Under the pieces are notes generated by a model. That model worked only from the letters and a program-made list of their open reading frames with translations. It made no database searches and was not told the DNA's origin. Shown here piece after piece: positions 1-64,000 of a stretch of 64,000 bases of DNA; position 1 is the first letter of the stretch; every line of letters starts with the position of its first letter. The stretch is taken from assembly GCA_009996675.1 (NCBI GenBank), contig JAACZQ010000002.1:50882-114881 (forward strand), given 5' to 3'. The position numbers and the translations under genes were made by a program. The DNA is from Chitinophagaceae bacterium. GTDB lineage: Bacteria; Bacteroidota; Bacteroidia; Chitinophagales; Chitinophagaceae.

Positions 1-2
1 AT

Positions 3-638
3 TTTCGTCACATGTGGCACATGACCGAGGCTGCAAGGCGTGTATATGGCAATCCAGAGCCAAAGCAGATGTGTGTGTGGGTAAAAGATATGATGGCCAA
101 TGGATCGTTTTACCGGGCTCAACAAGAGCTTTGTTTTGTATTCAACAACGAACAGGCAAAAGCCCTCTGGAATAACGATATCGTGGATTATGGCGGCTTC
201 TACAAGAACGAGCAGGAACTGGTGTACATTTTCAAAAACGGCGGGGATAATGTCAAGCACCTTTCTCACCTTTCCCTGGAGAAACGTATCCGCTCAAATG
301 TGTGGCGTTATCCGTCTGCAACGTCTGTTGCCAACCCTGACCGGTACGAACTCAAGAACCACCCAACGCCGAAGCCGGTGGTAATGATAGCTGACGCCAT
401 CCTGGATACTACCAACGAGGGTGATATCGTAATAGACTGGTTTCTGGGGTCAGGAACCTGCCTGATAGCTTGTGAGCAAACTGGCCGCAAATGTCACGGC
501 ACAGAGATCAGCCCATTCTACATTCAATCTATTATCAAACGATACTTGAATTTCTGCCAAAAAAGAGGCATACCCGTTAATTTTACCCACCTCAATGGTG
601 AGCTAACAATTAACGACTTCAAAGATGGCAGCAAGTGA
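3..638 (+). CDS. DNA methyltransferase, C-terminal part (partial)
   Basis: The frame is open from the window edge, so the N-terminus with the catalytic (D/N)PP(Y/W) motif is missing. The visible part carries a H-P-T-P-K-P segment, then the AdoMet-binding motif D-W-F-L-G-S-G-T and an acidic G-T-E-I-S strand end, in the order expected when the catalytic motif precedes the AdoMet site (permuted beta-type N6-adenine or N4-cytosine methyltransferases). Such enzymes sit in many phage packaging regions, often joined to a ParB-like domain, and may protect phage DNA from restriction. It overlaps the next small gene by 14 bases and leads the packaging genes, so it is probably co-transcribed with the terminase. 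Target base and site cannot be told from this fragment. Confidence 0.85.
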   Translation, partial: FRHMWHMTEAARRVYGNPEPKQMCVWVKDMMANGSFYRAQQELCFVFNNEQAKALWNNDIVDYGGFYKNEQELVYIFKNGGDNVKHLSHLSLEKRIRSNVWRYPSATSVANPDRYELKNHPTPKPVVMIADAILDTTNEGDIVIDWFLGSGTCLIACEQTGRKCHGTEISPFYIQSIIKRYLNFCQKRGIPVNFTHLNGELTINDFKDGSK

Positions 639-873
639 AACACTTCAGTTTATGGCAAAAGTAAAAAGCGGGTTGATCGATTATTTTACCGAAAGGCTCG
701 ACATTGAAAACTCGGCACTGGAAACTTACAATAAACTCGGTCCTATTCAGGGTTCAGAACTACCTGACGATGTAAAAAGGATGCGGGAAATACAGGCTAT
801 ACTACTACGGGACCGTGTAAACGAGCTGAACAAGCATATTGCCGTCATTAAACGTATTTTCCCAGATGCCTAG
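625..873 (+). CDS. Small hypothetical phage protein
   Basis: An 82-residue, mostly helical, charged protein with no family I recognise. It overlaps the end of the methyltransferase by 14 bases and the start of the next gene by 8 bases, which is typical translational coupling in a phage packaging operon. There is no signal peptide, membrane segment or cysteine motif. Its position directly before the putative small terminase suggests a role linked to packaging, but that is guilt by association only. Confidence 0.6.
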   Translation: MAASETLQFMAKVKSGLIDYFTERLDIENSALETYNKLGPIQGSELPDDVKRMREIQAILLRDRVNELNKHIAVIKRIFPDA

Positions 874-1285
874 TCGTGGAAATAAAGGTAAATCAAGCGA
901 TGACCTTGTAATGGAGGAACGCACCCGCACAGTAATACAGTGGGTGCTGAAAGGCTATTTCACAAAAGACATCATCTACCAGGCCAAACTCAGTTGGCAA
1001 GTGGAGGAACGACAGGCTTATAACTACTTAAAGCGTGCAAAGGGTGAAATAAAGAAGATCCGGTCAAAGGACCTGAAGGACCTGATTGCCTGGCATCAAG
1101 GTGTCAGAATGCAGCTATACAATCAACTGGAGAACAAAAAATCTCCATCAGGCACATGCGCTGCTATGGAGGTATTGAAAGATATGGCTAAGATTGACGG
1201 CGTTTACCCAGCAGATAAACACGAGGTTAAGCTGGATGCCGAAACTGTTGTAGTGGTAGGTAGTAAACAACTAAGTAAAGAATAA
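866..1285 (+). CDS. Putative terminase small subunit
   Basis: A 139-residue basic protein if started at the ATG overlapping the stop of the previous gene; a TTG further upstream would add nine residues but lacks support. The N-terminal half has a helix-turn-helix-like pattern rich in Lys and Arg (about residues 25-70), then a helical middle and an acidic tail. It lies one base before the large terminase, the standard place of the small subunit, which recognises phage DNA and regulates the ATPase. The assignment is from position, size and composition; sequence similarity to a named family was not evident to me by eye. Confidence 0.6.
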   Translation: MPSRGNKGKSSDDLVMEERTRTVIQWVLKGYFTKDIIYQAKLSWQVEERQAYNYLKRAKGEIKKIRSKDLKDLIAWHQGVRMQLYNQLENKKSPSGTCAAMEVLKDMAKIDGVYPADKHEVKLDAETVVVVGSKQLSKE

Positions 1286-1286
1286 T

Positions 1287-2672
1287 GTGGCCAGAAAACT
1301 TACATTCAAATTCCCTGAAGAATTATTCGGCAGTTCTTTTCTGCCGTACCTGGAGTGTCTGACACGAATTCAGTTGTTCACGGGTAACCGCGGCTCGGGC
1401 AAGACTACATTTCTTCAGCAAAAAGCAATCATATTCGCCCTAACAAAGAAGTATTTTCGACTCATCTACACGCGAAAAGTTTCCGAGAACATCCGGGATA
1501 GCTTGTTTCAGGGATTCAAGGATATTATCCATGATTGGAGTTTAGAGAAGTATTTCAAGATCAAGGAGTCAGAGATGGATATCATCTGTATTCCTACGGG
1601 CAACATGCTCCTTTCATTTGGATTGGATAAGCCGGAGAAATTAAAGGGTATAAAGGATCCCACACATATCCTCTGCGATGAGATGACGGAGATAACCTTC
1701 CAGGATTATTCTGCTTTGATAGCACTTCTCAGAACAAGTAAAACGGCGATAACACAGTTTTGGGGTACTTTCAATCCGGAATACGGATTCTGGGGCCGCG
1801 ACTATTTCTTTGCTGATAGTGAAAGCGATGAAATACCGCTCGGTGTGGTCCCTTCAAAGGGCGATGATGTCATTATCATTAAAGGGTCATTTAAGCACAA
1901 TCAATTCATCGATGCAGTGGCTTATGAGAAGCTGCTGCTTGAATTGGCAAGGGGAGATGAGAATAAGCTTACTGTCTGGATTGAGGGTAATTGGGGTCAA
2001 TCTATTACTGGAAACGAGTATTTCACCGAATATAAAAAGTCGGTTCATGCAATGCAGGTGCCTTTCTTGGCTGATAAGGCAGTTCATGTAACATTCGATT
2101 TTAACACGGTACCATACATGACTCTTCTCGGCATGCAAGTTAATATCACCGCAGAGGCATTCGAGATTCGTGTATTTCGTGAATATTGCCTCAAATCTCC
2201 ATTAAACAGTACAACAGCGGTTTGTAAGAAGTTCCTGGAAGACTATACCCCGGCAGATTTGCTTTATTATGGGGATGCATCTGGAGAAAATAACATCGCC
2301 GGAAAAGGCAATGTTACAGCATTTGACGATGTCCGCATTGCTTTCTTTCACCTGATCACAGATGCAAGCAACCGAGTTTTGAAGCGAAACCCTCCGATCT
2401 TAAAGCGCAGAGACTTTATGAACGATATTCTGGGCGGCCGGTTGAAATATGAAGGATTGCCGATTCTACTTATGATCGATGAGAGTTGTAAGGAACTGCT
2501 CAAGGATATGCTGAAACTGAAAATGGGAGCAGATGGCAAAAAGTTGAAGGTGAAAGTGAAAGACAAGGCGAGTGGAATTTCTTACGAGGAGCTGGGACAT
2601 ACTTCAGATGCACTTGAATATATGATCGTTCAACTCTTATGGGACGAATTTTCCAAAAAGCAAAACAAATAA
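1287..2672 (+). CDS. terL: Terminase large subunit (TerL)
   Basis: The 461-residue packaging motor. The ATPase domain shows Walker A G-N-R-G-S-G-K-T at residues 33-40 and Walker B H-I-L-C-D-E at 127-132, with a coupling-motif-like segment near 160. The C-terminal RNase H-like nuclease shows the expected acidic residues: D271 in T-F-D-F-N, D330 in Y-G-D-A-S-G and D441 in H-T-S-D-A-L. The length is normal for phage TerL. The start is GTG, immediately after the small terminase stop; an overlapping ATG is out of frame. It packages DNA into the prohead through the portal encoded next. Confidence 0.95.
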   Translation: MARKLTFKFPEELFGSSFLPYLECLTRIQLFTGNRGSGKTTFLQQKAIIFALTKKYFRLIYTRKVSENIRDSLFQGFKDIIHDWSLEKYFKIKESEMDIICIPTGNMLLSFGLDKPEKLKGIKDPTHILCDEMTEITFQDYSALIALLRTSKTAITQFWGTFNPEYGFWGRDYFFADSESDEIPLGVVPSKGDDVIIIKGSFKHNQFIDAVAYEKLLLELARGDENKLTVWIEGNWGQSITGNEYFTEYKKSVHAMQVPFLADKAVHVTFDFNTVPYMTLLGMQVNITAEAFEIRVFREYCLKSPLNSTTAVCKKFLEDYTPADLLYYGDASGENNIAGKGNVTAFDDVRIAFFHLITDASNRVLKRNPPILKRRDFMNDILGGRLKYEGLPILLMIDESCKELLKDMLKLKMGADGKKLKVKVKDKASGISYEELGHTSDALEYMIVQLLWDEFSKKQNK

Positions 2673-2675
2673 GTG

Positions 2676-2691
2676 TGTAATTTTATACAAA
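2676..2691 (+). promoter_or_regulatory. Phage upstream element, copy 1 (TGTAATTTTATACAAA)
   Basis: A 16-base AT-rich element that ends 9 bases before the portal start. The identical 16-mer occurs at 5845-5860, and degenerate copies lie before two later tail genes. It contains the dyad (T)GTGTA-N6-TACAAA. It does not match the host -7 box TAnnTTTG. It could be a phage late promoter element or an operator; the sequence shows only the recurrence and symmetry. Confidence 0.5.
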
Positions 2692-2700
2692 CTAAGTAGT

Positions 2701-4605
2701 ATGACACGGGAAGAGGCCTATAAGGTGCTTATTGACACCGTTACGAATAATATCAAGCACGTTGATTATAAACGTGTAACCGATCTGGCTGATGATTACA
2801 GCATATACATTACCGGTGCCGGAATCGACAAAAAGCTGAAACGGTTCAATCCACGAGAGGATGAGGAAATGTTTAAGCAACGTAAAAACCTTACAATTGC
2901 CATAACTCCCGCAATTGCGTCTTCAATCAAAAGGCCGTTTAATAAAGTCCCCAGAACCCCACCAGTTACAAAAAAAGTCTCTGCCAAGGATAGAAATAAT
3001 GAGCAGGCAGTGGCTGAAATTCAGGAGCGTATCAATTCATTCTATGGTGGCGATGCGAATGTTGGAGGCCTGGATTATTGGATTCAAAACCGGTTTGTAG
3101 ACCTTTCCTTTATAGATCCGAATAGCTGGATTGTTATTGAATTTGATCCATTCGATAGCAATATTGAGAAGGCATATCCACGGCCATTTGAGGTTACATC
3201 TAAACAGGCTGTCAACTTTTCAATCCTTAACAACAAGGTCCAGTGGCTGGTTGTAGAGACTGAAATCACCTATCCAACCAAAAAAGATGGGCTGATCGAT
3301 GTTGCAAATGGTATTGTGCCGAATACCCAATCGTTAAAGCAGAATAAAGGTAAAAAGTTCACGATATATGCTGACAATGACGCAGTAACGCTAACTCAAA
3401 CCAGCAAGGATGATAACGACAGGATTCTTGCCATACCAGGTGAGCAATTGATCAATATTGAGGGCAAGGGCACATTCATCGTCAACTTTTATGAAACTAA
3501 AACAGAATCATGCCCGGCTTTCCGGGTGGGCTATATCCCGGATGTGCAGACACAAGGGCGCACATATGTCAACCCGTTTCATGATGCCCTATGCCATATC
3601 GAAAAATCGGTAAAAACTGTCAGTGAGTTTGACCTGGCCACTTGCCTGCATACCTTCCCGCAGAAGGTAGTTCGCATTACAAAATCATGTCAGGGAAATG
3701 GTACGCAGAAATGTAAGGGGGGCAAGCTCACAGACGGAACAACATGCCCGACCTGTAAAGGGACAGGCAAGCCAATTCACACTTCCGGGCAGGATGTGGT
3801 TGAGGTGGCGATGCCTGAGACAAAAGAGGATTATGTTCCGCTGTCTGATTTTATTCATTACGTTGACACACCGGTGGAGCTGCTTAAGTTCCAGAAGGAG
3901 CTTACTGACGCAGTAGAAATCAAGTGTCACCAAACGGTATTCAATTCAACAGCGCTCCTTAGAAAGCCGAATGGTGGACAGCAGATAGATCCAACGGCTA
4001 CTGAGGTAAACAACGACATGGAAAGCGTTTACGATACACTTTCTCCGTTTGGCGAGAAAGTTTCAAGCGTATGGACCATTGTTGTGCAGTTTATTGCCAT
4101 TCTAACAGACAATAAGGACAAGGTGAGTATTCTGCACCGCTTCCCATCAAACTTTAAACTGAAAACCCGTACCGATCTGTATGTAGAAAGGAAAACACTA
4201 AAGGATGCGGGGTCTCCACCATTCGTAATGGATGCTGTCGATGACGAGCTGGCGCAGGATATCTATGCGGATGATGCAGATAGTCTGCTGCAATACCGCG
4301 TAAAGAAGGAGCATTTCCCTTTCCCGGGTAAATCGCCAGAGGATATTCAGTTCCTGCTGTCAGCAAGTACTACGCTGAAAAAGACGAAAATTCTGTATAC
4401 ATATTTCGATCAGATATTCACCGAGCTGCAACGCGAGAGTCTGGCCGCTAACAACGATTTCTATCTGCTGAAGCCGGCTGAGAGGCAAACGAAGATTGAT
4501 GAGAAAGTTAAAGGCATTTTGGACGAGCTCAGCAATGAAACTCAAACAGCCTTTCCTTTACATGCTATCCCTTTAAACTCGCCTGATAAAACTGAGGTAG
4601 CCTAA
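2701..4605 (+). CDS. Portal protein with an inserted DnaJ-like zinc motif
   Basis: A 634-residue protein between TerL and the MuF-like protein, the fixed position of the portal, the dodecameric ring at the capsid vertex through which DNA enters and leaves. The length is at the high end for portals. Residues 330-356 hold C330-x-G-x-G, C338-x-G-G and C349-x2-C352-x-G-x-G, the spacing of half a DnaJ-type zinc finger, so one bound zinc is likely. No signal peptide or membrane segment is seen. The stop and the next start overlap by one base (TAATG), showing tight coupling. The portal call is from position, size and general character rather than a recognised motif. Confidence 0.8.
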   Translation: MTREEAYKVLIDTVTNNIKHVDYKRVTDLADDYSIYITGAGIDKKLKRFNPREDEEMFKQRKNLTIAITPAIASSIKRPFNKVPRTPPVTKKVSAKDRNNEQAVAEIQERINSFYGGDANVGGLDYWIQNRFVDLSFIDPNSWIVIEFDPFDSNIEKAYPRPFEVTSKQAVNFSILNNKVQWLVVETEITYPTKKDGLIDVANGIVPNTQSLKQNKGKKFTIYADNDAVTLTQTSKDDNDRILAIPGEQLINIEGKGTFIVNFYETKTESCPAFRVGYIPDVQTQGRTYVNPFHDALCHIEKSVKTVSEFDLATCLHTFPQKVVRITKSCQGNGTQKCKGGKLTDGTTCPTCKGTGKPIHTSGQDVVEVAMPETKEDYVPLSDFIHYVDTPVELLKFQKELTDAVEIKCHQTVFNSTALLRKPNGGQQIDPTATEVNNDMESVYDTLSPFGEKVSSVWTIVVQFIAILTDNKDKVSILHRFPSNFKLKTRTDLYVERKTLKDAGSPPFVMDAVDDELAQDIYADDADSLLQYRVKKEHFPFPGKSPEDIQFLLSASTTLKKTKILYTYFDQIFTELQRESLAANNDFYLLKPAERQTKIDEKVKGILDELSNETQTAFPLHAIPLNSPDKTEVA

Positions 4606-5564
4606 TGCCTGGACAAGAGGAAATATTCGATAATAAGGATAAGTTGATCAACAAAGCATCAGATTCGCTGGATCGTCTGATTCAAAACCTTGGTAGTGCT
4701 CTGTACAATAAGCTGTGGGATGAATTGGGCAAAAGGTTATCAGTTACAAACGGCAAAATTGACACCACTGTTGGGAACTTTGCGGCTGTTCGTGCAATTG
4801 ATAGTACTTACAGTGATTTTATAAGGGAAGTAGGGCCCAAGGTTGCCTCTGAAATACATACAAATGTGAACCGTATCAGTAAACTTAATGTGGATTATTT
4901 CGCAAAGTTCGAAATTGATAAAAGGTCCTATCAAGGTACAACCGATGCAATCCGGAAGATCATTAATGAGCGCCTGGGCCTTGATACGGTCGGTGAAAAG
5001 ACATTGAGGCTGAAAAAAGGCGGTTTCATGGATGGGTTACTTTCCGACAATACTGTTCGCAACCAGATTAAGGATGCCTCGTTGCGTGGAGTTACGACTG
5101 GCGCAGGTTTCAATGGGTTTCGCGATGAGTTGCGGGACATGATTGCCGGTAACGAAGAGAAGATGGGTGGGTTTCACCAATACTACCGGAATTACACCTA
5201 TGATCTGTATGTGCACGTGGATAGGCTGGAGAGTAACTTGATAGCTGCAGATATTGGTCTTGATAGCTTCATTTTTTCCGGAACAATCATTGATACTTCC
5301 CGCCAGTTCTGTATTGATCACGTTAATAAGGTATTTACTATAGAAGAAGCAAAAAAATGGAAAGACCTGATTGGTAAGTACAAGGTTGTCGAAGGGGCCA
5401 GAGCTGGGACCACAAGGAAGGTTCCCATTGGTCCTTTAGTAGATAATCCTGATACTTACGATCCAATCACCCAAATGGGTGGCTTCGGTTGCCGGCATAT
5501 TCCAAGATTTATCAGCAAGGTGGTAGCTGATCCGCTCAAGAAAAAGCAAGGAAAGGTCGATTAA
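4605..5564 (+). CDS. Minor head protein, MuF / SPP1 gp7-like
   Basis: A 319-residue protein directly after the portal. The C-terminal third has the pattern of MuF-type head morphogenesis domains: D-T-S-R-x-F-C (about residues 230-236), K-V-F, and a closing G-G-F-G-C-R-H-I-P-R before the end. Such proteins bind the portal inside the prohead and in some phages are ejected with DNA. The N-terminal half is helical and charged, as expected for the portal-binding part. No toxin or enzyme domain is fused at the C-terminus. The start overlaps the portal stop by one base. Confidence 0.8.
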   Translation: MPGQEEIFDNKDKLINKASDSLDRLIQNLGSALYNKLWDELGKRLSVTNGKIDTTVGNFAAVRAIDSTYSDFIREVGPKVASEIHTNVNRISKLNVDYFAKFEIDKRSYQGTTDAIRKIINERLGLDTVGEKTLRLKKGGFMDGLLSDNTVRNQIKDASLRGVTTGAGFNGFRDELRDMIAGNEEKMGGFHQYYRNYTYDLYVHVDRLESNLIAADIGLDSFIFSGTIIDTSRQFCIDHVNKVFTIEEAKKWKDLIGKYKVVEGARAGTTRKVPIGPLVDNPDTYDPITQMGGFGCRHIPRFISKVVADPLKKKQGKVD

Positions 5565-5589
5565 AATATTACACTATATTTGAGTAGCG

Positions 5590-5808
5590 ATGACTTTAGC
5601 CGATTTTAGGTCAGAATGCTACCAGATTCTCGAAAAGAGAGGACATAGAGAGATAAACGGTGAATTATTTTATCCTGAAAGTTCTATTATGGACCTAATG
5701 GAGTTTATCAAAGAACATCCTCAGCACTTTGAAGAATCTAATCTGCAAGAGGCCAAAGACAAATTGATGGGCACTATTTCTCAGGTGCTTCAAGGGTTCA
5801 AAAAATAG
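5590..5808 (+). CDS. Small hypothetical phage protein
   Basis: A 72-residue acidic, helical protein after the minor head gene. No motif or membrane segment is seen and I do not recognise it. A TATATTTG box at 5575-5582 resembles the host -7 element and lies just upstream, so it may have its own start site; no good -33 box is visible at the right distance. The gene ends before a 64-base AT-rich stretch with dyad elements, so it may close the first late transcription unit. Confidence 0.55.
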   Translation: MTLADFRSECYQILEKRGHREINGELFYPESSIMDLMEFIKEHPQHFEESNLQEAKDKLMGTISQVLQGFKK

Positions 5809-5842
5809 CTAATAAATTTTTTTGGTTTGTATTACAAGTTTG

Positions 5843-5860
5843 TTTGTAATTTTATACAAA
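5843..5860 (+). promoter_or_regulatory. Phage upstream element, copy 2, perfect TTTGTA-N6-TACAAA dyad
   Basis: The same 16-mer as before the portal gene, here inside a perfect inverted repeat TTTGTA (5843-5848) and TACAAA (5855-5860). A second small palindrome, TTGTA-T-TACAA, lies at 5827-5837. The element ends 12 bases before the ATG of the next gene. The symmetry suggests binding of a dimeric regulator, or a phage-specific promoter. No known host consensus matches it. Confidence 0.5.
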
Positions 5861-5872
5861 TAAAACGGTAAT

Positions 5873-6181
5873 ATGGCCAAATCAACAACTCCGGTGAAGC
5901 CTGCTGAAACGGCTACAGCTCCGGCAGCAACAGAAACACCCGCAGTTCCACAGGCGGGATCAATCGCTCCTGTACCTGAATCAACAACTCCGGTGAAGCC
6001 TGCTGAAACGGCTACAGCTCCGGCAGTGAATGGCTATTCAAGTGATAAGGTACATCTGGTGAAGTTGGATGAAAAAGGAGAGGTGATCGACAATATGGTA
6101 CTCCCGATCAGCACCTGGAATAACCTGTCTCCAAACCACAAGAAGGATTGGAAGGTTAAAAAACCAGATTCGATCAATTAA
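5873..6181 (+). CDS. Pro/Ala/Thr-rich phage protein with internal duplication
   Basis: A 102-residue protein. The first half is a low-complexity Pro-Ala-Thr linker in which a 16-residue unit appears twice, at residues 4-19 and 37-52, from an exact 48-base DNA repeat. The last 45 residues form a compact charged segment (K-V-H-L-V-K-L-D-E-K-G). I do not recognise it. It sits before the scaffold and capsid genes with another Pro-rich small protein, so a head accessory or decoration role is possible but unproven. It is preceded by the dyad element, suggesting it starts the capsid transcription unit. Confidence 0.65.
   Translation: MAKSTTPVKPAETATAPAATETPAVPQAGSIAPVPESTTPVKPAETATAPAVNGYSSDKVHLVKLDEKGEVIDNMVLPISTWNNLSPNHKKDWKVKKPDSIN
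5880..6026 (+). repeat. 48-base exact direct repeat (5880-5927 and 5979-6026)
   Basis: Two exact 48-base copies spaced 99 bases apart (33 codons), both in the same reading frame. The copies have no mismatch, which points to recent tandem-type duplication or ongoing exchange within the linker-coding region. The intervening 51 bases code for a similar Pro/Ala-rich stretch but are not a third copy. Confidence 0.9.
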
Positions 6182-6192
6182 ATCATTTGATA

Positions 6193-6420
6193 ATGCTCAT
6201 TACAAATAAACGTACTGGCCGGCAGGTTGAAGTAACTGAGGCGGAAGCTAAAAAGATCGCCGGCAATCCTCATATCTCAGGGCTGTATAACATTCCGAAG
6301 ATTGAGGAAAAAAAGAAGTCTGGTAAACCATTGACTGAAAAACCGGTGAAAGTAGAAGCTCCGGCCCCAGTTGAAGTACCTGCGCCAGAAGTTAAGATGG
6401 ATGAGCCAACAGCATCGTAA
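6193..6420 (+). CDS. Small phage protein with Pro-rich tail
   Basis: A 75-residue protein if started at the ATG; a TTG six bases upstream is an alternative. The first 40 residues are a compact basic-acidic segment (V-T-E-A-E-A-K-K-I), followed by a Lys/Pro/Val/Glu-rich tail like that of the preceding gene. Function is unknown. The position between the linker-type protein and the scaffold suggests a head-related part. It ends 9 bases before the scaffold gene and is surely co-transcribed with it. Confidence 0.6.
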   Translation: MLITNKRTGRQVEVTEAEAKKIAGNPHISGLYNIPKIEEKKKSGKPLTEKPVKVEAPAPVEVPAPEVKMDEPTAS

Positions 6421-6429
6421 ACAAGTTCT

Positions 6430-7374
6430 ATGAACAAATTAATACTGGCAGTTCTGGGTACACTGTACAAAATGCCCGAATCGGAAGTTGCTGAACTTCT
6501 CAAAAAATCAGATGGCACGGATGGTTTCGATGAAGACAAGGCCCTGAAACTGATCCTCGACAAAGACAAAGAACGTGTGGCATCATTGAAAGCAGAAGGT
6601 AACACTAAGTGGGACGATGCTATCAAAAAAGCTACAAAGGAAGTCTGGGGGAAAGTGGAAAAGGACTTGAAAGCAAAATTCGACATCGAAAGCGACCTGC
6701 AAGGCGAAGAGCTCTTAACCCATGTAGCTGAAACTCTGCCCGAAAAGTACAAAGGCAAAGGCAAAAAAGCTGAGGAACTCACTGAGGATGATATCAAAAA
6801 GCATCCGGTGTACATCAAAGCTGAAAAAGCCTTTAAGCAGCAGCTCGCTGATAAAGACACCGAGCACCAAAATGCTATTAAGGCAAAGGAAACTGAGTAC
6901 AGTCATAAAGAAGTTTTCGGGAAGGTGTCAGAGAAGGCGCTGACCAGCTTCAAGAAGATTGGCGAAGCCATCCTGCCTGCCGATGCAGAAAAGGCACAGA
7001 AGATGATACAAAGGTTGCTGATTGATGAGTTGGGTAACTACTCCTACCAGGTAGATGAAAAAGGAAATTTCATCGTCCTGAACAAAGATGGCAAACGTGC
7101 CGAGGATGATCACGGACATGCTGTTGAACTTGATTCTCTTATCGAGAAGATTGCGAAAAGCAATTTCGAGTTCAAAGCAGCACAGAACCGACAATCTCCT
7201 GCAAACGGCGGCGGCCAGCAACAACAGCAACCAGGCGGCGGACAAGCTGCCAAGAAATATACGGGTAAGGCTCCAAGCAGTCAGCAAGAATACCTCGGAT
7301 TGCTCACGGGCTCTGATTTGTCAACAGAAGAGAAATTGGATGTCAAAGCGCAATACGGGGAACAGTTCAGTTAA
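6430..7374 (+). CDS. Putative capsid scaffold protein
   Basis: A 314-residue, very Lys/Glu/Asp-rich and mostly helical protein placed immediately before the major capsid gene, the usual place of a scaffold. Long heptad-like stretches run through about residues 25-170, and a Gly/Gln-rich linker (near 255-275) leads to a short C-terminal segment that could contact the coat. No protease motif is seen, so scaffold removal would need another protease or exit without cleavage. Call from position and composition. Confidence 0.75.
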   Translation: MNKLILAVLGTLYKMPESEVAELLKKSDGTDGFDEDKALKLILDKDKERVASLKAEGNTKWDDAIKKATKEVWGKVEKDLKAKFDIESDLQGEELLTHVAETLPEKYKGKGKKAEELTEDDIKKHPVYIKAEKAFKQQLADKDTEHQNAIKAKETEYSHKEVFGKVSEKALTSFKKIGEAILPADAEKAQKMIQRLLIDELGNYSYQVDEKGNFIVLNKDGKRAEDDHGHAVELDSLIEKIAKSNFEFKAAQNRQSPANGGGQQQQQPGGGQAAKKYTGKAPSSQQEYLGLLTGSDLSTEEKLDVKAQYGEQFS

Positions 7375-7397
7375 TTAACCCGTAAAAATAGAAACCC

Positions 7398-8498
7398 ATG
7401 GGACTCACCACGTTTAATAATGTAAAAGCGGCAGAAGTACAGATTCTGCTGGACCAGCTTTGGGCTGAACCATCAACCTCCAAATCCTACGGTGTAAAAG
7501 CACACGCCCTCAAAGCAGTTCTGGAAAACCAGACAGCAGTGCTTACCGAATTGGAAAACCCTGATCAGAAAAGGGATGTATCAGTTAAATGGGTTGACTT
7601 CTGCGGAGATACCTCTGCTGATGGTCAATACGCAGATAACTGTACGCCTGCAGCCGGCGACGAAGGAACTGCGAAAAAGCAGGATTATGCCCTCGATGTG
7701 TTCATTACCGACAGCTATTCTGTAGCTCAGGAAGAATTGGAAAGTGCAGTTGTAAGCTACGATCAGATTGTAGCTACTGGCCTGGCCGCCAAAATCAAAA
7801 ACATCATCGAGCGTTTCAACGCTAAGGTTGTTGCGGCAATCGCTGCCAATAAAGGAACAAACCCCTTCCCGGGTGCCTATTCTTACGATAACGTAACGAA
7901 GGACACCACGGTAGTAGGCGCTGATTATGGGGTGAAAAAACTCTATCCATATTTCATGCAGGTTTCTGAAATGAACCGCAGTCAAAGCGTTTATCTGCTG
8001 GATGGTGGTAATCTTTTTCAGGATTACTATATAGCCAAGAAAACCGTTGCAAATGATAACGGTAAAGCTGAGGCAAGCATGTATGACGATATCCCATTCC
8101 GTCATGATATGGCCGGATTTGCCGCAAATGCGCTTTCTGCGAATAGCTTCCTGATCGACAAAGGATCCCTGGCTGTTGCCAACCGCGCCAAATTCCCTTC
8201 TCTGCAAAAACTTGCAGGAATGAAAGATGGCGGATGGATTCATACGTCCAACGGCAACATCATGAGGTATTCCATTCCTGTGAATATCCCTGATTTGATG
8301 CCGATGATGTTCATCAGCCAGAATGCATTGAAGAAACAGCAGCTTCTCATCGATGTACAGCACTCTGTTGTATGTACCGAAGGAGGACTGTTGCTTCCAA
8401 CATGGCAGCTTAAACTACGTGCGGGAGTATTCGCTAACCCGATCCGTTGCAATGCTGGCAACACCGGTATTTTGTCATTCGTAAAAGCAGCAGAATAA
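7398..8498 (+). CDS. Major capsid protein
   Basis: A 366-residue protein straight after the scaffold and before the neck genes. It has the mixed helix/strand look of coat proteins, without membrane segment or signal peptide, and its length suits an HK97-fold coat. No enzymatic motif is seen. The stop codon lies exactly in the loop of an 11-base-pair hairpin, which may affect read-out of downstream genes. Identification is from position and size. Confidence 0.8.
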   Translation: MGLTTFNNVKAAEVQILLDQLWAEPSTSKSYGVKAHALKAVLENQTAVLTELENPDQKRDVSVKWVDFCGDTSADGQYADNCTPAAGDEGTAKKQDYALDVFITDSYSVAQEELESAVVSYDQIVATGLAAKIKNIIERFNAKVVAAIAANKGTNPFPGAYSYDNVTKDTTVVGADYGVKKLYPYFMQVSEMNRSQSVYLLDGGNLFQDYYIAKKTVANDNGKAEASMYDDIPFRHDMAGFAANALSANSFLIDKGSLAVANRAKFPSLQKLAGMKDGGWIHTSNGNIMRYSIPVNIPDLMPMMFISQNALKKQQLLIDVQHSVVCTEGGLLLPTWQLKLRAGVFANPIRCNAGNTGILSFVKAAE

Positions 8499-8509
8499 GC
8501 TGCTTTTAC
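8481..8509 (+). terminator. Hairpin across the capsid gene stop codon
   Basis: An 11-base-pair perfect stem, 8481-8491 with 8499-8509, and a 7-base loop that contains the capsid stop codon (8496-8498). No T-run follows, so it is not a classic intrinsic terminator. It may act as partial attenuator, processing site or 3' stabiliser for the capsid message. Confidence 0.45.
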
Positions 8510-8539
8510 CTTATTACTCATCATTCAATTCATCGATCA

Positions 8540-8956
8540 ATGAAAAAGATATTCAGCATTTTGGCTTTTGTGCTGGCATTTACCGTGGGGGCTTCGGCTC
8601 AAACAGCGGTGCCGCTTTCGCCCGTTCTCGATAGCATCGTGACCTCATCAAGTCTCGATACATCTTACAGTTTCAAAAAAGTAGAAGGTTGGTGGGATGC
8701 AGTTTCCATTCAAGTCGTAATTCCAAAGGTAAGCGGCACCGTTACCGGTTATGCTTTACTGCAAGGCAGCCTGGATGGGGTTAACTACGCCAATATCACG
8801 ACAGATACACTTACACTGGCAAATGTCGCTACCAACTCGAAAGTATGGGCATTCAGCAGCGTTCCTTACGCATATTATCGTGTAGCTGTTTATGCCCCTT
8901 CAAGTACATACAAAGCGTATGTCCGGGGCTATATTTTATTAAGGCGAAAGCAGTAG
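8540..8956 (+). CDS. Exported phage protein with signal peptide
   Basis: A 138-residue protein. The N-terminus is a textbook Sec signal peptide: Met-Lys-Lys, a hydrophobic core, and A-S-A|Q at residues 18-21. The mature 118 residues look beta-rich (Ser, Thr, Val, Tyr) with no cysteine. I chose this ATG because the frame upstream has no sensible coding before the Lys-Lys start. It sits between capsid and neck genes and is closed by a strong terminator, so it is expressed with the late genes. Function is unknown; options are a virion decoration protein of unusual route or a periplasmic or surface factor acting on the host. Confidence 0.75.
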   Translation: MKKIFSILAFVLAFTVGASAQTAVPLSPVLDSIVTSSSLDTSYSFKKVEGWWDAVSIQVVIPKVSGTVTGYALLQGSLDGVNYANITTDTLTLANVATNSKVWAFSSVPYAYYRVAVYAPSSTYKAYVRGYILLRRKQ

Positions 8957-8986
8957 GGTTTTCATACAGTTGTTTTTTAGGACAAG

Positions 8987-9011
8987 GGTGGGCTCACTGC
9001 CCACCTTTTTT
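8987..9011 (+). terminator. Rho-independent terminator
   Basis: Stem GGTGGGC (8987-8993), loop of 5 bases, GCCCACC (8999-9005), then six T. It ends the scaffold-capsid-exported protein unit. Confidence 0.85.
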
Positions 9012-9021
9012 ATTACTCCAT

Positions 9022-9336
9022 ATGACACATATTCCGGCAGATATCATGGTTAAGATAAAGATGACAGCCAAAGGGCTGCCTGTGATCATGACACAAACCC
9101 ACGAGAAACACATCATTACCCAAGATGAATATAAGGAGCAGTTTGAGCATTTGGCGCCGCAGGAAGCGATTATTCCAAAAGGCCCACACAAAGGGAAAGT
9201 GATGATCACGCAGCCAGTTCAGGTTTATTGGAATCATGTGCGGCGACTGAGGAGTGCGTGGCTTAAAAGCGGATACGATGGCGTAGTGCAGTATGTGCTG
9301 GCCGTCCATCAGATCACCCAACAAAAGTCAAACTAA
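9022..9336 (+). CDS. Hypothetical phage protein, neck region
   Basis: A 104-residue basic protein starting at the first ATG after the terminator; a second ATG at 9046 is also possible. It has a short conserved-looking core (P-K-G-P-H-K-G-K) and a helical C-terminus. No recognised family. Its stop overlaps the next start by one base (TAATG), so it belongs to the neck/tail operon. With no clear promoter after the terminator, transcription may depend on read-through or on an element I cannot recognise. Confidence 0.6.
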   Translation: MTHIPADIMVKIKMTAKGLPVIMTQTHEKHIITQDEYKEQFEHLAPQEAIIPKGPHKGKVMITQPVQVYWNHVRRLRSAWLKSGYDGVVQYVLAVHQITQQKSN

Positions 9337-10421
9337 TGGACTACAAAGCCTGTCTGAATAATATTATTGGCATTACCCGTAGTGATTGCCCATGCATAAC
9401 TGATAAGCTCAGCAATGATTCGTTGCCGGAAAAATGGTACACGATCTCCACTTCTGACCTTTACCTGGATGAGCTGGAAGGGATTATTCCCCTTTTCGGC
9501 GTGGATGCAGCGAAGGAATGTGATAATGATGAGTTGGCCGACTTCTTTGTGAAGGCCAGAAACAACGCAATATCACTATTGTTAAAAGATTATCTGATTG
9601 GGCTAAATCAGAAATTCAAAGAAGGTTATCGGCCGTATATGGGATGGATTGCATCCAAAACATTCGGTGCTACTCAGTTACTGAATGGAGGTTTTGCCGG
9701 TATAAAACTTTCCACGGTTGCGATGAAAGGCGGTTTGATCACCATCAATAAGGTTTTTACCATGATGGATGCAGGGGCAACATTTGATCTGTATATCTAC
9801 AAAGTAGAACGCAATGCACAAATGTATGAGCTGGTGCATACTATCACGGGACTTCAATCACTTCCCGGCGCAATCCAAGAAAATACATTAAATACACCGG
9901 TAGAGCTTGAATTGAGCGAGTTCGGGGCAGACTTCTATCTATTGTATCAGCCTGCAGGCTTCAATCCAAAGCAAAATAGTGTATCGTGTAACTGTGGTAA
10001 TAAAGAGATCCTGTTGAGGCAATACATGAGCGTTCAAGGTGTGTACGGCGCTGAAATACCGATGATGCCTTATTTCTGGGGCTCAAGCAACGCTATGGGC
10101 CTGTCGCTGGATGTATCTATTGGATGTAATGCATCATCCATCCTGTGCGCCACGTATGAGACGTATTCACCGGCAAGGGAGGCTATTGCATTGGCAGTTC
10201 GCTACAAAGCCGGGGAACTCGTGCATGAATATGTCCTCCGGAGCAACAATATCAACTTGTACACCATGAGCAGCCGGGAGGCACTGTATGGGAAGCGGAA
10301 TCACTTCAAGGCAGAATATATCGCAATCATTAATTGGCTAGTGGATAATGCAGATATTGATCTGATCGACTGTTATGTGTGCAATGACAAAAGAGTAACC
10401 AAAGGAGGGATAATGGCGTAA
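9336..10421 (+). CDS. Hypothetical phage structural protein
   Basis: A 361-residue protein I do not recognise. It follows the capsid block and precedes the tail-completion genes. Several Cys are present (S-D-C-P-C near residue 20; C-N-C-G near 222), possibly metal binding. The middle (about 120-210) is predicted-looking beta sandwich and the remainder mixed. By position it could be a neck, connector or decoration protein. No membrane segment or signal peptide. Confidence 0.65.
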   Translation: MDYKACLNNIIGITRSDCPCITDKLSNDSLPEKWYTISTSDLYLDELEGIIPLFGVDAAKECDNDELADFFVKARNNAISLLLKDYLIGLNQKFKEGYRPYMGWIASKTFGATQLLNGGFAGIKLSTVAMKGGLITINKVFTMMDAGATFDLYIYKVERNAQMYELVHTITGLQSLPGAIQENTLNTPVELELSEFGADFYLLYQPAGFNPKQNSVSCNCGNKEILLRQYMSVQGVYGAEIPMMPYFWGSSNAMGLSLDVSIGCNASSILCATYETYSPAREAIALAVRYKAGELVHEYVLRSNNINLYTMSSREALYGKRNHFKAEYIAIINWLVDNADIDLIDCYVCNDKRVTKGGIMA

Positions 10422-10424
10422 GAA

Positions 10425-11057
10425 ATGACGGAGAAGACAATATATGACCTGATCAATGATATCAATACGGCAGAGCGTCGTATCGCTGAGGAATTGCCGA
10501 AAATCACCGCTGAGTATGCAGAAACCACTACCAACCTGATCATATTGCGGGTTCAAAAAGGAGGGATTCCAGGGAAAAGATATTCGACTGAGCCTATTTA
10601 TGCTTCACCATCAATGTTCAATCGCAAAGGATCCTTTAAGCCGATCGGAAAAGGCGAAGAAAAAGCAAAAACTACCACGGTCTACAACACCAAGACACAA
10701 AAAGGTAAAAAGGTTGCCATCAAAGAAGATCATACCGAGCGCAAAACCATGTATCTGGGTGAGGGATACAAAGAACTACGAGAGGTCAATGGGTTGCAGA
10801 CAGCCGTGGTTGACGTTACCTTTTCAGGCCGCATGCTGCAGAATATTCACACGCAATCTATTAACCAGGTAGATGAGTTCCACTCTCAAGCGATTGTTGG
10901 GGCATCGAACCAAGAAAACAGAGACAAACTCGGCGGCCAGCATAAGCGCTACGGGGATTTTCTTGCACCCACTGACGAAGAAACAGACCTCACCAAAGAA
11001 ATACCCGCCGCCAAAATATTGAGCATCCTCGAAGAAACAATCAACATAAAATTATGA
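10425..11057 (+). CDS. Putative head-tail joining / tail completion protein
   Basis: A 210-residue basic, soluble protein. The N-terminal helix and the segment V-V-D-V-T-F-S-G-R-M-L-Q-N-I near residues 130-143 resemble the pattern of HK97 gp10-type tail completion proteins, which join the neck to the tail. The similarity by eye is weak and the call leans on position. It overlaps the next gene by 4 bases (ATGA), so the two are coupled. Confidence 0.5.
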   Translation: MTEKTIYDLINDINTAERRIAEELPKITAEYAETTTNLIILRVQKGGIPGKRYSTEPIYASPSMFNRKGSFKPIGKGEEKAKTTTVYNTKTQKGKKVAIKEDHTERKTMYLGEGYKELREVNGLQTAVVDVTFSGRMLQNIHTQSINQVDEFHSQAIVGASNQENRDKLGGQHKRYGDFLAPTDEETDLTKEIPAAKILSILEETINIKL

Positions 11058-11647
11058 ACAGAGCATTAGCGGACATACTGAGTACAAAACTGGATAGCGC
11101 ATACATTGATCGCAAGGCCGGGATTGTATTTACGTTTGAAAAAGTTACGGTACCGGAATCTGGTCCCAAAGTGATCAAGCGAATACCGGTTGCTTACTTG
11201 AACGGCGAAAAGGTTGACATGATTCCTGACAGTCGGTGTAAGTGCATGATATATTTCGAGGATCAGGGCATTTCAGCGCCTTCCAAAGTTGGCCCGGGTT
11301 GGCAGTATATCAGCCGGCTGCGCTTAGTCTGCTGGCTAAACTCTCGACTGATCAGCGGCCAGTCAGATAGCACATTGAAAGCAAAGATCATGACTGATGT
11401 AATTGACAAGTTGGCCGGAGGTGCGTATTTCTCACAATCGCCATATACGAGGGTTCTGCCTAAGGTGGTAAATATACCGACTCAAGACAAAAATATTTTT
11501 GCAAAATACGATTACAGCGAACAGGACCAGCAATACCTGATGCAGCCCTACGACTATTTCGCCGTTGACTTTCAGATACCATTCACAATACCTACTGCCT
11601 GCCTTAATTCTATCACTGTAACAAATCCAGAAGCATGCACACAGTAA
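11054..11647 (+). CDS. Putative tail terminator protein
   Basis: A 197-residue mixed alpha/beta protein after the tail completion candidate, in the slot often taken by the tail terminator, which caps the tail tube. No motif allows a firm call. It overlaps both neighbours (4 bases upstream, 13 downstream). A short Cys pair (C-K-C near residue 56) is present. Confidence 0.45.
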   Translation: MNRALADILSTKLDSAYIDRKAGIVFTFEKVTVPESGPKVIKRIPVAYLNGEKVDMIPDSRCKCMIYFEDQGISAPSKVGPGWQYISRLRLVCWLNSRLISGQSDSTLKAKIMTDVIDKLAGGAYFSQSPYTRVLPKVVNIPTQDKNIFAKYDYSEQDQQYLMQPYDYFAVDFQIPFTIPTACLNSITVTNPEACTQ

Positions 11648-12039
11648 TACTAGATTTCATAGCAACCTTTCTTTTCACGATTCCAATTGTGGTCATTGGA
11701 TTTGTGTATTCGTATATCCTTACAATGCCAGACATGATACTAAACCGATGGTATCGGTTCCTTGCAGAGAAAGCGCCTACATGGTTATTCTACCCACTTA
11801 TTCACTGTGAGAAGTGCGTTTGCGGACAGATGGCACTATGGTTATACCCGTTAGTGATCACAGATCTGTCGGGGTGCAATTACAATGCATTCTGGCATTT
11901 GTATTTTATCGCACAGTCAATTCTGAATGTGATTGTATTGAAGGCTGTTTATGAAGCTCTGATTGAGAAGCAGCTTCCAATACCTCCGCCGCCGATAAAC
12001 GGATTTCAACAACCGTTAACCCCCAAAAACAATGGCTAA
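11635..12039 (+). CDS. Phage membrane protein with C-x2-C-x-C motif
   Basis: A 134-residue protein with an N-terminal transmembrane helix (about residues 5-28) and a second hydrophobic helix near 95-110. Between them lies C-E-K-C-V-C-G-Q, a possible metal site, followed by A-L-W-L-Y-P. The C-terminus is Pro-rich. It sits inside the tail operon, overlapping the gene before it by 13 bases and the next by 8. Function unknown; a membrane protein here could act in superinfection exclusion or tail-linked DNA entry, but nothing in the sequence decides this. Confidence 0.65.
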   Translation: MHTVILDFIATFLFTIPIVVIGFVYSYILTMPDMILNRWYRFLAEKAPTWLFYPLIHCEKCVCGQMALWLYPLVITDLSGCNYNAFWHLYFIAQSILNVIVLKAVYEALIEKQLPIPPPPINGFQQPLTPKNNG

Positions 12040-12322
12040 AGCGAAAGTATTCGAAACCTCAGATGGAGGTAAATCTGTTTGGATAGAATGTCCAGGATGC
12101 GGGATAGTTCATGCGTTCAAAGTTGGAGGATCTGCCCAGCCGAAATGGGACTGGAATGGATCTGTTGATAAGCCCACATTCAATCCGTCCATGTTGGTAA
12201 ATAAAGACGATCCTAAAAGCCGGTGCCATTCATTCATACGGCACGGTATTATACAATTTTTGCCTGATTGTCACCATGAACTAAAAAATAGTACGGTTGA
12301 ATTACCGGACATTGACTTATGA
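12032..12322 (+). CDS. DUF6527-like small Cys/His protein
   Basis: A 96-residue protein with the features of the DUF6527 family: C-P-G-C near residues 24-27, W-x-W-N-G, P-T-F-N-P-S, C-H-S-F-I-R and a closing D-C-x-H. These Cys/His residues likely bind one zinc. Members are common in phage genomes and have no established role. It overlaps its neighbours by 8 and 4 bases, just ahead of the tail assembly chaperone. Confidence 0.75.
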   Translation: MAKAKVFETSDGGKSVWIECPGCGIVHAFKVGGSAQPKWDWNGSVDKPTFNPSMLVNKDDPKSRCHSFIRHGIIQFLPDCHHELKNSTVELPDIDL

Positions 12323-12840
12323 GAGAACTGAAACAAATTGATTTCTCGCAGAAATCTTTTATCGCCAACGGCGTTGAATATTTCATTGAGAAGGAGATCA
12401 GCATACAGCGATCTGTATTTGCTGAAGCCGCTAAAATGGAGCTTGAAGCTGGCATTAGGGTGGGCAAATGGGAAGAAGATTGGGCAAAGGTATATGACCT
12501 GGCCAATCAGCAGAAGTTTGCTGATATCGTGGTCCTGGCATATAACAATCGCCGGGGATTCAGAAATTTCTTTGAAGATGCTTCGCCGGTTCTGAAACTC
12601 TGTGCATGTTTTATCAATGCAGCGGATGAAGACCGCAGATTTATCAATGATGACCTGGTAGCGAAGAAAGTTAAAGATTGGACCGAGGAAGGTATTACTC
12701 AGGCCAGTTTTTTCGCATTTGCGGTCGCTTTTCTCAAAACAGAAGCCGAAAGCTCCAAGAGTGCCATGCAAAGCATTTCGGATCTTCAAAACGAGCTAAG
12801 GGAAAAGATGACCGCACTGAGTACACCCATATCCGAATAA
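12319..12840 (+). CDS. Tail assembly chaperone, upstream (G-like) product
   Basis: A 173-residue helical acidic protein two genes before the tape measure, the place of the G / GT chaperones of long-tailed phages. These chaperones coat the tape measure and recruit tube subunits. Codons 130-132 (S-F-F) form a T_TTT_TTC slippery site at 12708-12714, and an open -1 frame continues past the normal stop to 13013, just as in the G-GT arrangement. Normal termination gives the 173-residue form; a -1 shift at codon 132 would give a 231-residue form. Confidence 0.7.
   Translation: MRELKQIDFSQKSFIANGVEYFIEKEISIQRSVFAEAAKMELEAGIRVGKWEEDWAKVYDLANQQKFADIVVLAYNNRRGFRNFFEDASPVLKLCACFINAADEDRRFINDDLVAKKVKDWTEEGITQASFFAFAVAFLKTEAESSKSAMQSISDLQNELREKMTALSTPISE
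12708..12714 (+). promoter_or_regulatory. Candidate -1 frameshift slippery site T_TTT_TTC
   Basis: A perfect X_XXY_YYZ heptamer, positioned in the correct frame of the chaperone gene (codons TTT at 12709-12711 and TTC at 12712-12714). It is the only canonical heptamer I find in the stretch where the two frames overlap. I did not identify a convincing stimulatory structure downstream. Confidence 0.5.
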
Positions 12841-13013
12841 TCAAGCTCTGGAAAGATTGGGATGAGATATGGTATTCAATGGCTGATGGGAACATATCAC
12901 AGATGGAAACACTGAAAGGAACCGAGGAGAATGCATTTTATAACCTATTCGACCTGCATAAAAGGAGAATTGACCGCTTAAAAGCAAAGCATCATGGCAA
13001 TAAGCAAAGGTGA
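12714..13013 (+). CDS. -1 frame extension of tail chaperone (T-like part)
   Basis: An open -1 frame that overlaps the end of the chaperone gene and runs to 13013, ending 20 bases into the tape measure gene. The part after the upstream stop (about 58 residues, from I-R-I-I-K-L-W to K-Q-R) looks protein-like: charged, helical, with W-K-D-W-D-E. It has no good start of its own except an internal ATG at 12879. This is the known arrangement of the GT fusion. The stretch from 12714 to 12840 is less protein-like in this frame, so the precise shift point remains open. Confidence 0.5.
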   Translation, partial: RICGRFSQNRSRKLQECHAKHFGSSKRAKGKDDRTEYTHIRIIKLWKDWDEIWYSMADGNISQMETLKGTEENAFYNLFDLHKRRIDRLKAKHHGNKQR

Positions 13014-16000
13014 ATATACGCTTCCGTTAGGTTTGGATGCTAACCCGGTCATCCAGGGGCTGAGGCAGACTAAATCGGGATTGGTTGAGGTGGCAGAGGC
13101 TGCCCAACAGAGTAATGCCTCAATGAAAGCAACATTTGAGGGGTTGAATAATGCGAACAAGGAAGCAACTTCATCCATTGTAAAGACCACTTCCGCGATT
13201 ACTCAGCAAGGGAAAGAACAGCAAACTGCCCTGAATCAATTCAAGGGGTATTATACACTACTCCAGGAGATAGCCGCGCAAAACCCCAAAAGCTTTTCAT
13301 CGGATACGCTAAAGCGGTATCAGGAGGCTATGGCGCAGATTTATCGATATGTTGGGAATATCGCAACCGCCAATACAGAAGCGTTTGATCCGGCTAAGAT
13401 CAAGGCTCTTGATTCAAGCCTTAAAAATGCGACCGGTGACCTTAATCAGTTCAAGACTATTCTTCAATTCATTAAAGAAAACCTGGGTGACCTAAATCTG
13501 TCAATTGGAGCACAAAAGCAACTGGGGGGCACTATCGATACTGTTTCTGGCTTATTGAATCAACAGCCAGATGAAAAGGCTCCTGCTCCAGTAATCCCTC
13601 CAGAATCAATTGATGTGCCTACTCAAAAGATCGTAAGCCTAAAGACTCAATTGAGAGCCATGAAGGCTGAATTAGGAACAATGGCTCAGGGAAGTCCTGA
13701 ATTCATAAAACTAGCAGCACAAGCCGCCGAAATTGAAGATAGGATTGGAGATATCAATGCACAGGTACGTCTATTAGCCAGCGACACAAGTTCTACCGAT
13801 GCACTGATCCAGGGTGCTCAAGGTATTGTTGGCGCATTTGTTGCCGCTCAAGGAGCAGTAGCTCTATTTGGTGATGACAACGAAGAGTTGCAACAGACCA
13901 TGGTAAAGCTTACAGCAGCCATGAGTGTATTACAGGGGGTTCAGCAGATAGGCCAACTAATCGATAAAAACAGTGCACTCAATGTTTTCCTTCTTAAAAC
14001 ACTGCGGCTACAGCAGGCTGAGGCTTCAGTGGCCACGGCTGTTGCTGAGACGGCCCAAGCCGGCGCGACAGTTGCGCTGGCCGCTGCGGAGGAAGGTGCA
14101 ACAGCTGCTACCTGGTCCCTTAATGCCGCGATGCTGGCGAATCCGGCCGGTGTAGTCCTTATAGCAATTGGGGCGCTAGTCGCCGCCATAGCCTATTTTG
14201 CCAGTAGTTCAGAAGATGCAGCCGAAGAGCAGAAGAAAGTAGCTGAGGCTATGAAGGAGGCACAGAATAATGCCAATGAGTTAGCTAAAGCATACACTAA
14301 AGTCTATTCGGATGCTGCAATCAATGCGGAAAAAGCAGTTTCTCTGGCTCAAGCTCAAGGAAAAAGCGAGGGAGAAATATATGTACTGAAACAAAAGGTA
14401 CTTTCCGCTAGAAAGCAGGAGGGGCTATCCATACTTGCTAATCTTGGCTTGACAAAACAAGATATTAGCTATAATGAAACTTTGTTGCAGGTTAGGCAAG
14501 AGCAGCTTCAGGTAATGCTGAACCAGGCTGTAGCTAATGGTGAACTTTCAAAAGATGATCAGAAAAAAGTTGAGGCATTAAAGGCTCAGATTGATGGCAT
14601 TAAAACAACCTTGAATGCAGCAAAAGAGGCCCAGAAGCAAATAGATGATGCTGAAGCTGAATCAAAAAATAACGCTGCTGCACGACAAAGGCAGCTATAT
14701 CTGGACAGCCTGAAGTCTGCTACGGCTCTTGCCGAAGCCAAAGCTGGACTAGCTGAAAAAGGAAGCCGGCAAGAGTTGAACATTCAAATTCAGGCAATTG
14801 AAGCCGCCAGGAAGCAAGCTTTGGCGGATGTAAATCTGACTGAGGGAGAGCGGTTTAAGATCAAGGCCGATGCGCTGAAAAAAATCGATGATTTGAATCG
14901 GCAATTCCGTGTCAATGCCATTAACAACGAAATTGAAGGTCAGAATATTCTGTTAAACTCAGCAAAAGAAGGCTCTAGGGAAGAGTTGAATGCGAAACTG
15001 GAAATACTAAAACTCCAGGCTGATACAGAACTGGAGCAGGAAGGCATTACCGACAACAAGATACTGGCCATCCGTTCCAAATTAGAAAAAGACTCTGCCG
15101 AACTGCGTAAAAAATACAATGCAGATGTAAGGATAAGTGCGGCAAACGCGCAGATCGATGACTTGAACGCATCTCTTACTCTGGTTAAGGAGCACAGTGC
15201 TGCGGAATTGGAGATTAAAAAACAGTTGATAGATCAACAACGACTGATTGATGTCGAGAATGCCCAGCAATCCATTAAAAGCGAAGCCGAATTAGATGCA
15301 AAACTGAAACAGATTGATGCTCAGGCAACCAAATCCAAACAGGATTTGGATAAACAATATCTCAAAAGTTATTTTGACAATAATAGGGAGATCCTTATTT
15401 CAGAGATCAACTTGCAGAATGCTATCCTAAAAGCAAAAATGGATAATCCTTTAGCAACCGATGAGGAGATATTTAAAGCTCAACAGCAGATCAGACAGAA
15501 TGAGCTTGATTCGATATCCGGGCAGCTTGATGACCTTGATTTTCTGTATGATATCGGAGTTGTTAATGAGGACGAGTATCAAAAGAAACTCAATGATTTG
15601 ATGGCCCAGGGAATTGCAAAACGGGCAGAACTGGCTAAAGCTGAAGTCGAGAATATCAAAAAATTTAACCTTGGAGCTACAATAATCAAGTCGCTGGGAT
15701 TAAACCCTAAAGATCCAGCCGTACAACAATTCATTAATGGATTCACAGGAGCCATATCAGGAGCGTATAGCAATCTAACGCAATTGTTTGAAAGCCAGGC
15801 CCAAGCTCAAATTTCTGCTATTCAGCGGGTTATTGATGCTTTGAATGATCAAATCAAAGAACAAGAAAGTAAAGTTAACGAGCAACGAAAATTGTCTGAA
15901 AAAGGCCTTTCGAATGATTTGAAGAATGAAGAGGCAAAATTGATGGATTTTAAGAAGAAACAACAAGAGCAAGTCACGGCTAAAGAAGCGGCTCAAAAAA

Positions 16001-16680
16001 AGTTGGAGGAGATCCGTAAACAAGAGGCGATTATTCAGTCCGCGTCTATCATTTCAGGCAACATAGAGACTGGTGTTAATATGATCAATGCTATGTCTAA
16101 AATTTTCAAGGCTCACGCGGGTATTCCATTTGTGGGTATTGCTCTGGCGGTTGGTTTCGGTGCACTAATGCTTTCATCTTTTCTGGCTATTAAGAATGCA
16201 ATATCAGCAGCAACATCGGACACTCCAAAATTTAGAAAGGGAGGAGGATTTTTGATTGATGGCCCTTCACATGAAAATGGCGGAGTCGGGCTTTATTCCA
16301 AAGGCAAAAAGATAGCTGAGTATGAGGGCAAGGAATATCTGTTTGCGGTTAATAAAGGGAGCAGCCAGAAGTATTTACCACTTCTTGAAGCGATAAATGC
16401 CGATAATAAAGCTGCTATTCTAAAGGAAGTATTAGGCGGTACACGTTTGCCAGATGCCTCTGTAAATGACACGATCAACACGCAACGAGAGGTGGATGAC
16501 CTGAAAGCGAAATATGCATTTTCTTTCGACAATCCGCATCTTGGTAGCATTGATGATAGATTGAGGCTTTTGGAAAGAATTGATGATAAATTGACCCCCG
16601 GTAAAACCGTTACGGACTATGGAGACTATGTTATCGAGCAGGACGGTAGCATTACCCGTAAAATATGGAAGAGGCGGTAA
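12994..16680 (+). CDS. Tape measure protein
   Basis: At 1,228 residues the longest phage gene here. It sets tail length and helps DNA cross the cell envelope. Long Ala/Gln/Lys/Glu helices with coiled-coil character cover about residues 30-270 and 410-1,040. Hydrophobic segments lie near residues 350-405 (Ala-rich, ending in I-A-I-G-A-L-V-A-A-I-A-Y-F) and 1,040-1,070, as in many tape measures. The C-terminal 150 residues are more globular. Its length fits a tail of very roughly 180 nm by the usual 1.5 Å per residue rule. No peptidoglycan hydrolase domain is obvious. Confidence 0.92.
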   Translation: MAISKGEYTLPLGLDANPVIQGLRQTKSGLVEVAEAAQQSNASMKATFEGLNNANKEATSSIVKTTSAITQQGKEQQTALNQFKGYYTLLQEIAAQNPKSFSSDTLKRYQEAMAQIYRYVGNIATANTEAFDPAKIKALDSSLKNATGDLNQFKTILQFIKENLGDLNLSIGAQKQLGGTIDTVSGLLNQQPDEKAPAPVIPPESIDVPTQKIVSLKTQLRAMKAELGTMAQGSPEFIKLAAQAAEIEDRIGDINAQVRLLASDTSSTDALIQGAQGIVGAFVAAQGAVALFGDDNEELQQTMVKLTAAMSVLQGVQQIGQLIDKNSALNVFLLKTLRLQQAEASVATAVAETAQAGATVALAAAEEGATAATWSLNAAMLANPAGVVLIAIGALVAAIAYFASSSEDAAEEQKKVAEAMKEAQNNANELAKAYTKVYSDAAINAEKAVSLAQAQGKSEGEIYVLKQKVLSARKQEGLSILANLGLTKQDISYNETLLQVRQEQLQVMLNQAVANGELSKDDQKKVEALKAQIDGIKTTLNAAKEAQKQIDDAEAESKNNAAARQRQLYLDSLKSATALAEAKAGLAEKGSRQELNIQIQAIEAARKQALADVNLTEGERFKIKADALKKIDDLNRQFRVNAINNEIEGQNILLNSAKEGSREELNAKLEILKLQADTELEQEGITDNKILAIRSKLEKDSAELRKKYNADVRISAANAQIDDLNASLTLVKEHSAAELEIKKQLIDQQRLIDVENAQQSIKSEAELDAKLKQIDAQATKSKQDLDKQYLKSYFDNNREILISEINLQNAILKAKMDNPLATDEEIFKAQQQIRQNELDSISGQLDDLDFLYDIGVVNEDEYQKKLNDLMAQGIAKRAELAKAEVENIKKFNLGATIIKSLGLNPKDPAVQQFINGFTGAISGAYSNLTQLFESQAQAQISAIQRVIDALNDQIKEQESKVNEQRKLSEKGLSNDLKNEEAKLMDFKKKQQEQVTAKEAAQKKLEEIRKQEAIIQSASIISGNIETGVNMINAMSKIFKAHAGIPFVGIALAVGFGALMLSSFLAIKNAISAATSDTPKFRKGGGFLIDGPSHENGGVGLYSKGKKIAEYEGKEYLFAVNKGSSQKYLPLLEAINADNKAAILKEVLGGTRLPDASVNDTINTQREVDDLKAKYAFSFDNPHLGSIDDRLRLLERIDDKLTPGKTVTDYGDYVIEQDGSITRKIWKRR

Positions 16681-16708
16681 AAAAAATGTTTTTCAGTACA
16701 AACAAAAC

Positions 16709-16724
16709 AGTAATTTTATACCAA
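16709..16724 (+). promoter_or_regulatory. Phage upstream element, copy 3 (degenerate)
   Basis: AGTAATTTTATACCAA matches 14 of 16 bases of the element before the portal. It lies between the tape measure stop and the tail-tube-like gene, ending 29 bases before that ATG. The dyad is weaker than in copy 2. Confidence 0.4.
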
Positions 16725-16753
16725 TAAATTAGTAATCAAAAACAATTCACATT

Positions 16754-17341
16754 ATGGCACACACAGATTGGGTACCACCCGTAACAGGTTGTGAAGCCCC
16801 ACTTCCCGAAGTTAGCAGTGATTATTGCGATCCTGCCATTGAACAGTCGGAATTCACAGACCTTTATCTCTGTGAGAAAGCCGGTGCAAATTTTACCGAT
16901 GTTACTGCTCCTGCAGAGTGGGCAGATCGTTTAGCAGATGACGGCACCACCATACCTGCTGGTAGTGATGCGACTGTAGATGACCTGATCCGTCATTTGC
17001 CGATCATTGGTGATTACCCTAAGCCATCAATCGCCACTAAAGATATTTCTGGCGGCCGAACCGGATTCCCCTACAAAACTACCCATGTTATCAATATTGA
17101 TGTTGATGACATCACTGTGAAAAACTACCAATTTGCTCAGTTCACGCAGAGCATGCGCCGTGAGGTAAAAGCCTGGGTAAAAACAAAAGGAGGTAAAATG
17201 TTGGGTGGAAATGCGGGTATTGTTGCTGTTCTTCGTTTGGATCCCGTTTTCGCTAGAGGCACTGATTCAATCGTCGGATTGAGCGGAACTCTGACCTGGG
17301 ATAAACATTACAGCCCTGATCTTACTGCCAGTGCTGTATAA
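16754..17341 (+). CDS. Tail-tube-like protein, paralogue A
   Basis: A 195-residue soluble protein with its own upstream element and a strong terminator right after it, as expected of an abundant structural gene. It is clearly homologous to the N-terminal 190 residues of the gene at 20666: both share W-x-x-R, P-A-G-S, D-L-I-R, I-G-D, E/D-I-S-G-x-R, T-K-G-G, G-G-N-x-G-I and P-V-x-x-R-G in the same order. The repeat-subunit role (tube or tail decoration) is inferred from position after the tape measure and probable high expression. Confidence 0.65.
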   Translation: MAHTDWVPPVTGCEAPLPEVSSDYCDPAIEQSEFTDLYLCEKAGANFTDVTAPAEWADRLADDGTTIPAGSDATVDDLIRHLPIIGDYPKPSIATKDISGGRTGFPYKTTHVINIDVDDITVKNYQFAQFTQSMRREVKAWVKTKGGKMLGGNAGIVAVLRLDPVFARGTDSIVGLSGTLTWDKHYSPDLTASAV

Positions 17342-17376
17342 TTACTGCCATTGATTGTTCCCATAAAAACTAAAAG

Positions 17377-17403
17377 GCCGCCCAAAAAAAGGCGGCTTTT
17401 TTT
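17377..17403 (+). terminator. Rho-independent terminator
   Basis: Stem GCCGCC (17377-17382), 8-base loop of C and A, GGCGGC (17391-17396), then seven T. It ends six bases before the next start codon, so the tail-tip gene depends on read-through or on a regulatory signal overlapping the hairpin. Confidence 0.85.
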
Positions 17404-17408
17404 AAAAT

Positions 17409-19808
17409 ATGTCACAACCTGCTTACAAATATCGTCTTACTTCAGATCGAAGGGCAATCCGAACAGTGAATCCGGTTGCCCGGCCTAAGATATCGTGGAA
17501 TAATGATAAGAGCGATTACCGGAAAGGGTACAATCAGACGATTGAAGGAGAAATCAAGTTCCAGGGATCGGATTATTTATGGCTACTGAAGCTGGAGAAA
17601 AGCAAGTACCGTTGTTTATTCATTACACTGCACATCGACAAACTATGCGGTGGCACATATATATCTGACTACGCTGTCGGCCGCTTGGCATTTAACAACG
17701 CTAAATGGGACCTGGATAAGCAAGAGGTTATTTTCAAAGTAGACAAAAACGACAGGTATAAATGCTATGATGATTATAAGGATGCTGAGTACAATATGTT
17801 TGCCATTGTGCCTGACCGTATTACGGCTAATCTTGCTCCAGGCATTCTGGAAACAATCACACAGACATATTTTGAAGACAATCCTGATGCTCCTCCGGCG
17901 GGGGATGGTTGGGCAGTATACGGTACTGAACGATTTGCTGACACTGATCCGGCAACAATTACTCAATACTATGCCCGCTATGATTTAGGCGGCGGTTTAT
18001 ACAAGCCCCCAATAATCTACAATATTCAGTATTTCAACTACGGTAGTGGAAATTTCGCAACAATTGGGAGTGTTATCGGATTGGATAATTCTGGTCAAAT
18101 TGATAATGGGATTCGTTTATACTCATTAATCCAGGCATTACACAGTCAAACATGTGGTGGGTTAGTGAAATCAAACTTTTTCCAGTGGAACCCAGACAGC
18201 TTTGAGGCCAATAACTATGTTACCGGTCAGCCTAATAAACTTAAGAAACTGGCCATTTTTCAAAAATCTGACGTAAAGCGGCCATACGCTGCAGCTAATG
18301 CATCCATCGGAAATATTACGCTCGATAAACTCCTCAATAGCCTCTGCATGATGTTCAACTGCCAATGGGATATTGACGATAATGGCAGTCTTATAATCGA
18401 GCATTATAGTTGGTTTGAGAACGGTGCCGGTTTGGACCTGACTTTGCCACGTTACACTAAAAATGTAACGTTCAGCCGGAAATATTCCTATGATTCCGAT
18501 TCGCTTCCTTCAAGGGAGCAATTCACATGGATGGATGCGACCGGTAATGCGGACTTCAAAGGTCAGGATATATACTATCGTAGTAGCTGCGTTAACAATA
18601 ATTCTGACGGAGTTAAGGCCTACAATGCGGATATTGTTACTACTGACGTGATCCACTGCTTAAGCAATCCTTTGCCTGATAGCGCAGTAAAGGATGATGG
18701 ATTCGTTATTATGGCTCTTGATGAGGATGGGAATGTTTATAGCGAACCAGGAATATTAGGGGCAGAATTGCCAAATAATGTTCTCGGATGGGCTTTATTG
18801 CACCGCGATTTCTACCGGCATGGAAGATCAATAAAACAAGGTTATTTGAACGGTGCTTTGACAACGTTCCTAAGCACAATAAAATCGAAAAAACAGGACA
18901 AGATTATTGTTCCATTATGCTGCGGAGAGGACTTTAACCCTAACGATCTGATCAATACAACCCTCGGCTCTAATGCTTCGGTACGGTCGGCAACTTATGA
19001 TCTGCAAAATGAGACACTTGAAGTCGAGTTGCTATACGGTGACGATGACATAGTAGATGAGTTGCCTAAGTTACGCAATGACTATTTCTGGTGCTGGAAA
19101 GGATATTATGTAGAAAAAAGTGCTCCTGGAGTGTTGCAAAATGATCTAACGGATGCTCCTCCATTAAATGTTGCAAATCCAGGAGTTTATTTGAGCAGCA
19201 ACGGGACTTTCACGCTCAATACAGACGGATCATTTATGTACACTCCTCGTGGGGGATTTGTAGGTCAGGATGAATTCGATTATGAGATAATTGATAGTAA
19301 TGGAGATACCGATTTTGGTAAAATCACTATAAATGTAATTGAAATGGAAATTGGAATGATGCTCATGTGGCCAGGCTCACTAGCAGCAATACCACCGAAT
19401 TGGATGCATGTAAATGGAGGATTACTCAATATCTCCGAGTATCCCGAATTATTTGACGTCATAGGAACGATATGGGGAGGAGATGGTGTAACTACATTTG
19501 CGCTACCTCCCTGTGGAATTGTTCCTGTAAACTCTGATCCTGAAATTAGTGATTTCGACACAGTAGGTAAAACTGGAGGACATAAAGAAATAGCACTCGA
19601 ACCCGGCCAGATACCTGAATTGGATATTGATATCCCAACAACCGGTTATGCGGCAATTGGTGGTGTCGGAAATAAGTTAGTGGGCCATTCTGAAACTCCG
19701 ACTGCTGCTGACATACCACTGAAAGTAAATGAAGGAGGGGGAGGTCCACACGACAATATGCCTCCTTACGGTGTATTTAACTTCATAATAAAGTATAGAA
19801 ATGATTAA
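17409..19808 (+). CDS. Tail tip protein with tandem-95-like and tail collar domains
   Basis: A 799-residue protein. Residues 1-560 are an unrecognised tail-tip region, probably the baseplate hub or distal tail part given its place after the tube. Residues about 565-645 match the bacterial cadherin/Ig-like 'tandem-95' pattern: S-A-P-G-V-L-Q-N-D, then L-N-T-D-G-S-F-M-Y-T-P, G-F-V-G-Q-D-E-F-D-Y and a final strand. Residues about 650-799 are a phage tail collar domain: G-M-M-L-M-W-P-G, P-P-N-W, N-G and the C-terminal H-D-N-M-P-P-Y-G-V-F-N-F-I-I-K-Y. Such domains serve in adhesion and receptor contact. It overlaps the next gene by 8 bases. Confidence 0.8.
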   Translation: MSQPAYKYRLTSDRRAIRTVNPVARPKISWNNDKSDYRKGYNQTIEGEIKFQGSDYLWLLKLEKSKYRCLFITLHIDKLCGGTYISDYAVGRLAFNNAKWDLDKQEVIFKVDKNDRYKCYDDYKDAEYNMFAIVPDRITANLAPGILETITQTYFEDNPDAPPAGDGWAVYGTERFADTDPATITQYYARYDLGGGLYKPPIIYNIQYFNYGSGNFATIGSVIGLDNSGQIDNGIRLYSLIQALHSQTCGGLVKSNFFQWNPDSFEANNYVTGQPNKLKKLAIFQKSDVKRPYAAANASIGNITLDKLLNSLCMMFNCQWDIDDNGSLIIEHYSWFENGAGLDLTLPRYTKNVTFSRKYSYDSDSLPSREQFTWMDATGNADFKGQDIYYRSSCVNNNSDGVKAYNADIVTTDVIHCLSNPLPDSAVKDDGFVIMALDEDGNVYSEPGILGAELPNNVLGWALLHRDFYRHGRSIKQGYLNGALTTFLSTIKSKKQDKIIVPLCCGEDFNPNDLINTTLGSNASVRSATYDLQNETLEVELLYGDDDIVDELPKLRNDYFWCWKGYYVEKSAPGVLQNDLTDAPPLNVANPGVYLSSNGTFTLNTDGSFMYTPRGGFVGQDEFDYEIIDSNGDTDFGKITINVIEMEIGMMLMWPGSLAAIPPNWMHVNGGLLNISEYPELFDVIGTIWGGDGVTTFALPPCGIVPVNSDPEISDFDTVGKTGGHKEIALEPGQIPELDIDIPTTGYAAIGGVGNKLVGHSETPTAADIPLKVNEGGGGPHDNMPPYGVFNFIIKYRND

Positions 19809-20634
19809 TACTACTCTTAAAATACCTTTCACTTTTTATTCAGACTTAGCAAAGCAGCATAGATTCAGGCCTCAGCATCGAGGCATGGAACCATTTGGCC
19901 TGCCATGTCCACAAGATGCTCTGTTACCTTTCCAGATCAAAACAGAGATTACAGATCATTTCGGTGGGGCCAATGCCTGGAAACTGTTTGATATTGACGG
20001 TTACGCTGTACTTGATCTGACGGCCCAAATTGCCACACTGATCGAGACAAAAACGACCACAGACGGTAATGTTTATTTTACTTACAAAGGCAATCCACTC
20101 GGAGATATCACTTTACCGGCAGGATTTTACTATGTGGTATTTACTGCGGACATGGCCATATCGCCGGGTAGTCCGCTGCTCACGAATTGGTACAGCGAAG
20201 TGTTGGAGATTAAGGAGGTCACCGACATGGTCAAGCTGGAGTGGTGGAATGAGTCCGACATAGATCCATTGCTGTACCAGACTGGATATAAAAACAGGAT
20301 ATATCTGGATACTTATACAGAAGCAATGCCGCCCAATTTGATACAGGAAGGTGAAAACAACGGCGAAGGAGAGTTTGTGCCTTCATTCCATCGAGTAGTA
20401 TATAAGCACAAGTTTGAGGCTTTTATACCTGATTATCTCCAAGATGCTATGGCCATGTTACCTATACATGATCATGTGCGGATCACTGAAAATGGAGACT
20501 CAGCTCTCATTTACCAACTCAAAGTGACCCCAGATTATGGCGAAAATTACATTGGAACATGCAGGTTAGAATTTGAGCTCAGCAATAAGTATATGAAGAC
20601 CTCCTGCCCAAAGAATATTTCTTTAGCTTCATAA
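19801..20634 (+). CDS. Hypothetical tail protein
   Basis: A 277-residue soluble beta-rich protein between the tail tip gene and tube-like paralogue B. No family is recognised. The 8-base overlap with the tail-tip gene implies coupled translation and a role in the same structure. A segment rich in Trp and acidic residues (residues 140-160) and a C-terminal beta stretch are the only visible traits. No signal peptide. Confidence 0.6.
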   Translation: MINTTLKIPFTFYSDLAKQHRFRPQHRGMEPFGLPCPQDALLPFQIKTEITDHFGGANAWKLFDIDGYAVLDLTAQIATLIETKTTTDGNVYFTYKGNPLGDITLPAGFYYVVFTADMAISPGSPLLTNWYSEVLEIKEVTDMVKLEWWNESDIDPLLYQTGYKNRIYLDTYTEAMPPNLIQEGENNGEGEFVPSFHRVVYKHKFEAFIPDYLQDAMAMLPIHDHVRITENGDSALIYQLKVTPDYGENYIGTCRLEFELSNKYMKTSCPKNISLAS

Positions 20635-20651
20635 TACAAATTACTTTGTAT
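20634..20651 (+). promoter_or_regulatory. Inverted repeat ATACAAA-N4-TTTGTAT before tube-like paralogue B
   Basis: A perfect 7-base inverted repeat beginning one base before the end of the preceding gene, with the half-site TTTGTA/TACAAA also seen at 2686-2691 and 5843-5860, but in the opposite order. The following bases, from 20647, match 11 of 16 of the portal upstream element. It lies 14 bases before the ATG. Probably the same regulator or polymerase reads all of these. Confidence 0.45.
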
Positions 20652-20665
20652 TTTTAAACCTGTAA

Positions 20666-21544
20666 ATGAGTAATCAAAACCAATTCACTGAAACGCTTCC
20701 GGTAGTAGTTTTTAATAGCTGCATGCCAAATCTCAACGAGAGCGAGATAGCGGCAGTTTATATGGCCAGAAAATCAGCAGTACCATTTACTGATTGGACA
20801 GATGGGGAAGAATGGTCAGCCAGGATATCGAATAATGGAGTTCCTCCAGCTGGGAGTTCTTTTAGTGGTAAGGATCTAATCCGGTATTTCAGCGTGATTG
20901 GCGATATGCCACCATGGACTGAGGTTGTAAAAGAAATAAGCGGAAGCAGGCGGCAGATTACGCGAAAAGTCAGAACAATCAATGCCACCATTGATGAGAC
21001 GACATCGGAAAACTATGAGTTTTTGCGTGTACTTGAATTGCTATCCGGTATTACTATAAGGCTTTGGTTTTTAACAAAGGGAGGTATTCTGTATGGGGGT
21101 AATACCGGTATTCTGTTGAATGTTCAACTCAAGCCGGTATTAACGCGCGGGAATGGAGAGCTTGAGGTATTTCAGATGGTAGCGACTTGGACAGCGGCGC
21201 AAAGTCCTGAGCGAATATTCACAGAATCATTTGGCAATGTACTAACACCATCTATTCCAGGAGATGGTGGAGGCGGAGAGCCGGTTACGCCTGGAGAAAT
21301 TTATCGGGTTACTTATCGGGCAACTGGCGGGGAGTTTGGCTTCACAAATTCAGGATTGGTGAATTGCACAATTATAGCAATGACCAGGGGCGGAGCAGAG
21401 GTAGAAGATATCAAAATTGACGGCAGTGCACCTGGTTACAACCAAGTATTACACGACTATGAAACAGGCTCAGCAACATTCAATTCAGAACAGCCGCTTG
21501 TCCCAAATGAATTTATAAGAGTTGTGTGTAAAGCAAACGCATAA
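20666..21544 (+). CDS. Tail-tube-like protein, paralogue B, with extra C-terminal domain
   Basis: A 292-residue protein. Residues 1-190 are homologous to the gene at 16754 (same series of short conserved motifs). After a Gly/Glu/Pro linker (near 205-215) comes an 80-residue beta-rich domain of possible Ig-like fold. The two genes look like an old duplication flanking the tail tip genes, where paralogue B may form a terminal ring or a minor, receptor-facing variant. No signal peptide. A stop codon three bases before the next gene shows coupling to the fibre. Confidence 0.6.
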   Translation: MSNQNQFTETLPVVVFNSCMPNLNESEIAAVYMARKSAVPFTDWTDGEEWSARISNNGVPPAGSSFSGKDLIRYFSVIGDMPPWTEVVKEISGSRRQITRKVRTINATIDETTSENYEFLRVLELLSGITIRLWFLTKGGILYGGNTGILLNVQLKPVLTRGNGELEVFQMVATWTAAQSPERIFTESFGNVLTPSIPGDGGGGEPVTPGEIYRVTYRATGGEFGFTNSGLVNCTIIAMTRGGAEVEDIKIDGSAPGYNQVLHDYETGSATFNSEQPLVPNEFIRVVCKANA

Positions 21545-21547
21545 AAT

Positions 21548-24394
21548 ATGAAGAAGATACTTTTTTTAATAGCACTCATTCCTGTACTTGCCTCAGCGCA
21601 GTATGCACCTAATGGTAATAGTACTCAAACATCAAGGCTGGCGGTTGATAACACACTATCGCTGCCATCCGGATGCGGCGTGCCGGCTGGTGTAACTACT
21701 CTGAGAGGTGGATATACTACCCGTCCAGCGGTCTATTTTGATACATGCGGTAAAACTCTTTGGATTTGGTCTCCGCAAGGCACGAGTTGGAAGCCAATGA
21801 GCACGGCTGATAGCACAATATGGGCAACAGTTTACAAGGTTAAAAGTGATAGTGCTGTATTACGCGGATTCATCAACTCACTGATTGCTGATTCAGTTTA
21901 TCAAGCTTCCCAGATCAGCCAGCGGGTGCGTTATGTAGATACCTCGGCAATGTTGGCCGGCTATCCTCGGTTAATCCGTTTTATTGACTCTCTGGCCGCC
22001 GTACAGGCCCGATTGAATACCAAGCTTAATGCGGTAGATACATCCAGCCTAAGTACCCGGATCAATCAGAAGCTGAATATTACCGACACGAGCGGTAAGT
22101 GGGTTGGTTACGGGTGGCTGTCATCATTGTTATCGTCCATCAGCGGGAAGGTAGCCGTTGGCGATACTGCGGCTATGTTGACCCCGTACGCAAAGAAGGA
22201 TGGAAGCAATGCGGCCGGGAACTGGCCCATTAATGCATCCACAGCCAACCAGGCTACGCAGTGGAATGGGCAGCAGTATGGAGGGGTGTACTCCGCCGGG
22301 ACGATCACTGCTATGATGGTGTATCAGTCTGGGCAATGGAAGTATGCAACAGATGCGGCCGCAATCAAAACATTCCTTTCGCTGAATAACGTATCCAATG
22401 TAGATGCCACCAATGCTTCGAATATTACCTCCGGTACGCTGGCAGATGCCCGGTTAAGTGCCAATGTCACGCTTCAGGGTAATACCTTCAATGGGGCCAA
22501 TCAGTTGGTCAAGCTGGATGGCTCCGGCAAGCTGCCAACTTCCACAATTCCATCCCTGGCCATTACGGAAACATTCACTGTTGGTTCACAGGCTGCTATG
22601 CTTGCCCTGTCTGCTCAACAGGGAGATGTGGCAATCCGGACTGATCAGCAGAAAACCTACATACTCGCTGCGGAACCGGCCAGCACTCTATCCAATTGGG
22701 TTTGGATGCAATTCCCTGATGCGGAGAATGATCCGATCTATACCGCTTCCTCCTGGTACAGCACAACGAATAATTCAGCGAACTGGAATACAGCCTATTC
22801 ATGGGGTAATCATGCAAGTGCAGGGTATGCCGTTGCCAGCAGAACAATTACAATCAATGGTACTACTTATGATCTCACCGCAAACAGGACATGGACGGTT
22901 GGTGATGTGAGAACAGATGGTTCATATAGCAACCCTGCTTGGATTACCTCACTTGCCTGGTCTAAACTGACCGGCGTGCCTTCAACCTTTGCTCCGTCAG
23001 CACACACGCATACTTATGCAGATTTAACCGGCACCGTTCCTACCTGGAATCAGAACACAACGGGGAATGCTGCTACGGCTACAAATTCAACACAGTGGAA
23101 TAGCCAAATTTATACAGCTTCTCAGGCATCTACTATTGATTTAATAATGGTGCATGAATCAGGCGGTACGTGGAAATATTCTACTGCATCTGCTGTACAA
23201 TCATTCTTAGGACTTGGTTCTAACGCTTACACATCAACTGCTTATTTGCCTATAACTGCTGGTAATAGTAATAGATTAACAGGGGTTTTATATGCCGATT
23301 ATGGTTCGGCTGTAAAATCTGCATACGGCGATATGTATGTTGCCAGAGGGTCGAATTTTGGGTATAGTAATAGTTACGGTGTAGTTATGCTCGGATATAC
23401 AGGAACTGCAAATGAATCACTTGCATTTGGTGTCGATTTGAGTTCAAACCCCTCTGGCTTATTTACTGGAAATGGGAGTGAATATTTTTGGCGTGAAACT
23501 GGAAGTTTCAAAACCCCAAATGCTGCTAATAATGGGTACAATACTCTTTTCTCATGGTCGAATTCAACTATTACATTTCCAAATGGTGTGAACTTTAGTA
23601 GTTCAGTTGCAGCATCTTCATTTGAGGCACCTATTTTTTATAAATCAGCAACAGGTAACAGTTGGCTAATAAATCAATCAGGATACGCAAATAGGGGCTT
23701 GTATTGGGATCAAAGTGAACTTGGTTGGCATTTTTACGACAACGGGTCTGCAAGAGTAAAATTAGGTATTGATGGTTCTGTAACAGGTGCAGGTACTTTC
23801 ACTGCAGGTTCATTCTCTGGTGCAGGTACAGGATTAACAGGAACAGCAAGCAGTTTGACTGCCGGAGCCGTGTCGCATCTTGGTGGATATGTGAATAATA
23901 TTTCATCGTCTATTCAATCCGCAACTGTTCAATCAATAATTGGACAAGATGTTAACAATAACATATACAGATATAATGCTTCCGCATTACAAACATTTTT
24001 GGGTCTTGGTACTGCAGCTTATGTAGCAGCAAATCAAAACCTGAATACCTCCAGTAACGTCACATTCGCAAATATTGATGCTTCTTTAATTCGCTCTACC
24101 GGTGATGTAATCGCTTACTACTCTTCTGATCGACGCTTAAAGAATAATATCAAACCTATTACAAATGCCCTTGCAACTGTAGAACGTATCGGTGGTTACT
24201 CTTATGATTGGAATAGCAAACAGGATGTGTATAGCGGCCATGACTATGGTGTATTGGCGCAGGAGATAGAGATCATTATGCCTGAAGCTGTGATAACAAG
24301 GCCAAACGGGTACAAAGCCGTTAAATACGAAAGACTGATCCCCTTATTAATTCAAGCAATCAAAGAACTGAAATATGAACTGGATAAAAGGTAG
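21548..24394 (+). CDS. Tail fibre with signal peptide and S74 chaperone domain
   Basis: A 948-residue protein. Residues 1-17 are a Sec signal peptide (M-K-K, hydrophobic core, A-S-A|Q). The middle is Ser/Thr/Asn/Gly-rich, as in trimeric fibres, with a module (T-Q-W-N ... W-K-Y ... F-L-x-L) present three times near 236-279, 514-557 and, more weakly, 776-821. Residues about 858-948 are a peptidase S74 / intramolecular chaperone domain with S-D-R-R-L-K-N-N-I (catalytic Ser860 and Lys865 expected) that trimerises the fibre and cuts itself off. The DNA for about 23130-24370 is clearly more AT-rich than either side. It overlaps the next gene by 20 bases. Confidence 0.85.
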   Translation: MKKILFLIALIPVLASAQYAPNGNSTQTSRLAVDNTLSLPSGCGVPAGVTTLRGGYTTRPAVYFDTCGKTLWIWSPQGTSWKPMSTADSTIWATVYKVKSDSAVLRGFINSLIADSVYQASQISQRVRYVDTSAMLAGYPRLIRFIDSLAAVQARLNTKLNAVDTSSLSTRINQKLNITDTSGKWVGYGWLSSLLSSISGKVAVGDTAAMLTPYAKKDGSNAAGNWPINASTANQATQWNGQQYGGVYSAGTITAMMVYQSGQWKYATDAAAIKTFLSLNNVSNVDATNASNITSGTLADARLSANVTLQGNTFNGANQLVKLDGSGKLPTSTIPSLAITETFTVGSQAAMLALSAQQGDVAIRTDQQKTYILAAEPASTLSNWVWMQFPDAENDPIYTASSWYSTTNNSANWNTAYSWGNHASAGYAVASRTITINGTTYDLTANRTWTVGDVRTDGSYSNPAWITSLAWSKLTGVPSTFAPSAHTHTYADLTGTVPTWNQNTTGNAATATNSTQWNSQIYTASQASTIDLIMVHESGGTWKYSTASAVQSFLGLGSNAYTSTAYLPITAGNSNRLTGVLYADYGSAVKSAYGDMYVARGSNFGYSNSYGVVMLGYTGTANESLAFGVDLSSNPSGLFTGNGSEYFWRETGSFKTPNAANNGYNTLFSWSNSTITFPNGVNFSSSVAASSFEAPIFYKSATGNSWLINQSGYANRGLYWDQSELGWHFYDNGSARVKLGIDGSVTGAGTFTAGSFSGAGTGLTGTASSLTAGAVSHLGGYVNNISSSIQSATVQSIIGQDVNNNIYRYNASALQTFLGLGTAAYVAANQNLNTSSNVTFANIDASLIRSTGDVIAYYSSDRRLKNNIKPITNALATVERIGGYSYDWNSKQDVYSGHDYGVLAQEIEIIMPEAVITRPNGYKAVKYERLIPLLIQAIKELKYELDKR

Positions 24395-25229
24395 TCTGTT
24401 GATCGCTTTCATAGCGATCTGTGCAGCATTTTCATTCAAGAGAGTATATGTCGGTTTGCCCACTTCCGGGCAGATCACCATGGACATGATCCGGGCGGAG
24501 CTGGGCGTGCCCTCACAGGCCAATTTCAGCCTGGTTGCCGCGCGCAACGGCGTGTATGCCCCGCTGAACCCTTACAGCCCAACCTTGCCCCCCGCAACCG
24601 GCCAGGTTAAGCTTTCTGACTGGTACGGGTATTGCCACACCTGCACCACGATTTACACGCATACAGTGTATATCGCCGACTACCATGTGGGCAACCAGGG
24701 ATTCGTATCTGCATCAGCAGCATGCACCGGTAACCGGGACTACCCCCAGACGGTGTACAGCAGCTCCAGCACCCTGTCAGCCGGTGCCACGCTATTCACG
24801 CTATCCAGCGGGGTGTACTATCCATTCACGGTATCAGACACTGATCAGTGGATATGGTCGAACACCGGTACCAAGCCAATCCAGATGAATGGCAGCAACA
24901 CGATCTCAACCGTAGGGGCTTGCGGTTATACTGTTAACTGGTCGTTCGAGGACAATCCGCCATCCAGCGGCCGGACGTTGCTGATCTATAAGAACGGATC
25001 CCTTGTGGTGAATACCTCCAACACGGATTCAGGATCCTTCAGTTGCGACCCGGGTGATACGATTCGTGTATTGCTGTCCGTGTCACTGTTCGAGGGATAC
25101 GCCAATGCTGTGACAATCACCGGTGGCTACACATTCAGCAGCTCCAATTCTTCTGACACTGATATCGATACCGGTACGATCACACCGTCCGGGGGCACCG
25201 TAAACATTTTAGTAACCATAAACAATTAG
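24375..25229 (+). CDS. Tail-fibre-like protein with N-terminal hydrophobic segment
   Basis: A 284-residue protein. The N-terminus (residues 5-21) is a signal-peptide-like or anchor-like helix. Then come motifs of phage fibre proteins: D-M-I-R-A-E-L-G, N-F-S-L near 50, L-N-P-Y-S-P and L-S-D-W-Y-G-Y near 79-85. The remainder is Ser/Thr/Gly-rich and beta-like, with a few Cys pairs. Probably a receptor-binding or fibre accessory protein. The DNA is GC-rich compared with the end of the preceding fibre gene, which suggests separate origin. The stop is one base before the next ATG. Confidence 0.65.
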   Translation: MNWIKGSLLIAFIAICAAFSFKRVYVGLPTSGQITMDMIRAELGVPSQANFSLVAARNGVYAPLNPYSPTLPPATGQVKLSDWYGYCHTCTTIYTHTVYIADYHVGNQGFVSASAACTGNRDYPQTVYSSSSTLSAGATLFTLSSGVYYPFTVSDTDQWIWSNTGTKPIQMNGSNTISTVGACGYTVNWSFEDNPPSSGRTLLIYKNGSLVVNTSNTDSGSFSCDPGDTIRVLLSVSLFEGYANAVTITGGYTFSSSNSSDTDIDTGTITPSGGTVNILVTINN

Positions 25230-25230
25230 C

Positions 25231-25644
25231 ATGAAAAAAGTAATCATTCTGGCCATTATGGCCTTCTTTACAATCACTGCCGGCACTGCGCAAACCGCCG
25301 AAAAAGAGCCCGAAAGAACCAAGTTGCCTTACGTACAGGAAAAGGCTGCAAAACCGGAGAAACATAATACCGATACGCTGGTGGTGCCGCAGTCCGCCAA
25401 GTTCATCAAAGTGGGGGATAAGCTGATCCCGGTATCCGAACTGGCCAGCGCCGAGAAGATCCCGCTGTTCGTTCCCCTTGGCTGGATAATCGGCCAGTAT
25501 CAGTACCTGGATAATTCAACCGGAAGTGGCCTGACCAAAAAGCAAATCGAAGAGCTGCAGGGCCCACTGGAACCATACTACCGGTATTATCTCCAGGCCA
25601 TGCAGCAACAAAGGCAGGCAGCTGCGGAGAAACCCAAACAGTAA
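25231..25644 (+). CDS. Exported small phage protein
   Basis: A 137-residue protein with a Sec signal peptide (M-K-K-V ... A-G-T-A|Q at residues 17-21). The mature part has a charged Pro-rich segment, a short hydrophobic stretch (near 80-90) and a Gln/Ala-rich C-terminus. I do not recognise it. It follows the fibre genes and precedes the lysis genes, so it might be a fibre accessory, or a periplasmic factor for lysis or exclusion. Confidence 0.6.
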   Translation: MKKVIILAIMAFFTITAGTAQTAEKEPERTKLPYVQEKAAKPEKHNTDTLVVPQSAKFIKVGDKLIPVSELASAEKIPLFVPLGWIIGQYQYLDNSTGSGLTKKQIEELQGPLEPYYRYYLQAMQQQRQAAAEKPKQ

Positions 25645-25683
25645 TCATTGCAACCTAACCCTTAAATAGACCCGTTAAAATCG

Positions 25684-25911
25684 ATGGAACATAATACACA
25701 ATACAATATTGCTGCGGCGGCTGGAGGTGCCATTGCTGCTGCAGGCAATAACCTGGTTAACCTTATTCAAGCGCCGGTTCGGTATACATACGCCATCGAT
25801 TGGGCTGAAACTTTCCAAATTGGATGGAAGGCCGCCGTTGGGGCCTTGGTTGGCCTGGGAGTTAAGTGGATATGGGATAAAATCTTCAATCGCAAAAAAC
25901 GAAAAAAATGA
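25684..25911 (+). CDS. Small membrane protein, holin candidate
   Basis: A 75-residue protein. One hydrophobic helix rich in Ala/Gly (about residues 8-30, weak) and a stronger one near 47-65 (A-A-V-G-A-L-V-G-L-G-V-K-W-I-W), then a strongly basic tail (N-R-K-K-R-K-K). The small size, membrane segments, charged C-terminus and position at the head of the lysis region fit a holin. It overlaps the next gene by 4 bases (ATGA). Confidence 0.5.
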   Translation: MEHNTQYNIAAAAGGAIAAAGNNLVNLIQAPVRYTYAIDWAETFQIGWKAAVGALVGLGVKWIWDKIFNRKKRKK

Positions 25912-26147
25912 TACAGCAAGTAATCGAGAACACTAAAAAACCAGCTCCGCGCTGGTTCAGAAAGACAAAACGAGCAGCTGAAATGCTGTCCGATACAGCC
26001 ATTGTAATGCTGATTTCAATGGGGTATGCAGAAAATAGCCTGGTTATGCTTTGGCTACGGGTAGGGCTTTCTGGCATATTGAACACCCTTGAAATGGTGC
26101 TTGCTAATGGCGAAGAATACACTAAAACCACCGACAATGCAAACTAA
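25908..26147 (+). CDS. Small phage protein in lysis region
   Basis: A 79-residue protein with a basic N-terminus (K-K-P-A-P-R-W-F-R-K) and two moderately hydrophobic helices (about 28-40 and 44-62). It might be a second holin-type or antiholin protein, or a soluble regulator; the hydrophobicity is borderline. It overlaps the gene before it by 4 bases and the spanin candidate by 11. Confidence 0.45.
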   Translation: MIQQVIENTKKPAPRWFRKTKRAAEMLSDTAIVMLISMGYAENSLVMLWLRVGLSGILNTLEMVLANGEEYTKTTDNAN

Positions 26148-26793
26148 AACTCAATCGACCATGGAGATAATATTGGGAAGGCGAACTGTTTTCCTGGTAT
26201 TATCTCTTACGATACTCTGCAGTTGCGGCATCGTGAATAAATCCAAACAGCGGACTTATTCCAGTGTGGACAGCTCCGCTACCCATGTCACCCGGTCCAC
26301 GGCTGACCAGGTGCAGGATAGTGCCAATAAGAAAGCCTACGAACAGGCCACAGAGAATACTGTAGCCGATGAATCCATTGGCCGGGTAGAAGTGGAGTTT
26401 GGGCAGGATTCGGTAAAACCAACAGGTCCGGTCGTAATCTCACGTGATAGCAGCGGGAATATGGTCATTGACCCTGGTGGCCGGCCGGTAAAAAAGGTCA
26501 CTGATACACGATCCGCCCAGAAGTCGGCGACAACTACCACAAAAAATACCGGACTGGATTCAACCCGGGTAAGCAAGATCCAGACAACCCAGAAAGTCGA
26601 TAGCCTGGCTTCCGCACTGAAAAAAGAGGTCCGTTCTGCGGAGAAAAAAGTGTTCCGATGGCAAGTGCCATGGTATGCCTGGCTGATACTGCCGGTTATC
26701 GGGCTGATCGCCTGGCGGTACCGGCTGTACCAGCGAAAGATCGATACGGCCACAAAAATCCCTTATTCATCACCCAATGACAATACTGCATGA
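26137..26793 (+). CDS. Lipoprotein with C-terminal TM: candidate unimolecular spanin
   Basis: A 218-residue protein from this ATG; an ATG at 26161 gives a more usual lipoprotein signal. The N-terminus has Arg-Arg, a hydrophobic core and L-C-S-C, where Cys30 is the likely lipidated residue. The mature part is a long, soluble Ser/Thr/Asp/Lys-rich stretch. The C-terminus has one transmembrane helix (about 175-193: W-Y-A-W-L-I-L-P-V-I-G-L-I-A-W) and a basic cytoplasmic tail. An outer-membrane lipoyl anchor plus an inner-membrane helix in one chain is the definition of a u-spanin, as in phage T1 gp11. It overlaps the endolysin candidate by 4 bases. Confidence 0.6.
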   Translation: MQTKTQSTMEIILGRRTVFLVLSLTILCSCGIVNKSKQRTYSSVDSSATHVTRSTADQVQDSANKKAYEQATENTVADESIGRVEVEFGQDSVKPTGPVVISRDSSGNMVIDPGGRPVKKVTDTRSAQKSATTTTKNTGLDSTRVSKIQTTQKVDSLASALKKEVRSAEKKVFRWQVPWYAWLILPVIGLIAWRYRLYQRKIDTATKIPYSSPNDNTA

Positions 26794-27380
26794 AAAATTT
26801 TTATCCGGAAAAGCCCACGGTGCCTTTCCAAAAATCAATGATTGAAATGGCTTTGATAATCGATGCCATTAAAAAGGCGCCATTCCCGGTTGAGGTAAAG
26901 CGGGCTGCGTATGTGGTGATTCGTAATGAATCATCCAATGGCCGTTCGGTGATCAATGGCAATAACCTATGCGGAGCCCAGGCCGATAGCGGCAGGTGGC
27001 CCCGGGCCTGGGATGCCAAAATCGCTGCTGTTACCTATAAGCGTGAGAATACGACCAATAAGGAGCGGATATTCCTTGTATTCGATAGCCTGGCCAGCGG
27101 GATAGCATTCGTGTGCGACCGGGTGCAGGCCAAAGGGATATTCATCGGTGAAAACGTGAACGGCCGATATTACAAAGGAGATGTTCGAACAGTAGAGCAG
27201 TTGGCGGATGCCTATGGCGATGAGTGGGTTCATGGCCGTGATGCCACACCGACCCCCACGGAAGTGCGCAATTTCACCAGCATGTATAATCAGGCGAAAG
27301 TGCTTTTCCCTGATGAAAATAAGGCGGAATCAGGTAATTCTACGGCGCAAAAATCAGGTATTAATACTGTAAAAAAGTGA
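26790..27380 (+). CDS. Candidate endolysin (lysozyme-like)
   Basis: A 196-residue soluble protein without signal peptide. The region R-N-E-S-S-N-G-R-S (E47) followed by N-N-L-C-G and Q-A-D-S-G-R-W (64-70) follows the glutamate-then-substrate-cleft pattern of lysozyme-fold glycosidases and resembles hydrolases found in Bacteroidota phages. E47 is the likely catalytic acid. C-terminal 20 residues are a disordered Lys/Ser tail. The place, directly coupled to the spanin candidate and after the holin candidate, supports lysis. Without a signal peptide it would need the holin to leave the cytoplasm. Confidence 0.65.
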   Translation: MKNFYPEKPTVPFQKSMIEMALIIDAIKKAPFPVEVKRAAYVVIRNESSNGRSVINGNNLCGAQADSGRWPRAWDAKIAAVTYKRENTTNKERIFLVFDSLASGIAFVCDRVQAKGIFIGENVNGRYYKGDVRTVEQLADAYGDEWVHGRDATPTPTEVRNFTSMYNQAKVLFPDENKAESGNSTAQKSGINTVKK

Positions 27381-27412
27381 CGCTGCGAAGATTATTTTGG
27401 CAATAAAAAGCC

Positions 27413-27601
27413 ATGAAAGATTCCACACAGAAAGCAGTCGCTGAACTGTTTGACTTTGCCAATCCTGATGAGTGTAAACAGTTGCTTTGGGAATGGTTCC
27501 GATCCACAATAGTCGGCAACTACCATTCCTTAGATCAGAGCGAAAAGGATGCCATAGCTGGCCTGTACGAGCGCCTCAATAATGTTTTCCAAAGTGGCTG
27601 A
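27413..27601 (+). CDS. Small hypothetical phage protein
   Basis: A 62-residue acidic, helical protein ending the late operon, followed by a strong terminator. No motif, membrane segment or signal is visible. Its W-x-W-F and regular helical pattern suggest a folded small protein. Role unknown; the position after the endolysin is often used by small late or lysis-timing genes. Confidence 0.6.
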   Translation: MKDSTQKAVAELFDFANPDECKQLLWEWFRSTIVGNYHSLDQSEKDAIAGLYERLNNVFQSG

Positions 27602-27638
27602 TTGCCACATTTTCTCATAAGCAGTTTGTTTTGGTTAC

Positions 27639-27665
27639 GGCCTGGGTTTCTACCCGGGCCTTTTT
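27639..27665 (+). terminator. Rho-independent terminator, end of late genes
   Basis: Nine-base-pair stem with one G-U pair (27639-27647 with 27652-27660), 4-base loop, then five T. It closes the phage late operon. Confidence 0.85.
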
Positions 27666-27847
27666 GTTGGGATAATGTTAAATAAATGTTAAAGAAATCG
27701 AATTTTCAGCAAAAACATTATGGTCGAAATATTTAAATACAGGTGGCAGGTGCTTTTAAGCTTCATAGGCATTATGGCAAACTGAATATTCCGCCAATTA
27801 ATTTAAATCTAAACCGGAAGGTAACCGGTAAAAAAATCCATAAAATA

Positions 27848-27982
27848 ATGATTAACAACCAATTGAAAAAGAGACGCTGGCAAATGCGTCCAAAAAGGAA
27901 AACCTTCTCCTGGAGGGAAGAAGGTTTAAAAATTGCCTTTCTTTTACTGAAAATCATTGAATTTATAGCTCGACACAATTAA
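27848..27982 (+). CDS. Possible small basic protein with C-terminal hydrophobic helix
   Basis: A 44-residue open frame from an ATG (an upstream GTG at 27743 would give 79 residues). The N-terminal half is very Lys/Arg-rich; the last 20 residues form an amphipathic or membrane-like helix (I-A-F-L-L-L-K-I-I-E-F-I-A). The frame crosses a perfect 9-base-pair hairpin at 27900-27927, so the region could instead be non-coding. From 27602 to 28059 this is the only coding candidate I see, and it is weak. Confidence 0.25.
   Translation: MINNQLKKRRWQMRPKRKTFSWREEGLKIAFLLLKIIEFIARHN
27900..27927. other. Hairpin in the region between late operon and integrase
   Basis: Perfect 9-base-pair stem AAACCTTCT / AGAAGGTTT with a 10-base loop, followed by AAAA on the plus strand. 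It may be a weak terminator for minus-strand transcripts or part of a small RNA. Confidence 0.4.
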
Positions 27983-28003
27983 TTCAGTGTTTTCAGACTG
28001 TGC

Positions 28004-28031
28004 GAAAGACCGTTGTTTACAGCGGTCTTTC
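28004..28031. terminator. Bidirectional hairpin terminator candidate
   Basis: Perfect 9-base-pair stem GAAAGACCG (28004-28012) / CGGTCTTTC (28023-28031). It stands after the minus-strand integrase transcript end and after any plus-strand transcript, so it can separate the two. The T-rich tail is short. Confidence 0.55.
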
Positions 28032-28059
28032 CTTTTATGAGATAAAAGTAAGCAAAACA

Positions 28060-28326
28060 TCAATCATAATGCGGATCGGCATAAAACGAGTCATCACCCG
28101 GGAGTTGATGGCCTGATCTGATTACCATGGCCCTTTCTTCCCTGGGTAGCTGGCTGTACCATTCAGCGAGCCGGCCTGAGAAGTTATTCCGGAAGAAAGC
28201 CTTTGCATCCCTGGTCATTTCCAAATTCATAGAGTAGGTTACTTCAGCCTCAGTAACCTCATAAAGTCCGGTCTTTAAATTCCGAGTAAGGCCTCTCAAC
28301 TGGTGAGGTAATTGATGCTGTTTCAT
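28060..28326 (-). CDS. Hypothetical protein downstream of integrase
   Basis: An 88-residue mixed-charge protein starting 12 bases after the integrase stop, same strand, so probably in one transcript with it. The middle has a helical stretch (R-D-A-K-A-F-F-R-N-N-F) and the end is acidic. I do not recognise it; an excisionase is conceivable from the position, but there is no clear winged-helix signature and it is not especially basic. Confidence 0.5.
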   Translation of the reverse strand: MKQHQLPHQLRGLTRNLKTGLYEVTEAEVTYSMNLEMTRDAKAFFRNNFSGRLAEWYSQLPREERAMVIRSGHQLPGDDSFYADPHYD

Positions 28327-28338
28327 TAACCAAATGTA

Positions 28339-29541
28339 TTATGAAAACGGGTTATTTACTTTTCTCAGACGTTCTTCTTGCCTTGCTTTTTCTCCCAAGG
28401 CGTAGTGATCCATTGTAATTACGGGGGTCGTGTGCCCGGCCATCTTGGAGGCTTCCTGGAGAGATAACAGTTCCGCTGTTTCATCCAGATTAGCATGCTT
28501 CAATGTGTACAGATCAACCTTAATTCCAAGGCCGCCATCTTTGTTATCAGCTTTTACTTCATCGTGCCATTTTCGGGTAAGGTAATCGCGCTTACAGGGT
28601 TCTTTCGCGGGCGTAAAGTCGATGCCGAACAGATATTCTCCTGGCCGGGCTTCATTGTAGAGACTTACCCACTCATCGTATACGGCATCTTTGATCGGGC
28701 GGTACACTTGACGAGAAGATCCTCCCTTTTTTATTGTTACAATAAAACTACGGCCTGGCAGGTCGACATGATCTTTCTGCATCCTTAACAATTCAATCTC
28801 TCTGGCGCCGGAATGAAAGAAAATATGAAGGAATCTCAAATATGCAGGATCCGGAGCTGTTTCGGTATAATGGTGCTCAACTTTCTGGCGAAGTTCTTTG
28901 ACCATGATAGGCCGTATTTTCTTTGGTAGTGCTTTTTTAGCCACTCCACTCGCTGGATTTACTTCGTGATAGTCAATCTGTTTGAAGAGCATCATCAAAT
29001 AGGCACGGTAATGATTATAAGATACTTCTGATAAATTACAGGCATCGAGAATAGCTTTTATGTGCTTTCGGCTGACATCTTTCAAGACAAGATAATCCCA
29101 ACGCATTTTTCGAATTGCGACTGTTACATACTTCAAGCAGCTCTTTACGTTTGCCGCAGTAGTTTTCGGAACACTCATGTTTTTTAAAGCCATCTCCATT
29201 GCAGTAATTAATGGAGTATTAGGGTCTACGACTGGGGTGTTATATGCGTCTATGCAATATTGTTTTGTAATCGGATTGAATCCATCAATCTGAAGGCGCT
29301 TCATCTCCATATTAATTAACTCCTCCGTTGCAGCCTTTCGATCAGTTGGAGTTTTAAATTCATTCATCCCCTTAACCATAACAAGTTTAGGAGATATCCG
29401 TCCTTTGTCATTACGGACCGATGGGTCATAAAATCGGTACCATATATACCAATCTCTTTTAGTAGATGCAGACGCTTTCTTCCAGTTAGTGGGAGTTACC
29501 TTCAGTTCGGTGCAATAGCAACCATTGGGCAGTGTAATCAT
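28339..29541 (-). CDS. int: Phage integrase, tyrosine recombinase
   Basis: A 400-residue protein of usual Bacteroidota phage integrase size: N-terminal arm-binding part (1-100), a SAM-like core-binding domain (about 105-205) and catalytic domain (215-400). Visible catalytic residues are R247 (G-A-R-E-I-E), a beta-hairpin Lys near 271, H349 (L-K-H), H370 (A-G-H-T-T) and the nucleophile Y380. The box II arginine expected three residues after H349 is Leu352 and no arginine is near. It points away from the tRNA-Arg 107 bases upstream, whose 3' part is the likely attachment site. It carries out insertion and excision of the prophage. Confidence 0.92.
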   Translation of the reverse strand: MITLPNGCYCTELKVTPTNWKKASASTKRDWYIWYRFYDPSVRNDKGRISPKLVMVKGMNEFKTPTDRKAATEELINMEMKRLQIDGFNPITKQYCIDAYNTPVVDPNTPLITAMEMALKNMSVPKTTAANVKSCLKYVTVAIRKMRWDYLVLKDVSRKHIKAILDACNLSEVSYNHYRAYLMMLFKQIDYHEVNPASGVAKKALPKKIRPIMVKELRQKVEHHYTETAPDPAYLRFLHIFFHSGAREIELLRMQKDHVDLPGRSFIVTIKKGGSSRQVYRPIKDAVYDEWVSLYNEARPGEYLFGIDFTPAKEPCKRDYLTRKWHDEVKADNKDGGLGIKVDLYTLKHANLDETAELLSLQEASKMAGHTTPVITMDHYALGEKARQEERLRKVNNPFS

Positions 29542-29595
29542 TGTTAGCGGAGTTGTTAACGATTAACAAAACGCTATCAATATGGAAAGAGGGAA

Positions 29596-29638
29596 AATAA
29601 GGCTGAAACTATTGCTATCATTGAGTTTCAGCCTTATT
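29596..29638. terminator. Strong bidirectional terminator between tRNA-Arg and integrase
   Basis: A perfect 15-base-pair stem (29596-29610 with 29624-29638) and 13-base loop, with A-rich and T-rich flanks on the two sides, so it can work both ways. On the minus strand it ends the tRNA-Arg transcript before the integrase gene. It lies at or beside the phage-host junction. Confidence 0.8.
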
Positions 29639-29647
29639 TATTTTTCG

Positions 29648-29721
29648 TGACCGCGTCAGGATTCAAACCTGAAACCTTCTGATCCGTAGTCAGATGCTCT
29701 ATTCAGTTGAGCTACGCAGCC
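29648..29721 (-). tRNA. tRNA-Arg (anticodon ACG)
   Basis: 74 bases fold as a complete cloverleaf: 7-base-pair acceptor stem (two G-U pairs), D stem GCTC/GAGC, anticodon stem TCTGA/TCAGA with loop CTACGGA giving anticodon ACG, 5-base variable loop, and T stem TCAGG/CCTGA with loop TTTGAAT. CCA is not encoded. The wobble A is expected to be changed to inosine to read CGU, CGC and CGA. The gene is intact next to the prophage, so integration restored its 3' end. Confidence 0.97.
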
Positions 29722-29749
29722 AGGTGTTACTTAAATCAGTAACGGGGTG

Positions 29750-29780
29750 CAAATATAAAGGCAAAAAAATAAATTACAAA
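29750..29780 (-). promoter_or_regulatory. Promoter of tRNA-Arg (TTTG-N19-TATATTTG)
   Basis: On the minus strand a -33 TTTG (29777-29780) and a -7 TATATTTG (29750-29757) are separated by 19 bases, a perfect match to the Bacteroidota primary sigma promoter. It lies 28 bases before the tRNA 5' end. Confidence 0.85.
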
Positions 29781-29804
29781 AACAAGTTCCTTTTTTCTGC
29801 CGGA

Positions 29805-30584
29805 TTAATCCAGTTCATAGATGGAAGCTGCTGCTTTTTCCGAGATAAAATCGGGCAAAAGCCATACCAGGAAAGCGCCCAGTTTATTCACCCATCCGGT
29901 GATCAGTTCGGGTTTGCGGGCAAACATGGCATTGACTGCCAGCCTGGCCACGGCTTCCGGTGTCATATTCACTTTTTCGGCTGCTTTTAATCCCTTTTTT
30001 CCCACTTTGGCCCGGTGTGCAAAACCCGTGTCGGTGGAGCCCGGACTGAGTGCGGTTACGGATACGGTGGTATTGCGTAATTCATAGCGCAAACCGCGAC
30101 TGAATCGCAGCATGAAGGCTTTGCTGGCGGCGTATACTGAGAGGCCGGGTACGGCCTGGTACGCTGCTGAGCTTACGATATTGAGGATATAGGCTTGCTG
30201 CTGTTTTTTGAGCATGGGCAGCAGGCTGTGGGTGAGTATTACCGGTACCTGCATATTCACGCGCATCATGTCGGTATGTTCAGTTGCTGTATAATTTTCG
30301 AAAGCCCCGCTGAGTCCATAACCGGCATTGTTCACCAGTATATGCAATTCGTAGCCGTTGGTGTTGATCCATTCCAGCAGTTTTGCGGGTGCCTGATCAC
30401 TGGCCAGGTCGCATACCAGGTACTGTACCGGCACCTGGTATTGTTGCCGGAGTGATGCACTTAATGCATCGAGTGCCTGTTCATCGCGTGCCACCAGCAG
30501 GAGGGGTATTTTCCGGGCGGCCAGTTCTGTGGCGATGGCTTTTCCTATGCCTTTGCTGGCGCCGGTAACAAGTGCGTATAACAT
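29805..30584 (-). CDS. Short-chain dehydrogenase/reductase (SDR)
   Basis: A 259-residue classical SDR: NAD(P)-binding T-G-A-S-K-G-I-G at residues 7-14, N-N-A-G near 90, a catalytic Ser about 143 (V-S-S-A-A-Y), and Y-A-A-S-K about 156-160. A basic residue after the glycine motif (R33 in V-A-R-D) suggests NADPH preference. Substrate is unknown; the form resembles the SDRs related to DltE/YqjQ that act on ketones or lipid-like substrates. The hydrophobic C-terminus (A-F-L-V-W-L-L-P) might touch the membrane. It is the first host gene after the tRNA and stands alone, with a terminator upstream belonging to the next gene. Confidence 0.9.
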   Translation of the reverse strand: MLYALVTGASKGIGKAIATELAARKIPLLLVARDEQALDALSASLRQQYQVPVQYLVCDLASDQAPAKLLEWINTNGYELHILVNNAGYGLSGAFENYTATEHTDMMRVNMQVPVILTHSLLPMLKKQQQAYILNIVSSAAYQAVPGLSVYAASKAFMLRFSRGLRYELRNTTVSVTALSPGSTDTGFAHRAKVGKKGLKAAEKVNMTPEAVARLAVNAMFARKPELITGWVNKLGAFLVWLLPDFISEKAAASIYELD

Positions 30585-30600
30585 GATTACAGTTTATAAA

Positions 30601-30626
30601 AAAAGGTCAACCGGGGTTGACCTTTT
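30601..30626. terminator. Rho-independent terminator of the PhyH-like gene
   Basis: An 11-base-pair perfect stem (30601-30611 with 30616-30626), 4-base loop. On the minus strand it is followed by a long T-run, so it ends the dioxygenase transcript. Confidence 0.85.
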
Positions 30627-30645
30627 CCAATGATGTATGACCCGG

Positions 30646-31458
30646 TTAGTGGTGTACTTTCCCGGTAAAACGATGGTAGAACGGGGTCTTGCTGTTCTCA
30701 TCTTTCGGTTTGTATTTGCCGGTTACAATGGGCACATACATAACCCTTCTGCGGCTTTCTTCACCAAACTTGGGTGATTGTTTTACGCGATGCCAGAGGC
30801 GGCCATCGTGTACAGAAAGATCACCGGCCTGGATATCGAAACCTACTTCACGGTTATCATCGTTGTTGTCGATAAAATATTTTTTACCAAACAGCAGTTT
30901 CAGCATACCCTGTTTGTGTGTGCCGGGTAATACGCGCAGCCCTCCGTTGTCGAAAGGACAGGTATCGAGATGTATACCTACGTTGAGCATGGGCATAATC
31001 TTCTGTCCCATGAACAGGTCACGCGGACTATCGGTATGCCAGCCCATCTGGGTAAATGTGCTGTTGGGGGTATTGATGTAATTGTTGATGACCAAACCAT
31101 CTTTTTCATTTTCTGCAATTCTTCCTTCATAGGGATGCAGCAAAGCAGTGAGGGCTTTGAGGCGGGGATCAGACAACAGATCGTGCAATGGTTCTGAGTA
31201 CAGGGAACTGAAACATAACCGTTGGATAGTAGTATTGCCCTGTTCATCTTTTCCGAATTTCAGGGGGATACCGTTGACCTTATCCTTTTTTTCTTCCAGC
31301 CATTTACTCTCCAAACGCTTCAACTCACTGATATACAGTGAAACCTGCTCTTTGCTGATAAAATTCCGGAAAACGATCACGCCATGCTCATCGAAAAATT
31401 CCAGTTGCTCGGGGGTTAGTGTTTCACCCAGCTGAAAATGACTTTCCCATTTTTTCAT
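30646..31458 (-). CDS. Phytanoyl-CoA dioxygenase (PhyH) family protein
   Basis: A 270-residue Fe(II)/2-oxoglutarate-dependent oxygenase. The iron-binding facial triad is visible as H-T-D in M-G-W-H-T-D-S (about residues 138-140) and the distal His in D-G-R-L-W-H (about 221), with a downstream Arg (R-R-V-M-Y) for 2-oxoglutarate. The N-terminal F-F-D-E-H-G-V-I-V-F pattern is typical of the family. It hydroxylates a small molecule or lipid; the substrate cannot be read from sequence. It is divergent from the Omp85-like gene and has its own terminator. Confidence 0.88.
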   Translation of the reverse strand: MKKWESHFQLGETLTPEQLEFFDEHGVIVFRNFISKEQVSLYISELKRLESKWLEEKKDKVNGIPLKFGKDEQGNTTIQRLCFSSLYSEPLHDLLSDPRLKALTALLHPYEGRIAENEKDGLVINNYINTPNSTFTQMGWHTDSPRDLFMGQKIMPMLNVGIHLDTCPFDNGGLRVLPGTHKQGMLKLLFGKKYFIDNNDDNREVGFDIQAGDLSVHDGRLWHRVKQSPKFGEESRRRVMYVPIVTGKYKPKDENSKTPFYHRFTGKVHH

Positions 31459-31605
31459 TCTTAGGCTAATTCGGTTTATATAACTGTAATGTTAATTAAT
31501 TATTACAAATTTGTGAAGCAAAACTGCTTATAAAACAGGCAAATCTAAGCAATTTATGGGTAGAATGTACAGGTTTAACCTCCCAACACTGTATTTTGCA
31601 TTTGT

Positions 31606-32706
31606 ATGAAGCAAATAATCAAGCAGTTTGGCCTTGTACTTTCGTGTTTTTGCGGGTTTTCCGCCGTTTCTTCCAACATTTATGCGCAGGACACAGCCGT
31701 CGAAAAAGCTAAATTAATCCTGTTCCCGGCACTGACCCGTTCCGTGGAAACCAGTTGGGCTGCGGGTGGTGCGGCGTCGCTCACATTCCGGGGCCGGGCA
31801 AGCGATAGTTTGTCCCGTACTTCAGGGCTTCAGGCTGCGGTTTTGTACTCCCTCCGGCACCAGTTAATTGCTACCATGCGCGGTACCCAGTACCTGCAGG
31901 GAGAACGCTATATTTTTAACGAACTTTTTTCGTTTAGCTCTTTCCCCGATAAATTCTGGGGCATGGGTAAGGACACGAAAGACAATGCATTTGAAGACTA
32001 CCAGTTCCGGCAGTTTTACGTTTTTCTGCATCCGATGCACCGGGTGGCCCGTCACTTGTTTGTTGGCCTCCGGTATGAATACCAGCGGGTATGGAATATT
32101 CAATACCAGGCGGGTGGTTTATTTGATCAGCAAAATGTAGCCGGACGAAAAGGCTACCATGTTTCCGGCCCCGGCATCAGCCTTACCTATGATACCCGTA
32201 ACCATGCTTTTTCACCCGATAAAGGATTTTTTGCACAGGTATACTTAAGTCGCTTCGGTTCTTTCAGCGGATCGGATTATGATTATACCAACTATGCGTT
32301 GGACCTGCGTCATTTTATGAAAGCCGGTGATCAGGGTGTTATTGCATTACAGGCCTGGGTATTTGCCAATCGTGGTGATGTTCCTTTACGCAGCCTCGCG
32401 GCTTTTGGTGGTGGTAGTTCCATGCGTGGTTATTATGAAGGCCGTTTCCGCGACCTGAACCAGTATGTGATCCAGGGCGAATACAGAAGACCGGTGTATA
32501 AACGATTCGGACTGGTGGCATTTGCCTCTTTTGGTAATGTGGCTTCGCGTTTGGGTGCACTGGATCTGACCAACCTGAAATATTCTTTTGGCGGTGGTAT
32601 GCGTTATGCTTTGAATAAATCTGAAAAACTCAACCTGCGCATCGACTATGGTATTGGTCGGGGGCATAACAGCGGACTTTATTTCCAGCTGGGAGAAGCA
32701 TTCTGA
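31606..32706 (+). CDS. Omp85/BamA-type outer membrane barrel without POTRA domains
   Basis: A 366-residue protein with a signal peptide (to about residue 28, I-Y-A-Q). It lacks POTRA domains and consists mainly of barrel strands. Near residues 268-275 it has S-M-R-G-Y-Y-E-G, the (V/M)-R-G-(F/Y) lid-loop motif that marks the Omp85 family, and it ends on an aromatic residue (A-F), as barrel proteins do. Known members insert or move proteins or lipids across the outer membrane; the short patatin-free, POTRA-free type in Bacteroidota has no assigned role. Its last 28 bases overlap, tail to tail, the end of the minus-strand PAP2-like gene. Confidence 0.8.
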   Translation: MKQIIKQFGLVLSCFCGFSAVSSNIYAQDTAVEKAKLILFPALTRSVETSWAAGGAASLTFRGRASDSLSRTSGLQAAVLYSLRHQLIATMRGTQYLQGERYIFNELFSFSSFPDKFWGMGKDTKDNAFEDYQFRQFYVFLHPMHRVARHLFVGLRYEYQRVWNIQYQAGGLFDQQNVAGRKGYHVSGPGISLTYDTRNHAFSPDKGFFAQVYLSRFGSFSGSDYDYTNYALDLRHFMKAGDQGVIALQAWVFANRGDVPLRSLAAFGGGSSMRGYYEGRFRDLNQYVIQGEYRRPVYKRFGLVAFASFGNVASRLGALDLTNLKYSFGGGMRYALNKSEKLNLRIDYGIGRGHNSGLYFQLGEAF

Positions 32707-33347
32707 GTTGGGTGTAACAGGTTTTTACTCAACCGGAAAATGAAATAGGTAAATACAAAAGCAGCGAGTACATCCAGGGTATAATGTACATGCTGTACCA
32801 GCACCAGCACCGCCACGGTACAGGCGGCCAATAAAGCCAGTTGCTTATCCCTTTTGCGGCTCAGGCATAAATACATGAGGAACATATTGGAAGTGTGCCC
32901 GGAATAAAAAAGGTCTTTGGTGATGAACACATCGGTACCTCCATAAAAAACACCGGTCAGCGGGTCTTTGAGGGTGATTAATCCCACGGGTGGTTCAAGC
33001 GGTACCAGTGTAATACTCACGATACGCGATAATCCAAGCAGGGTAAAAGCCCCCAGCATAAACAACATAAAATAAGGCTGCTGAATACCCCTGATGAATA
33101 CCATGAGGGAGATGGACCAGATGATGAGGAATGTGGGGATAGATACATCGGCCGATGGGATCAGCTGTAATAATGGATCCTCTAACTGTATACCATTTCT
33201 TTGTTCAATATAGCGGAAGAAAGCCGGTAAAGAAACCAGCATGACAGCGGTTACCAGACAAACGGTCATAAAGCGAATACGAAACCAGTTGTCTTGCCAG
33301 GCTTTGCTCCATTGTACTGATATGGTCTCAGGGCGCTCTTGCTGCAT
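32679..33347 (-). CDS. PAP2 / sphingomyelin-synthase-like membrane protein
   Basis: A 222-residue protein with five to six transmembrane helices. The C-terminal half shows D-x-F-Y-S-G-H-T and H-V-H-Y-T-x-D-V, the active-site motifs of the sphingomyelin synthase branch of the PAP2 superfamily (His-Asp catalysis of head-group transfer or lipid phosphate cleavage). The start was placed after a TATATTTG promoter box lying 4 bases upstream; a longer frame with an earlier ATG would begin before the promoter. Together with the serine-palmitoyltransferase-like gene at 49953 this points to sphingolipid metabolism, though the acceptor is unknown. Confidence 0.8.
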   Translation of the reverse strand: MQQERPETISVQWSKAWQDNWFRIRFMTVCLVTAVMLVSLPAFFRYIEQRNGIQLEDPLLQLIPSADVSIPTFLIIWSISLMVFIRGIQQPYFMLFMLGAFTLLGLSRIVSITLVPLEPPVGLITLKDPLTGVFYGGTDVFITKDLFYSGHTSNMFLMYLCLSRKRDKQLALLAACTVAVLVLVQHVHYTLDVLAAFVFTYFIFRLSKNLLHPTQNASPSWK

Positions 33348-33351
33348 CCGG

Positions 33352-33359
33352 CAAATATA
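33352..33359 (-). promoter_or_regulatory. -7 box TATATTTG of the PAP2-like gene
   Basis: A full match to TAnnTTTG on the minus strand, ending 4 bases before the ATG, implying an almost leaderless transcript. No clear -33 TTTG at the usual spacing. Confidence 0.55.
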
Positions 33360-33414
33360 AAGCCCGATACACAATGTACCGGGCCTTTATAAGAGAATTA
33401 TGATAAGTATTGCA

Positions 33415-35325
33415 TTAATAGTGCCAGCGAACAAATGCTTCCATCGCCGCATATTTGGTCATGCCCAGCAATGCATAGAGGTTGGCGGTATTCGCATTGC
33501 GGTCTTCTGCCCGTTGCCAGAATTCACGGCTATCGGTTCCCTGGAAGGGGACCATATCTTTTTGTGACTGGTGTATGAAAATACCGAAACGTTTTTTCAT
33601 CACCTGATCGGGACTCATGGGAATAGCCATTTCAATTTCTGAAATATCCCATTCCTGCCAGGCACCTTTGTACAACCATACCCAGCAATCATTTACCCAT
33701 GCTTCACCGGCAGCTTTTAACCGGCGCATGCTTTCAAAAATAATATCCAGACATACTTTATGGGTGCCATGCGGATCGGCCAGGTCACCGGCGCAGAAGA
33801 TCTGCTGTGGTTTTAATTTTCGCAACAGGGCCATGGTGATGTCAATATCTGCTTCACCCATGGGATTCTTTTCTACCGTGCCGGTTTCATAGAAAGGCAG
33901 GTTCATAAAATGACAACGGTCATCGGTGAGGCCCACATAGCGGCAGGTGGCTTTGGCTTCACAACGGCGTATCAAACCCTTGATGGCCCTGATTTGAGCC
34001 GTATCACGCTGGTCTTTTTGCTTGGATGCAATGAAGGTTCTGGCAGCTGTCAGAATTTCCTGGCTCTTATGGTTATCAATGCCAAACATCTCTTCAAAAC
34101 CAACCGCAAAATCAATAAAGCGGGTAACAAATTCGTCGGTTACTGCAATATTACCGCTGGTCTGATAAGCTACATGTACTTCGTGTCCCTGATCGTGTAA
34201 ACGCATGAATGTACCACCCATGCTGATGATGTCATCATCGGGGTGGGGAGAGAAAATCAGGCTGCGTTTGGGGTAGGGGTTGCTTCTTTCGGGGTGACCG
34301 GGAATAACCGCATTGGGTTTACCGCCGGGCCATCCGGTGAGGCTGTCACGGAGCATGTAAAATACCTGCAGGTTGATTTCATACGCATCGCCTTTTTCAA
34401 CCAGTAAGTCGGATAAGCCATGCTCATTGTAATCGTGTGCAGTGAGACTGAGTACGGTTTTATTGAGTTCCAGTGCCAGGTTGATGACGGCACGTTTGAT
34501 CATTTTGGGTGTCCACTCGCATTCGCCGGTCAGCCAGGGCGATTTGATGCGGGTGAGTTCTGCTGAAGCTGATTCGTCGATTACAAAAGTACAATCCTGG
34601 TGTTGCTGAAGAATACTGGCGGGTACCTGTTCGGTTACATCGCCCTCCACAGCACGGGCTACAATTGCCGCTTTCATACCCCAGGCCATCAGCAGGATGC
34701 GACGGGCTTTGAGGATGGTGCTGATACCCATGGTAACTGCCAGGCGGGGTACTTTGGAAATATTTTCAAACTCGTAGGCGTTGGAGATACGGGTATTGTT
34801 ATCGAGGTTCACCAAACGGGTGCGGGATGAAATGCTGGATCCGGGTTCGTTGAATCCAATATGACCATTGTTACCGATACCCAATACCTGCAGGTCAATA
34901 CCACCCGCTTTTTCAATGCGCTCTTCATACGCTGCGCAATACTTTTTGATTTCATCCTTGGGCCAGTCGCCACCCGGTAAATGTATATTGGCAGGATCAA
35001 TATCTACGTGATTGAACAGATGGCGATGCATAAAACTCCAATAACTCTGGAAAGCATCTTTGTCAATCGGATAATATTCGTCGAGATTGAAGGAGATCAC
35101 ATTTTTGAAACTCAGCCCTTCTTCCCGGTGTAAGCGCACCAACTCGGCGTACATACTGATGGGGGTGGAGCCCGTGGCCAGTCCCAGTACACAATGCTTA
35201 CCCTGTGCCTGTTTCTCGCGGATCAGTTGCGCAATCTCTGCTGCTACATATTTGGAACCCTCTTTGGAGTTGGCATGAATACGAACCGGAATTTTTTCAA
35301 AAGAATCTACCATTGCCATAGTCAT
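33415..35325 (-). CDS. nagB: Glucosamine-6-phosphate deaminase fused to LmbE-like deacetylase
   Basis: A 636-residue two-domain enzyme. Residues about 15-270 are NagB: F-N-L-D-E-Y-Y and G-N-N-G-H-I-G-F-N-E-P-G-S carry the catalytic Asp, His and Glu; it turns glucosamine-6-phosphate into fructose-6-phosphate and ammonia. Residues about 370-600 are an LmbE/PIG-L-type zinc deacetylase domain starting at F-S-P-H-P-D-D-D, with a later D-P-H-G-T-H metal site. The fusion is usual in Bacteroidota and may join removal of an acetyl group with deamination. The enzyme feeds amino sugars into glycolysis, whose pfkA and pyk genes lie just upstream. Confidence 0.93.
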   Translation of the reverse strand: MTMAMVDSFEKIPVRIHANSKEGSKYVAAEIAQLIREKQAQGKHCVLGLATGSTPISMYAELVRLHREEGLSFKNVISFNLDEYYPIDKDAFQSYWSFMHRHLFNHVDIDPANIHLPGGDWPKDEIKKYCAAYEERIEKAGGIDLQVLGIGNNGHIGFNEPGSSISSRTRLVNLDNNTRISNAYEFENISKVPRLAVTMGISTILKARRILLMAWGMKAAIVARAVEGDVTEQVPASILQQHQDCTFVIDESASAELTRIKSPWLTGECEWTPKMIKRAVINLALELNKTVLSLTAHDYNEHGLSDLLVEKGDAYEINLQVFYMLRDSLTGWPGGKPNAVIPGHPERSNPYPKRSLIFSPHPDDDIISMGGTFMRLHDQGHEVHVAYQTSGNIAVTDEFVTRFIDFAVGFEEMFGIDNHKSQEILTAARTFIASKQKDQRDTAQIRAIKGLIRRCEAKATCRYVGLTDDRCHFMNLPFYETGTVEKNPMGEADIDITMALLRKLKPQQIFCAGDLADPHGTHKVCLDIIFESMRRLKAAGEAWVNDCWVWLYKGAWQEWDISEIEMAIPMSPDQVMKKRFGIFIHQSQKDMVPFQGTDSREFWQRAEDRNANTANLYALLGMTKYAAMEAFVRWHY

Positions 35326-35540
35326 TTGTCTTTAGCGAATGTAACAATTTTGCCTTATAAAGCCGCACAAAAACGCATAAAGCTTGTGTTATGCTTGCTT
35401 TTTTCCCTTTTTCTGCGGCTTTTCGAGCCGGTATTGGTCAAATTCGATCATTCTAATGAAAGATATACATCATATGATCCTGATCTTGCAGTCATGCATG
35501 GTTTGCCTGCTACGGTTTCGGGGCTGTCGTCGTCACCTGT

Positions 35541-37031
35541 TTACTCAACCGTTGTGATCTTAATCACATTGGTGGGCAGGTGCTGGTCTACCGGTGTACT
35601 ACCGGTATTCACTACCACATCACCTTCGTGTATGAAGCCCCTGCTTTTCAGGATATTGATCTGATCGGCAATGATATCATCCAGGCTTTCTTCTTCTGCA
35701 TAATAAAAGGCACGAACACCCCAGCTCAGGCTCAGCTGATTCACCAGCGATTTCTCTTTGGTAAATACATAAAGCGGCGATTTGGGCCGGTAACTGCTCA
35801 GCATGAATGCGGTATAACCACTCTGGGTCATGCCTACCAGTGCATGGGCGCCTACATCTTCGGCAATCTTACAGGCATTGTAACAAACGGCATCGCTATG
35901 GAAGGAGGGCGAGTGCGACTGTGGTTTCAGGTCTTCAGAGCGATTGTACCGGTAATCGGTTTTTTCTACTTCACGAATGATCTTGCGCATGGTTTGTACC
36001 ACCAGGGCGGGGTGCTGACCGGTAGCTGTTTCGCCACTGAGCATCACCGCATCTGCACCTTCCAGTACTGCGTTGGCCACATCGGTAATTTCACTGCGGT
36101 TGGGCTTCACGCGGTCAATCATGCTTTCCATCATTTGGGTGGCCACAATAACGGGTTTGGCACGGTGAATACATTTGCGGATCAGTTCTTTCTGAATCAG
36201 CGGGATTTGCTCCACCGGTAATTCCACACCCAGATCACCACGCGCCACCATAATACCATCGCTTTCAATAATGATATCGCGGATATTGGTGAGGGCTTCA
36301 GGTTTTTCGATCTTGGCAATGATTTTTGTTTTGCTGGCTTTTTCTTTCAGCTTGCTGCGCAGGATCACCAGGTCATCCACACTGCGAACAAAACTCAGGG
36401 CAACCCAGTCCAGTTTCTGCTCGATGATAAAATCCAGATCCTGCAAATCTTTTTCTGTGAGGGCAGGCAGGGATATTTTGGTATCGGGCAGGTTGATGCC
36501 TTTTTTGGAAGAAAGGATACCACCCAGGGTTACCACTACTTTCACATCGCCATTGGCTTCCTTGCTTACTACTTTTACTTCCAGTTTGCCGTCATCAATC
36601 AGAATGATATTGCCTTCTACCACATCACCGGCGAGATTGGGGTAGGAGACATAGATTTTCTCCAGTGTGCCAATGCATTTTTCATTGGTGAATGTGAGTA
36701 TATCACCCACTTTTACATCCAGTGCATTGTTCTCAATTTCACCCACACGTAATTTGGGGCCCTGCAAATCTCCCAGGATGGAAATATTATATGGCTGTGT
36801 TTTATTGATATTACGGATATGATCAATGATGCGTGCTTTGTCTTCATGCCCGCCATGTGAAAAGTTCAAACGGAAAACATTTACACCGGCTTTTACCAAT
36901 TCTAATAACTTTTCATAGGTATCGCAGGCAGGACCTACGGTGGCTACAATTTTGGTTTTGTGGTGTACATGCTCAATACCCGCTTCCTTGTCCATATTGG
37001 CGTGCAGGTATTTTTCAATGTTTTTTGACAT
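35541..37031 (-). CDS. pyk: Pyruvate kinase
   Basis: A 496-residue enzyme of usual length making pyruvate and ATP from phosphoenolpyruvate. Visible family motifs: T-K-I-V-A-T-V-G-P near the start, N-F-S-H-G, I-A-K-I-E-K (active-site region), V-A-R-G-D-L-G-V-E-L-P, and the M-L-S-G-E-T-A-T-G cluster. The C-terminal regulatory domain (about 375-496) is complete. It lies 47 bases after pfkA on the same strand, so the two committing steps of glycolysis are likely co-transcribed. Start at the ATG right after the spacer. Confidence 0.97.
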   Translation of the reverse strand: MSKNIEKYLHANMDKEAGIEHVHHKTKIVATVGPACDTYEKLLELVKAGVNVFRLNFSHGGHEDKARIIDHIRNINKTQPYNISILGDLQGPKLRVGEIENNALDVKVGDILTFTNEKCIGTLEKIYVSYPNLAGDVVEGNIILIDDGKLEVKVVSKEANGDVKVVVTLGGILSSKKGINLPDTKISLPALTEKDLQDLDFIIEQKLDWVALSFVRSVDDLVILRSKLKEKASKTKIIAKIEKPEALTNIRDIIIESDGIMVARGDLGVELPVEQIPLIQKELIRKCIHRAKPVIVATQMMESMIDRVKPNRSEITDVANAVLEGADAVMLSGETATGQHPALVVQTMRKIIREVEKTDYRYNRSEDLKPQSHSPSFHSDAVCYNACKIAEDVGAHALVGMTQSGYTAFMLSSYRPKSPLYVFTKEKSLVNQLSLSWGVRAFYYAEEESLDDIIADQINILKSRGFIHEGDVVVNTGSTPVDQHLPTNVIKITTVE

Positions 37032-37078
37032 ACGGTTGGGTTGTTTGGTTATGCTTCTTGCTTGCTTTGTTAGTCGGA

Positions 37079-38065
37079 TTAACTGGCCAGGATCTTGACA
37101 ATCTTTAACCAGTCGTCTGATATTTTCTGTTTGGCTTTGATGGCATTATTCAGCGGGGTATAATGCAGTTTATTATTCAGTATACCCACCATCACGTTGT
37201 GTTTACCGGTGAGCAAACATTCCACGGCATGATACCCCATGCGGCTGGCGATCAGCCTGTCGAGGCAGGTAGGTGCTCCGCCGCGCTGTATATGCCCGAG
37301 TATACACACACGCGTATCGGCTGCGGGCAGTCGCTCTTTCAATACCGCTGCCACTTCATTGGCGCCGCCAAAATCGTCGCCTTCGGCTACCACAATGAGG
37401 TTAACCAGCTTTCTTCTTTTTTCTTTTTCGGTGAGTGAACTGATGAGTTCATCGATATCGGTCTTGGCTTCAGGGATCAGGATATTTTCTGCACCGGTGG
37501 CAATACCGCTGTGTAAAGCTATATAACCGGCATCACGGCCCATTACTTCTACAATGAAGAGTCGGTCGTGTGCATCGGCCGTATCCCGGATTTTATCGAT
37601 GGCTTCTACAGCGGTATTCACTGCGGTATCAAAACCAATGGTGAAATCGCTGCCGGCAATATCTTTATCAATGGTGCCGGGTAAGCCTATACAGGGAATA
37701 TCGAATTCGTTGCTGAATTTTTGAGCTCCCCGGAAACTGCCATCACCACCAATGATCACCAGTCCATCGATCCCCCGCTTGCGCAGGTTCTCATAGGCTA
37801 TCTTGCGCCCTTCGGGCTCAAAGAATTCTTTACTGCGGGCGGTTTTTAATATGGTACCACCCCGCTGGATGATATTGGCCACCGAACGCGAATCCATACG
37901 GAAAATATCATCTTCAATCATGCCACTGTAGCCACGCATCACACCATACACTTCCAATCCATGGTAAATACCGGTTCTTACAACAGCCCTGATGGCAGCA
38001 TTCATTCCAGGGGCATCACCACCGGAAGTCAATACGCCGATTTTGGTTACTTGTTTTGCAGACAT
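37079..38065 (-). CDS. pfkA: ATP-dependent 6-phosphofructokinase
   Basis: A 328-residue enzyme that phosphorylates fructose-6-phosphate. Motifs: G-V-L-T-S-G-G-D-A-P-G near the start, G-G-D-G-S for ATP, the catalytic G-T-I-D-K-D, and M-G-R-D-A-G-Y for the sugar phosphate. Gly in G-G-D-G-S and the residues around it fit the ATP-using rather than PPi-using type. I chose the ATG before S-A-K-Q-V because the longer frame has a poorly conserved 20-residue extension. It leads the pfkA-pyk pair and has a recognisable promoter 86 bases upstream. Confidence 0.96.
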   Translation of the reverse strand: MSAKQVTKIGVLTSGGDAPGMNAAIRAVVRTGIYHGLEVYGVMRGYSGMIEDDIFRMDSRSVANIIQRGGTILKTARSKEFFEPEGRKIAYENLRKRGIDGLVIIGGDGSFRGAQKFSNEFDIPCIGLPGTIDKDIAGSDFTIGFDTAVNTAVEAIDKIRDTADAHDRLFIVEVMGRDAGYIALHSGIATGAENILIPEAKTDIDELISSLTEKEKRRKLVNLIVVAEGDDFGGANEVAAVLKERLPAADTRVCILGHIQRGGAPTCLDRLIASRMGYHAVECLLTGKHNVMVGILNNKLHYTPLNNAIKAKQKISDDWLKIVKILAS

Positions 38066-38150
38066 GTTATTATGCAATTCTTCTTTAATGCAATGGTAAA
38101 ACTTGGCCAATGCCTTGTATAACAAAATGTGTATCAGCTACACGGAGTTT

Positions 38151-38180
38151 CAAAAATAAGCAATTGGAGGCAAATGCCAA
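38151..38180 (-). promoter_or_regulatory. Promoter of pfkA-pyk (TTG-N19-TATTTTTG)
   Basis: On the minus strand, TTG (38178-38180) and TATTTTTG (38151-38158) are 19 bases apart, close to the Bacteroidota consensus. It would give an approximately 75-80-base leader for pfkA. Confidence 0.65.
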
Positions 38181-38217
38181 GTGCGGTATTCTGCATCTAT
38201 TTTAGTAAAATTGTTAT

Positions 38218-39108
38218 ATGAAGATTATGATCACGGGTGTCAATGGTTTCACGGGCCAGCACCTCTTCAGAATATTGGCTGGTAAAGGCTTTGAGGTACA
38301 CGGTATCTCTCGTGGCCCCGTACGTTTTGCATTGCCGGAACGAGGTTTTTATCACCCGGTGGAACTAACGAATGTTCGTACAGTGATTGATTGTTTTGAT
38401 CTGGTTAAACCCGATGTGGTTATTCATACCGCAGCCATGTCCAAACCCGATGAATGCCACCAAAACCCGCAAGCCTGTTTATTGCAGAATGTAGAAGCCA
38501 CCCGTCATTTACTGGAAGCCAGCAGACCCCATCCGGTACATTTTATTTATTTCTCTACCGATTTTATTTTCGGCGAACATGGCCCGCACAGCGAAGATGA
38601 TCTGCCCGCTCCACTGAATTTCTATGGCGAATCGAAATGGAAAGCTGAACAACTGGTAGAGGCTTCGGGTATTACTGCGACCATTGTACGACCCGTTTTT
38701 ATTTACGGGAACCAGTATCCGGGAATGCGACCGAGTTTTATTCAATGGGTGAAACAGCAGTTGCAGACCGGTAAACCCATTCAAGTGGTCACCGATCAAT
38801 TAAGAACACCAACCTATGTGAATGATCTTGCCATGGGCTTGCAGCAAATTATTACTTACCAGCGACAGGGCGTGTATCACCTGGCGGGAAAAGATATTGT
38901 ATCGCCCTGTGAAATGGCTTTTGCAGTGGCTGATGTATGGGGGCTGGATGCTACACTGATTGAACCCGTTACCGCCGATGTTTTTCCGGAACCGGTACGG
39001 CGGGCCAAGCAATCCGGACTGCAAATACAGAAAGCCGTGCGGGAATTGTCGTACCAGCCGTTATCTTTCCGCGAAGCACTGCAAGAAATACATGCGGCTG
39101 AAACCTGA
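38218..39108 (+). CDS. RmlD-like sugar nucleotide reductase (extended SDR)
   Basis: A 296-residue protein. G-V-N-G-F-T-G-Q (7-14) binds NAD(P)H, S-T-D-F-I-F near 117 and Y-G-E-S-K-W-K (about 139) hold the catalytic Ser/Thr-Tyr-Lys set. The pattern is that of dTDP-4-dehydrorhamnose reductase (RmlD) and relatives. The other rml genes are not nearby, so it may serve another sugar nucleotide or a related function. It is divergent from pfkA with about 150 bases between them and has a 13-base gap before the next gene's start. Confidence 0.85.
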   Translation: MKIMITGVNGFTGQHLFRILAGKGFEVHGISRGPVRFALPERGFYHPVELTNVRTVIDCFDLVKPDVVIHTAAMSKPDECHQNPQACLLQNVEATRHLLEASRPHPVHFIYFSTDFIFGEHGPHSEDDLPAPLNFYGESKWKAEQLVEASGITATIVRPVFIYGNQYPGMRPSFIQWVKQQLQTGKPIQVVTDQLRTPTYVNDLAMGLQQIITYQRQGVYHLAGKDIVSPCEMAFAVADVWGLDATLIEPVTADVFPEPVRRAKQSGLQIQKAVRELSYQPLSFREALQEIHAAET

Positions 39109-39121
39109 TCTATATTCAAAC

Positions 39122-39820
39122 ATGAACCCCTTAAGCATGAAAAAATATATACCCATACTGTTCTGGATTGTATTGATTGCACAGCTGCTCTTTATTCAGC
39201 AGGAAATGGCAACACCCCGACTGGTTTCTAAATTGCTGCTGGTGCCGCTGTTGATCCTGATGCTGGTGCTGAACGGTGTTTCGCTGAAACAATATTGGCG
39301 GGCCTATGTTGGTTTGTTTTTTTCCTGGATAGGAGACGGGCTGCTGATTTTTTCCGGTGCGGAATTTTTTCTGGCGGGTATGATTGCATTTATACTGGCA
39401 CATGTGCATTATAGCCTGTATTTTATTCAACTGCATCCGGCCCGTTTGCGGTGGAAAGGAAATTTTCTGTTGTTTTTCCTGGGGCTTTTATTGCTCTGTC
39501 TTTTATTATTCAATTGGCTGAAACCTTACCTGGGTGTATACCAGCTGCCCATTTTATTGTACATGGCATTTATCAGCCTGATGGCTTCTCTGGCTGCCCA
39601 TACGGCGGAAAAAGCGGGTTATAGGGTGTTGGTATGGCGTAGTTTTATTCCCGGGGCCTTACTGTTTGTGTCCAGTGATGCTTTACTGGCCGTCAACAAG
39701 TTTTATGGGCTGCCCCTTTGGGCCGATATCGGTGTGATGCTCACCTATGGTATGGCACAGTATTTCCTGACCATTGGTTTTAGGAAAGTGGCCTTAGAAC
39801 AGGTAAAAACAACTAAGTGA
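39122..39820 (+). CDS. YhhN family membrane protein (lysoplasmalogenase-like)
   Basis: A 232-residue protein with about eight transmembrane helices covering most of its length. The patterns W-I-G-D-G-L-L near residue 70, H-x-x-Y (A-H-V-H-Y-S-L-Y) and S-S-D-A-L-L-A-V near the C-terminus match the YhhN/TMEM86 family, whose animal members cleave the vinyl ether of lysoplasmalogens. Bacterial function is little known. The ATG used is 13 bases after the RmlD-like gene; an internal ATG at 39137 is an alternative. Likely co-transcribed with that gene and ended by a strong terminator. Confidence 0.82.
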   Translation: MNPLSMKKYIPILFWIVLIAQLLFIQQEMATPRLVSKLLLVPLLILMLVLNGVSLKQYWRAYVGLFFSWIGDGLLIFSGAEFFLAGMIAFILAHVHYSLYFIQLHPARLRWKGNFLLFFLGLLLLCLLLFNWLKPYLGVYQLPILLYMAFISLMASLAAHTAEKAGYRVLVWRSFIPGALLFVSSDALLAVNKFYGLPLWADIGVMLTYGMAQYFLTIGFRKVALEQVKTTK

Positions 39821-39852
39821 TTGATTTTCTTTTTATTCGGCAGCTTACTGCA

Positions 39853-39890
39853 TAAAAAAACACCCCACGATATCGCGGGGTGTTTTTTTA
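39853..39890. terminator. Bidirectional terminator between YhhN gene and groEL
   Basis: A perfect 14-base-pair stem (39853-39866 with 39877-39890), A-run on one side and T-run on the other. It ends both converging transcripts. Confidence 0.92.
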
Positions 39891-39914
39891 TGATTCCGTT
39901 GATTGGAATAGTTC

Positions 39915-41667
<1,753 letters not shown>

Positions 41668-41949
41668 TTATACAATTGCCAACAGGTCGCTTTCACGCAT
41701 GATGAGCAGGTCCTGACCATCGATCTGGATCTCGGTACCGGCATATTTGCCATACAATACCGTATCGCCCACTTTTACAGTCAGTGGCTCGTCTTTTTTA
41801 CCCGCACCAGCGGCTACAATGGTTCCTTTCTGGGGTTTTTCTTTTGCTGTATCAGGGATAATAATTCCGCCGGCAGTTTTTTCTTCAGCAGCGGCCGGCT
41901 TAACAATTACTCTGTCATGCAGAGGAGTAACGTTGAGTTTCTTAGCCAT
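41668..41949 (-). CDS. groES: Co-chaperonin GroES (Hsp10)
   Basis: A 93-residue protein, normal length. Family signs: P-L-H-D-R-V-I-V-K near the start, the mobile loop with [22 protein letters not shown], and a closing [11 protein letters not shown]. It caps the GroEL ring. It is the first gene of the groES-groEL operon. Confidence 0.99.
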
Positions 41950-42217
41950 ACGTTATTGGTTTTTAATTTAGAAGGTTTAATTAATTCTGATACGTTTTCA
42001 GCGATTTTTATGCCATCCCGCCCGGATAAGTCAAAATTTCAGTATTGCCGTCCGGAGGCCCCTAATCCCTGTAAACCTTGTCAGTATGGGCGGCAAAGAT
42101 GGGGTAAGTTTTCTGTACGGATGTCATTTTTTCATTAATTCCCCGGCCTTTATTTTTTGTGTACCGGCAATCCGGACCGTTTTTTAACCCGTATGTAAGG
42201 TATCTAAACACGCATTT

Positions 42218-42637
42218 ATGAAAATAGTCCGTAGGATCGTCCGGGTGGTTTTGACCAGTATCCTGGTACTGTTTGCTGGTCTCCTGGTATATGCCAATTG
42301 GCGCAAACCTTCCCTGGGGGAACGTATTTACATGGAAAATCCAACCCAGATCGTAGTACTTCAGTTCCCGGAATCGTATACACAATATGATTCTGTTCGC
42401 CTCACCGCTTTCTGGCAGTCCGCACCCGGGGTTTCTGCCAGCTATATTGGCCTGGCCAGTCGCACCCTCTGTATTACCATCGACCCCCGGAAAACCAGCC
42501 GGGCTGCCATTTTGCAGCAGGCCCAAAATTTCGATCAGCAGTTGGCTGAGCGGCAACCCGTTGGCAACCGTGCTGAATGTCCGGTTGATCTTACCGGTTT
42601 CCAGCGCCTGATGTACACACTGAATATCCGGAAATAG
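42218..42637 (+). CDS. Hypothetical membrane-anchored protein
   Basis: A 139-residue protein with one N-terminal transmembrane helix (about residues 9-26) after a basic start, then a soluble alpha/beta domain of about 110 residues, presumably in the periplasm. The soluble part has a beta-alpha pattern reminiscent of small ferredoxin-like folds, but I do not recognise the family. It stands 36 bases before the lipoprotein globin gene on the same strand, so the two may be co-expressed. The 268 bases between it and groES show no feature I can name. Confidence 0.6.
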   Translation: MKIVRRIVRVVLTSILVLFAGLLVYANWRKPSLGERIYMENPTQIVVLQFPESYTQYDSVRLTAFWQSAPGVSASYIGLASRTLCITIDPRKTSRAAILQQAQNFDQQLAERQPVGNRAECPVDLTGFQRLMYTLNIRK

Positions 42638-42673
42638 TTATTGTATTCCTTCTTCACCTTAAATCAAATTGCA

Positions 42674-43138
42674 ATGAAAAAGAGTCTCTTTCGGTTGGGG
42701 GGTATTGCCCTCGTTTTGTTGGTTGGTTTTACTGCCTGTAAGAAAAATGATGTCCCCGTGAATGCCGGCAGTGCCCTGTATCAGCGCCTGGGTGGCAATA
42801 TGGGCATCAAGAAAGTCGTAGATGATTTCATTGGCATTGTCGTAGCAGATAATGTCATTAATGGATTTTTTGCCACTACAGCCCGGTCACAGGAGCGGGT
42901 TGACCGCTTGAAAATGAACCTGGTAAATCAAATCGGACAGGCTGTAGGCGGTACAGAAACCTATACCGGTTTGTCTATGAAAGCGGCACATGTGGGAATG
43001 GGAATTAAAGATGTTCATTTTAACGCACTGGTGAATGACCTGGTTGCGGCTTTGAAAAAGAATGGTGTTAGTGACGCGGATATCAACACCATTGGTGGAG
43101 CATTGGTACCGTTGAAGACTGATATTGTAGAGCCATAG
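42674..43138 (+). CDS. Group 1 truncated haemoglobin with lipoprotein signal
   Basis: A 154-residue protein. The first 22 residues are a lipoprotein signal (M-K-K ... V-G-F-T-A-C, Cys22). The remainder is a 2-on-2 globin: Y-Q-R-L-G-G near residue 36, V-V-D-D-F, the G-G-T-E-T-Y-T-G loop and M-K-A-A-H (His106, proximal haem ligand). Globins of this type bind O2 or NO; lipidation would place it outside the cytoplasm, so export of haem-binding protein and a role in NO or O2 handling at the envelope are suggested. The ATG used gives a perfect lipobox; an upstream start does not. A terminator follows. Confidence 0.85.
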   Translation: MKKSLFRLGGIALVLLVGFTACKKNDVPVNAGSALYQRLGGNMGIKKVVDDFIGIVVADNVINGFFATTARSQERVDRLKMNLVNQIGQAVGGTETYTGLSMKAAHVGMGIKDVHFNALVNDLVAALKKNGVSDADINTIGGALVPLKTDIVEP

Positions 43139-43173
43139 CCTGAGTTATTTCATTTGGTTGTATCAAGGTTAAG

Positions 43174-43200
43174 ACCTGTCCGTTCCCGGACGGGTTTTTT
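43174..43200 (+). terminator. Rho-independent terminator after the globin gene
   Basis: Nine-base-pair stem with one G-U pair (43174-43182 with 43187-43195), 4-base loop, T-run to 43200. Confidence 0.85.
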
Positions 43201-43203
43201 CAT

Positions 43204-43234
43204 TTTGTACAGCCCGCTAAAAATTATACCTTTG
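43204..43234 (+). promoter_or_regulatory. Promoter of nusB operon (TTTG-N19-TACCTTTG)
   Basis: -33 TTTG at 43204-43207 and -7 TACCTTTG at 43227-43234, exactly 19 bases apart, a full match to the Bacteroidota consensus. It follows directly on the preceding terminator and lies 26 bases before the nusB ATG. Confidence 0.9.
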
Positions 43235-43260
43235 CGGTTCGAAAAACAAGTTCTTATAAA

Positions 43261-44190
43261 ATGATCAGCAGAAGAAATATCCGCGTGAAAGTGATGCAAC
43301 TGCTCTATATGATGGAGGCAGCTGAAAGTGAAAAATCCTTCCGCAAACCCGAGCAGGAATTACAGAAGCAGCTCGACCGCAGTACCGAATTATTCGTTTA
43401 CCTGCTGTATTTTATTACCGAAGTGGCCCGTTATGCAGAATATTATGCCAAACGCAGGGCTTCCCGCAATTTACCTACCGAAGAGGACCTGAATATCAAT
43501 ATCAAGATCGCTGGTAACCAGTTGTTATGGCAAATCCTGGAGAGTGCTACTTACCAGAAAGCACTGGAAATCTATCATCCTTCCAAGCTGGTGGACAGCG
43601 ACCTGGTTCGTAAAATCTACCACGAACTCTGTGAAGCACCCATTTATCAGCAATACATCACCGAAGACGGTCGGGATAAAGGCAAGGAAAAAGAAATCGT
43701 CCGCTTTATTTTTACCAATCTGATGTTACCCAATGAAAACTTTATTGGTCATGTGGAAGAGCATTTCAATAATTGGGATGATGATGCTGAAATGATGGAG
43801 CAGCTGATGCTGAATTTCTTACAAAAGCCTGCCAGTTACAGCCTGCAGGAAATGGTGAGCAAGGAAAAATGGGACTTTGCCAAATCCTTATTGCTTACCA
43901 CCATTGAGAAAAAGGAATATGTTTCAGAACTGATCAAGCCCAGACTGAAAAACTGGGATGCGGAAAGGATTGCCATCCTGGATATGGTGCTGATGCGTAT
44001 GGGTGTGTGTGAGCTCCTGTATTTCGAAACCATTCCCACCAAGGTAACCATCAATGAATATATTGATCTGGCTAAGGAATACAGTACCCAGCAGAGCGGT
44101 CAGTTTGTCAATGGTATCCTCGACAATATTCATAAGGAATTCACCGAAGCGGGTAAGATTCATAAGATTAATTACAAACACAAAGCCTGA
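43261..44190 (+). CDS. nusB: Transcription antitermination factor NusB
   Basis: A 309-residue protein. The C-terminal 140 residues are the NusB domain (W-D-A-E-R-I-A-I-L-D-M-V-L-M-R-M and T-I-N-E-Y-I-D-L-A-K-E-Y near the end); the N-terminus starts with M-I-S-R-R-N-I-R-V-K-V-M-Q-L-L-Y. The 300-residue length with an inserted or extended N-terminal part is normal for Bacteroidota. NusB binds boxA RNA with NusE in rRNA antitermination. It leads a conserved cluster with DUF1573, yajC and coaE. Confidence 0.95.
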   Translation: MISRRNIRVKVMQLLYMMEAAESEKSFRKPEQELQKQLDRSTELFVYLLYFITEVARYAEYYAKRRASRNLPTEEDLNINIKIAGNQLLWQILESATYQKALEIYHPSKLVDSDLVRKIYHELCEAPIYQQYITEDGRDKGKEKEIVRFIFTNLMLPNENFIGHVEEHFNNWDDDAEMMEQLMLNFLQKPASYSLQEMVSKEKWDFAKSLLLTTIEKKEYVSELIKPRLKNWDAERIAILDMVLMRMGVCELLYFETIPTKVTINEYIDLAKEYSTQQSGQFVNGILDNIHKEFTEAGKIHKINYKHKA

Positions 44191-44191
44191 T

Positions 44192-44638
44192 ATGAAAGGG
44201 GTGTGGCTATGCATAGCAGCGATTATCGCTACCGGGCTCCTGGGCTGTGGTAATGGTAATGACAGTACCAGCCAGTCGGTTTCAGATCGGCAGTTGAAGG
44301 ATACGGCCAATTATACCCAGGTACAATGGCTGGATTCGGTGGTGAATTTTGGCAGCATTCCCATGGGTGAGACCATCAAGCTGCGTTACCGTTTTACCAA
44401 TACCGGAACCAGGCCTTTATTTGTAACCCATGTACGGGCAGGCTGTGGTTGTACGGTGGCCGATTACACGAAAGATGCAATTGCTCCCGGTGGTATGGGC
44501 GAGATAACGGCTGCATTCGACTCCAGGAAATCACAACCCGGCAATGTGCGAAAAGTGGTGATGGTGCATACGAATACCAGTCCGGTTAATGAACACACCC
44601 TTATCTTTACCGGCGAAGTAAAACCATCCGGTAACTAA
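44192..44638 (+). CDS. DUF1573 lipoprotein
   Basis: A 148-residue protein with a lipoprotein signal ending L-L-G-C (Cys19). The mature part is one DUF1573 (Ig-like, ASH-type) domain with V-N-F-G-S-I-P-M-G-E near the start, F-x-N-T-G and the C-G-C-T signature near residue 90. Function is unknown. It starts one base after the nusB stop and is followed by yajC, an arrangement common in Bacteroidota. Confidence 0.9.
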   Translation: MKGVWLCIAAIIATGLLGCGNGNDSTSQSVSDRQLKDTANYTQVQWLDSVVNFGSIPMGETIKLRYRFTNTGTRPLFVTHVRAGCGCTVADYTKDAIAPGGMGEITAAFDSRKSQPGNVRKVVMVHTNTSPVNEHTLIFTGEVKPSGN

Positions 44639-44642
44639 CCCT

Positions 44643-44650
44643 TACATTTG
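44643..44650 (+). promoter_or_regulatory. -7 box TACATTTG of yajC
   Basis: A full TAnnTTTG match 22 bases before the yajC ATG. No clear -33 box at standard distance, so it may only add to read-through from the nusB promoter. Confidence 0.5.
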
Positions 44651-44672
44651 TAAACAACAAAAACACATAACA

Positions 44673-45017
44673 ATGTTGAATTTGAATGCAGTTTTATTAG
44701 CAGCAGGCAACCCCCAGCAAGGTGGTGGTGGTATGGTGCAGTTGGTGATGATGGGTGCCATCATCCTGGTTTTTTGGTTATTCATGATCCGTCCACAAGC
44801 TAAAAAAGCCAAGGATCAAAAGAAGTTTGTAGACAATATGCAGAAGGGCGATAAAATTGTAACCATTGCCGGTATCCATGGTACCATCAATAAAATCAAT
44901 GAAGACAATACCATTCAGCTGGAAGTGAATCCCGGCAGCTACCTGAAAATTGAAAAATCTTCCGTGAGCATGGAATGGAGTGCTGCGATCAATAAAGCAT
45001 CTGCCGATAAAAAATAA
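44673..45017 (+). CDS. yajC: Preprotein translocase subunit YajC
   Basis: A 114-residue protein: Gly/Gln-rich start, one transmembrane helix (about residues 22-42, ending in F-W-L-F-M-I-R-P-Q), then a basic stretch K-K-A-K-D-Q-K-K and the conserved G-D-K-I-V-T-I-A-G-I-H-G. YajC associates with SecDF beside SecYEG. Normal size for the family. Followed by a terminator. Confidence 0.95.
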   Translation: MLNLNAVLLAAGNPQQGGGGMVQLVMMGAIILVFWLFMIRPQAKKAKDQKKFVDNMQKGDKIVTIAGIHGTINKINEDNTIQLEVNPGSYLKIEKSSVSMEWSAAINKASADKK

Positions 45018-45050
45018 TAACGCTTTTTTTTGGCGTTGAACACTTACATT

Positions 45051-45080
45051 AGGGCCTGGAATAAAATTCCAGGCCCTTTT
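45051..45080 (+). terminator. Rho-independent terminator between yajC and coaE
   Basis: A 12-base-pair perfect stem (45051-45062 with 45066-45077), 3-base loop, then TTT to 45080. It ends 5 bases before the coaE ATG, so it overlaps the coaE leader region. Confidence 0.8.
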
Positions 45081-45084
45081 CTGT

Positions 45085-45678
45085 ATGCTCAAGATTGGTC
45101 TCACCGGCGGTATTGGCAGTGGTAAATCCACTGTATCCGATATTTTCAGGGTATTGGGCATTCCCGTGTATAATGCCGACAAACAGGCTAAAACTTTAAT
45201 GGAACAGGATCCGGGCCTGCGTGCAAAAGTGACGGATTTGTTTGGTCCCGAAGCTTATGCAGGCGGACAGCTGAACCGTAAATGGATAGCCGATATTGTT
45301 TTTAATGACCGCTATCAGTTAGAACGACTGAATGCTATTGTGCACCCGGCAGCCATCAGTGCCGGGGAAGCCTGGGCATTGGAGCAAAACACCGCATATG
45401 TGGTGAAAGAAGCAGCTTTGTTTTTTGAAGCGGGTTCTGCAGCCGGGCTGGATTATATCATTGGCGTGTATACCCCCAAGCACCTGCGAATTCAGCGGGT
45501 GATGCAGCGCGACGGATTATCGCGGGACGCTGTTTTACAGCGGATGGCACAGCAGATACAGGAAGAAATAAAAATGCGGCTATGCGATTTTGTGATCGTG
45601 AACGATGAGCAACAACTACTGATTCCACAGGTACTGCGACTGCATGAACAATTCATAAAAGAATCTTATGATAGATAA
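45085..45678 (+). CDS. coaE: Dephospho-CoA kinase
   Basis: A 197-residue enzyme for the last step of CoA synthesis. P-loop G-L-T-G-G-I-G-S-G-K-S-T at residues 5-16, followed by D-I-F and the V-Y-N-A-D substrate region; a late R-x-x-x-Q motif is present. Family length. It is the last conserved member of the nusB cluster and overlaps the cupin gene by 11 bases. Confidence 0.95.
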   Translation: MLKIGLTGGIGSGKSTVSDIFRVLGIPVYNADKQAKTLMEQDPGLRAKVTDLFGPEAYAGGQLNRKWIADIVFNDRYQLERLNAIVHPAAISAGEAWALEQNTAYVVKEAALFFEAGSAAGLDYIIGVYTPKHLRIQRVMQRDGLSRDAVLQRMAQQIQEEIKMRLCDFVIVNDEQQLLIPQVLRLHEQFIKESYDR

Positions 45679-46030
45679 AGTAGCGCTTGCCCACGCTTTC
45701 GAAAAAATTAATAGCTATTGGAGCCCGGTTATCGCCGGTAGTCTGAATGGACAGCACGTTAAACTGGCCAAATTCAAAGGTCCTTTTACCTGGCATCACC
45801 ATGCGGAAGAAGATGAGCTGTTTTATGTGTTTAAAGGAGGTTTTAATATGGAGTTCAGGGATAAGGTAGTATCCTTGCAGGAAGGAGATTTTCTGATTGT
45901 GCCCCGCGGGGTGGAACACAGACCCAATGCACCGGAAGAAGTATGGGTAATGCTGTTTGAACCCGCTGGTACTCTGAACACCGGTAATGTGCGTAATGAA
46001 TTGACAAAGGATAAACTAACACAATTATGA
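45668..46030 (+). CDS. Cupin domain protein
   Basis: A 120-residue single cupin barrel. Motif 1 is W-H-H-H-A-E-E-D-E-L-F-Y-V-F-K-G-G (His and Glu metal ligands), motif 2 P-R-G-V-E-H-R-P-N-A (third His). Fe, Mn or Zn likely. Substrate unknown. It overlaps coaE by 11 bases and the next gene by 4, so it is translated from the same message; its partner may be the small monooxygenase-like protein behind it. Confidence 0.85.
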   Translation: MIDKVALAHAFEKINSYWSPVIAGSLNGQHVKLAKFKGPFTWHHHAEEDELFYVFKGGFNMEFRDKVVSLQEGDFLIVPRGVEHRPNAPEEVWVMLFEPAGTLNTGNVRNELTKDKLTQL

Positions 46031-46350
46031 TTGCCTCCACGCCTAAGCCGCCCTACTATGCAGTGATTTTTACGAATGAGCTGACCAGTGATACAGACGG
46101 ATATGAGTTAACGGCTGAACAGATGGTTAGCATGGCTGAATTGCAACCCGGCTACCTGGGCCATGAGTCGGTTCGCAATGGATTGGGTATTACCATTTCT
46201 TATTGGGAAAGCCTTGAAGCCATTCGACACTGGAAATCCATTACCGAGCATCAGCTGGCCCAGGAGTTGGGGAGAAGCCGGTGGTATCAACGGTATAAAA
46301 CACGCATCTGCCTGGTAGAGCGGGATTATGGTTTTGAGAAAGAACCCTGA
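46027..46350 (+). CDS. Antibiotic-biosynthesis-monooxygenase (ABM) family protein
   Basis: A 107-residue alpha-beta protein with the ABM pattern: Y-Y-A-V-I-F-T, then M-V-S-M-A-E-L-Q-P-G-Y-L-G-H-E-S, G-I-T-I-S-Y-W-E-S-L-E-A-I-R-H-W-K. This group includes small cofactor-free oxygenases and haem-degrading enzymes; many members have no known role. It overlaps the cupin gene by 4 bases. A pair of cupin and ABM genes suggests a shared small-molecule substrate. Confidence 0.8.
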   Translation: MIASTPKPPYYAVIFTNELTSDTDGYELTAEQMVSMAELQPGYLGHESVRNGLGITISYWESLEAIRHWKSITEHQLAQELGRSRWYQRYKTRICLVERDYGFEKEP

Positions 46351-46362
46351 CCCCCAATTTAT

Positions 46363-47577
46363 ATGATTTTAGCCCCTCAACCTGCCAACGAATCGGAACG
46401 CCTTCGAGAACTGATGCGTTATGAAGTATTGCACACACAATACGAAGAAGATTTCGACGATATTGTTCGATTGGCTTCTTCTATTTGTGAAACACCGATT
46501 TCCACCATTACCCTTATTGCTCAGAACCAGCAATGGTTTAAAGCTCATATTGGGGTACCTCACAGGGATGGAGACCGGGATACTTCATTTTGTGGCCACG
46601 CCATTATGGGCACTGATCTGATGGTTGTCCCCGATGCGTTACAGGATGAACGTTTTGCCGATAATCCCCTGGTTCAACATGATCCATCCATCCGTTTTTA
46701 TGCCGGCTGTCCACTCATAAGCGCAAATGGGTTCCCCCTGGGTACCCTTTGTGTGATTGACCGTATACCCCGGCAGCTGAATCCCACACAGGAAATGTCT
46801 TTGAAGGTATTAAGCGGACAGGTCGTTAAATTATTCGAGCTCCGGCTTCGCAACCGGGAAATAGAGTCGCAGCGTGCCCGTCTGGAAGAGTTTGGCACTG
46901 TTCAGAATAAGATAATATCTATTATTTCGCATGATGTGCGGGGTCCGCTTGCATCTTTGAAAAGTCTGCTGGAACTGGTCCGTTCGGATCAGGTGTCGCC
47001 GGAAGATGCAAAAAACCTGTTTGGGATTCTGGACAAACAGCTGGATGGTACCATGGGTATGTTAACCAACCTGGTAGAATGGGGAGGTTTGCTGATGCGT
47101 AAACCCGCACTGGATATTGGCACGGTAGATCTGCATAACCTGGTAGAACACAAAATCATTCCAATCCTTGCCCCTTTTGCTGACCCTAAAAAGAACCAGA
47201 TCCGTAGCCTGATCAGACCTGGCCTGCGGGTTCGTGGAGATGAATACGCGTTGCGCTTCATTTTGCGGAATATTCTGAGTAATGCGAATAAATATACCAG
47301 TGAGGGCATCATACAGTTGAGCGCCACTGAAAAACCAGATGGCATCATTCAACTGCAAATCAGTGATAATGGTTGCGGGATGGATGAAACCCAACTCAAA
47401 AACCTGTTTCAGTGGGATCAGAAGCGAAAAAGCAGGGAAGGGACTCACCGGGAAAAAGGGAGTGGGCTAGGACTCATTCTGGCCCGTGAGTTTGCGGAGT
47501 CCATGCGCGTGACTATAGAAGCTACCAGTAATCCTGGAGAAGGCACTATCTTCACTTTAATTCTACATGAAGCCTAA
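46363..47577 (+). CDS. GAF-domain sensor histidine kinase
   Basis: A 404-residue cytoplasmic kinase. GAF domain about 20-165 (with F-C-G-H and G-T-L-C-V-I-D), then HisKA with S-H-D-V-R-G-P-L (His190), and HATPase_c with N-box R-N-I-L-S-N-A-N-K-Y, G1 D-N-G-C-G-M-D and G2 G-S-G-L-G-L. There is no transmembrane segment, and no response regulator gene is adjacent. The N-terminal GAF resembles those of light- or redox-type two-component proteins in Bacteroidota, but no cysteine for a bilin is evident in a conserved place. It overlaps the next gene by 11 bases. Confidence 0.92.
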   Translation: MILAPQPANESERLRELMRYEVLHTQYEEDFDDIVRLASSICETPISTITLIAQNQQWFKAHIGVPHRDGDRDTSFCGHAIMGTDLMVVPDALQDERFADNPLVQHDPSIRFYAGCPLISANGFPLGTLCVIDRIPRQLNPTQEMSLKVLSGQVVKLFELRLRNREIESQRARLEEFGTVQNKIISIISHDVRGPLASLKSLLELVRSDQVSPEDAKNLFGILDKQLDGTMGMLTNLVEWGGLLMRKPALDIGTVDLHNLVEHKIIPILAPFADPKKNQIRSLIRPGLRVRGDEYALRFILRNILSNANKYTSEGIIQLSATEKPDGIIQLQISDNGCGMDETQLKNLFQWDQKRKSREGTHREKGSGLGLILAREFAESMRVTIEATSNPGEGTIFTLILHEA

Positions 47578-47923
47578 AACTACCATACGGATACTGGTTG
47601 CAGCGGCCTTACTGGCCGGGGCCTTATATTACACGGTTTTTTACTGGGCAATCCCGAAAACAGCGGCCTGGACCTTCCCGTTCAAGTGGCGTAATTTACC
47701 CATTCGTGCGCATCGTACGATTGCCAGGTCTTACCTCGGTCACCCGGCTGATACCATGGCATTAATATCCGACCGTTGGTACCAGGGGCCGGTGGGTAAG
47801 CAATATTCACTTACACTTTATTACAACCGCGATACCCTGGTTCGTTCGGCTGCGGTTTATTATCATTACCGATCCTGGCTGAAGCACAAAGACTATCTGA
47901 TTGATTCGGTTACTACGGAGTGA
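47567..47923 (+). CDS. Hypothetical membrane-anchored protein
   Basis: A 118-residue protein with an N-terminal transmembrane helix or uncleaved signal (about residues 8-26) and a Tyr/Arg-rich mature part. Not recognised. It overlaps the histidine kinase by 11 bases and may belong to the same signalling unit, though nothing in its sequence shows this. Confidence 0.55.
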   Translation: MKPKTTIRILVAAALLAGALYYTVFYWAIPKTAAWTFPFKWRNLPIRAHRTIARSYLGHPADTMALISDRWYQGPVGKQYSLTLYYNRDTLVRSAAVYYHYRSWLKHKDYLIDSVTTE

Positions 47924-48146
47924 TAGGGGGATGTCAGATCTCAGATTTCAGATTTTTGATTTTTTGATGTTTGATTTTTTGATTGATGTCAAATCGAAGA
48001 AGTTGGAGGTTTGTTTTTTTCTAGAAGCGAGCAGCTAGCAGCTAAAAACCGACAGCCCAAAACACTCATAACTGACTACTCACTACTCACCGCGTATCGC
48101 CTTAGCTTTAGCGGTGGTCAAGCCTAAGCGCGGGTGGACGGCACAA
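47924..48146. repeat. Low-complexity intergenic block
   Basis: About 220 bases with no coding sense. From 47936 come short near-repeats of TCAGAT and TTGATT; then a stretch with AGCTAGCAGCTA (near 48031) and runs of ACT/CACT (ACTGACTACTCACTACTCAC, near 48072). The block ends with a possible imperfect hairpin built on GCCTTAG/CTAAGCG. This looks like mosaic filler made of worn repeats. It separates a plus-strand and a minus-strand gene end, with no clear terminator. Confidence 0.65.
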
Positions 48147-49802
48147 TCATTTCTTCCCCGTAATTTCTTCAATGGCTTTACCCACGGCGCCATTGGGCAT
48201 TTGTACACGGAGCATGGCGGCTAAGGTTACAGCAATATCGGTCATGTAGTATTCATGATTGGTTTTGCCTTGCGGCACATTCCAGCCATACCATACCAGG
48301 GGAATATGTGCATCGTAGGGATTCCATACACTGTGATCGGTTCCTTTGGGATTGTCTTTGAACCAGGCGGGAAGGGTAAGTACTTGTAAATCGCCGCTGC
48401 GGTATGGGAAATTTCCGTTGAGCAAACGTTCACGGATCGGGTTGGGTAAGTTGGATTGATCCAGCGCTGCTTTATCAACAATGCGATAAATGCCTTCTTC
48501 TTTTTCAAATCGCTTAATCAATGTTTTCTTGATCTGGTTTATATCCAGTTTCAGTGAATCGATTTGTTTGTGATTGAGAGCGAGATTATAATAGCTGGAA
48601 TTTGAAATGATGTCTTTGATCTGGTATTGTTCAAACATTTCCTGGTTCACTTTTTTTACCAGACTACTCAGGGTAACCGAACCACCGGGCAGGTTATGCT
48701 CTTTCAGAAAACCCGGTACATGCGCAGCACCATGATCGGCTGTGAGGAAAAGCAGGTAATTGCCTTTTCCTACCTGCTTATCGAGAAAGTTCAGGAAATC
48801 GGCAATATCGCGATCGAGACGCAGGTAGGTATCTTCCAGTTCAACGGCATTGGGACCGAAACTGTGACCGGAATAATCGGTGGAAGAAACACTGACTGCC
48901 AGGAAATCGGTTTCAGCGCCCTTGCCCATTTGCTCATTGATGGCCGCAGCCTTGGCCATTTCAAAAGTATAAGTAGCCGCCTGTGGCATAAAGGGCAGTT
49001 TCCAGTAATCCTTGCCGATATACCCCTTCATGTCATAGGGGAAACTGTTTTTCGGGCCAATCTCGGTACGCTCATACTCTTTTGCATCCGCCGTACTCTG
49101 GGTATAGGTTTCTATTGGGTATAAGGTATTCCACCCCTGTGCATAATAGGTATCGGGCAGTTTACGGGCATTGAAATCTTTTACCCACTGTGGCAGGTCA
49201 TTCATGTAATAGGTACTGCTGATAAACATGCCTTTGTTTTCATCATACCAGTATGCGGCGTTGGCAGAATGTCCGGCTGGCAGTATAGAACCACGGTCTT
49301 TGATGGAAATACCAATGACTTTGCTCCTGAAATTGGTGGCCAGTCTTAATTCATCGGTAATGGTATTGCTAACCAGGTTACGCGGACTCATTTCGCCGTC
49401 ACGGCTATCGGAACCCACCGTTTTTACGGTTTTATCTTCCACGCAATACATCGAACGGTTTAGTTTGCTGTCCCACCAGTTATTACCGGTAATCCCATTG
49501 ATGGAAGGGACGCTGCCGGTGTACACACAGGCATGACCACAGGCTGTGGCAGTAGGGGTATAGGGGATAAAGGTATTCTCGCAACTAAAGCCCTGGTTCA
49601 GAAGGCGGTTGAAGCCGTCTTTGCCATACCGGTTCTGGTACCGGTACAGGTAGTCCCAGCGCATCTGGTCAACCATCAGCCCTACCACCAGTTTGGGCCG
49701 GGGTACGCCATTGGAAGCTGCGGGGGTGGGATTATTGTTTTTTTGGGCATGTAAAAAGAGTACAAAAAGCCCGGAAAGGGCCAGCATCAAGCTTTTTTTC
49801 AT
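48147..49802 (-). CDS. PafA-type alkaline phosphatase
   Basis: A 551-residue secreted protein (signal peptide to about residue 19, L-H-A-Q). The features match PafA of the alkaline phosphatase superfamily: metal-binding D45 in L-M-V-D-Q-M, the Thr nucleophile in Y-T-P-T-A-T-A-C-G-H (T86), N-N-W (N107/108), K168-D-R170, S-T-D-Y-S-G-H and T-A-D-H-G. PafA-type enzymes release phosphate from many monoesters in the periplasm and are typical of Bacteroidota. The K-x-R pair and Thr argue for monoesterase rather than diesterase activity. No Pho-box-like element is evident. Confidence 0.9.
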   Translation of the reverse strand: MKKSLMLALSGLFVLFLHAQKNNNPTPAASNGVPRPKLVVGLMVDQMRWDYLYRYQNRYGKDGFNRLLNQGFSCENTFIPYTPTATACGHACVYTGSVPSINGITGNNWWDSKLNRSMYCVEDKTVKTVGSDSRDGEMSPRNLVSNTITDELRLATNFRSKVIGISIKDRGSILPAGHSANAAYWYDENKGMFISSTYYMNDLPQWVKDFNARKLPDTYYAQGWNTLYPIETYTQSTADAKEYERTEIGPKNSFPYDMKGYIGKDYWKLPFMPQAATYTFEMAKAAAINEQMGKGAETDFLAVSVSSTDYSGHSFGPNAVELEDTYLRLDRDIADFLNFLDKQVGKGNYLLFLTADHGAAHVPGFLKEHNLPGGSVTLSSLVKKVNQEMFEQYQIKDIISNSSYYNLALNHKQIDSLKLDINQIKKTLIKRFEKEEGIYRIVDKAALDQSNLPNPIRERLLNGNFPYRSGDLQVLTLPAWFKDNPKGTDHSVWNPYDAHIPLVWYGWNVPQGKTNHEYYMTDIAVTLAAMLRVQMPNGAVGKAIEEITGKK

Positions 49803-49876
49803 GTTGCGAAGTTTGAATCTGCCGGGCAGAAATGTTAAAGCAGGCGTGAAGATACGGTAATGGTGAATAATTAGCC

Positions 49877-49907
49877 TTGACCTATAAGCCGGAAATGACT
49901 AATTTTG
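49877..49907 (+). promoter_or_regulatory. Promoter of SPT-like gene (TTG-N20-TAATTTTG)
   Basis: TTG at 49877-49879 and TAATTTTG at 49900-49907, 20 bases apart, near the Bacteroidota consensus; 45 bases before the ATG. Confidence 0.7.
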
Positions 49908-49952
49908 CGGCAATTTAATCGCATCATAATAACAAAATAACAAATTGTTTAT

Positions 49953-51212
49953 ATGGCAGACATCTTCGAGAAGTTAATCAAAAACTACGGACCCATTGGT
50001 CAGCATCGTGAACGTGCACATGGATATTTCGCTTTCCCCAAGCTGGAAGGAGAAATCGGCAGCAGAATGAAATTTCGTGGTAAAGACATGATCGTCTGGA
50101 GTTTGAATAATTACCTCGGACTGGCCAATCACCCCGAAATCCGCAAAGTGGATGCCGATGCTTCCCGTGAATTCGGACTGGCCCTGCCCATGGGTGCCCG
50201 TATGATGAGCGGAAACAGCAATTATCATGAGCAATTGGAAAGAGAGCTGGCCGCATTTGAAGGTAAGGAAGATGCTATCCTGATGAACTTCGGTTATCAG
50301 GGCATTATGAGTGCCATCGACGCCATTTGCGGTCGTCATGATGTAATTGTTTACGACGCAGAAAGCCATGCCTGTATCATTGATGGTCTGCGTTTGCATC
50401 CCGGACATCGCTATGTGTTCAAACACAACGATGTGGAAGACTGCGAAAAGCAGCTTCAGCGTGCTACTGCCCTGGTTGAAAAACAAAAATCCGGTGGTAT
50501 CCTCGTGATTACTGAAGGTGTATTTGGTATGGCAGGTGACCAGGGTAAACTGAAAGAGATTGCAGCCCTGAAGGAAAAATATGAATTCCGTTTGCTGGTA
50601 GATGATGCACATGGTTTTGGTACCCTGGGTAAAACCGGTGCCGGTGCGGGAGAAGAGCAGGGCTGTCAGGATGCCATTGACCTCTATTTCTCCACTTTCG
50701 CCAAGTCTATGGCTTCCATTGGGGCGTTTATGGCCGGGCCGAAAATCATTGTTGATTATATCCGCTACAATATCCGTTCCCAGATTTTTGCCAAAAGCCT
50801 GCCGATGCCGCTGGTTATAGGCAACCTCAAGCGTCTGGATATGCTGCGTACGATGCCTGAGCTGAAAGACAAACTCTGGGAAAATGCACGCAAACTGCAA
50901 AATGGTTTGAAAGAAAGAGGATTTGATATTGGTAAAACCGATTCTCCGGTAACACCTGTATATATGAAAGGTGGGGTGGAAGAAGCTACCGCCATGGTGA
51001 TGGACCTGCGTGAGAATTACCATATTTTCTGTTCTATTGTGGTATATCCGGTGATTCCGAAAGGGCATATCATTTACCGACTGATTCCCACAGCAGCACA
51101 TACCGATGCTGATATTCAGGAAACCCTGAAAGCTTTTACTGAAACCAAGGCCAAGTTGGATGCCGGTGCTTATAAAGTAGAAGCCATTCCTGATATGGCC
51201 GAAGCGCGTTAA
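49953..51212 (+). CDS. Serine palmitoyltransferase-like alpha-oxoamine synthase
   Basis: A 419-residue PLP enzyme of the alpha-oxoamine synthase family. S-L-N-N-Y-L-G-L near residue 50, H-A-C (about 144-146), D-D-A-H-G-F-G near 219-225 and the PLP lysine K251 in T-F-A-K-S-M are visible. In Bacteroidota this type is the serine palmitoyltransferase that starts sphingolipid synthesis from serine and acyl-CoA; 2-amino-3-ketobutyrate CoA ligase and AONS are the alternatives. The T-F-A-K-S context and single-gene setting favour SPT. Own promoter and terminator. Confidence 0.85.
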   Translation: MADIFEKLIKNYGPIGQHRERAHGYFAFPKLEGEIGSRMKFRGKDMIVWSLNNYLGLANHPEIRKVDADASREFGLALPMGARMMSGNSNYHEQLERELAAFEGKEDAILMNFGYQGIMSAIDAICGRHDVIVYDAESHACIIDGLRLHPGHRYVFKHNDVEDCEKQLQRATALVEKQKSGGILVITEGVFGMAGDQGKLKEIAALKEKYEFRLLVDDAHGFGTLGKTGAGAGEEQGCQDAIDLYFSTFAKSMASIGAFMAGPKIIVDYIRYNIRSQIFAKSLPMPLVIGNLKRLDMLRTMPELKDKLWENARKLQNGLKERGFDIGKTDSPVTPVYMKGGVEEATAMVMDLRENYHIFCSIVVYPVIPKGHIIYRLIPTAAHTDADIQETLKAFTETKAKLDAGAYKVEAIPDMAEAR

Positions 51213-51240
51213 ACTTTTGGTGTCTCGAATTACCTTTTTG

Positions 51241-51267
51241 AAAGGGAGTAGCAATACTCCCTTTTTT
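51241..51267 (+). terminator. Rho-independent terminator of the SPT-like gene
   Basis: A 10-base-pair stem (51241-51250 with 51255-51264), 4-base loop, T-run to 51267. Confidence 0.9.
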
Positions 51268-51281
51268 GTTTACTTTACTGT

Positions 51282-51670
51282 ATGATCAGATTGGAGCATG
51301 CGGCTATCTGGTGCCGCAACCTGGAATTGATGAAGGACTTCTATGTCCGGTATTTTCACGCAACTGCCAATACCGGATATCATAATCCCGTCAAACAATT
51401 CAGCAGTTATTTTCTGCAATTTTCCTCCGGTGCCCGGTTGGAATTGATGCATCGGCCCGATATCAGGGAGCCATCAGACGCAGCGGCAAATGTATTCGGG
51501 TATCACCACCTGGCTTTTTCACTGGGTAGTAAGGAAAATGTGGATGCATTAATGAACGCCTGCGTGCGGATGGACTGATTATTGCCGGAGAACCCCGTAC
51601 AACAGGGGATGGGTATTATGAAAGTGTGGTACTGGATCCGGAAGGCAATCATATTGAATTAACGGTATAA
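51282..51670 (+). pseudogene. VOC family protein, broken by a frameshift
   Basis: The first 92 codons read as a glyoxalase/VOC domain (I-R-L-E-H-A-A-I-W-C, M-K-D-F-Y, F-G-Y-H-H-L-A-F-S). The frame then runs into a stop at 51576-51578, while the -1 frame continues from about 51554 with [25 protein letters not shown] and stops at 51668-51670. Loss of one G at about 51554 explains it. The whole would be about 129 residues, normal for the family. Either a recent mutation or a sequence error; the rest is undamaged. It starts 15 bases after the SPT-like gene terminator. Confidence 0.85.
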
Positions 51671-51701
51671 AAAAAGCGTTGCCATGGCAACGCTTTTTTT
51701 A
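51669..51701. terminator. Bidirectional terminator between VOC and DUF2911 genes
   Basis: Palindromic stem centred at CCATGG with 13 or more paired bases and a seven-base A-run and T-run on the two sides. It serves both converging genes. Confidence 0.9.
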
Positions 51702-51716
51702 TAATCAGGTATGTGA

Positions 51717-52554
51717 TTAAAGGGATTTGATTAATTCATTAGCCAGTTTCACGTATTCATCGTTCTTGGCTTCGGTAGCCACTTCAGCACATTTGGTTGC
51801 ACTGGTTTTGGCACCTACTTTATCACCCATCGCTTTTTGAATCTTGGCTTTCAGCAGGAAAAGCCAGAAACCCTGTGGATTGGCTTCTGTAGCCTTGGTA
51901 GCATTTACCAATGCCTTATTCAGATCTTTGTCCCACTCAAAAATTGGCAGCAGCCTGGTAAACAGCAGGATTTACTTTTTCGACAGCAAGTGCCTTTTCA
52001 ATCTGTGCACGTAAACGGTCTTTTACATTGGTGCTAACCGGAATACGTACCAGGGTAGTACCCCAGATCAGTTGTAACTCACAGGTTTCATTCCCCACAT
52101 TGGCAATCTGCATGGTGAATGTTTCTGTAGCAGCAGCAGCTTTATCGGCTTTTACTTTGAAGCGTACCACATCTTCCGCTTCTTTATAACCATCAGTTCC
52201 CCAGTTGTTCAGTCCTTTATTGATGATTACTTCCCAGTTGTCCTTGCCAGGGATGGTGTATAAAACATAAGAACCGGTATCCAGGGTTTTGCCGCCAATG
52301 GTTACATTGTCGGTAAACTTCAGGCGGGTTGCTGCATTCGCACCTGTGCGCCAGAGCTTATTTAATGGTGCGAGGTCGCTATTGTCTTTTAACAATGAAC
52401 GGCCATTGATATTCGGACGGGAATAGGTTACTTCAATCGTTCCCATACCAAAAGCCTGTGTCAATTTTTGTGTAGTACTGGGCTGAGGCATATTTACCTG
52501 AGCGAAACCAGTGAGGCTGCAAAGTGTTGCGGCCAGCATCAATAATTTTTTCAT
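51717..52554 (-). pseudogene. DUF2911 protein, broken by a frameshift
   Basis: The first part, 52554 down to 51937, gives 205 residues: signal peptide (L-T-G-F-A-Q at 15-20) and a DUF2911 domain (R-P-x-I-x-G-R, W-R-T-G-A-N-A-A-T). It stops right after A-A-N-F. Another frame goes on with E-W-D-K-D-L-N-K-A-L-V-N-A-T-K to the stop at 51717, a helical TPR-like tail of about 70 residues usual for the family. One extra T in a run of five T at about 51941-51945 (minus strand) explains the break. Function of DUF2911 is unknown; exported to the periplasm. Confidence 0.85.
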
Positions 52555-52631
52555 ACAGTGTATCGTTTTAGCTGCACAAATTTACCTGATTCCGGTGGTT
52601 CCGGGATTACGTTCATCATATTTTTTAGCCT

Positions 52632-53537
52632 TCAGGCTTTCCGGAATGCCGGGTGAAACTGTTGCAGGGTATTGCGCAGAAAATCGCGGTCGAGGTGGGT
52701 GTAAATTTCCGTAGTGGTAATACTTTCATGTCCCAGCATCTCCTGTACTGCCCGTAAATCTGCTCCACCTTCTACCAGGTGTGTGGCAAAAGAGTGACGG
52801 AATGTATGCGGAGAAATATTTTTGGTGATGCCCGCTTTTACAGCCAGGTCCTTGATGATGTAAAAAATCATCACACGGCTCAATCCCTTTCCGCTTTTGT
52901 TCAGAAATAAAATGTCTTCCTGATCCTTGACCTGTGGCTGGTGTACCCGGATCTGATCTTTGTATATACGGATGTATTTAACCGCATCGGAACCAATCGG
53001 AACCAATCGCTCTTTATTACCCTTTCCAATCACACGGATAAAACCCACATCCAGGTACAGGCAGGAAATGCGCAGTCCTACTACTTCGCTGACACGCAAC
53101 CCACAACTGTACATGGTTTCCAGTATGGCGCGGTTGCGGCCACCTTCCGGACTGCCCAGTTCGATGGCATTGATGATGCGTTCTATTTCATCAAAACCCA
53201 GTGTGTCGGGTAATTTGCGTTTGGTTTTGGGTGTTTCCAGCAGGGCAGAAGGGTCTTGCTGGATCACCTGTTCGGTTAAGAGGTATTTGTAGAAGCTGCG
53301 AATACCCGATACCATACGGGCCTGCGATGTAGCGGTCATGCCCAGTTCACCCACCCATTTCACAAAAGTCTGTAAGTCTTTTAATGTTAAGTCGCCCGGC
53401 GCTTTTCCAGGACCCCATTGCTCCAAAAAATCGGTGAGTTTGGCAACATCCCGTAAATAGGCCATCACCGAATGATCACTCAGCGATTTTTCCAGTTGTA
53501 AATAGGCTTTATATCCTTTTTTATACGGCTCCCACAT
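52632..53537 (-). CDS. xerD: Site-specific tyrosine recombinase XerD
   Basis: A 301-residue recombinase with N-terminal SAM-like DNA-binding domain and catalytic domain holding the full set: R (G-L-R-V-S-E), Lys in G-K-G-N-K, H-T-F-R-H (box II H-x-x-R), G-H and the nucleophile Tyr in E-I-Y-T-H. XerD with XerC resolves chromosome dimers at dif near the terminus. The ATG before W-E-P-Y-K-K is used; a start 16 codons upstream has no support. A standalone housekeeping gene, not linked to the prophage integrase. Confidence 0.93.
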   Translation of the reverse strand: MWEPYKKGYKAYLQLEKSLSDHSVMAYLRDVAKLTDFLEQWGPGKAPGDLTLKDLQTFVKWVGELGMTATSQARMVSGIRSFYKYLLTEQVIQQDPSALLETPKTKRKLPDTLGFDEIERIINAIELGSPEGGRNRAILETMYSCGLRVSEVVGLRISCLYLDVGFIRVIGKGNKERLVPIGSDAVKYIRIYKDQIRVHQPQVKDQEDILFLNKSGKGLSRVMIFYIIKDLAVKAGITKNISPHTFRHSFATHLVEGGADLRAVQEMLGHESITTTEIYTHLDRDFLRNTLQQFHPAFRKA

Positions 53538-53694
53538 GAACAATCTTGAATGGTGAAGAACAACAAATACCGGTCCGGGATTCAATGGCTCAAATTAGGA
53601 TATTTTCAATGGAATACTGATTTTGAAATTGCCTTTGGCTATAAGCTACTGATAGCCGATATTGCGGAGGTATAACCCATTATTTCAGACAGAC

Positions 53695-54192
53695 ATGCAG
53701 GTAAATCTCCGCTCCTTCAAACAACGCGTTCGTCACCATAAACAAAGACTCAAACGGTTTCTGGGTAAAATTGAAAAGAATCCGCCGCGCCGACTGGATA
53801 AGCTGGCTGAAGAAATCAGTGTGGAAGTATGGAAGGAAGTGGACTGTCTTAGTTGTGCCAACTGTTGTAAAACCATGAGTCCGACATTCACCAAAAAAGA
53901 CATCAGCCGCATCTCCGATCACCTGGGCATGTCTGCAGAAGAGTTTCGGGAGAAGTGGTTGTATTTTGACGAAGAAGATGGCGACTGGATGAATAAAAAA
54001 CAGCCTTGTCAGTTCCTGGACCTGCGCAGTAATATGTGCGCCATTTATGAAGTTAGGCCCGATGATTGTGCCGGATTTCCGCACCTTACCAAAAAGAAAA
54101 TGGTGGAATACATTCATGTACACCAGCAGAATATTGCTTACTGCCCTGCCACTTTTAAAATGGTGGAAAAGATGATGGACCGTATAGGCTGA
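53695..54192 (+). CDS. YkgJ-type Fe/Zn cysteine-cluster protein
   Basis: A 165-residue protein. A basic N-terminus (R-H-H-K-Q-R) leads to the cluster C-L-S-C-A-N-C-C (about 53-60), later C-Q-F-L and N-M-C-A-I-Y-E-V-R-P-D-D-C, and C near 150, typical of the YkgJ/UPF0153 family thought to bind a metal or Fe-S cluster. Function unknown. The true ATG is 33 bases after a weak TTG. It ends next to the dioxygenase gene, tail to tail with no spare bases. Confidence 0.85.
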   Translation: MQVNLRSFKQRVRHHKQRLKRFLGKIEKNPPRRLDKLAEEISVEVWKEVDCLSCANCCKTMSPTFTKKDISRISDHLGMSAEEFREKWLYFDEEDGDWMNKKQPCQFLDLRSNMCAIYEVRPDDCAGFPHLTKKKMVEYIHVHQQNIAYCPATFKMVEKMMDRIG

Positions 54193-55014
54193 TCAGCCTA
54201 GGATTACCGAAGTCATGGATATGGATCCCATTACTGTTTTATCATTGAAAAAAGCCAGCTGATCGCTGTCTTGCTGCAATCCCAGTGTATACAGGAGTGG
54301 AATAAAGTGTTCCGGTGTGGGAACGGATTGCTGGATGGCAGCTCCCAGTTGCTGGTATTGCCATAACTGATCGTGACGGCCCTCGGTGATCAATGTTTTT
54401 AGGACGGCATTGGCTTCCTCTGCCCAGTCAAACCCTGCATCTTTCATCCGCCAGTTGATCACACGCAGGTTATGTACCATATTCCCGCTGCCAATAATCA
54501 GCACCCCTTTGTATCGGAGTGCCTGTAGTTCACGGGCGAGTTCATAATGCCATTGGGGTTTTTGCGTATGATCCATACTCATTTCCAGTACGGGGATATT
54601 GGCAAGTGGATAGAAATGTTTCAGAATACTCCAGCTGCCATGATCAAATCCCCAGGAAAGATCTTCCATCACCGGGGTTGATTGAATGATCGCTGCGGTT
54701 TCCCTGGCCAATGCAGGATCTCCGGGTGCCGGGTATTCAACTTCAAACAAAGCCTGCGGGAAACCATAAAAATCATGAATGGTGGCCGGTTTTTCCATGG
54801 CTGTAATAAAAGTGCCCCGGGTTTCCCAATGGGCAGATATGCATAAGATGGCTTTGGGTACCGGAATACTACTGCCAATAAGTTGCCAACCCCGTGCAAA
54901 TTCATTGGCTTCAATAGCATTCATGGGACTGCCATGCCCCACAAACAAAACCGGCATGCGTTGTGTTTGCGGGAAATTGGCTGTGAGTTTGCGCAGAAAA
55001 GTGAGGGTTTCCAT
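54193..55014 (-). CDS. ygiD: DODA-type extradiol aromatic ring-opening dioxygenase (YgiD-like)
   Basis: A 273-residue protein of the LigB superfamily. The metal residues are visible: H in G-H-G-S-P (about 28), H in S-A-H-W-E (about 63), and H in N-M-V-H-N-L (about 181), with H-D-F-Y-G-F-P as the second substrate region. These proteins include 4,5-DOPA dioxygenases; YgiD of E. coli opens the DOPA ring in vitro. Natural substrate is uncertain. The ATG before E-T-L-T-F is used; an upstream start is not supported. Confidence 0.88.
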   Translation of the reverse strand: METLTFLRKLTANFPQTQRMPVLFVGHGSPMNAIEANEFARGWQLIGSSIPVPKAILCISAHWETRGTFITAMEKPATIHDFYGFPQALFEVEYPAPGDPALARETAAIIQSTPVMEDLSWGFDHGSWSILKHFYPLANIPVLEMSMDHTQKPQWHYELARELQALRYKGVLIIGSGNMVHNLRVINWRMKDAGFDWAEEANAVLKTLITEGRHDQLWQYQQLGAAIQQSVPTPEHFIPLLYTLGLQQDSDQLAFFNDKTVMGSISMTSVILG

Positions 55015-55053
55015 GGGGTGTGATTTAAAGCGACCAACCGGTTGCATTCTTGC

Positions 55054-55410
55054 TTAAAAATACACATCTTCAAACAAGAAAATCTCAGTAACCTGGTGTG
55101 AACAGACCGTAATGGCCAGAACATCAAAACGGATGAGCTTGTAATGGGGCTGCTGCTGTAAGAAAATATCGGCGGCCTGTTGCATCCGCATCATTTTTTG
55201 CCGGGTCACGGCTTGTTCCGGATATCCGTAGGAAAGGTTGGTACGGGTCTTGACTTCAATGAAATGCAGGCAGGACTCTTTACAGGCAACCAGGTCAATT
55301 TCCAGTCGCCCCGAGCGCCAGTTGCGGTGCAGTATGGAGAAGCCTTTTTGTGCCAGCCACCTGGCTGCAATGGCTTCACCCAATCGTCCGGTGGTAATAT
55401 GACTATACAT
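55054..55410 (-). CDS. yraN: YraN family (UPF0102) nuclease-like protein
   Basis: A 118-residue protein of normal YraN length: G-R-L-G-E-A-I-A-A-R-W-L, then I-L-H-R-N-W-R-S-G-R-L-E-I-D-L-V and F-I-E-V-K-T-R-T, which form a restriction-endonuclease-like core (E, D, E-x-K). Thought to act in DNA repair or uptake, no proven role. It is divergent from manA with 56 bases between them. The ATG M-Y-S-H is chosen because earlier codons overlap the manA gene antisense. Confidence 0.9.
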   Translation of the reverse strand: MYSHITTGRLGEAIAARWLAQKGFSILHRNWRSGRLEIDLVACKESCLHFIEVKTRTNLSYGYPEQAVTRQKMMRMQQAADIFLQQQPHYKLIRFDVLAITVCSHQVTEIFLFEDVYF

Positions 55411-55466
55411 ATCGTTAAAATTGAAGGTTTGTATATCAGTTTGGGTAGATTCAGCGTTATTGCTGT

Positions 55467-56708
55467 ATGGACCAGGATTTGCGTGATATACGGCTAACCG
55501 GACTGAAAGGTAAGGTACAGCATTACGGATGGGGCGGAGTTGATTACCTGCCTGCTTTATTGGGGGTGGCCAATCCCGGGCGGGAGCCATTTGCAGAGTA
55601 CTGGATGGGATCGCATCCCCTGGGAAATGCATTGCTGCCGGAAATCGGGGAGGGGATTACACTGGGCGACTGGATTGCCCGCCACCCGGAGCGGACTTTA
55701 TCGCAGCCGGTATTCCGGCAATTTGGGGGGCTTCCTTTTTTATTGAAAATATTGGATGTCCGCGAAATGCTTTCGATACAGGTGCATCCCACCCGGGACG
55801 CAGCTGCGGCTGGTTATGCAGATGAGGAAGCCCGGGGTATCCCGCTGAATGCCCATAACCGAAATTATAAAGACACCAACCATAAACCAGAGATAATGCT
55901 GGCTATCAGTGAGTTCTGGTTGTTACATGGATTTAAAGAATTATCTCAGATAGAGCTCATATTAGATTCAGTACCAGAGTTTAATGTCTTTTTACCACTT
56001 TTCCGCAAAGAAGGCTTTAAAAGTCTGTACCAGTTTGTAATGGAGATGGATCAGTCCGATTTGGATGTGCTCTTCCTGCCACTGGTTAAACGGGAAATTC
56101 GTATGAAGCGGGAGGGATTGCTGGATCGTTCGCAGCCGGGCTGGTGGGTAGCCAAATTGTTTGAAGGCAAAACGGAGATCAAAACCATCGACCGGGGTAT
56201 TTTCTCTATTTACTGTTTCAATATCGTTCAACTACAACCCGGTGAAGGCATTTTTCAGGCCGCGGGTATTCCGCATGCTTATCTCGAGGGACAAAATGTG
56301 GAACTGATGTCGAACAGTGATAATGTGCTGCGGGGCGGACTTACCAATAAACACATTGATGTACCCGAATTACTCAAACATATTTCTTTTGAAGCGGTAA
56401 AACCGGTCATACTCAAAGGAGAAGCTGTGCTGGATGGAGAGCGCGTATTCCATTGTCCGGTTCCCGATTTCAGCATAGCACAGATTCAGGGATCAGCAGG
56501 TTACCATTACCAAAGCTCCGCTCAGACCATCGAAATATGGGTGGTTACCGAAGGGGCATTTGTGGTGAACCAGGAACGTGTGATTCGTCAGGGTGAAGCC
56601 GTAGTCGTTTTCCCCGGATTCACCTATTCGCTTAACTCTTCCGGACCGGCTGTTTTATACCGTGCATTTGTTCCCATTACTGTTAATCCACAGCATGAGG
56701 AAAATTGA
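55467..56708 (+). CDS. manA: Mannose-6-phosphate isomerase, type I
   Basis: A 413-residue zinc enzyme that interconverts mannose-6-phosphate and fructose-6-phosphate. Zinc-ligand regions are Q-V-H-P near residue 108, N-H-K-P-E (about 138-142) and the H-A-Y-L-E-G-Q-N-V-E-L-M stretch near 270, followed by S-D-N-V-L-R-G-G-L-T-N-K, the family signature. The family length is normal. It stands after a divergent yraN and 39 bases before the next plus-strand gene. Confidence 0.95.
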   Translation: MDQDLRDIRLTGLKGKVQHYGWGGVDYLPALLGVANPGREPFAEYWMGSHPLGNALLPEIGEGITLGDWIARHPERTLSQPVFRQFGGLPFLLKILDVREMLSIQVHPTRDAAAAGYADEEARGIPLNAHNRNYKDTNHKPEIMLAISEFWLLHGFKELSQIELILDSVPEFNVFLPLFRKEGFKSLYQFVMEMDQSDLDVLFLPLVKREIRMKREGLLDRSQPGWWVAKLFEGKTEIKTIDRGIFSIYCFNIVQLQPGEGIFQAAGIPHAYLEGQNVELMSNSDNVLRGGLTNKHIDVPELLKHISFEAVKPVILKGEAVLDGERVFHCPVPDFSIAQIQGSAGYHYQSSAQTIEIWVVTEGAFVVNQERVIRQGEAVVVFPGFTYSLNSSGPAVLYRAFVPITVNPQHEEN

Positions 56709-56732
56709 ACCGGGCTTTTTGGATTTTCAACC

Positions 56733-56740
56733 TATTTTTG
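56733..56740 (+). promoter_or_regulatory. -7 box TATTTTTG before the DUF6580-like gene
   Basis: A full TAnnTTTG match with the expected start of transcription near 56747, which favours the ATG at 56760 over one at 56748. The -33 box is not clear. Confidence 0.55.
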
Positions 56741-56759
56741 TATCGAAATGTTCCATCAA

Positions 56760-57323
56760 ATGAAAATCAATAAGTCTCTTCTGATCGCTTTGGGTTTAAC
56801 CGTATTATTGAGTTCCGTATACCGCATTGTGCCCGATCGTCCATTGGGTTTTGCTCCACAGATTGCCATCGCACTCTTTGGAGGTGCTTTCTTTGTTAAA
56901 AACAAAAAATGGGCTTTTGCGCTGCCACTGCTTTCGATGTTCCTCTCTGATCTGCTGTACCAGGCTATGTATGTGGCCGGTTATACAGATATCCAGGGCT
57001 TTTACAGCGGACAATGGGTGAATTACCTGTTGTTTACTGGTCTTACTGCATTTGGCTTCCTGCTGAATTCCCGTAAAGTGATACAGGTAATTGGCGCTGC
57101 ACTGGCTGCCCCCACCGCTTATTTCCTGACATCGAATTTCCTGGTATGGATTGGTAACGGCGGTTATGGTCGTCCCAAAACATTCAGCGGACTGATGCAG
57201 TGTTATGCCGATGGTATTCCTTTTTATGGTAACAGCGTAGTCGCTACACTGGTATTCGCCGGTATGCTGTTTGGCGGGTTCTTACTGATTGAAAAGAAAT
57301 CGGTATCAAGCCAACAAGCTTAA
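56760..57323 (+). CDS. DUF6580-like membrane protein, probable transporter component
   Basis: A 187-residue membrane protein with five or six helices. The pattern R-I-V-P-D-R-P-L-G-F-A-P-Q-I-A-I-A-L-F-G-G-A and P-L-L-S-M-F-L-S-D-L near 35-75 matches the DUF6580 family, which resembles S components of ECF transporters. The substrate is unknown. Its own -7 box and a strong terminator make it a single-gene unit. An ATG four codons upstream is possible. Confidence 0.75.
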   Translation: MKINKSLLIALGLTVLLSSVYRIVPDRPLGFAPQIAIALFGGAFFVKNKKWAFALPLLSMFLSDLLYQAMYVAGYTDIQGFYSGQWVNYLLFTGLTAFGFLLNSRKVIQVIGAALAAPTAYFLTSNFLVWIGNGGYGRPKTFSGLMQCYADGIPFYGNSVVATLVFAGMLFGGFLLIEKKSVSSQQA

Positions 57324-57342
57324 TATTGCCTCTAACATACTC

Positions 57343-57377
57343 AAAGAAAAGGCTTCCCAACAGGAAGCCTTTTCTTT
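57343..57377. terminator. Bidirectional terminator
   Basis: A 15-base-pair perfect stem (57343-57357 with 57363-57377), 5-base loop, A-rich and T-rich flanks. It separates the DUF6580-like gene from the converging rnhA. Confidence 0.93.
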
Positions 57378-57400
57378 TTGATCCGTTTTCAATCATGCGT

Positions 57401-57886
57401 TCAGGCGCCATGTATTTCCTGCTCGTAGACCGTATCAACCAATAAGTCAGTACCATCTGCTGCCTGAGTGGCCAGTTCATCACAGCGGTTGTTGTAAGGG
57501 TTATCGGCATGCCCCTTCACCCACACAAACCGGATACGGAAATGTTTGGCAATCTGGTGGTAACGCAGCCAGAGATCTTTGTTTTTCTTACCACCCTTAA
57601 AGTCGGTTCGGATCCAGTTATCCAGCCATTTCTTTTCAACACTGTTTACGATATACTGACTATCGGTATAAATACTGAGGGGAATATTCTTTCGGGTGAG
57701 GGATTCCAATGCTACAATCACCGCCAGTAATTCCATCCGGTTATTGGTAGTGAGCCGGTATCCGGCCGAAAATTCCTTGCGCTGTTCTCCCCAGAGCATC
57801 ACAATACCATAACCACCCGGACCGGGATTGCCTCTTGCTGCACCATCGGTATAAATGATCAGTTGGTGGGCTGCTGCTTGACTCAT
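57401..57886 (-). CDS. rnhA: Ribonuclease HI
   Basis: A 161-residue enzyme that cuts the RNA strand of RNA-DNA hybrids. Catalytic residues are D14 (Y-T-D-G-A), E52 (N-R-M-E-L), D75 (Y-T-D-S-Q-Y) and the last Asp in C-D-E-L-A near 135-138; the basic handle W-V-K-G-H-A is present. The start ATG overlaps the PhzF stop (ATGA), so it is translated in the same message; the longer frame reading upstream overlaps PhzF and is not used. Confidence 0.95.
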   Translation of the reverse strand: MSQAAAHQLIIYTDGAARGNPGPGGYGIVMLWGEQRKEFSAGYRLTTNNRMELLAVIVALESLTRKNIPLSIYTDSQYIVNSVEKKWLDNWIRTDFKGGKKNKDLWLRYHQIAKHFRIRFVWVKGHADNPYNNRCDELATQAADGTDLLVDTVYEQEIHGA

Positions 57887-58677
57887 GACAGATAATATGC
57901 CCCCTTCATATACAGTACTGCCTGACCGGCAATAGTTACACGATCTTCCTGTAAACCACACCACAAAGTGCCGCCACGTTTGGATAACTGTTTTGCGTTG
58001 AGGGTATGCTTGCCCAATGCGGCAGCCCAGAAGGGGATGAGTGTTGCATGGGCAGAACCGGTAACCGGATCTTCGCCAATAACCGAATTGGGCACAAAAA
58101 AGCGGGAAACAAAATCAACATCCTTTCCAGGAGCCGTAATAATAATGCCCAGCGTTTCCACCTGGTTCAGGTAGTTGAAATCAGGTACAGCCGCCACTAC
58201 ATCTTCTTCCCGCTCATACACCAGTACATAATCGCGCGAACGTAATACACGGCTTGGTTGTATGGAGAAACCCTGGAGTAATGCATCGGGCGCAACCACC
58301 GGAACAGGCATTCTTGCGGGGAAATTCATTTCCAGTTTATCAGCCTGTCGGGTAACCGTGAGTATACCACTCTTGCAATGAAACTGAATGCTGTTGCCGG
58401 TATAGCCCAGCTCCGTAAAAATAACATAAGCAGTGGCCAGGGTAGGGTGACCGGCCAGATCTATTTCCAGTTCCGGGGTAAACCAGCGGATATCGTATTC
58501 ACCGGGACCTTTGGCTACAAAAAAAGCTGTTTCGGAGAGGTTGTTTTCCATGGCCAGCTGTTGCATGGTTTCGGTGGGCAGCCAGCTTTCTAACGGGCAA
58601 ACAGCGGCAGGATTACCACCGAAAAGATGATCGGTGAAAGCATCAACCGTATAAATAGGATATGACTTCATGGGCAT
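57883..58677 (-). CDS. PhzF family isomerase/epimerase
   Basis: A 264-residue protein of the PhzF fold. Conserved signs: V-D-A-F-T near the start, F-G-G-N-P-A-A-V-C, N-N-L-S-E-T-A-F-F (E45-type catalytic Glu), D-I-R-W-F-T-P-E-x-E-I-D-L-A-G-H-P-T-L-A-T-A, and D-P-V-T-G-S-A-H. PhzF isomerises dihydro-hydroxyanthranilate in phenazine synthesis, but with no phz genes around it this is likely an unassigned family member. The first or the third codon may be the true ATG. It leads a two-gene operon with rnhA. Confidence 0.9.
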   Translation of the reverse strand: MPMKSYPIYTVDAFTDHLFGGNPAAVCPLESWLPTETMQQLAMENNLSETAFFVAKGPGEYDIRWFTPELEIDLAGHPTLATAYVIFTELGYTGNSIQFHCKSGILTVTRQADKLEMNFPARMPVPVVAPDALLQGFSIQPSRVLRSRDYVLVYEREEDVVAAVPDFNYLNQVETLGIIITAPGKDVDFVSRFFVPNSVIGEDPVTGSAHATLIPFWAAALGKHTLNAKQLSKRGGTLWCGLQEDRVTIAGQAVLYMKGAYYLS

Positions 58678-58727
58678 AGTCGATTTGATGCAAAGTAAAG
58701 CTTCAGCAGGGATAATGCATGAAAATC

Positions 58728-60356
58728 CTACACCTGAAATACACCTGTCCGCATGGTATCGATCTCCGGGTTGTGATTCGCTGCTGCGATGCCTGCAGCA
58801 ATCAGGTTACGTGTATCGGCCGGATCAATGATTGCATCCACCCATAAGCGGGAAGCAGCATAAAACGGACTGGTCTGTTTGTCGTATCGTTCTTTGATGG
58901 TTTGCAGTAATTCCGATTCCTGTTCCTTGCTTAGTTCTTTGCCCTGATTTTTCATGGCTGATACCTGTATCTGTGCCAGTGTTTTGGCGGCCTGATCGCC
59001 ACCCATCACTGCAATGCGTGCCGATGGCCAGGCATAAATAAAACGCGGGTCATACGCTTTACCACACATGGCATAATTGCCCGCCCCGTAACTATTACCT
59101 ACGATAATGGTGATCTTGGGTACTACTGAATTGGCAACAGCATTCACCAGCTTGGCGCCATCTTTGATGATACCACTGTGTTCACTGCGACTGCCTACCA
59201 TAAACCCGGTAACATCCTGCAAAAACACCAATGGAATTTTTTTCTGGTTACAGTTCAGTATGAATCTTGCGGCTTTATCGGCACTGTCATTGTAAATCAC
59301 ACCCCCGATCTGCATTTCACCTTTTTTGTTTTTACAGACCAGGCGCTGATTGGCTACAATACCCACTGCCCAGCCCTGTATACGGGCATAGCCACAGAGA
59401 ATGGTCTTACCATAGTCGGGCTTGAACTGATCAAATACACTGTCGTCCACAATTCTTTCAATGATCTCAAGCATATCATAGGGCTTGAGATTTCCTTCGG
59501 GGATGATGCTGTATAATGATTCCGGATTTTTTTTGGGTGCCAATGCAGGTATATGACTGAATCCTGCAGATGCCGGAGCCGCCAGCTTGTTCATGATTTT
59601 TTTGATGTGGTCGAGACAGGCTTGTTCCGTATCAAATTTATAATCGGCGATACCACTGATTTCGGTATGGGTAACAGCGCCACCCAGGGTTTCATTATCA
59701 ATTTCTTCCCCAATGGCTGCTTTAACGAGATAAGCGCCTGCCAGGAAGATACTGCCATTGCCTTCCACCATCAGGGTTTCATCGCTCATGATCGGCAGAT
59801 AGGCGCCACCGGCCACACAGGCACCCATGACGGCAGCAATCTGTGTAATACCCATGGCACTCATGCGGGCATTGTTGCGGAATATGCGGCCAAAATGTTC
59901 TTTGTCGGGAAATATTTCATCCTGCATAGGCAGGTAAACACCGGCACTATCCACGAGATAAATAATGGGCAGCTTATTTTCCATGGCAATTTCCTGCATA
60001 CGCAGGTTTTTCTTGCCGGTGATCGGGAACCAGGCACCTGCTTTAACAGTCTGGTCATTGGCCACAATCACACATTGTCTGCCACTGATATAGCCAATAC
60101 CGGCAACGGTACCCCCGGCCGGACAACCACCTTCCTGCTCATACATGTCATAGCCGGCAAAAGCACCGATTTCAATAAACGGCCGATCCGCATCGCAGAG
60201 ATAGCTGATCCGTTCGCGGGCAGTGAGTTTGTTTCTCTCCCGCTGCTTTTCAATCGCTTTTTTACCGCCCCCCAGTTTAATCGTCTCCAGTTTCTGCTGC
60301 GTATTACGCCAGGCAAGCTTCATCCAGTCTTCATTGCGATTTGATTCCATATCCAT
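58728..60356 (-). CDS. Acyl-CoA carboxylase carboxyltransferase (beta) subunit
   Basis: A 542-residue carboxyltransferase subunit. The N-terminal K-L-T-A-R-E-R-I near 45, D-S-A-G-V-Y-L-P, G-A-C-V-A-G-G-A-Y-L-P, and C-terminal F-L-Q-D-V-T-G-F-M-V-G and G-N-S-Y-G-A-G-N-Y-A-M are those of methylcrotonyl-CoA or related (propionyl-CoA) carboxylase beta subunits. The F-L-Q-D-V-T-G-F-M-V-G form with the A-G-N-Y-A-M-C-G ending favours methylcrotonyl-CoA, used in leucine breakdown. The biotin-carrying alpha subunit is not in the window. Stands alone. Confidence 0.88.
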   Translation of the reverse strand: MDMESNRNEDWMKLAWRNTQQKLETIKLGGGKKAIEKQRERNKLTARERISYLCDADRPFIEIGAFAGYDMYEQEGGCPAGGTVAGIGYISGRQCVIVANDQTVKAGAWFPITGKKNLRMQEIAMENKLPIIYLVDSAGVYLPMQDEIFPDKEHFGRIFRNNARMSAMGITQIAAVMGACVAGGAYLPIMSDETLMVEGNGSIFLAGAYLVKAAIGEEIDNETLGGAVTHTEISGIADYKFDTEQACLDHIKKIMNKLAAPASAGFSHIPALAPKKNPESLYSIIPEGNLKPYDMLEIIERIVDDSVFDQFKPDYGKTILCGYARIQGWAVGIVANQRLVCKNKKGEMQIGGVIYNDSADKAARFILNCNQKKIPLVFLQDVTGFMVGSRSEHSGIIKDGAKLVNAVANSVVPKITIIVGNSYGAGNYAMCGKAYDPRFIYAWPSARIAVMGGDQAAKTLAQIQVSAMKNQGKELSKEQESELLQTIKERYDKQTSPFYAASRLWVDAIIDPADTRNLIAAGIAAANHNPEIDTMRTGVFQV

Positions 60357-60478
60357 ATACGAACAATTGTTAGTTTACAAAGATAGGGGTATGTGAATGC
60401 ATAAAGGCATTTATTCATGCAGACATAATACCCAAACAAATAGCGCTGATGACGAATTTCTGTTATTTTTAAGAAGCT

Positions 60479-62119
60479 ATGTCGTACGATATCATCATTA
60501 TTGGTGCAGGTTCTGCCGGTTCGGTACTGGCCAATCGCCTTACGGAAGATACCGATTGTAAGGTATTATTGCTGGAAGCAGGGGGCGCCGATACCCGACG
60601 GGAAATACATATACCCGGAGCTTATACCCGTTTGAATCATACGGAAGTTGACTGGTCGTTCTGGACCGTACCACAGGCTTATGCAGATCAGCGCCGGCTC
60701 TATGTGCCGCGGGGCAAAACCCTGGGAGGCAGCAGTTCAACCAATGCCATGGCATATGTACGCGGTAATCGTGCAGATTTTGATGAATGGGCCGGCATGG
60801 GTAATGCAGGCTGGTCATACGAGGAGGTCTTACCCTATTTTGTGAGATCGGAACACAATGAGCAATTTGGCGGGCCTTTCCATGGATGGGGCGGCTTATT
60901 GAATGTTACCCAATCCTATCAGCCCAGCGATGCAGCGCAGTATTTTTTGGATGCCTGTGCAGCAGCAGGTATTCCCCGGAACGACGATTATAACGGACCA
61001 GATCAATTGGGGGCCTCCTTATTACAGTTTACCATCAAAGACAACCGGCGGCAAAGCACCGCCACCGCTTTTTTAAAGCCCGCTTTGAAACGCAGAAACC
61101 TCACGGTAAGAACACAGGCACAGGTTAGCCAGATACTGATTGAAAACGGGAGAGCAGTAGGGGTGGAAGTATTACTCGCCAATGGAAGACATGAGCGTAT
61201 TAATTGTACCGACCAGGTGGTACTTGCGGCAGGTGCCATACAATCACCCCAATTGCTAATGCTATCGGGTATAGGTGATCCGGTGGAACTGGGTAAACAG
61301 GGAATAGATGTCCTGCATGCCTTGCCAGGTGTGGGGAAAAACCTGCAGGATCATGTCTGGTCGGGCGTAAGTGCCTTTACCAATATCCCTACTGCCAATG
61401 CCATCCTCGCACCCATGTCCATGGCCAAAGCCTTATTGCAATACCTTTTCTTAAAAAAAGGCCCGCTGGGTAATAGTCCCCTCGAAGCCAATGCCTTCCT
61501 GAATCTTTCCGGTACGGGAGAAAGACCGGATACACAGTTTCATTTTGCACCCATTGCCATAGCGCCGGATTACAGTACGGATATGTATAACCTCAAGACT
61601 TTCCCCCGCAACAGCGGTATAGGTATCATGAGCGTGCTTTTACATCCGTTCAGCCGTGGCTATATCGGACTTAAAACTTCCAATCCCAAAGACGCACCTT
61701 TAATACAACCCAATGTACTGTCCGATCCCAGAGACCTGCCCATACTCCGGGCGGGCTTACGCAAAGCCATAGAGCTGATGCACAGCGATGCCTTGCGTGC
61801 CATTTGTCCGGATGGCTTTCACCTCCCCGCCGCTGCAGAAACCGATGCCGACCTGGATGCCCATATCCGTAAAAGCCTGGAAACCCTGTACCACCCGGTT
61901 GGAACCTGTAAAATGGGAACAGATAACCTGTCGGTGGTAGATCCCGACTTAAACGTACATGGTATACGTGGACTGCGGGTAGCCGATGCGTCTGTTATGC
62001 CCACGCTGGTATCGGGTAATACCAATGCCGCCACTATCATGATTGCAGAGAAAGCTTCAGATCTGATCCGTAACTTGCCGCCCTTACACCCAGTATCTGC
62101 AGGTAATACCCTGACATGA
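60479..62119 (+). CDS. GMC family FAD-dependent oxidoreductase (choline dehydrogenase-like)
   Basis: A 546-residue flavoenzyme. G-A-G-S-A-G (9-14) with L-L-L-E-A-G-G binds [18 protein letters not shown] near 77-92 is the first GMC signature, [15 protein letters not shown] near 250 the second. The active-site His is in Y-H-P-V-G-T-C near 474. It oxidises an alcohol; choline is one option, but no betaine aldehyde dehydrogenase is adjacent, so the substrate is open. It has no signal peptide. Confidence 0.92.
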
Positions 62120-62180
62120 TTTATTGTGTGTCGTATACACATTAATTGTGTATTTTAGCAAAATCTAAACTCGCTTGATT

Positions 62181-64000
62181 TTGGCCATAGAAAAGAAAAC
62201 AGTTGCTGGCAGCAGCAATAGGAAAACGACTGCTGTAAAGACCAAAAAGGCATCGGCAGGGGGCATCAAAGCTGGTAAGGCGGATCAAAAGACAGTCCGG
62301 TCAACCGCAACCGGGAAAAAAAGCAGCACGGCCCCGAAAAAGAAACCGGCGGATGCAAATGGTAACAAGAGCGGCATGATCCGTATTACCTTCCTGCTCC
62401 GTTATTCTACGCATTTTGGCCAGGATTTATTCATCACCGGGAATCATCCCATGTTGGGCAATAATGATCCGGCGCTGGCGCTGCCCATGACTTATTTCAA
62501 TGAACAGTACTGGATGGCGCAATGGGAGATCCCGGCCAATCAGGTACCAACCGATCCGGTTATTTACCATTATCAATTGCGTGAGCCGGATGGAACCATC
62601 AGTTATGATTGGGGAAATGATAAGGTATTAACTCCAGCCATTTTTAAAAAGAAAGATATTCATATCAACGATGCCTGGAACCATGCCGGGTATTATGAAA
62701 ATACTTTTTATACAGAGCCCTTCACCCAGGTATTACTGAAGCAGAACCACACCCCGGTTACTGTTAACAGGCCCAGGACCATCACACATACCTTACAGGT
62801 TAAAGCGCCATTGTTGCAGCAGGGGCAAACCTTGTGCATCATGGGTAGTGAGCCTTTGCTGGGTCAGTGGGATACACTGGAACCCCTTTTATTGCAGCGT
62901 GCTGCAGATGAAGATTTTTTCAGGATCGACCTCAACCTGAGCAAAGCCAGTTTTCCCATTGCATACAAATACGGCATCTATGATGTGAACCGGAAACAGT
63001 TTGTACGCTGGGAGGATGGTAATAATCGCGTATTGCAGGAAGCGCCGCTCAAAGGCCGTTACCACCTGATTAATGATGGGTTCGCCATCCTGCCCAACCA
63101 AAGCTGGAAAGGGGCAGGGGTAGCCATTCCCGTATTCAGTCTGCGCACCCGGCAGAGTTTTGGTGTGGGTGAATTTGCTGATCTCAAAACATTGAGTGAC
63201 TGGGCTGTGCAAACCGGTTTAAAAATGATCCAACTGCTACCCGTGAATGATACCACGGCTACAGGCAGCTGGATGGATTCCTATCCCTATGCGGCCATAT
63301 CGGCTTTTGCCCTGCATCCTCTTTACCTGCATATTGCATCATTACTGGCAGACGCCGATCCAGTGTTATTGACAGCTTATCAGAAACAGCAAGCCGAATT
63401 AAATGCACTGCCGGTTGTGGATTATGAAGCCGTGATGCAACAGAAAATGCAGTATATCCGTGTCATTTTTGAACATACCGGAAAGCAAACACTGGCATCG
63501 GCTGATTACCTGTCATATTTTGAACAGAACAAACACTGGCTGGTTCCATACGCTGCTTTTTGTTACCTGCGCGATGAATATGGAACGGTTAATTTCAGCG
63601 AATGGGGTGCTTATGCTTCCTATCGCGATAAAGAAATCAATGCGCTGGCCAGTCCGAAATCAGCCGCATACCCGGCGATATCATTGCATTATTTCATCCA
63701 GTATCAGTTACACCTGCAGTTGAAAGAAGCTACGGCCTATGCGCACGCACATGGCATTATTGTGAAAGGCGATATAGCTATTGGCGTTTATCGTCATGGC
63801 GCCGATGCCTGGCAGCGGCCGGATCTGTATCACATGGATGTACAGGCCGGAGCGCCACCGGATGATTTTGCAGTAACCGGACAAAACTGGGGATTCCCAA
63901 CGTATCACTGGGAACATATGCAGGCCGATGGGTATGCCTGGTGGAAACAGCGTTTTGAGCAGATGAGTTATTATTTCGATGCATTCCGTATCGATCATAT
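62181..64000 (+). CDS. malQ: 4-alpha-glucanotransferase (GH77) with two CBM20 domains, partial
   Basis: The frame is open from after a stop at 62166-62168 to the window end, so the C-terminus is missing. Two starch-binding CBM20 domains (about residues 66-165 and 190-290) are followed by a GH77 domain: G-V-A-I-P-V-F-S-L-R-T, F-G-V-G-E-F-A-D-L, L-P-V-N-D-T, Y-P-Y-A-A-I-S-A-F-A, and at the end G-Q-N-W-G-F-P and F-D-A-F-R-I-D-H near the catalytic Asp. This is the plant DPE2-like form common in Bacteroidota. A 60-residue Lys/Ala/Ser/Thr-rich stretch precedes the first CBM20; the start there is TTG (62175 or 62181), while the first ATG (62376) begins straight at the CBM20. Confidence 0.9.
   Translation, partial: MAIEKKTVAGSSNRKTTAVKTKKASAGGIKAGKADQKTVRSTATGKKSSTAPKKKPADANGNKSGMIRITFLLRYSTHFGQDLFITGNHPMLGNNDPALALPMTYFNEQYWMAQWEIPANQVPTDPVIYHYQLREPDGTISYDWGNDKVLTPAIFKKKDIHINDAWNHAGYYENTFYTEPFTQVLLKQNHTPVTVNRPRTITHTLQVKAPLLQQGQTLCIMGSEPLLGQWDTLEPLLLQRAADEDFFRIDLNLSKASFPIAYKYGIYDVNRKQFVRWEDGNNRVLQEAPLKGRYHLINDGFAILPNQSWKGAGVAIPVFSLRTRQSFGVGEFADLKTLSDWAVQTGLKMIQLLPVNDTTATGSWMDSYPYAAISAFALHPLYLHIASLLADADPVLLTAYQKQQAELNALPVVDYEAVMQQKMQYIRVIFEHTGKQTLASADYLSYFEQNKHWLVPYAAFCYLRDEYGTVNFSEWGAYASYRDKEINALASPKSAAYPAISLHYFIQYQLHLQLKEATAYAHAHGIIVKGDIAIGVYRHGADAWQRPDLYHMDVQAGAPPDDFAVTGQNWGFPTYHWEHMQADGYAWWKQRFEQMSYYFDAFRIDH

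Follow-up and report, generated by a model that had tools for sequence, protein, structure and literature searches.

The prophage and its lysis cassette

The window, by which we mean the whole 64,000-nucleotide stretch of Chitinophagaceae DNA that was analysed, carries a tailed prophage with genes for a terminase (1287-2672), a portal protein (2701-4605), a tape measure protein (12994-16680) and tail proteins. An integrase gene on the minus strand (28339-29541) is part of the same prophage. The genes considered here as a lysis cassette lie on the plus strand. At the start of the region is a gene for a 137-aa protein with a signal peptide and a possible Q-rule site, GTA/QTAE (25231-25644). Small secreted proteins whose signal peptide apparently ends before Gln (the Bacteroidetes 'Q rule') recur at the upstream cassette edge, in the window (25231-25644) as well as in loci L002 (574-927), L041 (2597-2872) and L045 (2271-2660).

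Two small proteins follow. The 75-aa product of 25684-25911 has a weak hydrophobic segment and is a possible holin or antiholin; it gave a weak match (0.014) to a PHROG of unknown function. The 79-aa membrane protein encoded by 25908-26147, directly upstream of the spanin gene, has hydrophobic segments and is the holin candidate. It matched no Pfam family and no PHROG in a meaningful way. In relatives G047 and L045, the cassette includes a PF05105 holin at an upstream position.

The candidate unimolecular spanin (u-spanin) is encoded by 26137-26793, and an endolysin candidate of 196 aa by 26790-27380. The latter matched no Pfam or PHROG family. Its AlphaFold2 model, based on 15 aligned sequences, had a pLDDT of 91.5. 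In Foldseek, the best matches of the model were to the FlgJ GH73 glycoside hydrolase (5dn5/5dn4; probability 0.99), and further matches were to another peptidoglycan hydrolase and to viral muramidase/glucosaminidase models. The similarity to FlgJ is remote, since TM values were 0.39-0.47 (5dn5). Residue E47 is invariant among the relatives of the endolysin candidate, and two of these (L057 and L059) have an N-terminal PG_binding_1 domain above the cut-off. On the strength of the predicted fold, the invariant E47 and the PG_binding_1 domain of relatives, we take 26790-27380 to encode an endolysin, a candidate of the GH73/FlgJ-like type. The original prediction, that the spanin gene overlaps an endolysin candidate by 4 bases, was correct, the endolysin being assigned by predicted fold.

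Features of the candidate u-spanin

The frame is open over 26137-26793 on the plus strand and specifies 218 aa counted from the ATG at 26137. The protein starts with MQTKTQSTMEIILGRRTVFLVLSLTILCSCGIVNKSKQR and ends with FRWQVPWYAWLILPVIGLIAWRYRLYQRKIDTATKIPYSSPNDNTA. Its last bases (ATGA, 26790-26793) contain the ATG of the downstream gene at 26790, and its 5' end overlaps the upstream gene (25908-26147) by 11 bases. Because other in-frame starts are present (TTG 26089, ATG 26107 and ATG 26161), the exact N-terminus and the length of the signal peptide are uncertain.

The signal-peptide h-region and the lipobox, TVFLVLSLTILCSC, lie at 26185-26226. The lipobox reads L-C-S-C30 and is preceded by the hydrophobic h-region. 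Either Cys28 or Cys30 had been proposed as the site of lipid modification. C30 (26224-26226) is the likely lipidation residue, since the sole sequence relative, from G047, reads S-S-C-G there; C28 has no equivalent in that protein and was rejected. The predicted mature N-terminus, CGIVNKSKQR, lacks Asp at +2, and none of its residues from +2 to +6 is acidic; it thus carries no acidic lipoprotein export signal (LES) as defined in PMC5080379. The basic, Asp-free +2 region after the lipobox predicts sorting to the outer membrane, facing the periplasm.

Residues 31-172 (26227-26652) form the predicted periplasmic part, a hydrophilic, low-complexity region of 142 residues that is rich in Ser, Thr and Lys and devoid of Cys. 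The predicted C-terminal transmembrane domain (TMD), WQVPWYAWLILPVIGLIAW, comprises residues 175-193 (26659-26715) and is followed by the basic tail RYRLYQRK and the conserved end IPYSSPND. The TMD contains two prolines and has a mean Kyte-Doolittle hydropathy of only 1.31 (usual cut-off 1.6), a low value explained by the presence of Trp, Tyr and Pro. The segment went undetected at a Kyte-Doolittle cut-off of 1.5, and the Wimley-White octanol scale, checked on the u-spanin gp11 of phage T1, was used instead. On that scale the segment scored 13.9, compared with 19.3 for T1 gp11. The predicted TMD is borderline by Kyte-Doolittle and strong by Wimley-White.

Specificity of the layout

We scanned for a topology in which a hydrophobic stretch leads into a lipobox, and a hydrophilic middle part is followed by a single C-terminal TMD. 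The window has 154 stop-to-stop frames that are 90 aa or longer, and a single one matched, the candidate u-spanin. The claim that one protein joins a lipoprotein signal, a hydrophilic periplasmic part and a C-terminal TMD with a basic tail was confirmed at the level of sequence. As controls, the same scan picked gp11 only, a tested u-spanin, from phage T1 (1/92 frames), and gene 49 only, which adjoins a GH19 lysin gene, from Flavobacterium phage 11b (1/53 frames). None of 5000 shuffles of the candidate u-spanin passed. A separate o-spanin/i-spanin pair in the same phage had been named as evidence against a u-spanin; no other lipobox ORF of at least 40 aa was found on the plus strand of 1-29700.

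Sequence relatives

The sole sequence relative found was in G047, a genome of the same genus (41% identity over 205 aa by blastp). The cassette there runs from a PF05105 holin (1.9e-11) through the spanin homologue to a different endolysin candidate, and the homologue overlaps both neighbouring genes by 4 bases. Conserved between the two proteins are the block TGPVVISxDSxGxxVIDPGGR in the periplasmic region, the juxtamembrane FRWQxPWYA and the tail IPYSSPND. The IPYSSPND C-terminus (26758-26793 in the window) is identical in G047, whereas over the remainder the two proteins share about 40% identity and the endolysins encoded downstream differ. The conserved end may possibly have a cytoplasmic function or serve as a translational coupling signal.

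Other searches gave no homologue. There was no tblastn match in the phage collection at E≤1, no homologue in the viral contigs searched with the candidate u-spanin or with alignment A1, and none in the genome contigs, which were covered by a pattern-based search of limited reach. Sequence searches of solved structures returned chance matches only. Weak profile matches in other genomes of the order were mostly to unrelated lipoproteins; only the L011 match turned out to come from a cassette. Residues 120-199, which include the TMD, matched the profile of PHROG_1804 ('Rz-like spanin') weakly (E=0.002). The G047 homologue does not reach PHROG_1804. The match lends weak support, and composition alone may explain it. 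Judged by sequence, the candidate u-spanin is a new family of a known kind within the collections searched.

Comparison with known spanins

Like the prototype u-spanin T1 gp11, the window protein has an N-terminal lipobox, a Cys-free hydrophilic periplasmic domain and a single C-terminal TMD with a basic tail, and both are encoded beside an endolysin gene and picked by the same scan. They differ in length (133 aa for gp11, 218 aa for the window protein) and in gene order: T1 has a pinholin and a SAR endolysin with the spanin last, whereas the order in the window is holin, spanin, endolysin. Blastp of the window protein against gp11 gave no match, and its identity falls short of the level of the gp11 family (at least 40% over 40% of the periplasmic domain). 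Its periplasmic part had no sequence similarity to any u-spanin of tested function. A beta-rich periplasmic domain is the pattern of the gp11 family and is specific to T1 rather than strictly defining for u-spanins.

Flavobacterium phage 11b has a host of the Bacteroidota, and its gene 49, adjacent to the gene of a GH19 endolysin, shares the layout. The gene 49 product is 154 aa long and, unlike in the window, the spanin gene follows the endolysin gene. The mature N-terminus CGSRKVERN of gene 49 resembles CGIVNKSKQ of the window protein, and similarity is confined to the signal and the first residues (E=0.004; hhalign probability 49%).

We take the phages of the phi13:2, phi12:1 and phi10:1 groups, 11b, FCL-2 and RAP44 to be Cellulophaga, Flavobacterium and Riemerella phages, and B40-8 to be a Bacteroides phage. 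The former are included among the u-spanin groups in Table 5 of Kongari et al. 2018 (PMC6139136), with 11b as a u-spanin singleton of SpaninDB. Further u-spanins were described in Cellulophaga phages Ingeline and Nekkels (PMC8776804). Likened by description, these Cellulophaga phage proteins are of the same kind and from the same phylum as the window protein (PMC6139136, PMC8776804). All 58 u-spanins of SpaninDB lack periplasmic Cys (PMC6139136), as does the window protein. The Bacteroidetes phages in the dataset of PMC12596118 'exclusively use USP', whereas SpaninDB places B40-8 among the two-component singletons (PMC6139136). The original prediction that Bacteroidota spanins are poorly described was thus largely wrong (PMC6139136, PMC8776804, PMC12596118): u-spanins are a known kind of protein and are common in Bacteroidota phages.

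Recurrence beside related endolysins

A search with the endolysin family of the window yielded 23 distinct loci by our count, the window included and near-identical contigs merged. The named genomes belong to Chitinophagaceae or Bacteroidetes. A gene for a lipoprotein with a C-terminal TMD lies near the endolysin gene in 14 of the 23 loci, and directly adjacent (gap -16 to +4) in 10. One of the loci counted, L043, was missed by the script and included by eye; a script match at L047:2312-2656 (score 5.3) was taken to be a false positive. In two loci (L042 and L052), a DUF6808 protein occupies the place of the spanin, and in the flanks examined of the remaining seven neither type of gene was found. 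Together with G047, the 14 loci show that the layout recurs in related prophages, where the original prediction suggested looking for it.

Blastp at E<1e-4 sorts the proteins in the spanin slot of these loci and of G047 into six groups, and each slot protein has a hydrophobic segment at its C-terminus. It is therefore the layout, not a common sequence, that has been kept or repeatedly acquired. The sharing of one layout by several unrelated sequence groups also means that topology and position can reveal the spanin slot where sequence similarity fails. In this way, unannotated spanins in Bacteroidota phages become findable and testable.

Interpretation of the candidate u-spanin

By topology and context, we propose that 26137-26793 encodes a unimolecular spanin, with a probability of about 0.85. 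The original reading of the gene as a u-spanin gains support from topology, position in the cassette, recurrence, the lack of a second lipobox ORF on the plus strand of 1-29700, the missing export signal and the lack of periplasmic Cys. Weighing against it are the Kyte-Doolittle value and the two prolines of the TMD, the low complexity of the periplasmic part and its dissimilarity to u-spanins of tested function, the single relative found, a gene order unlike that of T1, a holin candidate that no family model recognises, and the seven of 23 endolysin loci whose examined flanks had no spanin-type gene. We infer that the N-terminus is lipidated and anchored in the inner leaflet of the outer membrane and that the C-terminal helix is inserted in the inner membrane, such that the protein would tether the two membranes. 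The holin would release the neighbouring GH73-like endolysin, and the endolysin would cut the peptidoglycan. The tethers could then cluster and collapse, and the outer membrane would be fused or disrupted. The fusion step is taken from the published spanin model (PMC6139136), a paper which itself notes that physiological or biochemical data on the mode of action of u-spanins are lacking. For Chitinophagaceae prophages, the protein can serve as a well-supported reference u-spanin.

If the C-terminal segment were not a true TMD, the protein might be an o-spanin-like lipoprotein that works with a separate i-spanin in the inner membrane. The low Kyte-Doolittle mean of 1.31, the two prolines and the small membrane proteins encoded upstream (25684-26147) would fit such a pair. 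However, the Wimley-White score of 13.9 and the C-terminal hydrophobic segment of every slot protein argue for a TMD, and the upstream proteins, of 75-79 aa, lack the long coiled stretch that i-spanins have in the periplasm. We consider a two-component system quite unlikely. T1 Cor and other phage lipoproteins have roles of the superinfection-exclusion or lysogenic-conversion type, and a prophage envelope lipoprotein might merely sit in the late operon. Beyond the precedent of Cor, this explanation can draw on a match of one related slot protein to a superinfection-exclusion PHROG, at chance level (E=0.053). It is very unlikely given that the gene is on the strand of the endolysin gene and overlaps it by 4 bases, and that the layout is found right beside the endolysin in ten separate loci and, in G047, beside an endolysin candidate that is unrelated. 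In addition, exclusion lipoproteins are not known to have a C-terminal TMD. An antiholin-like regulator of the holin, acting at the inner membrane, would suit a gene placed between holin candidates and an endolysin; yet sorting to the outer membrane is predicted from the lipobox and its basic, Asp-free +2 region, and the length and periplasmic domain of the protein are unlike those of known antiholins, making this role highly improbable.

Other proteins in the spanin slot

Four slot proteins (L041:3345-4004, L045:3387-3998, L047:3441-3998 and L049:2809-3318) are lipoproteins with a C-terminal TMD and a conserved periplasmic PC(A/S)ND motif. They thus have a periplasmic Cys, in contrast to the no-Cys rule of SpaninDB u-spanins.

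Proteins with DUF6808 (PF20647) are encoded at L042:3264-3986, L052:3311-3988, L064:1492-2352 (minus strand), L065:1216-1668, L073:2377-3183, L074:2848-3327 and L076:2641-3183. Most have an N-terminal hydrophobic anchor, and their C-terminal hairpin ends mostly in Phe or Trp. In Bacteroidota phages their genes lie next to, or not far from, endolysin genes of five families: they neighbour Amidase_3 (L076), Phage_lysozyme (L065, L074), Amidase_2 (L073) and Glucosaminidase (L064) proteins, and in L042 and L052 they adjoin the endolysin family of the window, that is, in the u-spanin slot. The AlphaFold model of a DUF6808 protein was poor overall (pLDDT 55.6), with the last 30 residues forming a two-strand hairpin at about 80. 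Our literature search found no paper naming DUF6808. The slot comparison points to this domain, which has no assigned function and recurs next to endolysins of several unrelated families, as a candidate lysis protein, and it may be an alternative spanin.

A more general proposal, which we regard as rather doubtful, is that several unrelated proteins can replace one another in the spanin slot next to endolysins of Bacteroidota: u-spanins devoid of Cys, such as the window protein, the PC(A/S)ND type and DUF6808 as a spanin of inverted polarity, with its N-terminal anchor in the inner membrane. If so, the outer-membrane end of DUF6808 proteins would be a beta hairpin instead of a lipid. Against an inverted anchor, the L065 member has a signal-peptide-like start containing SSC, and the Cys after the hydrophobic stretch in several members means that the anchor could be a lipid. 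Likewise, in the displayed parts of three further DUF6808 loci (L072, L075 and L078), no endolysin was recognisable by eye.

The endolysin family of the window also occurs without a lipoprotein plus C-terminal TMD gene in the flanks examined, in L036, L040, L042 (5780-6979) and L060 (3995-4519). Near the endolysin gene of L036 and L042 there is a gene that looks sheath-like by eye, and the endolysin family there perhaps belongs to a different kind of particle.
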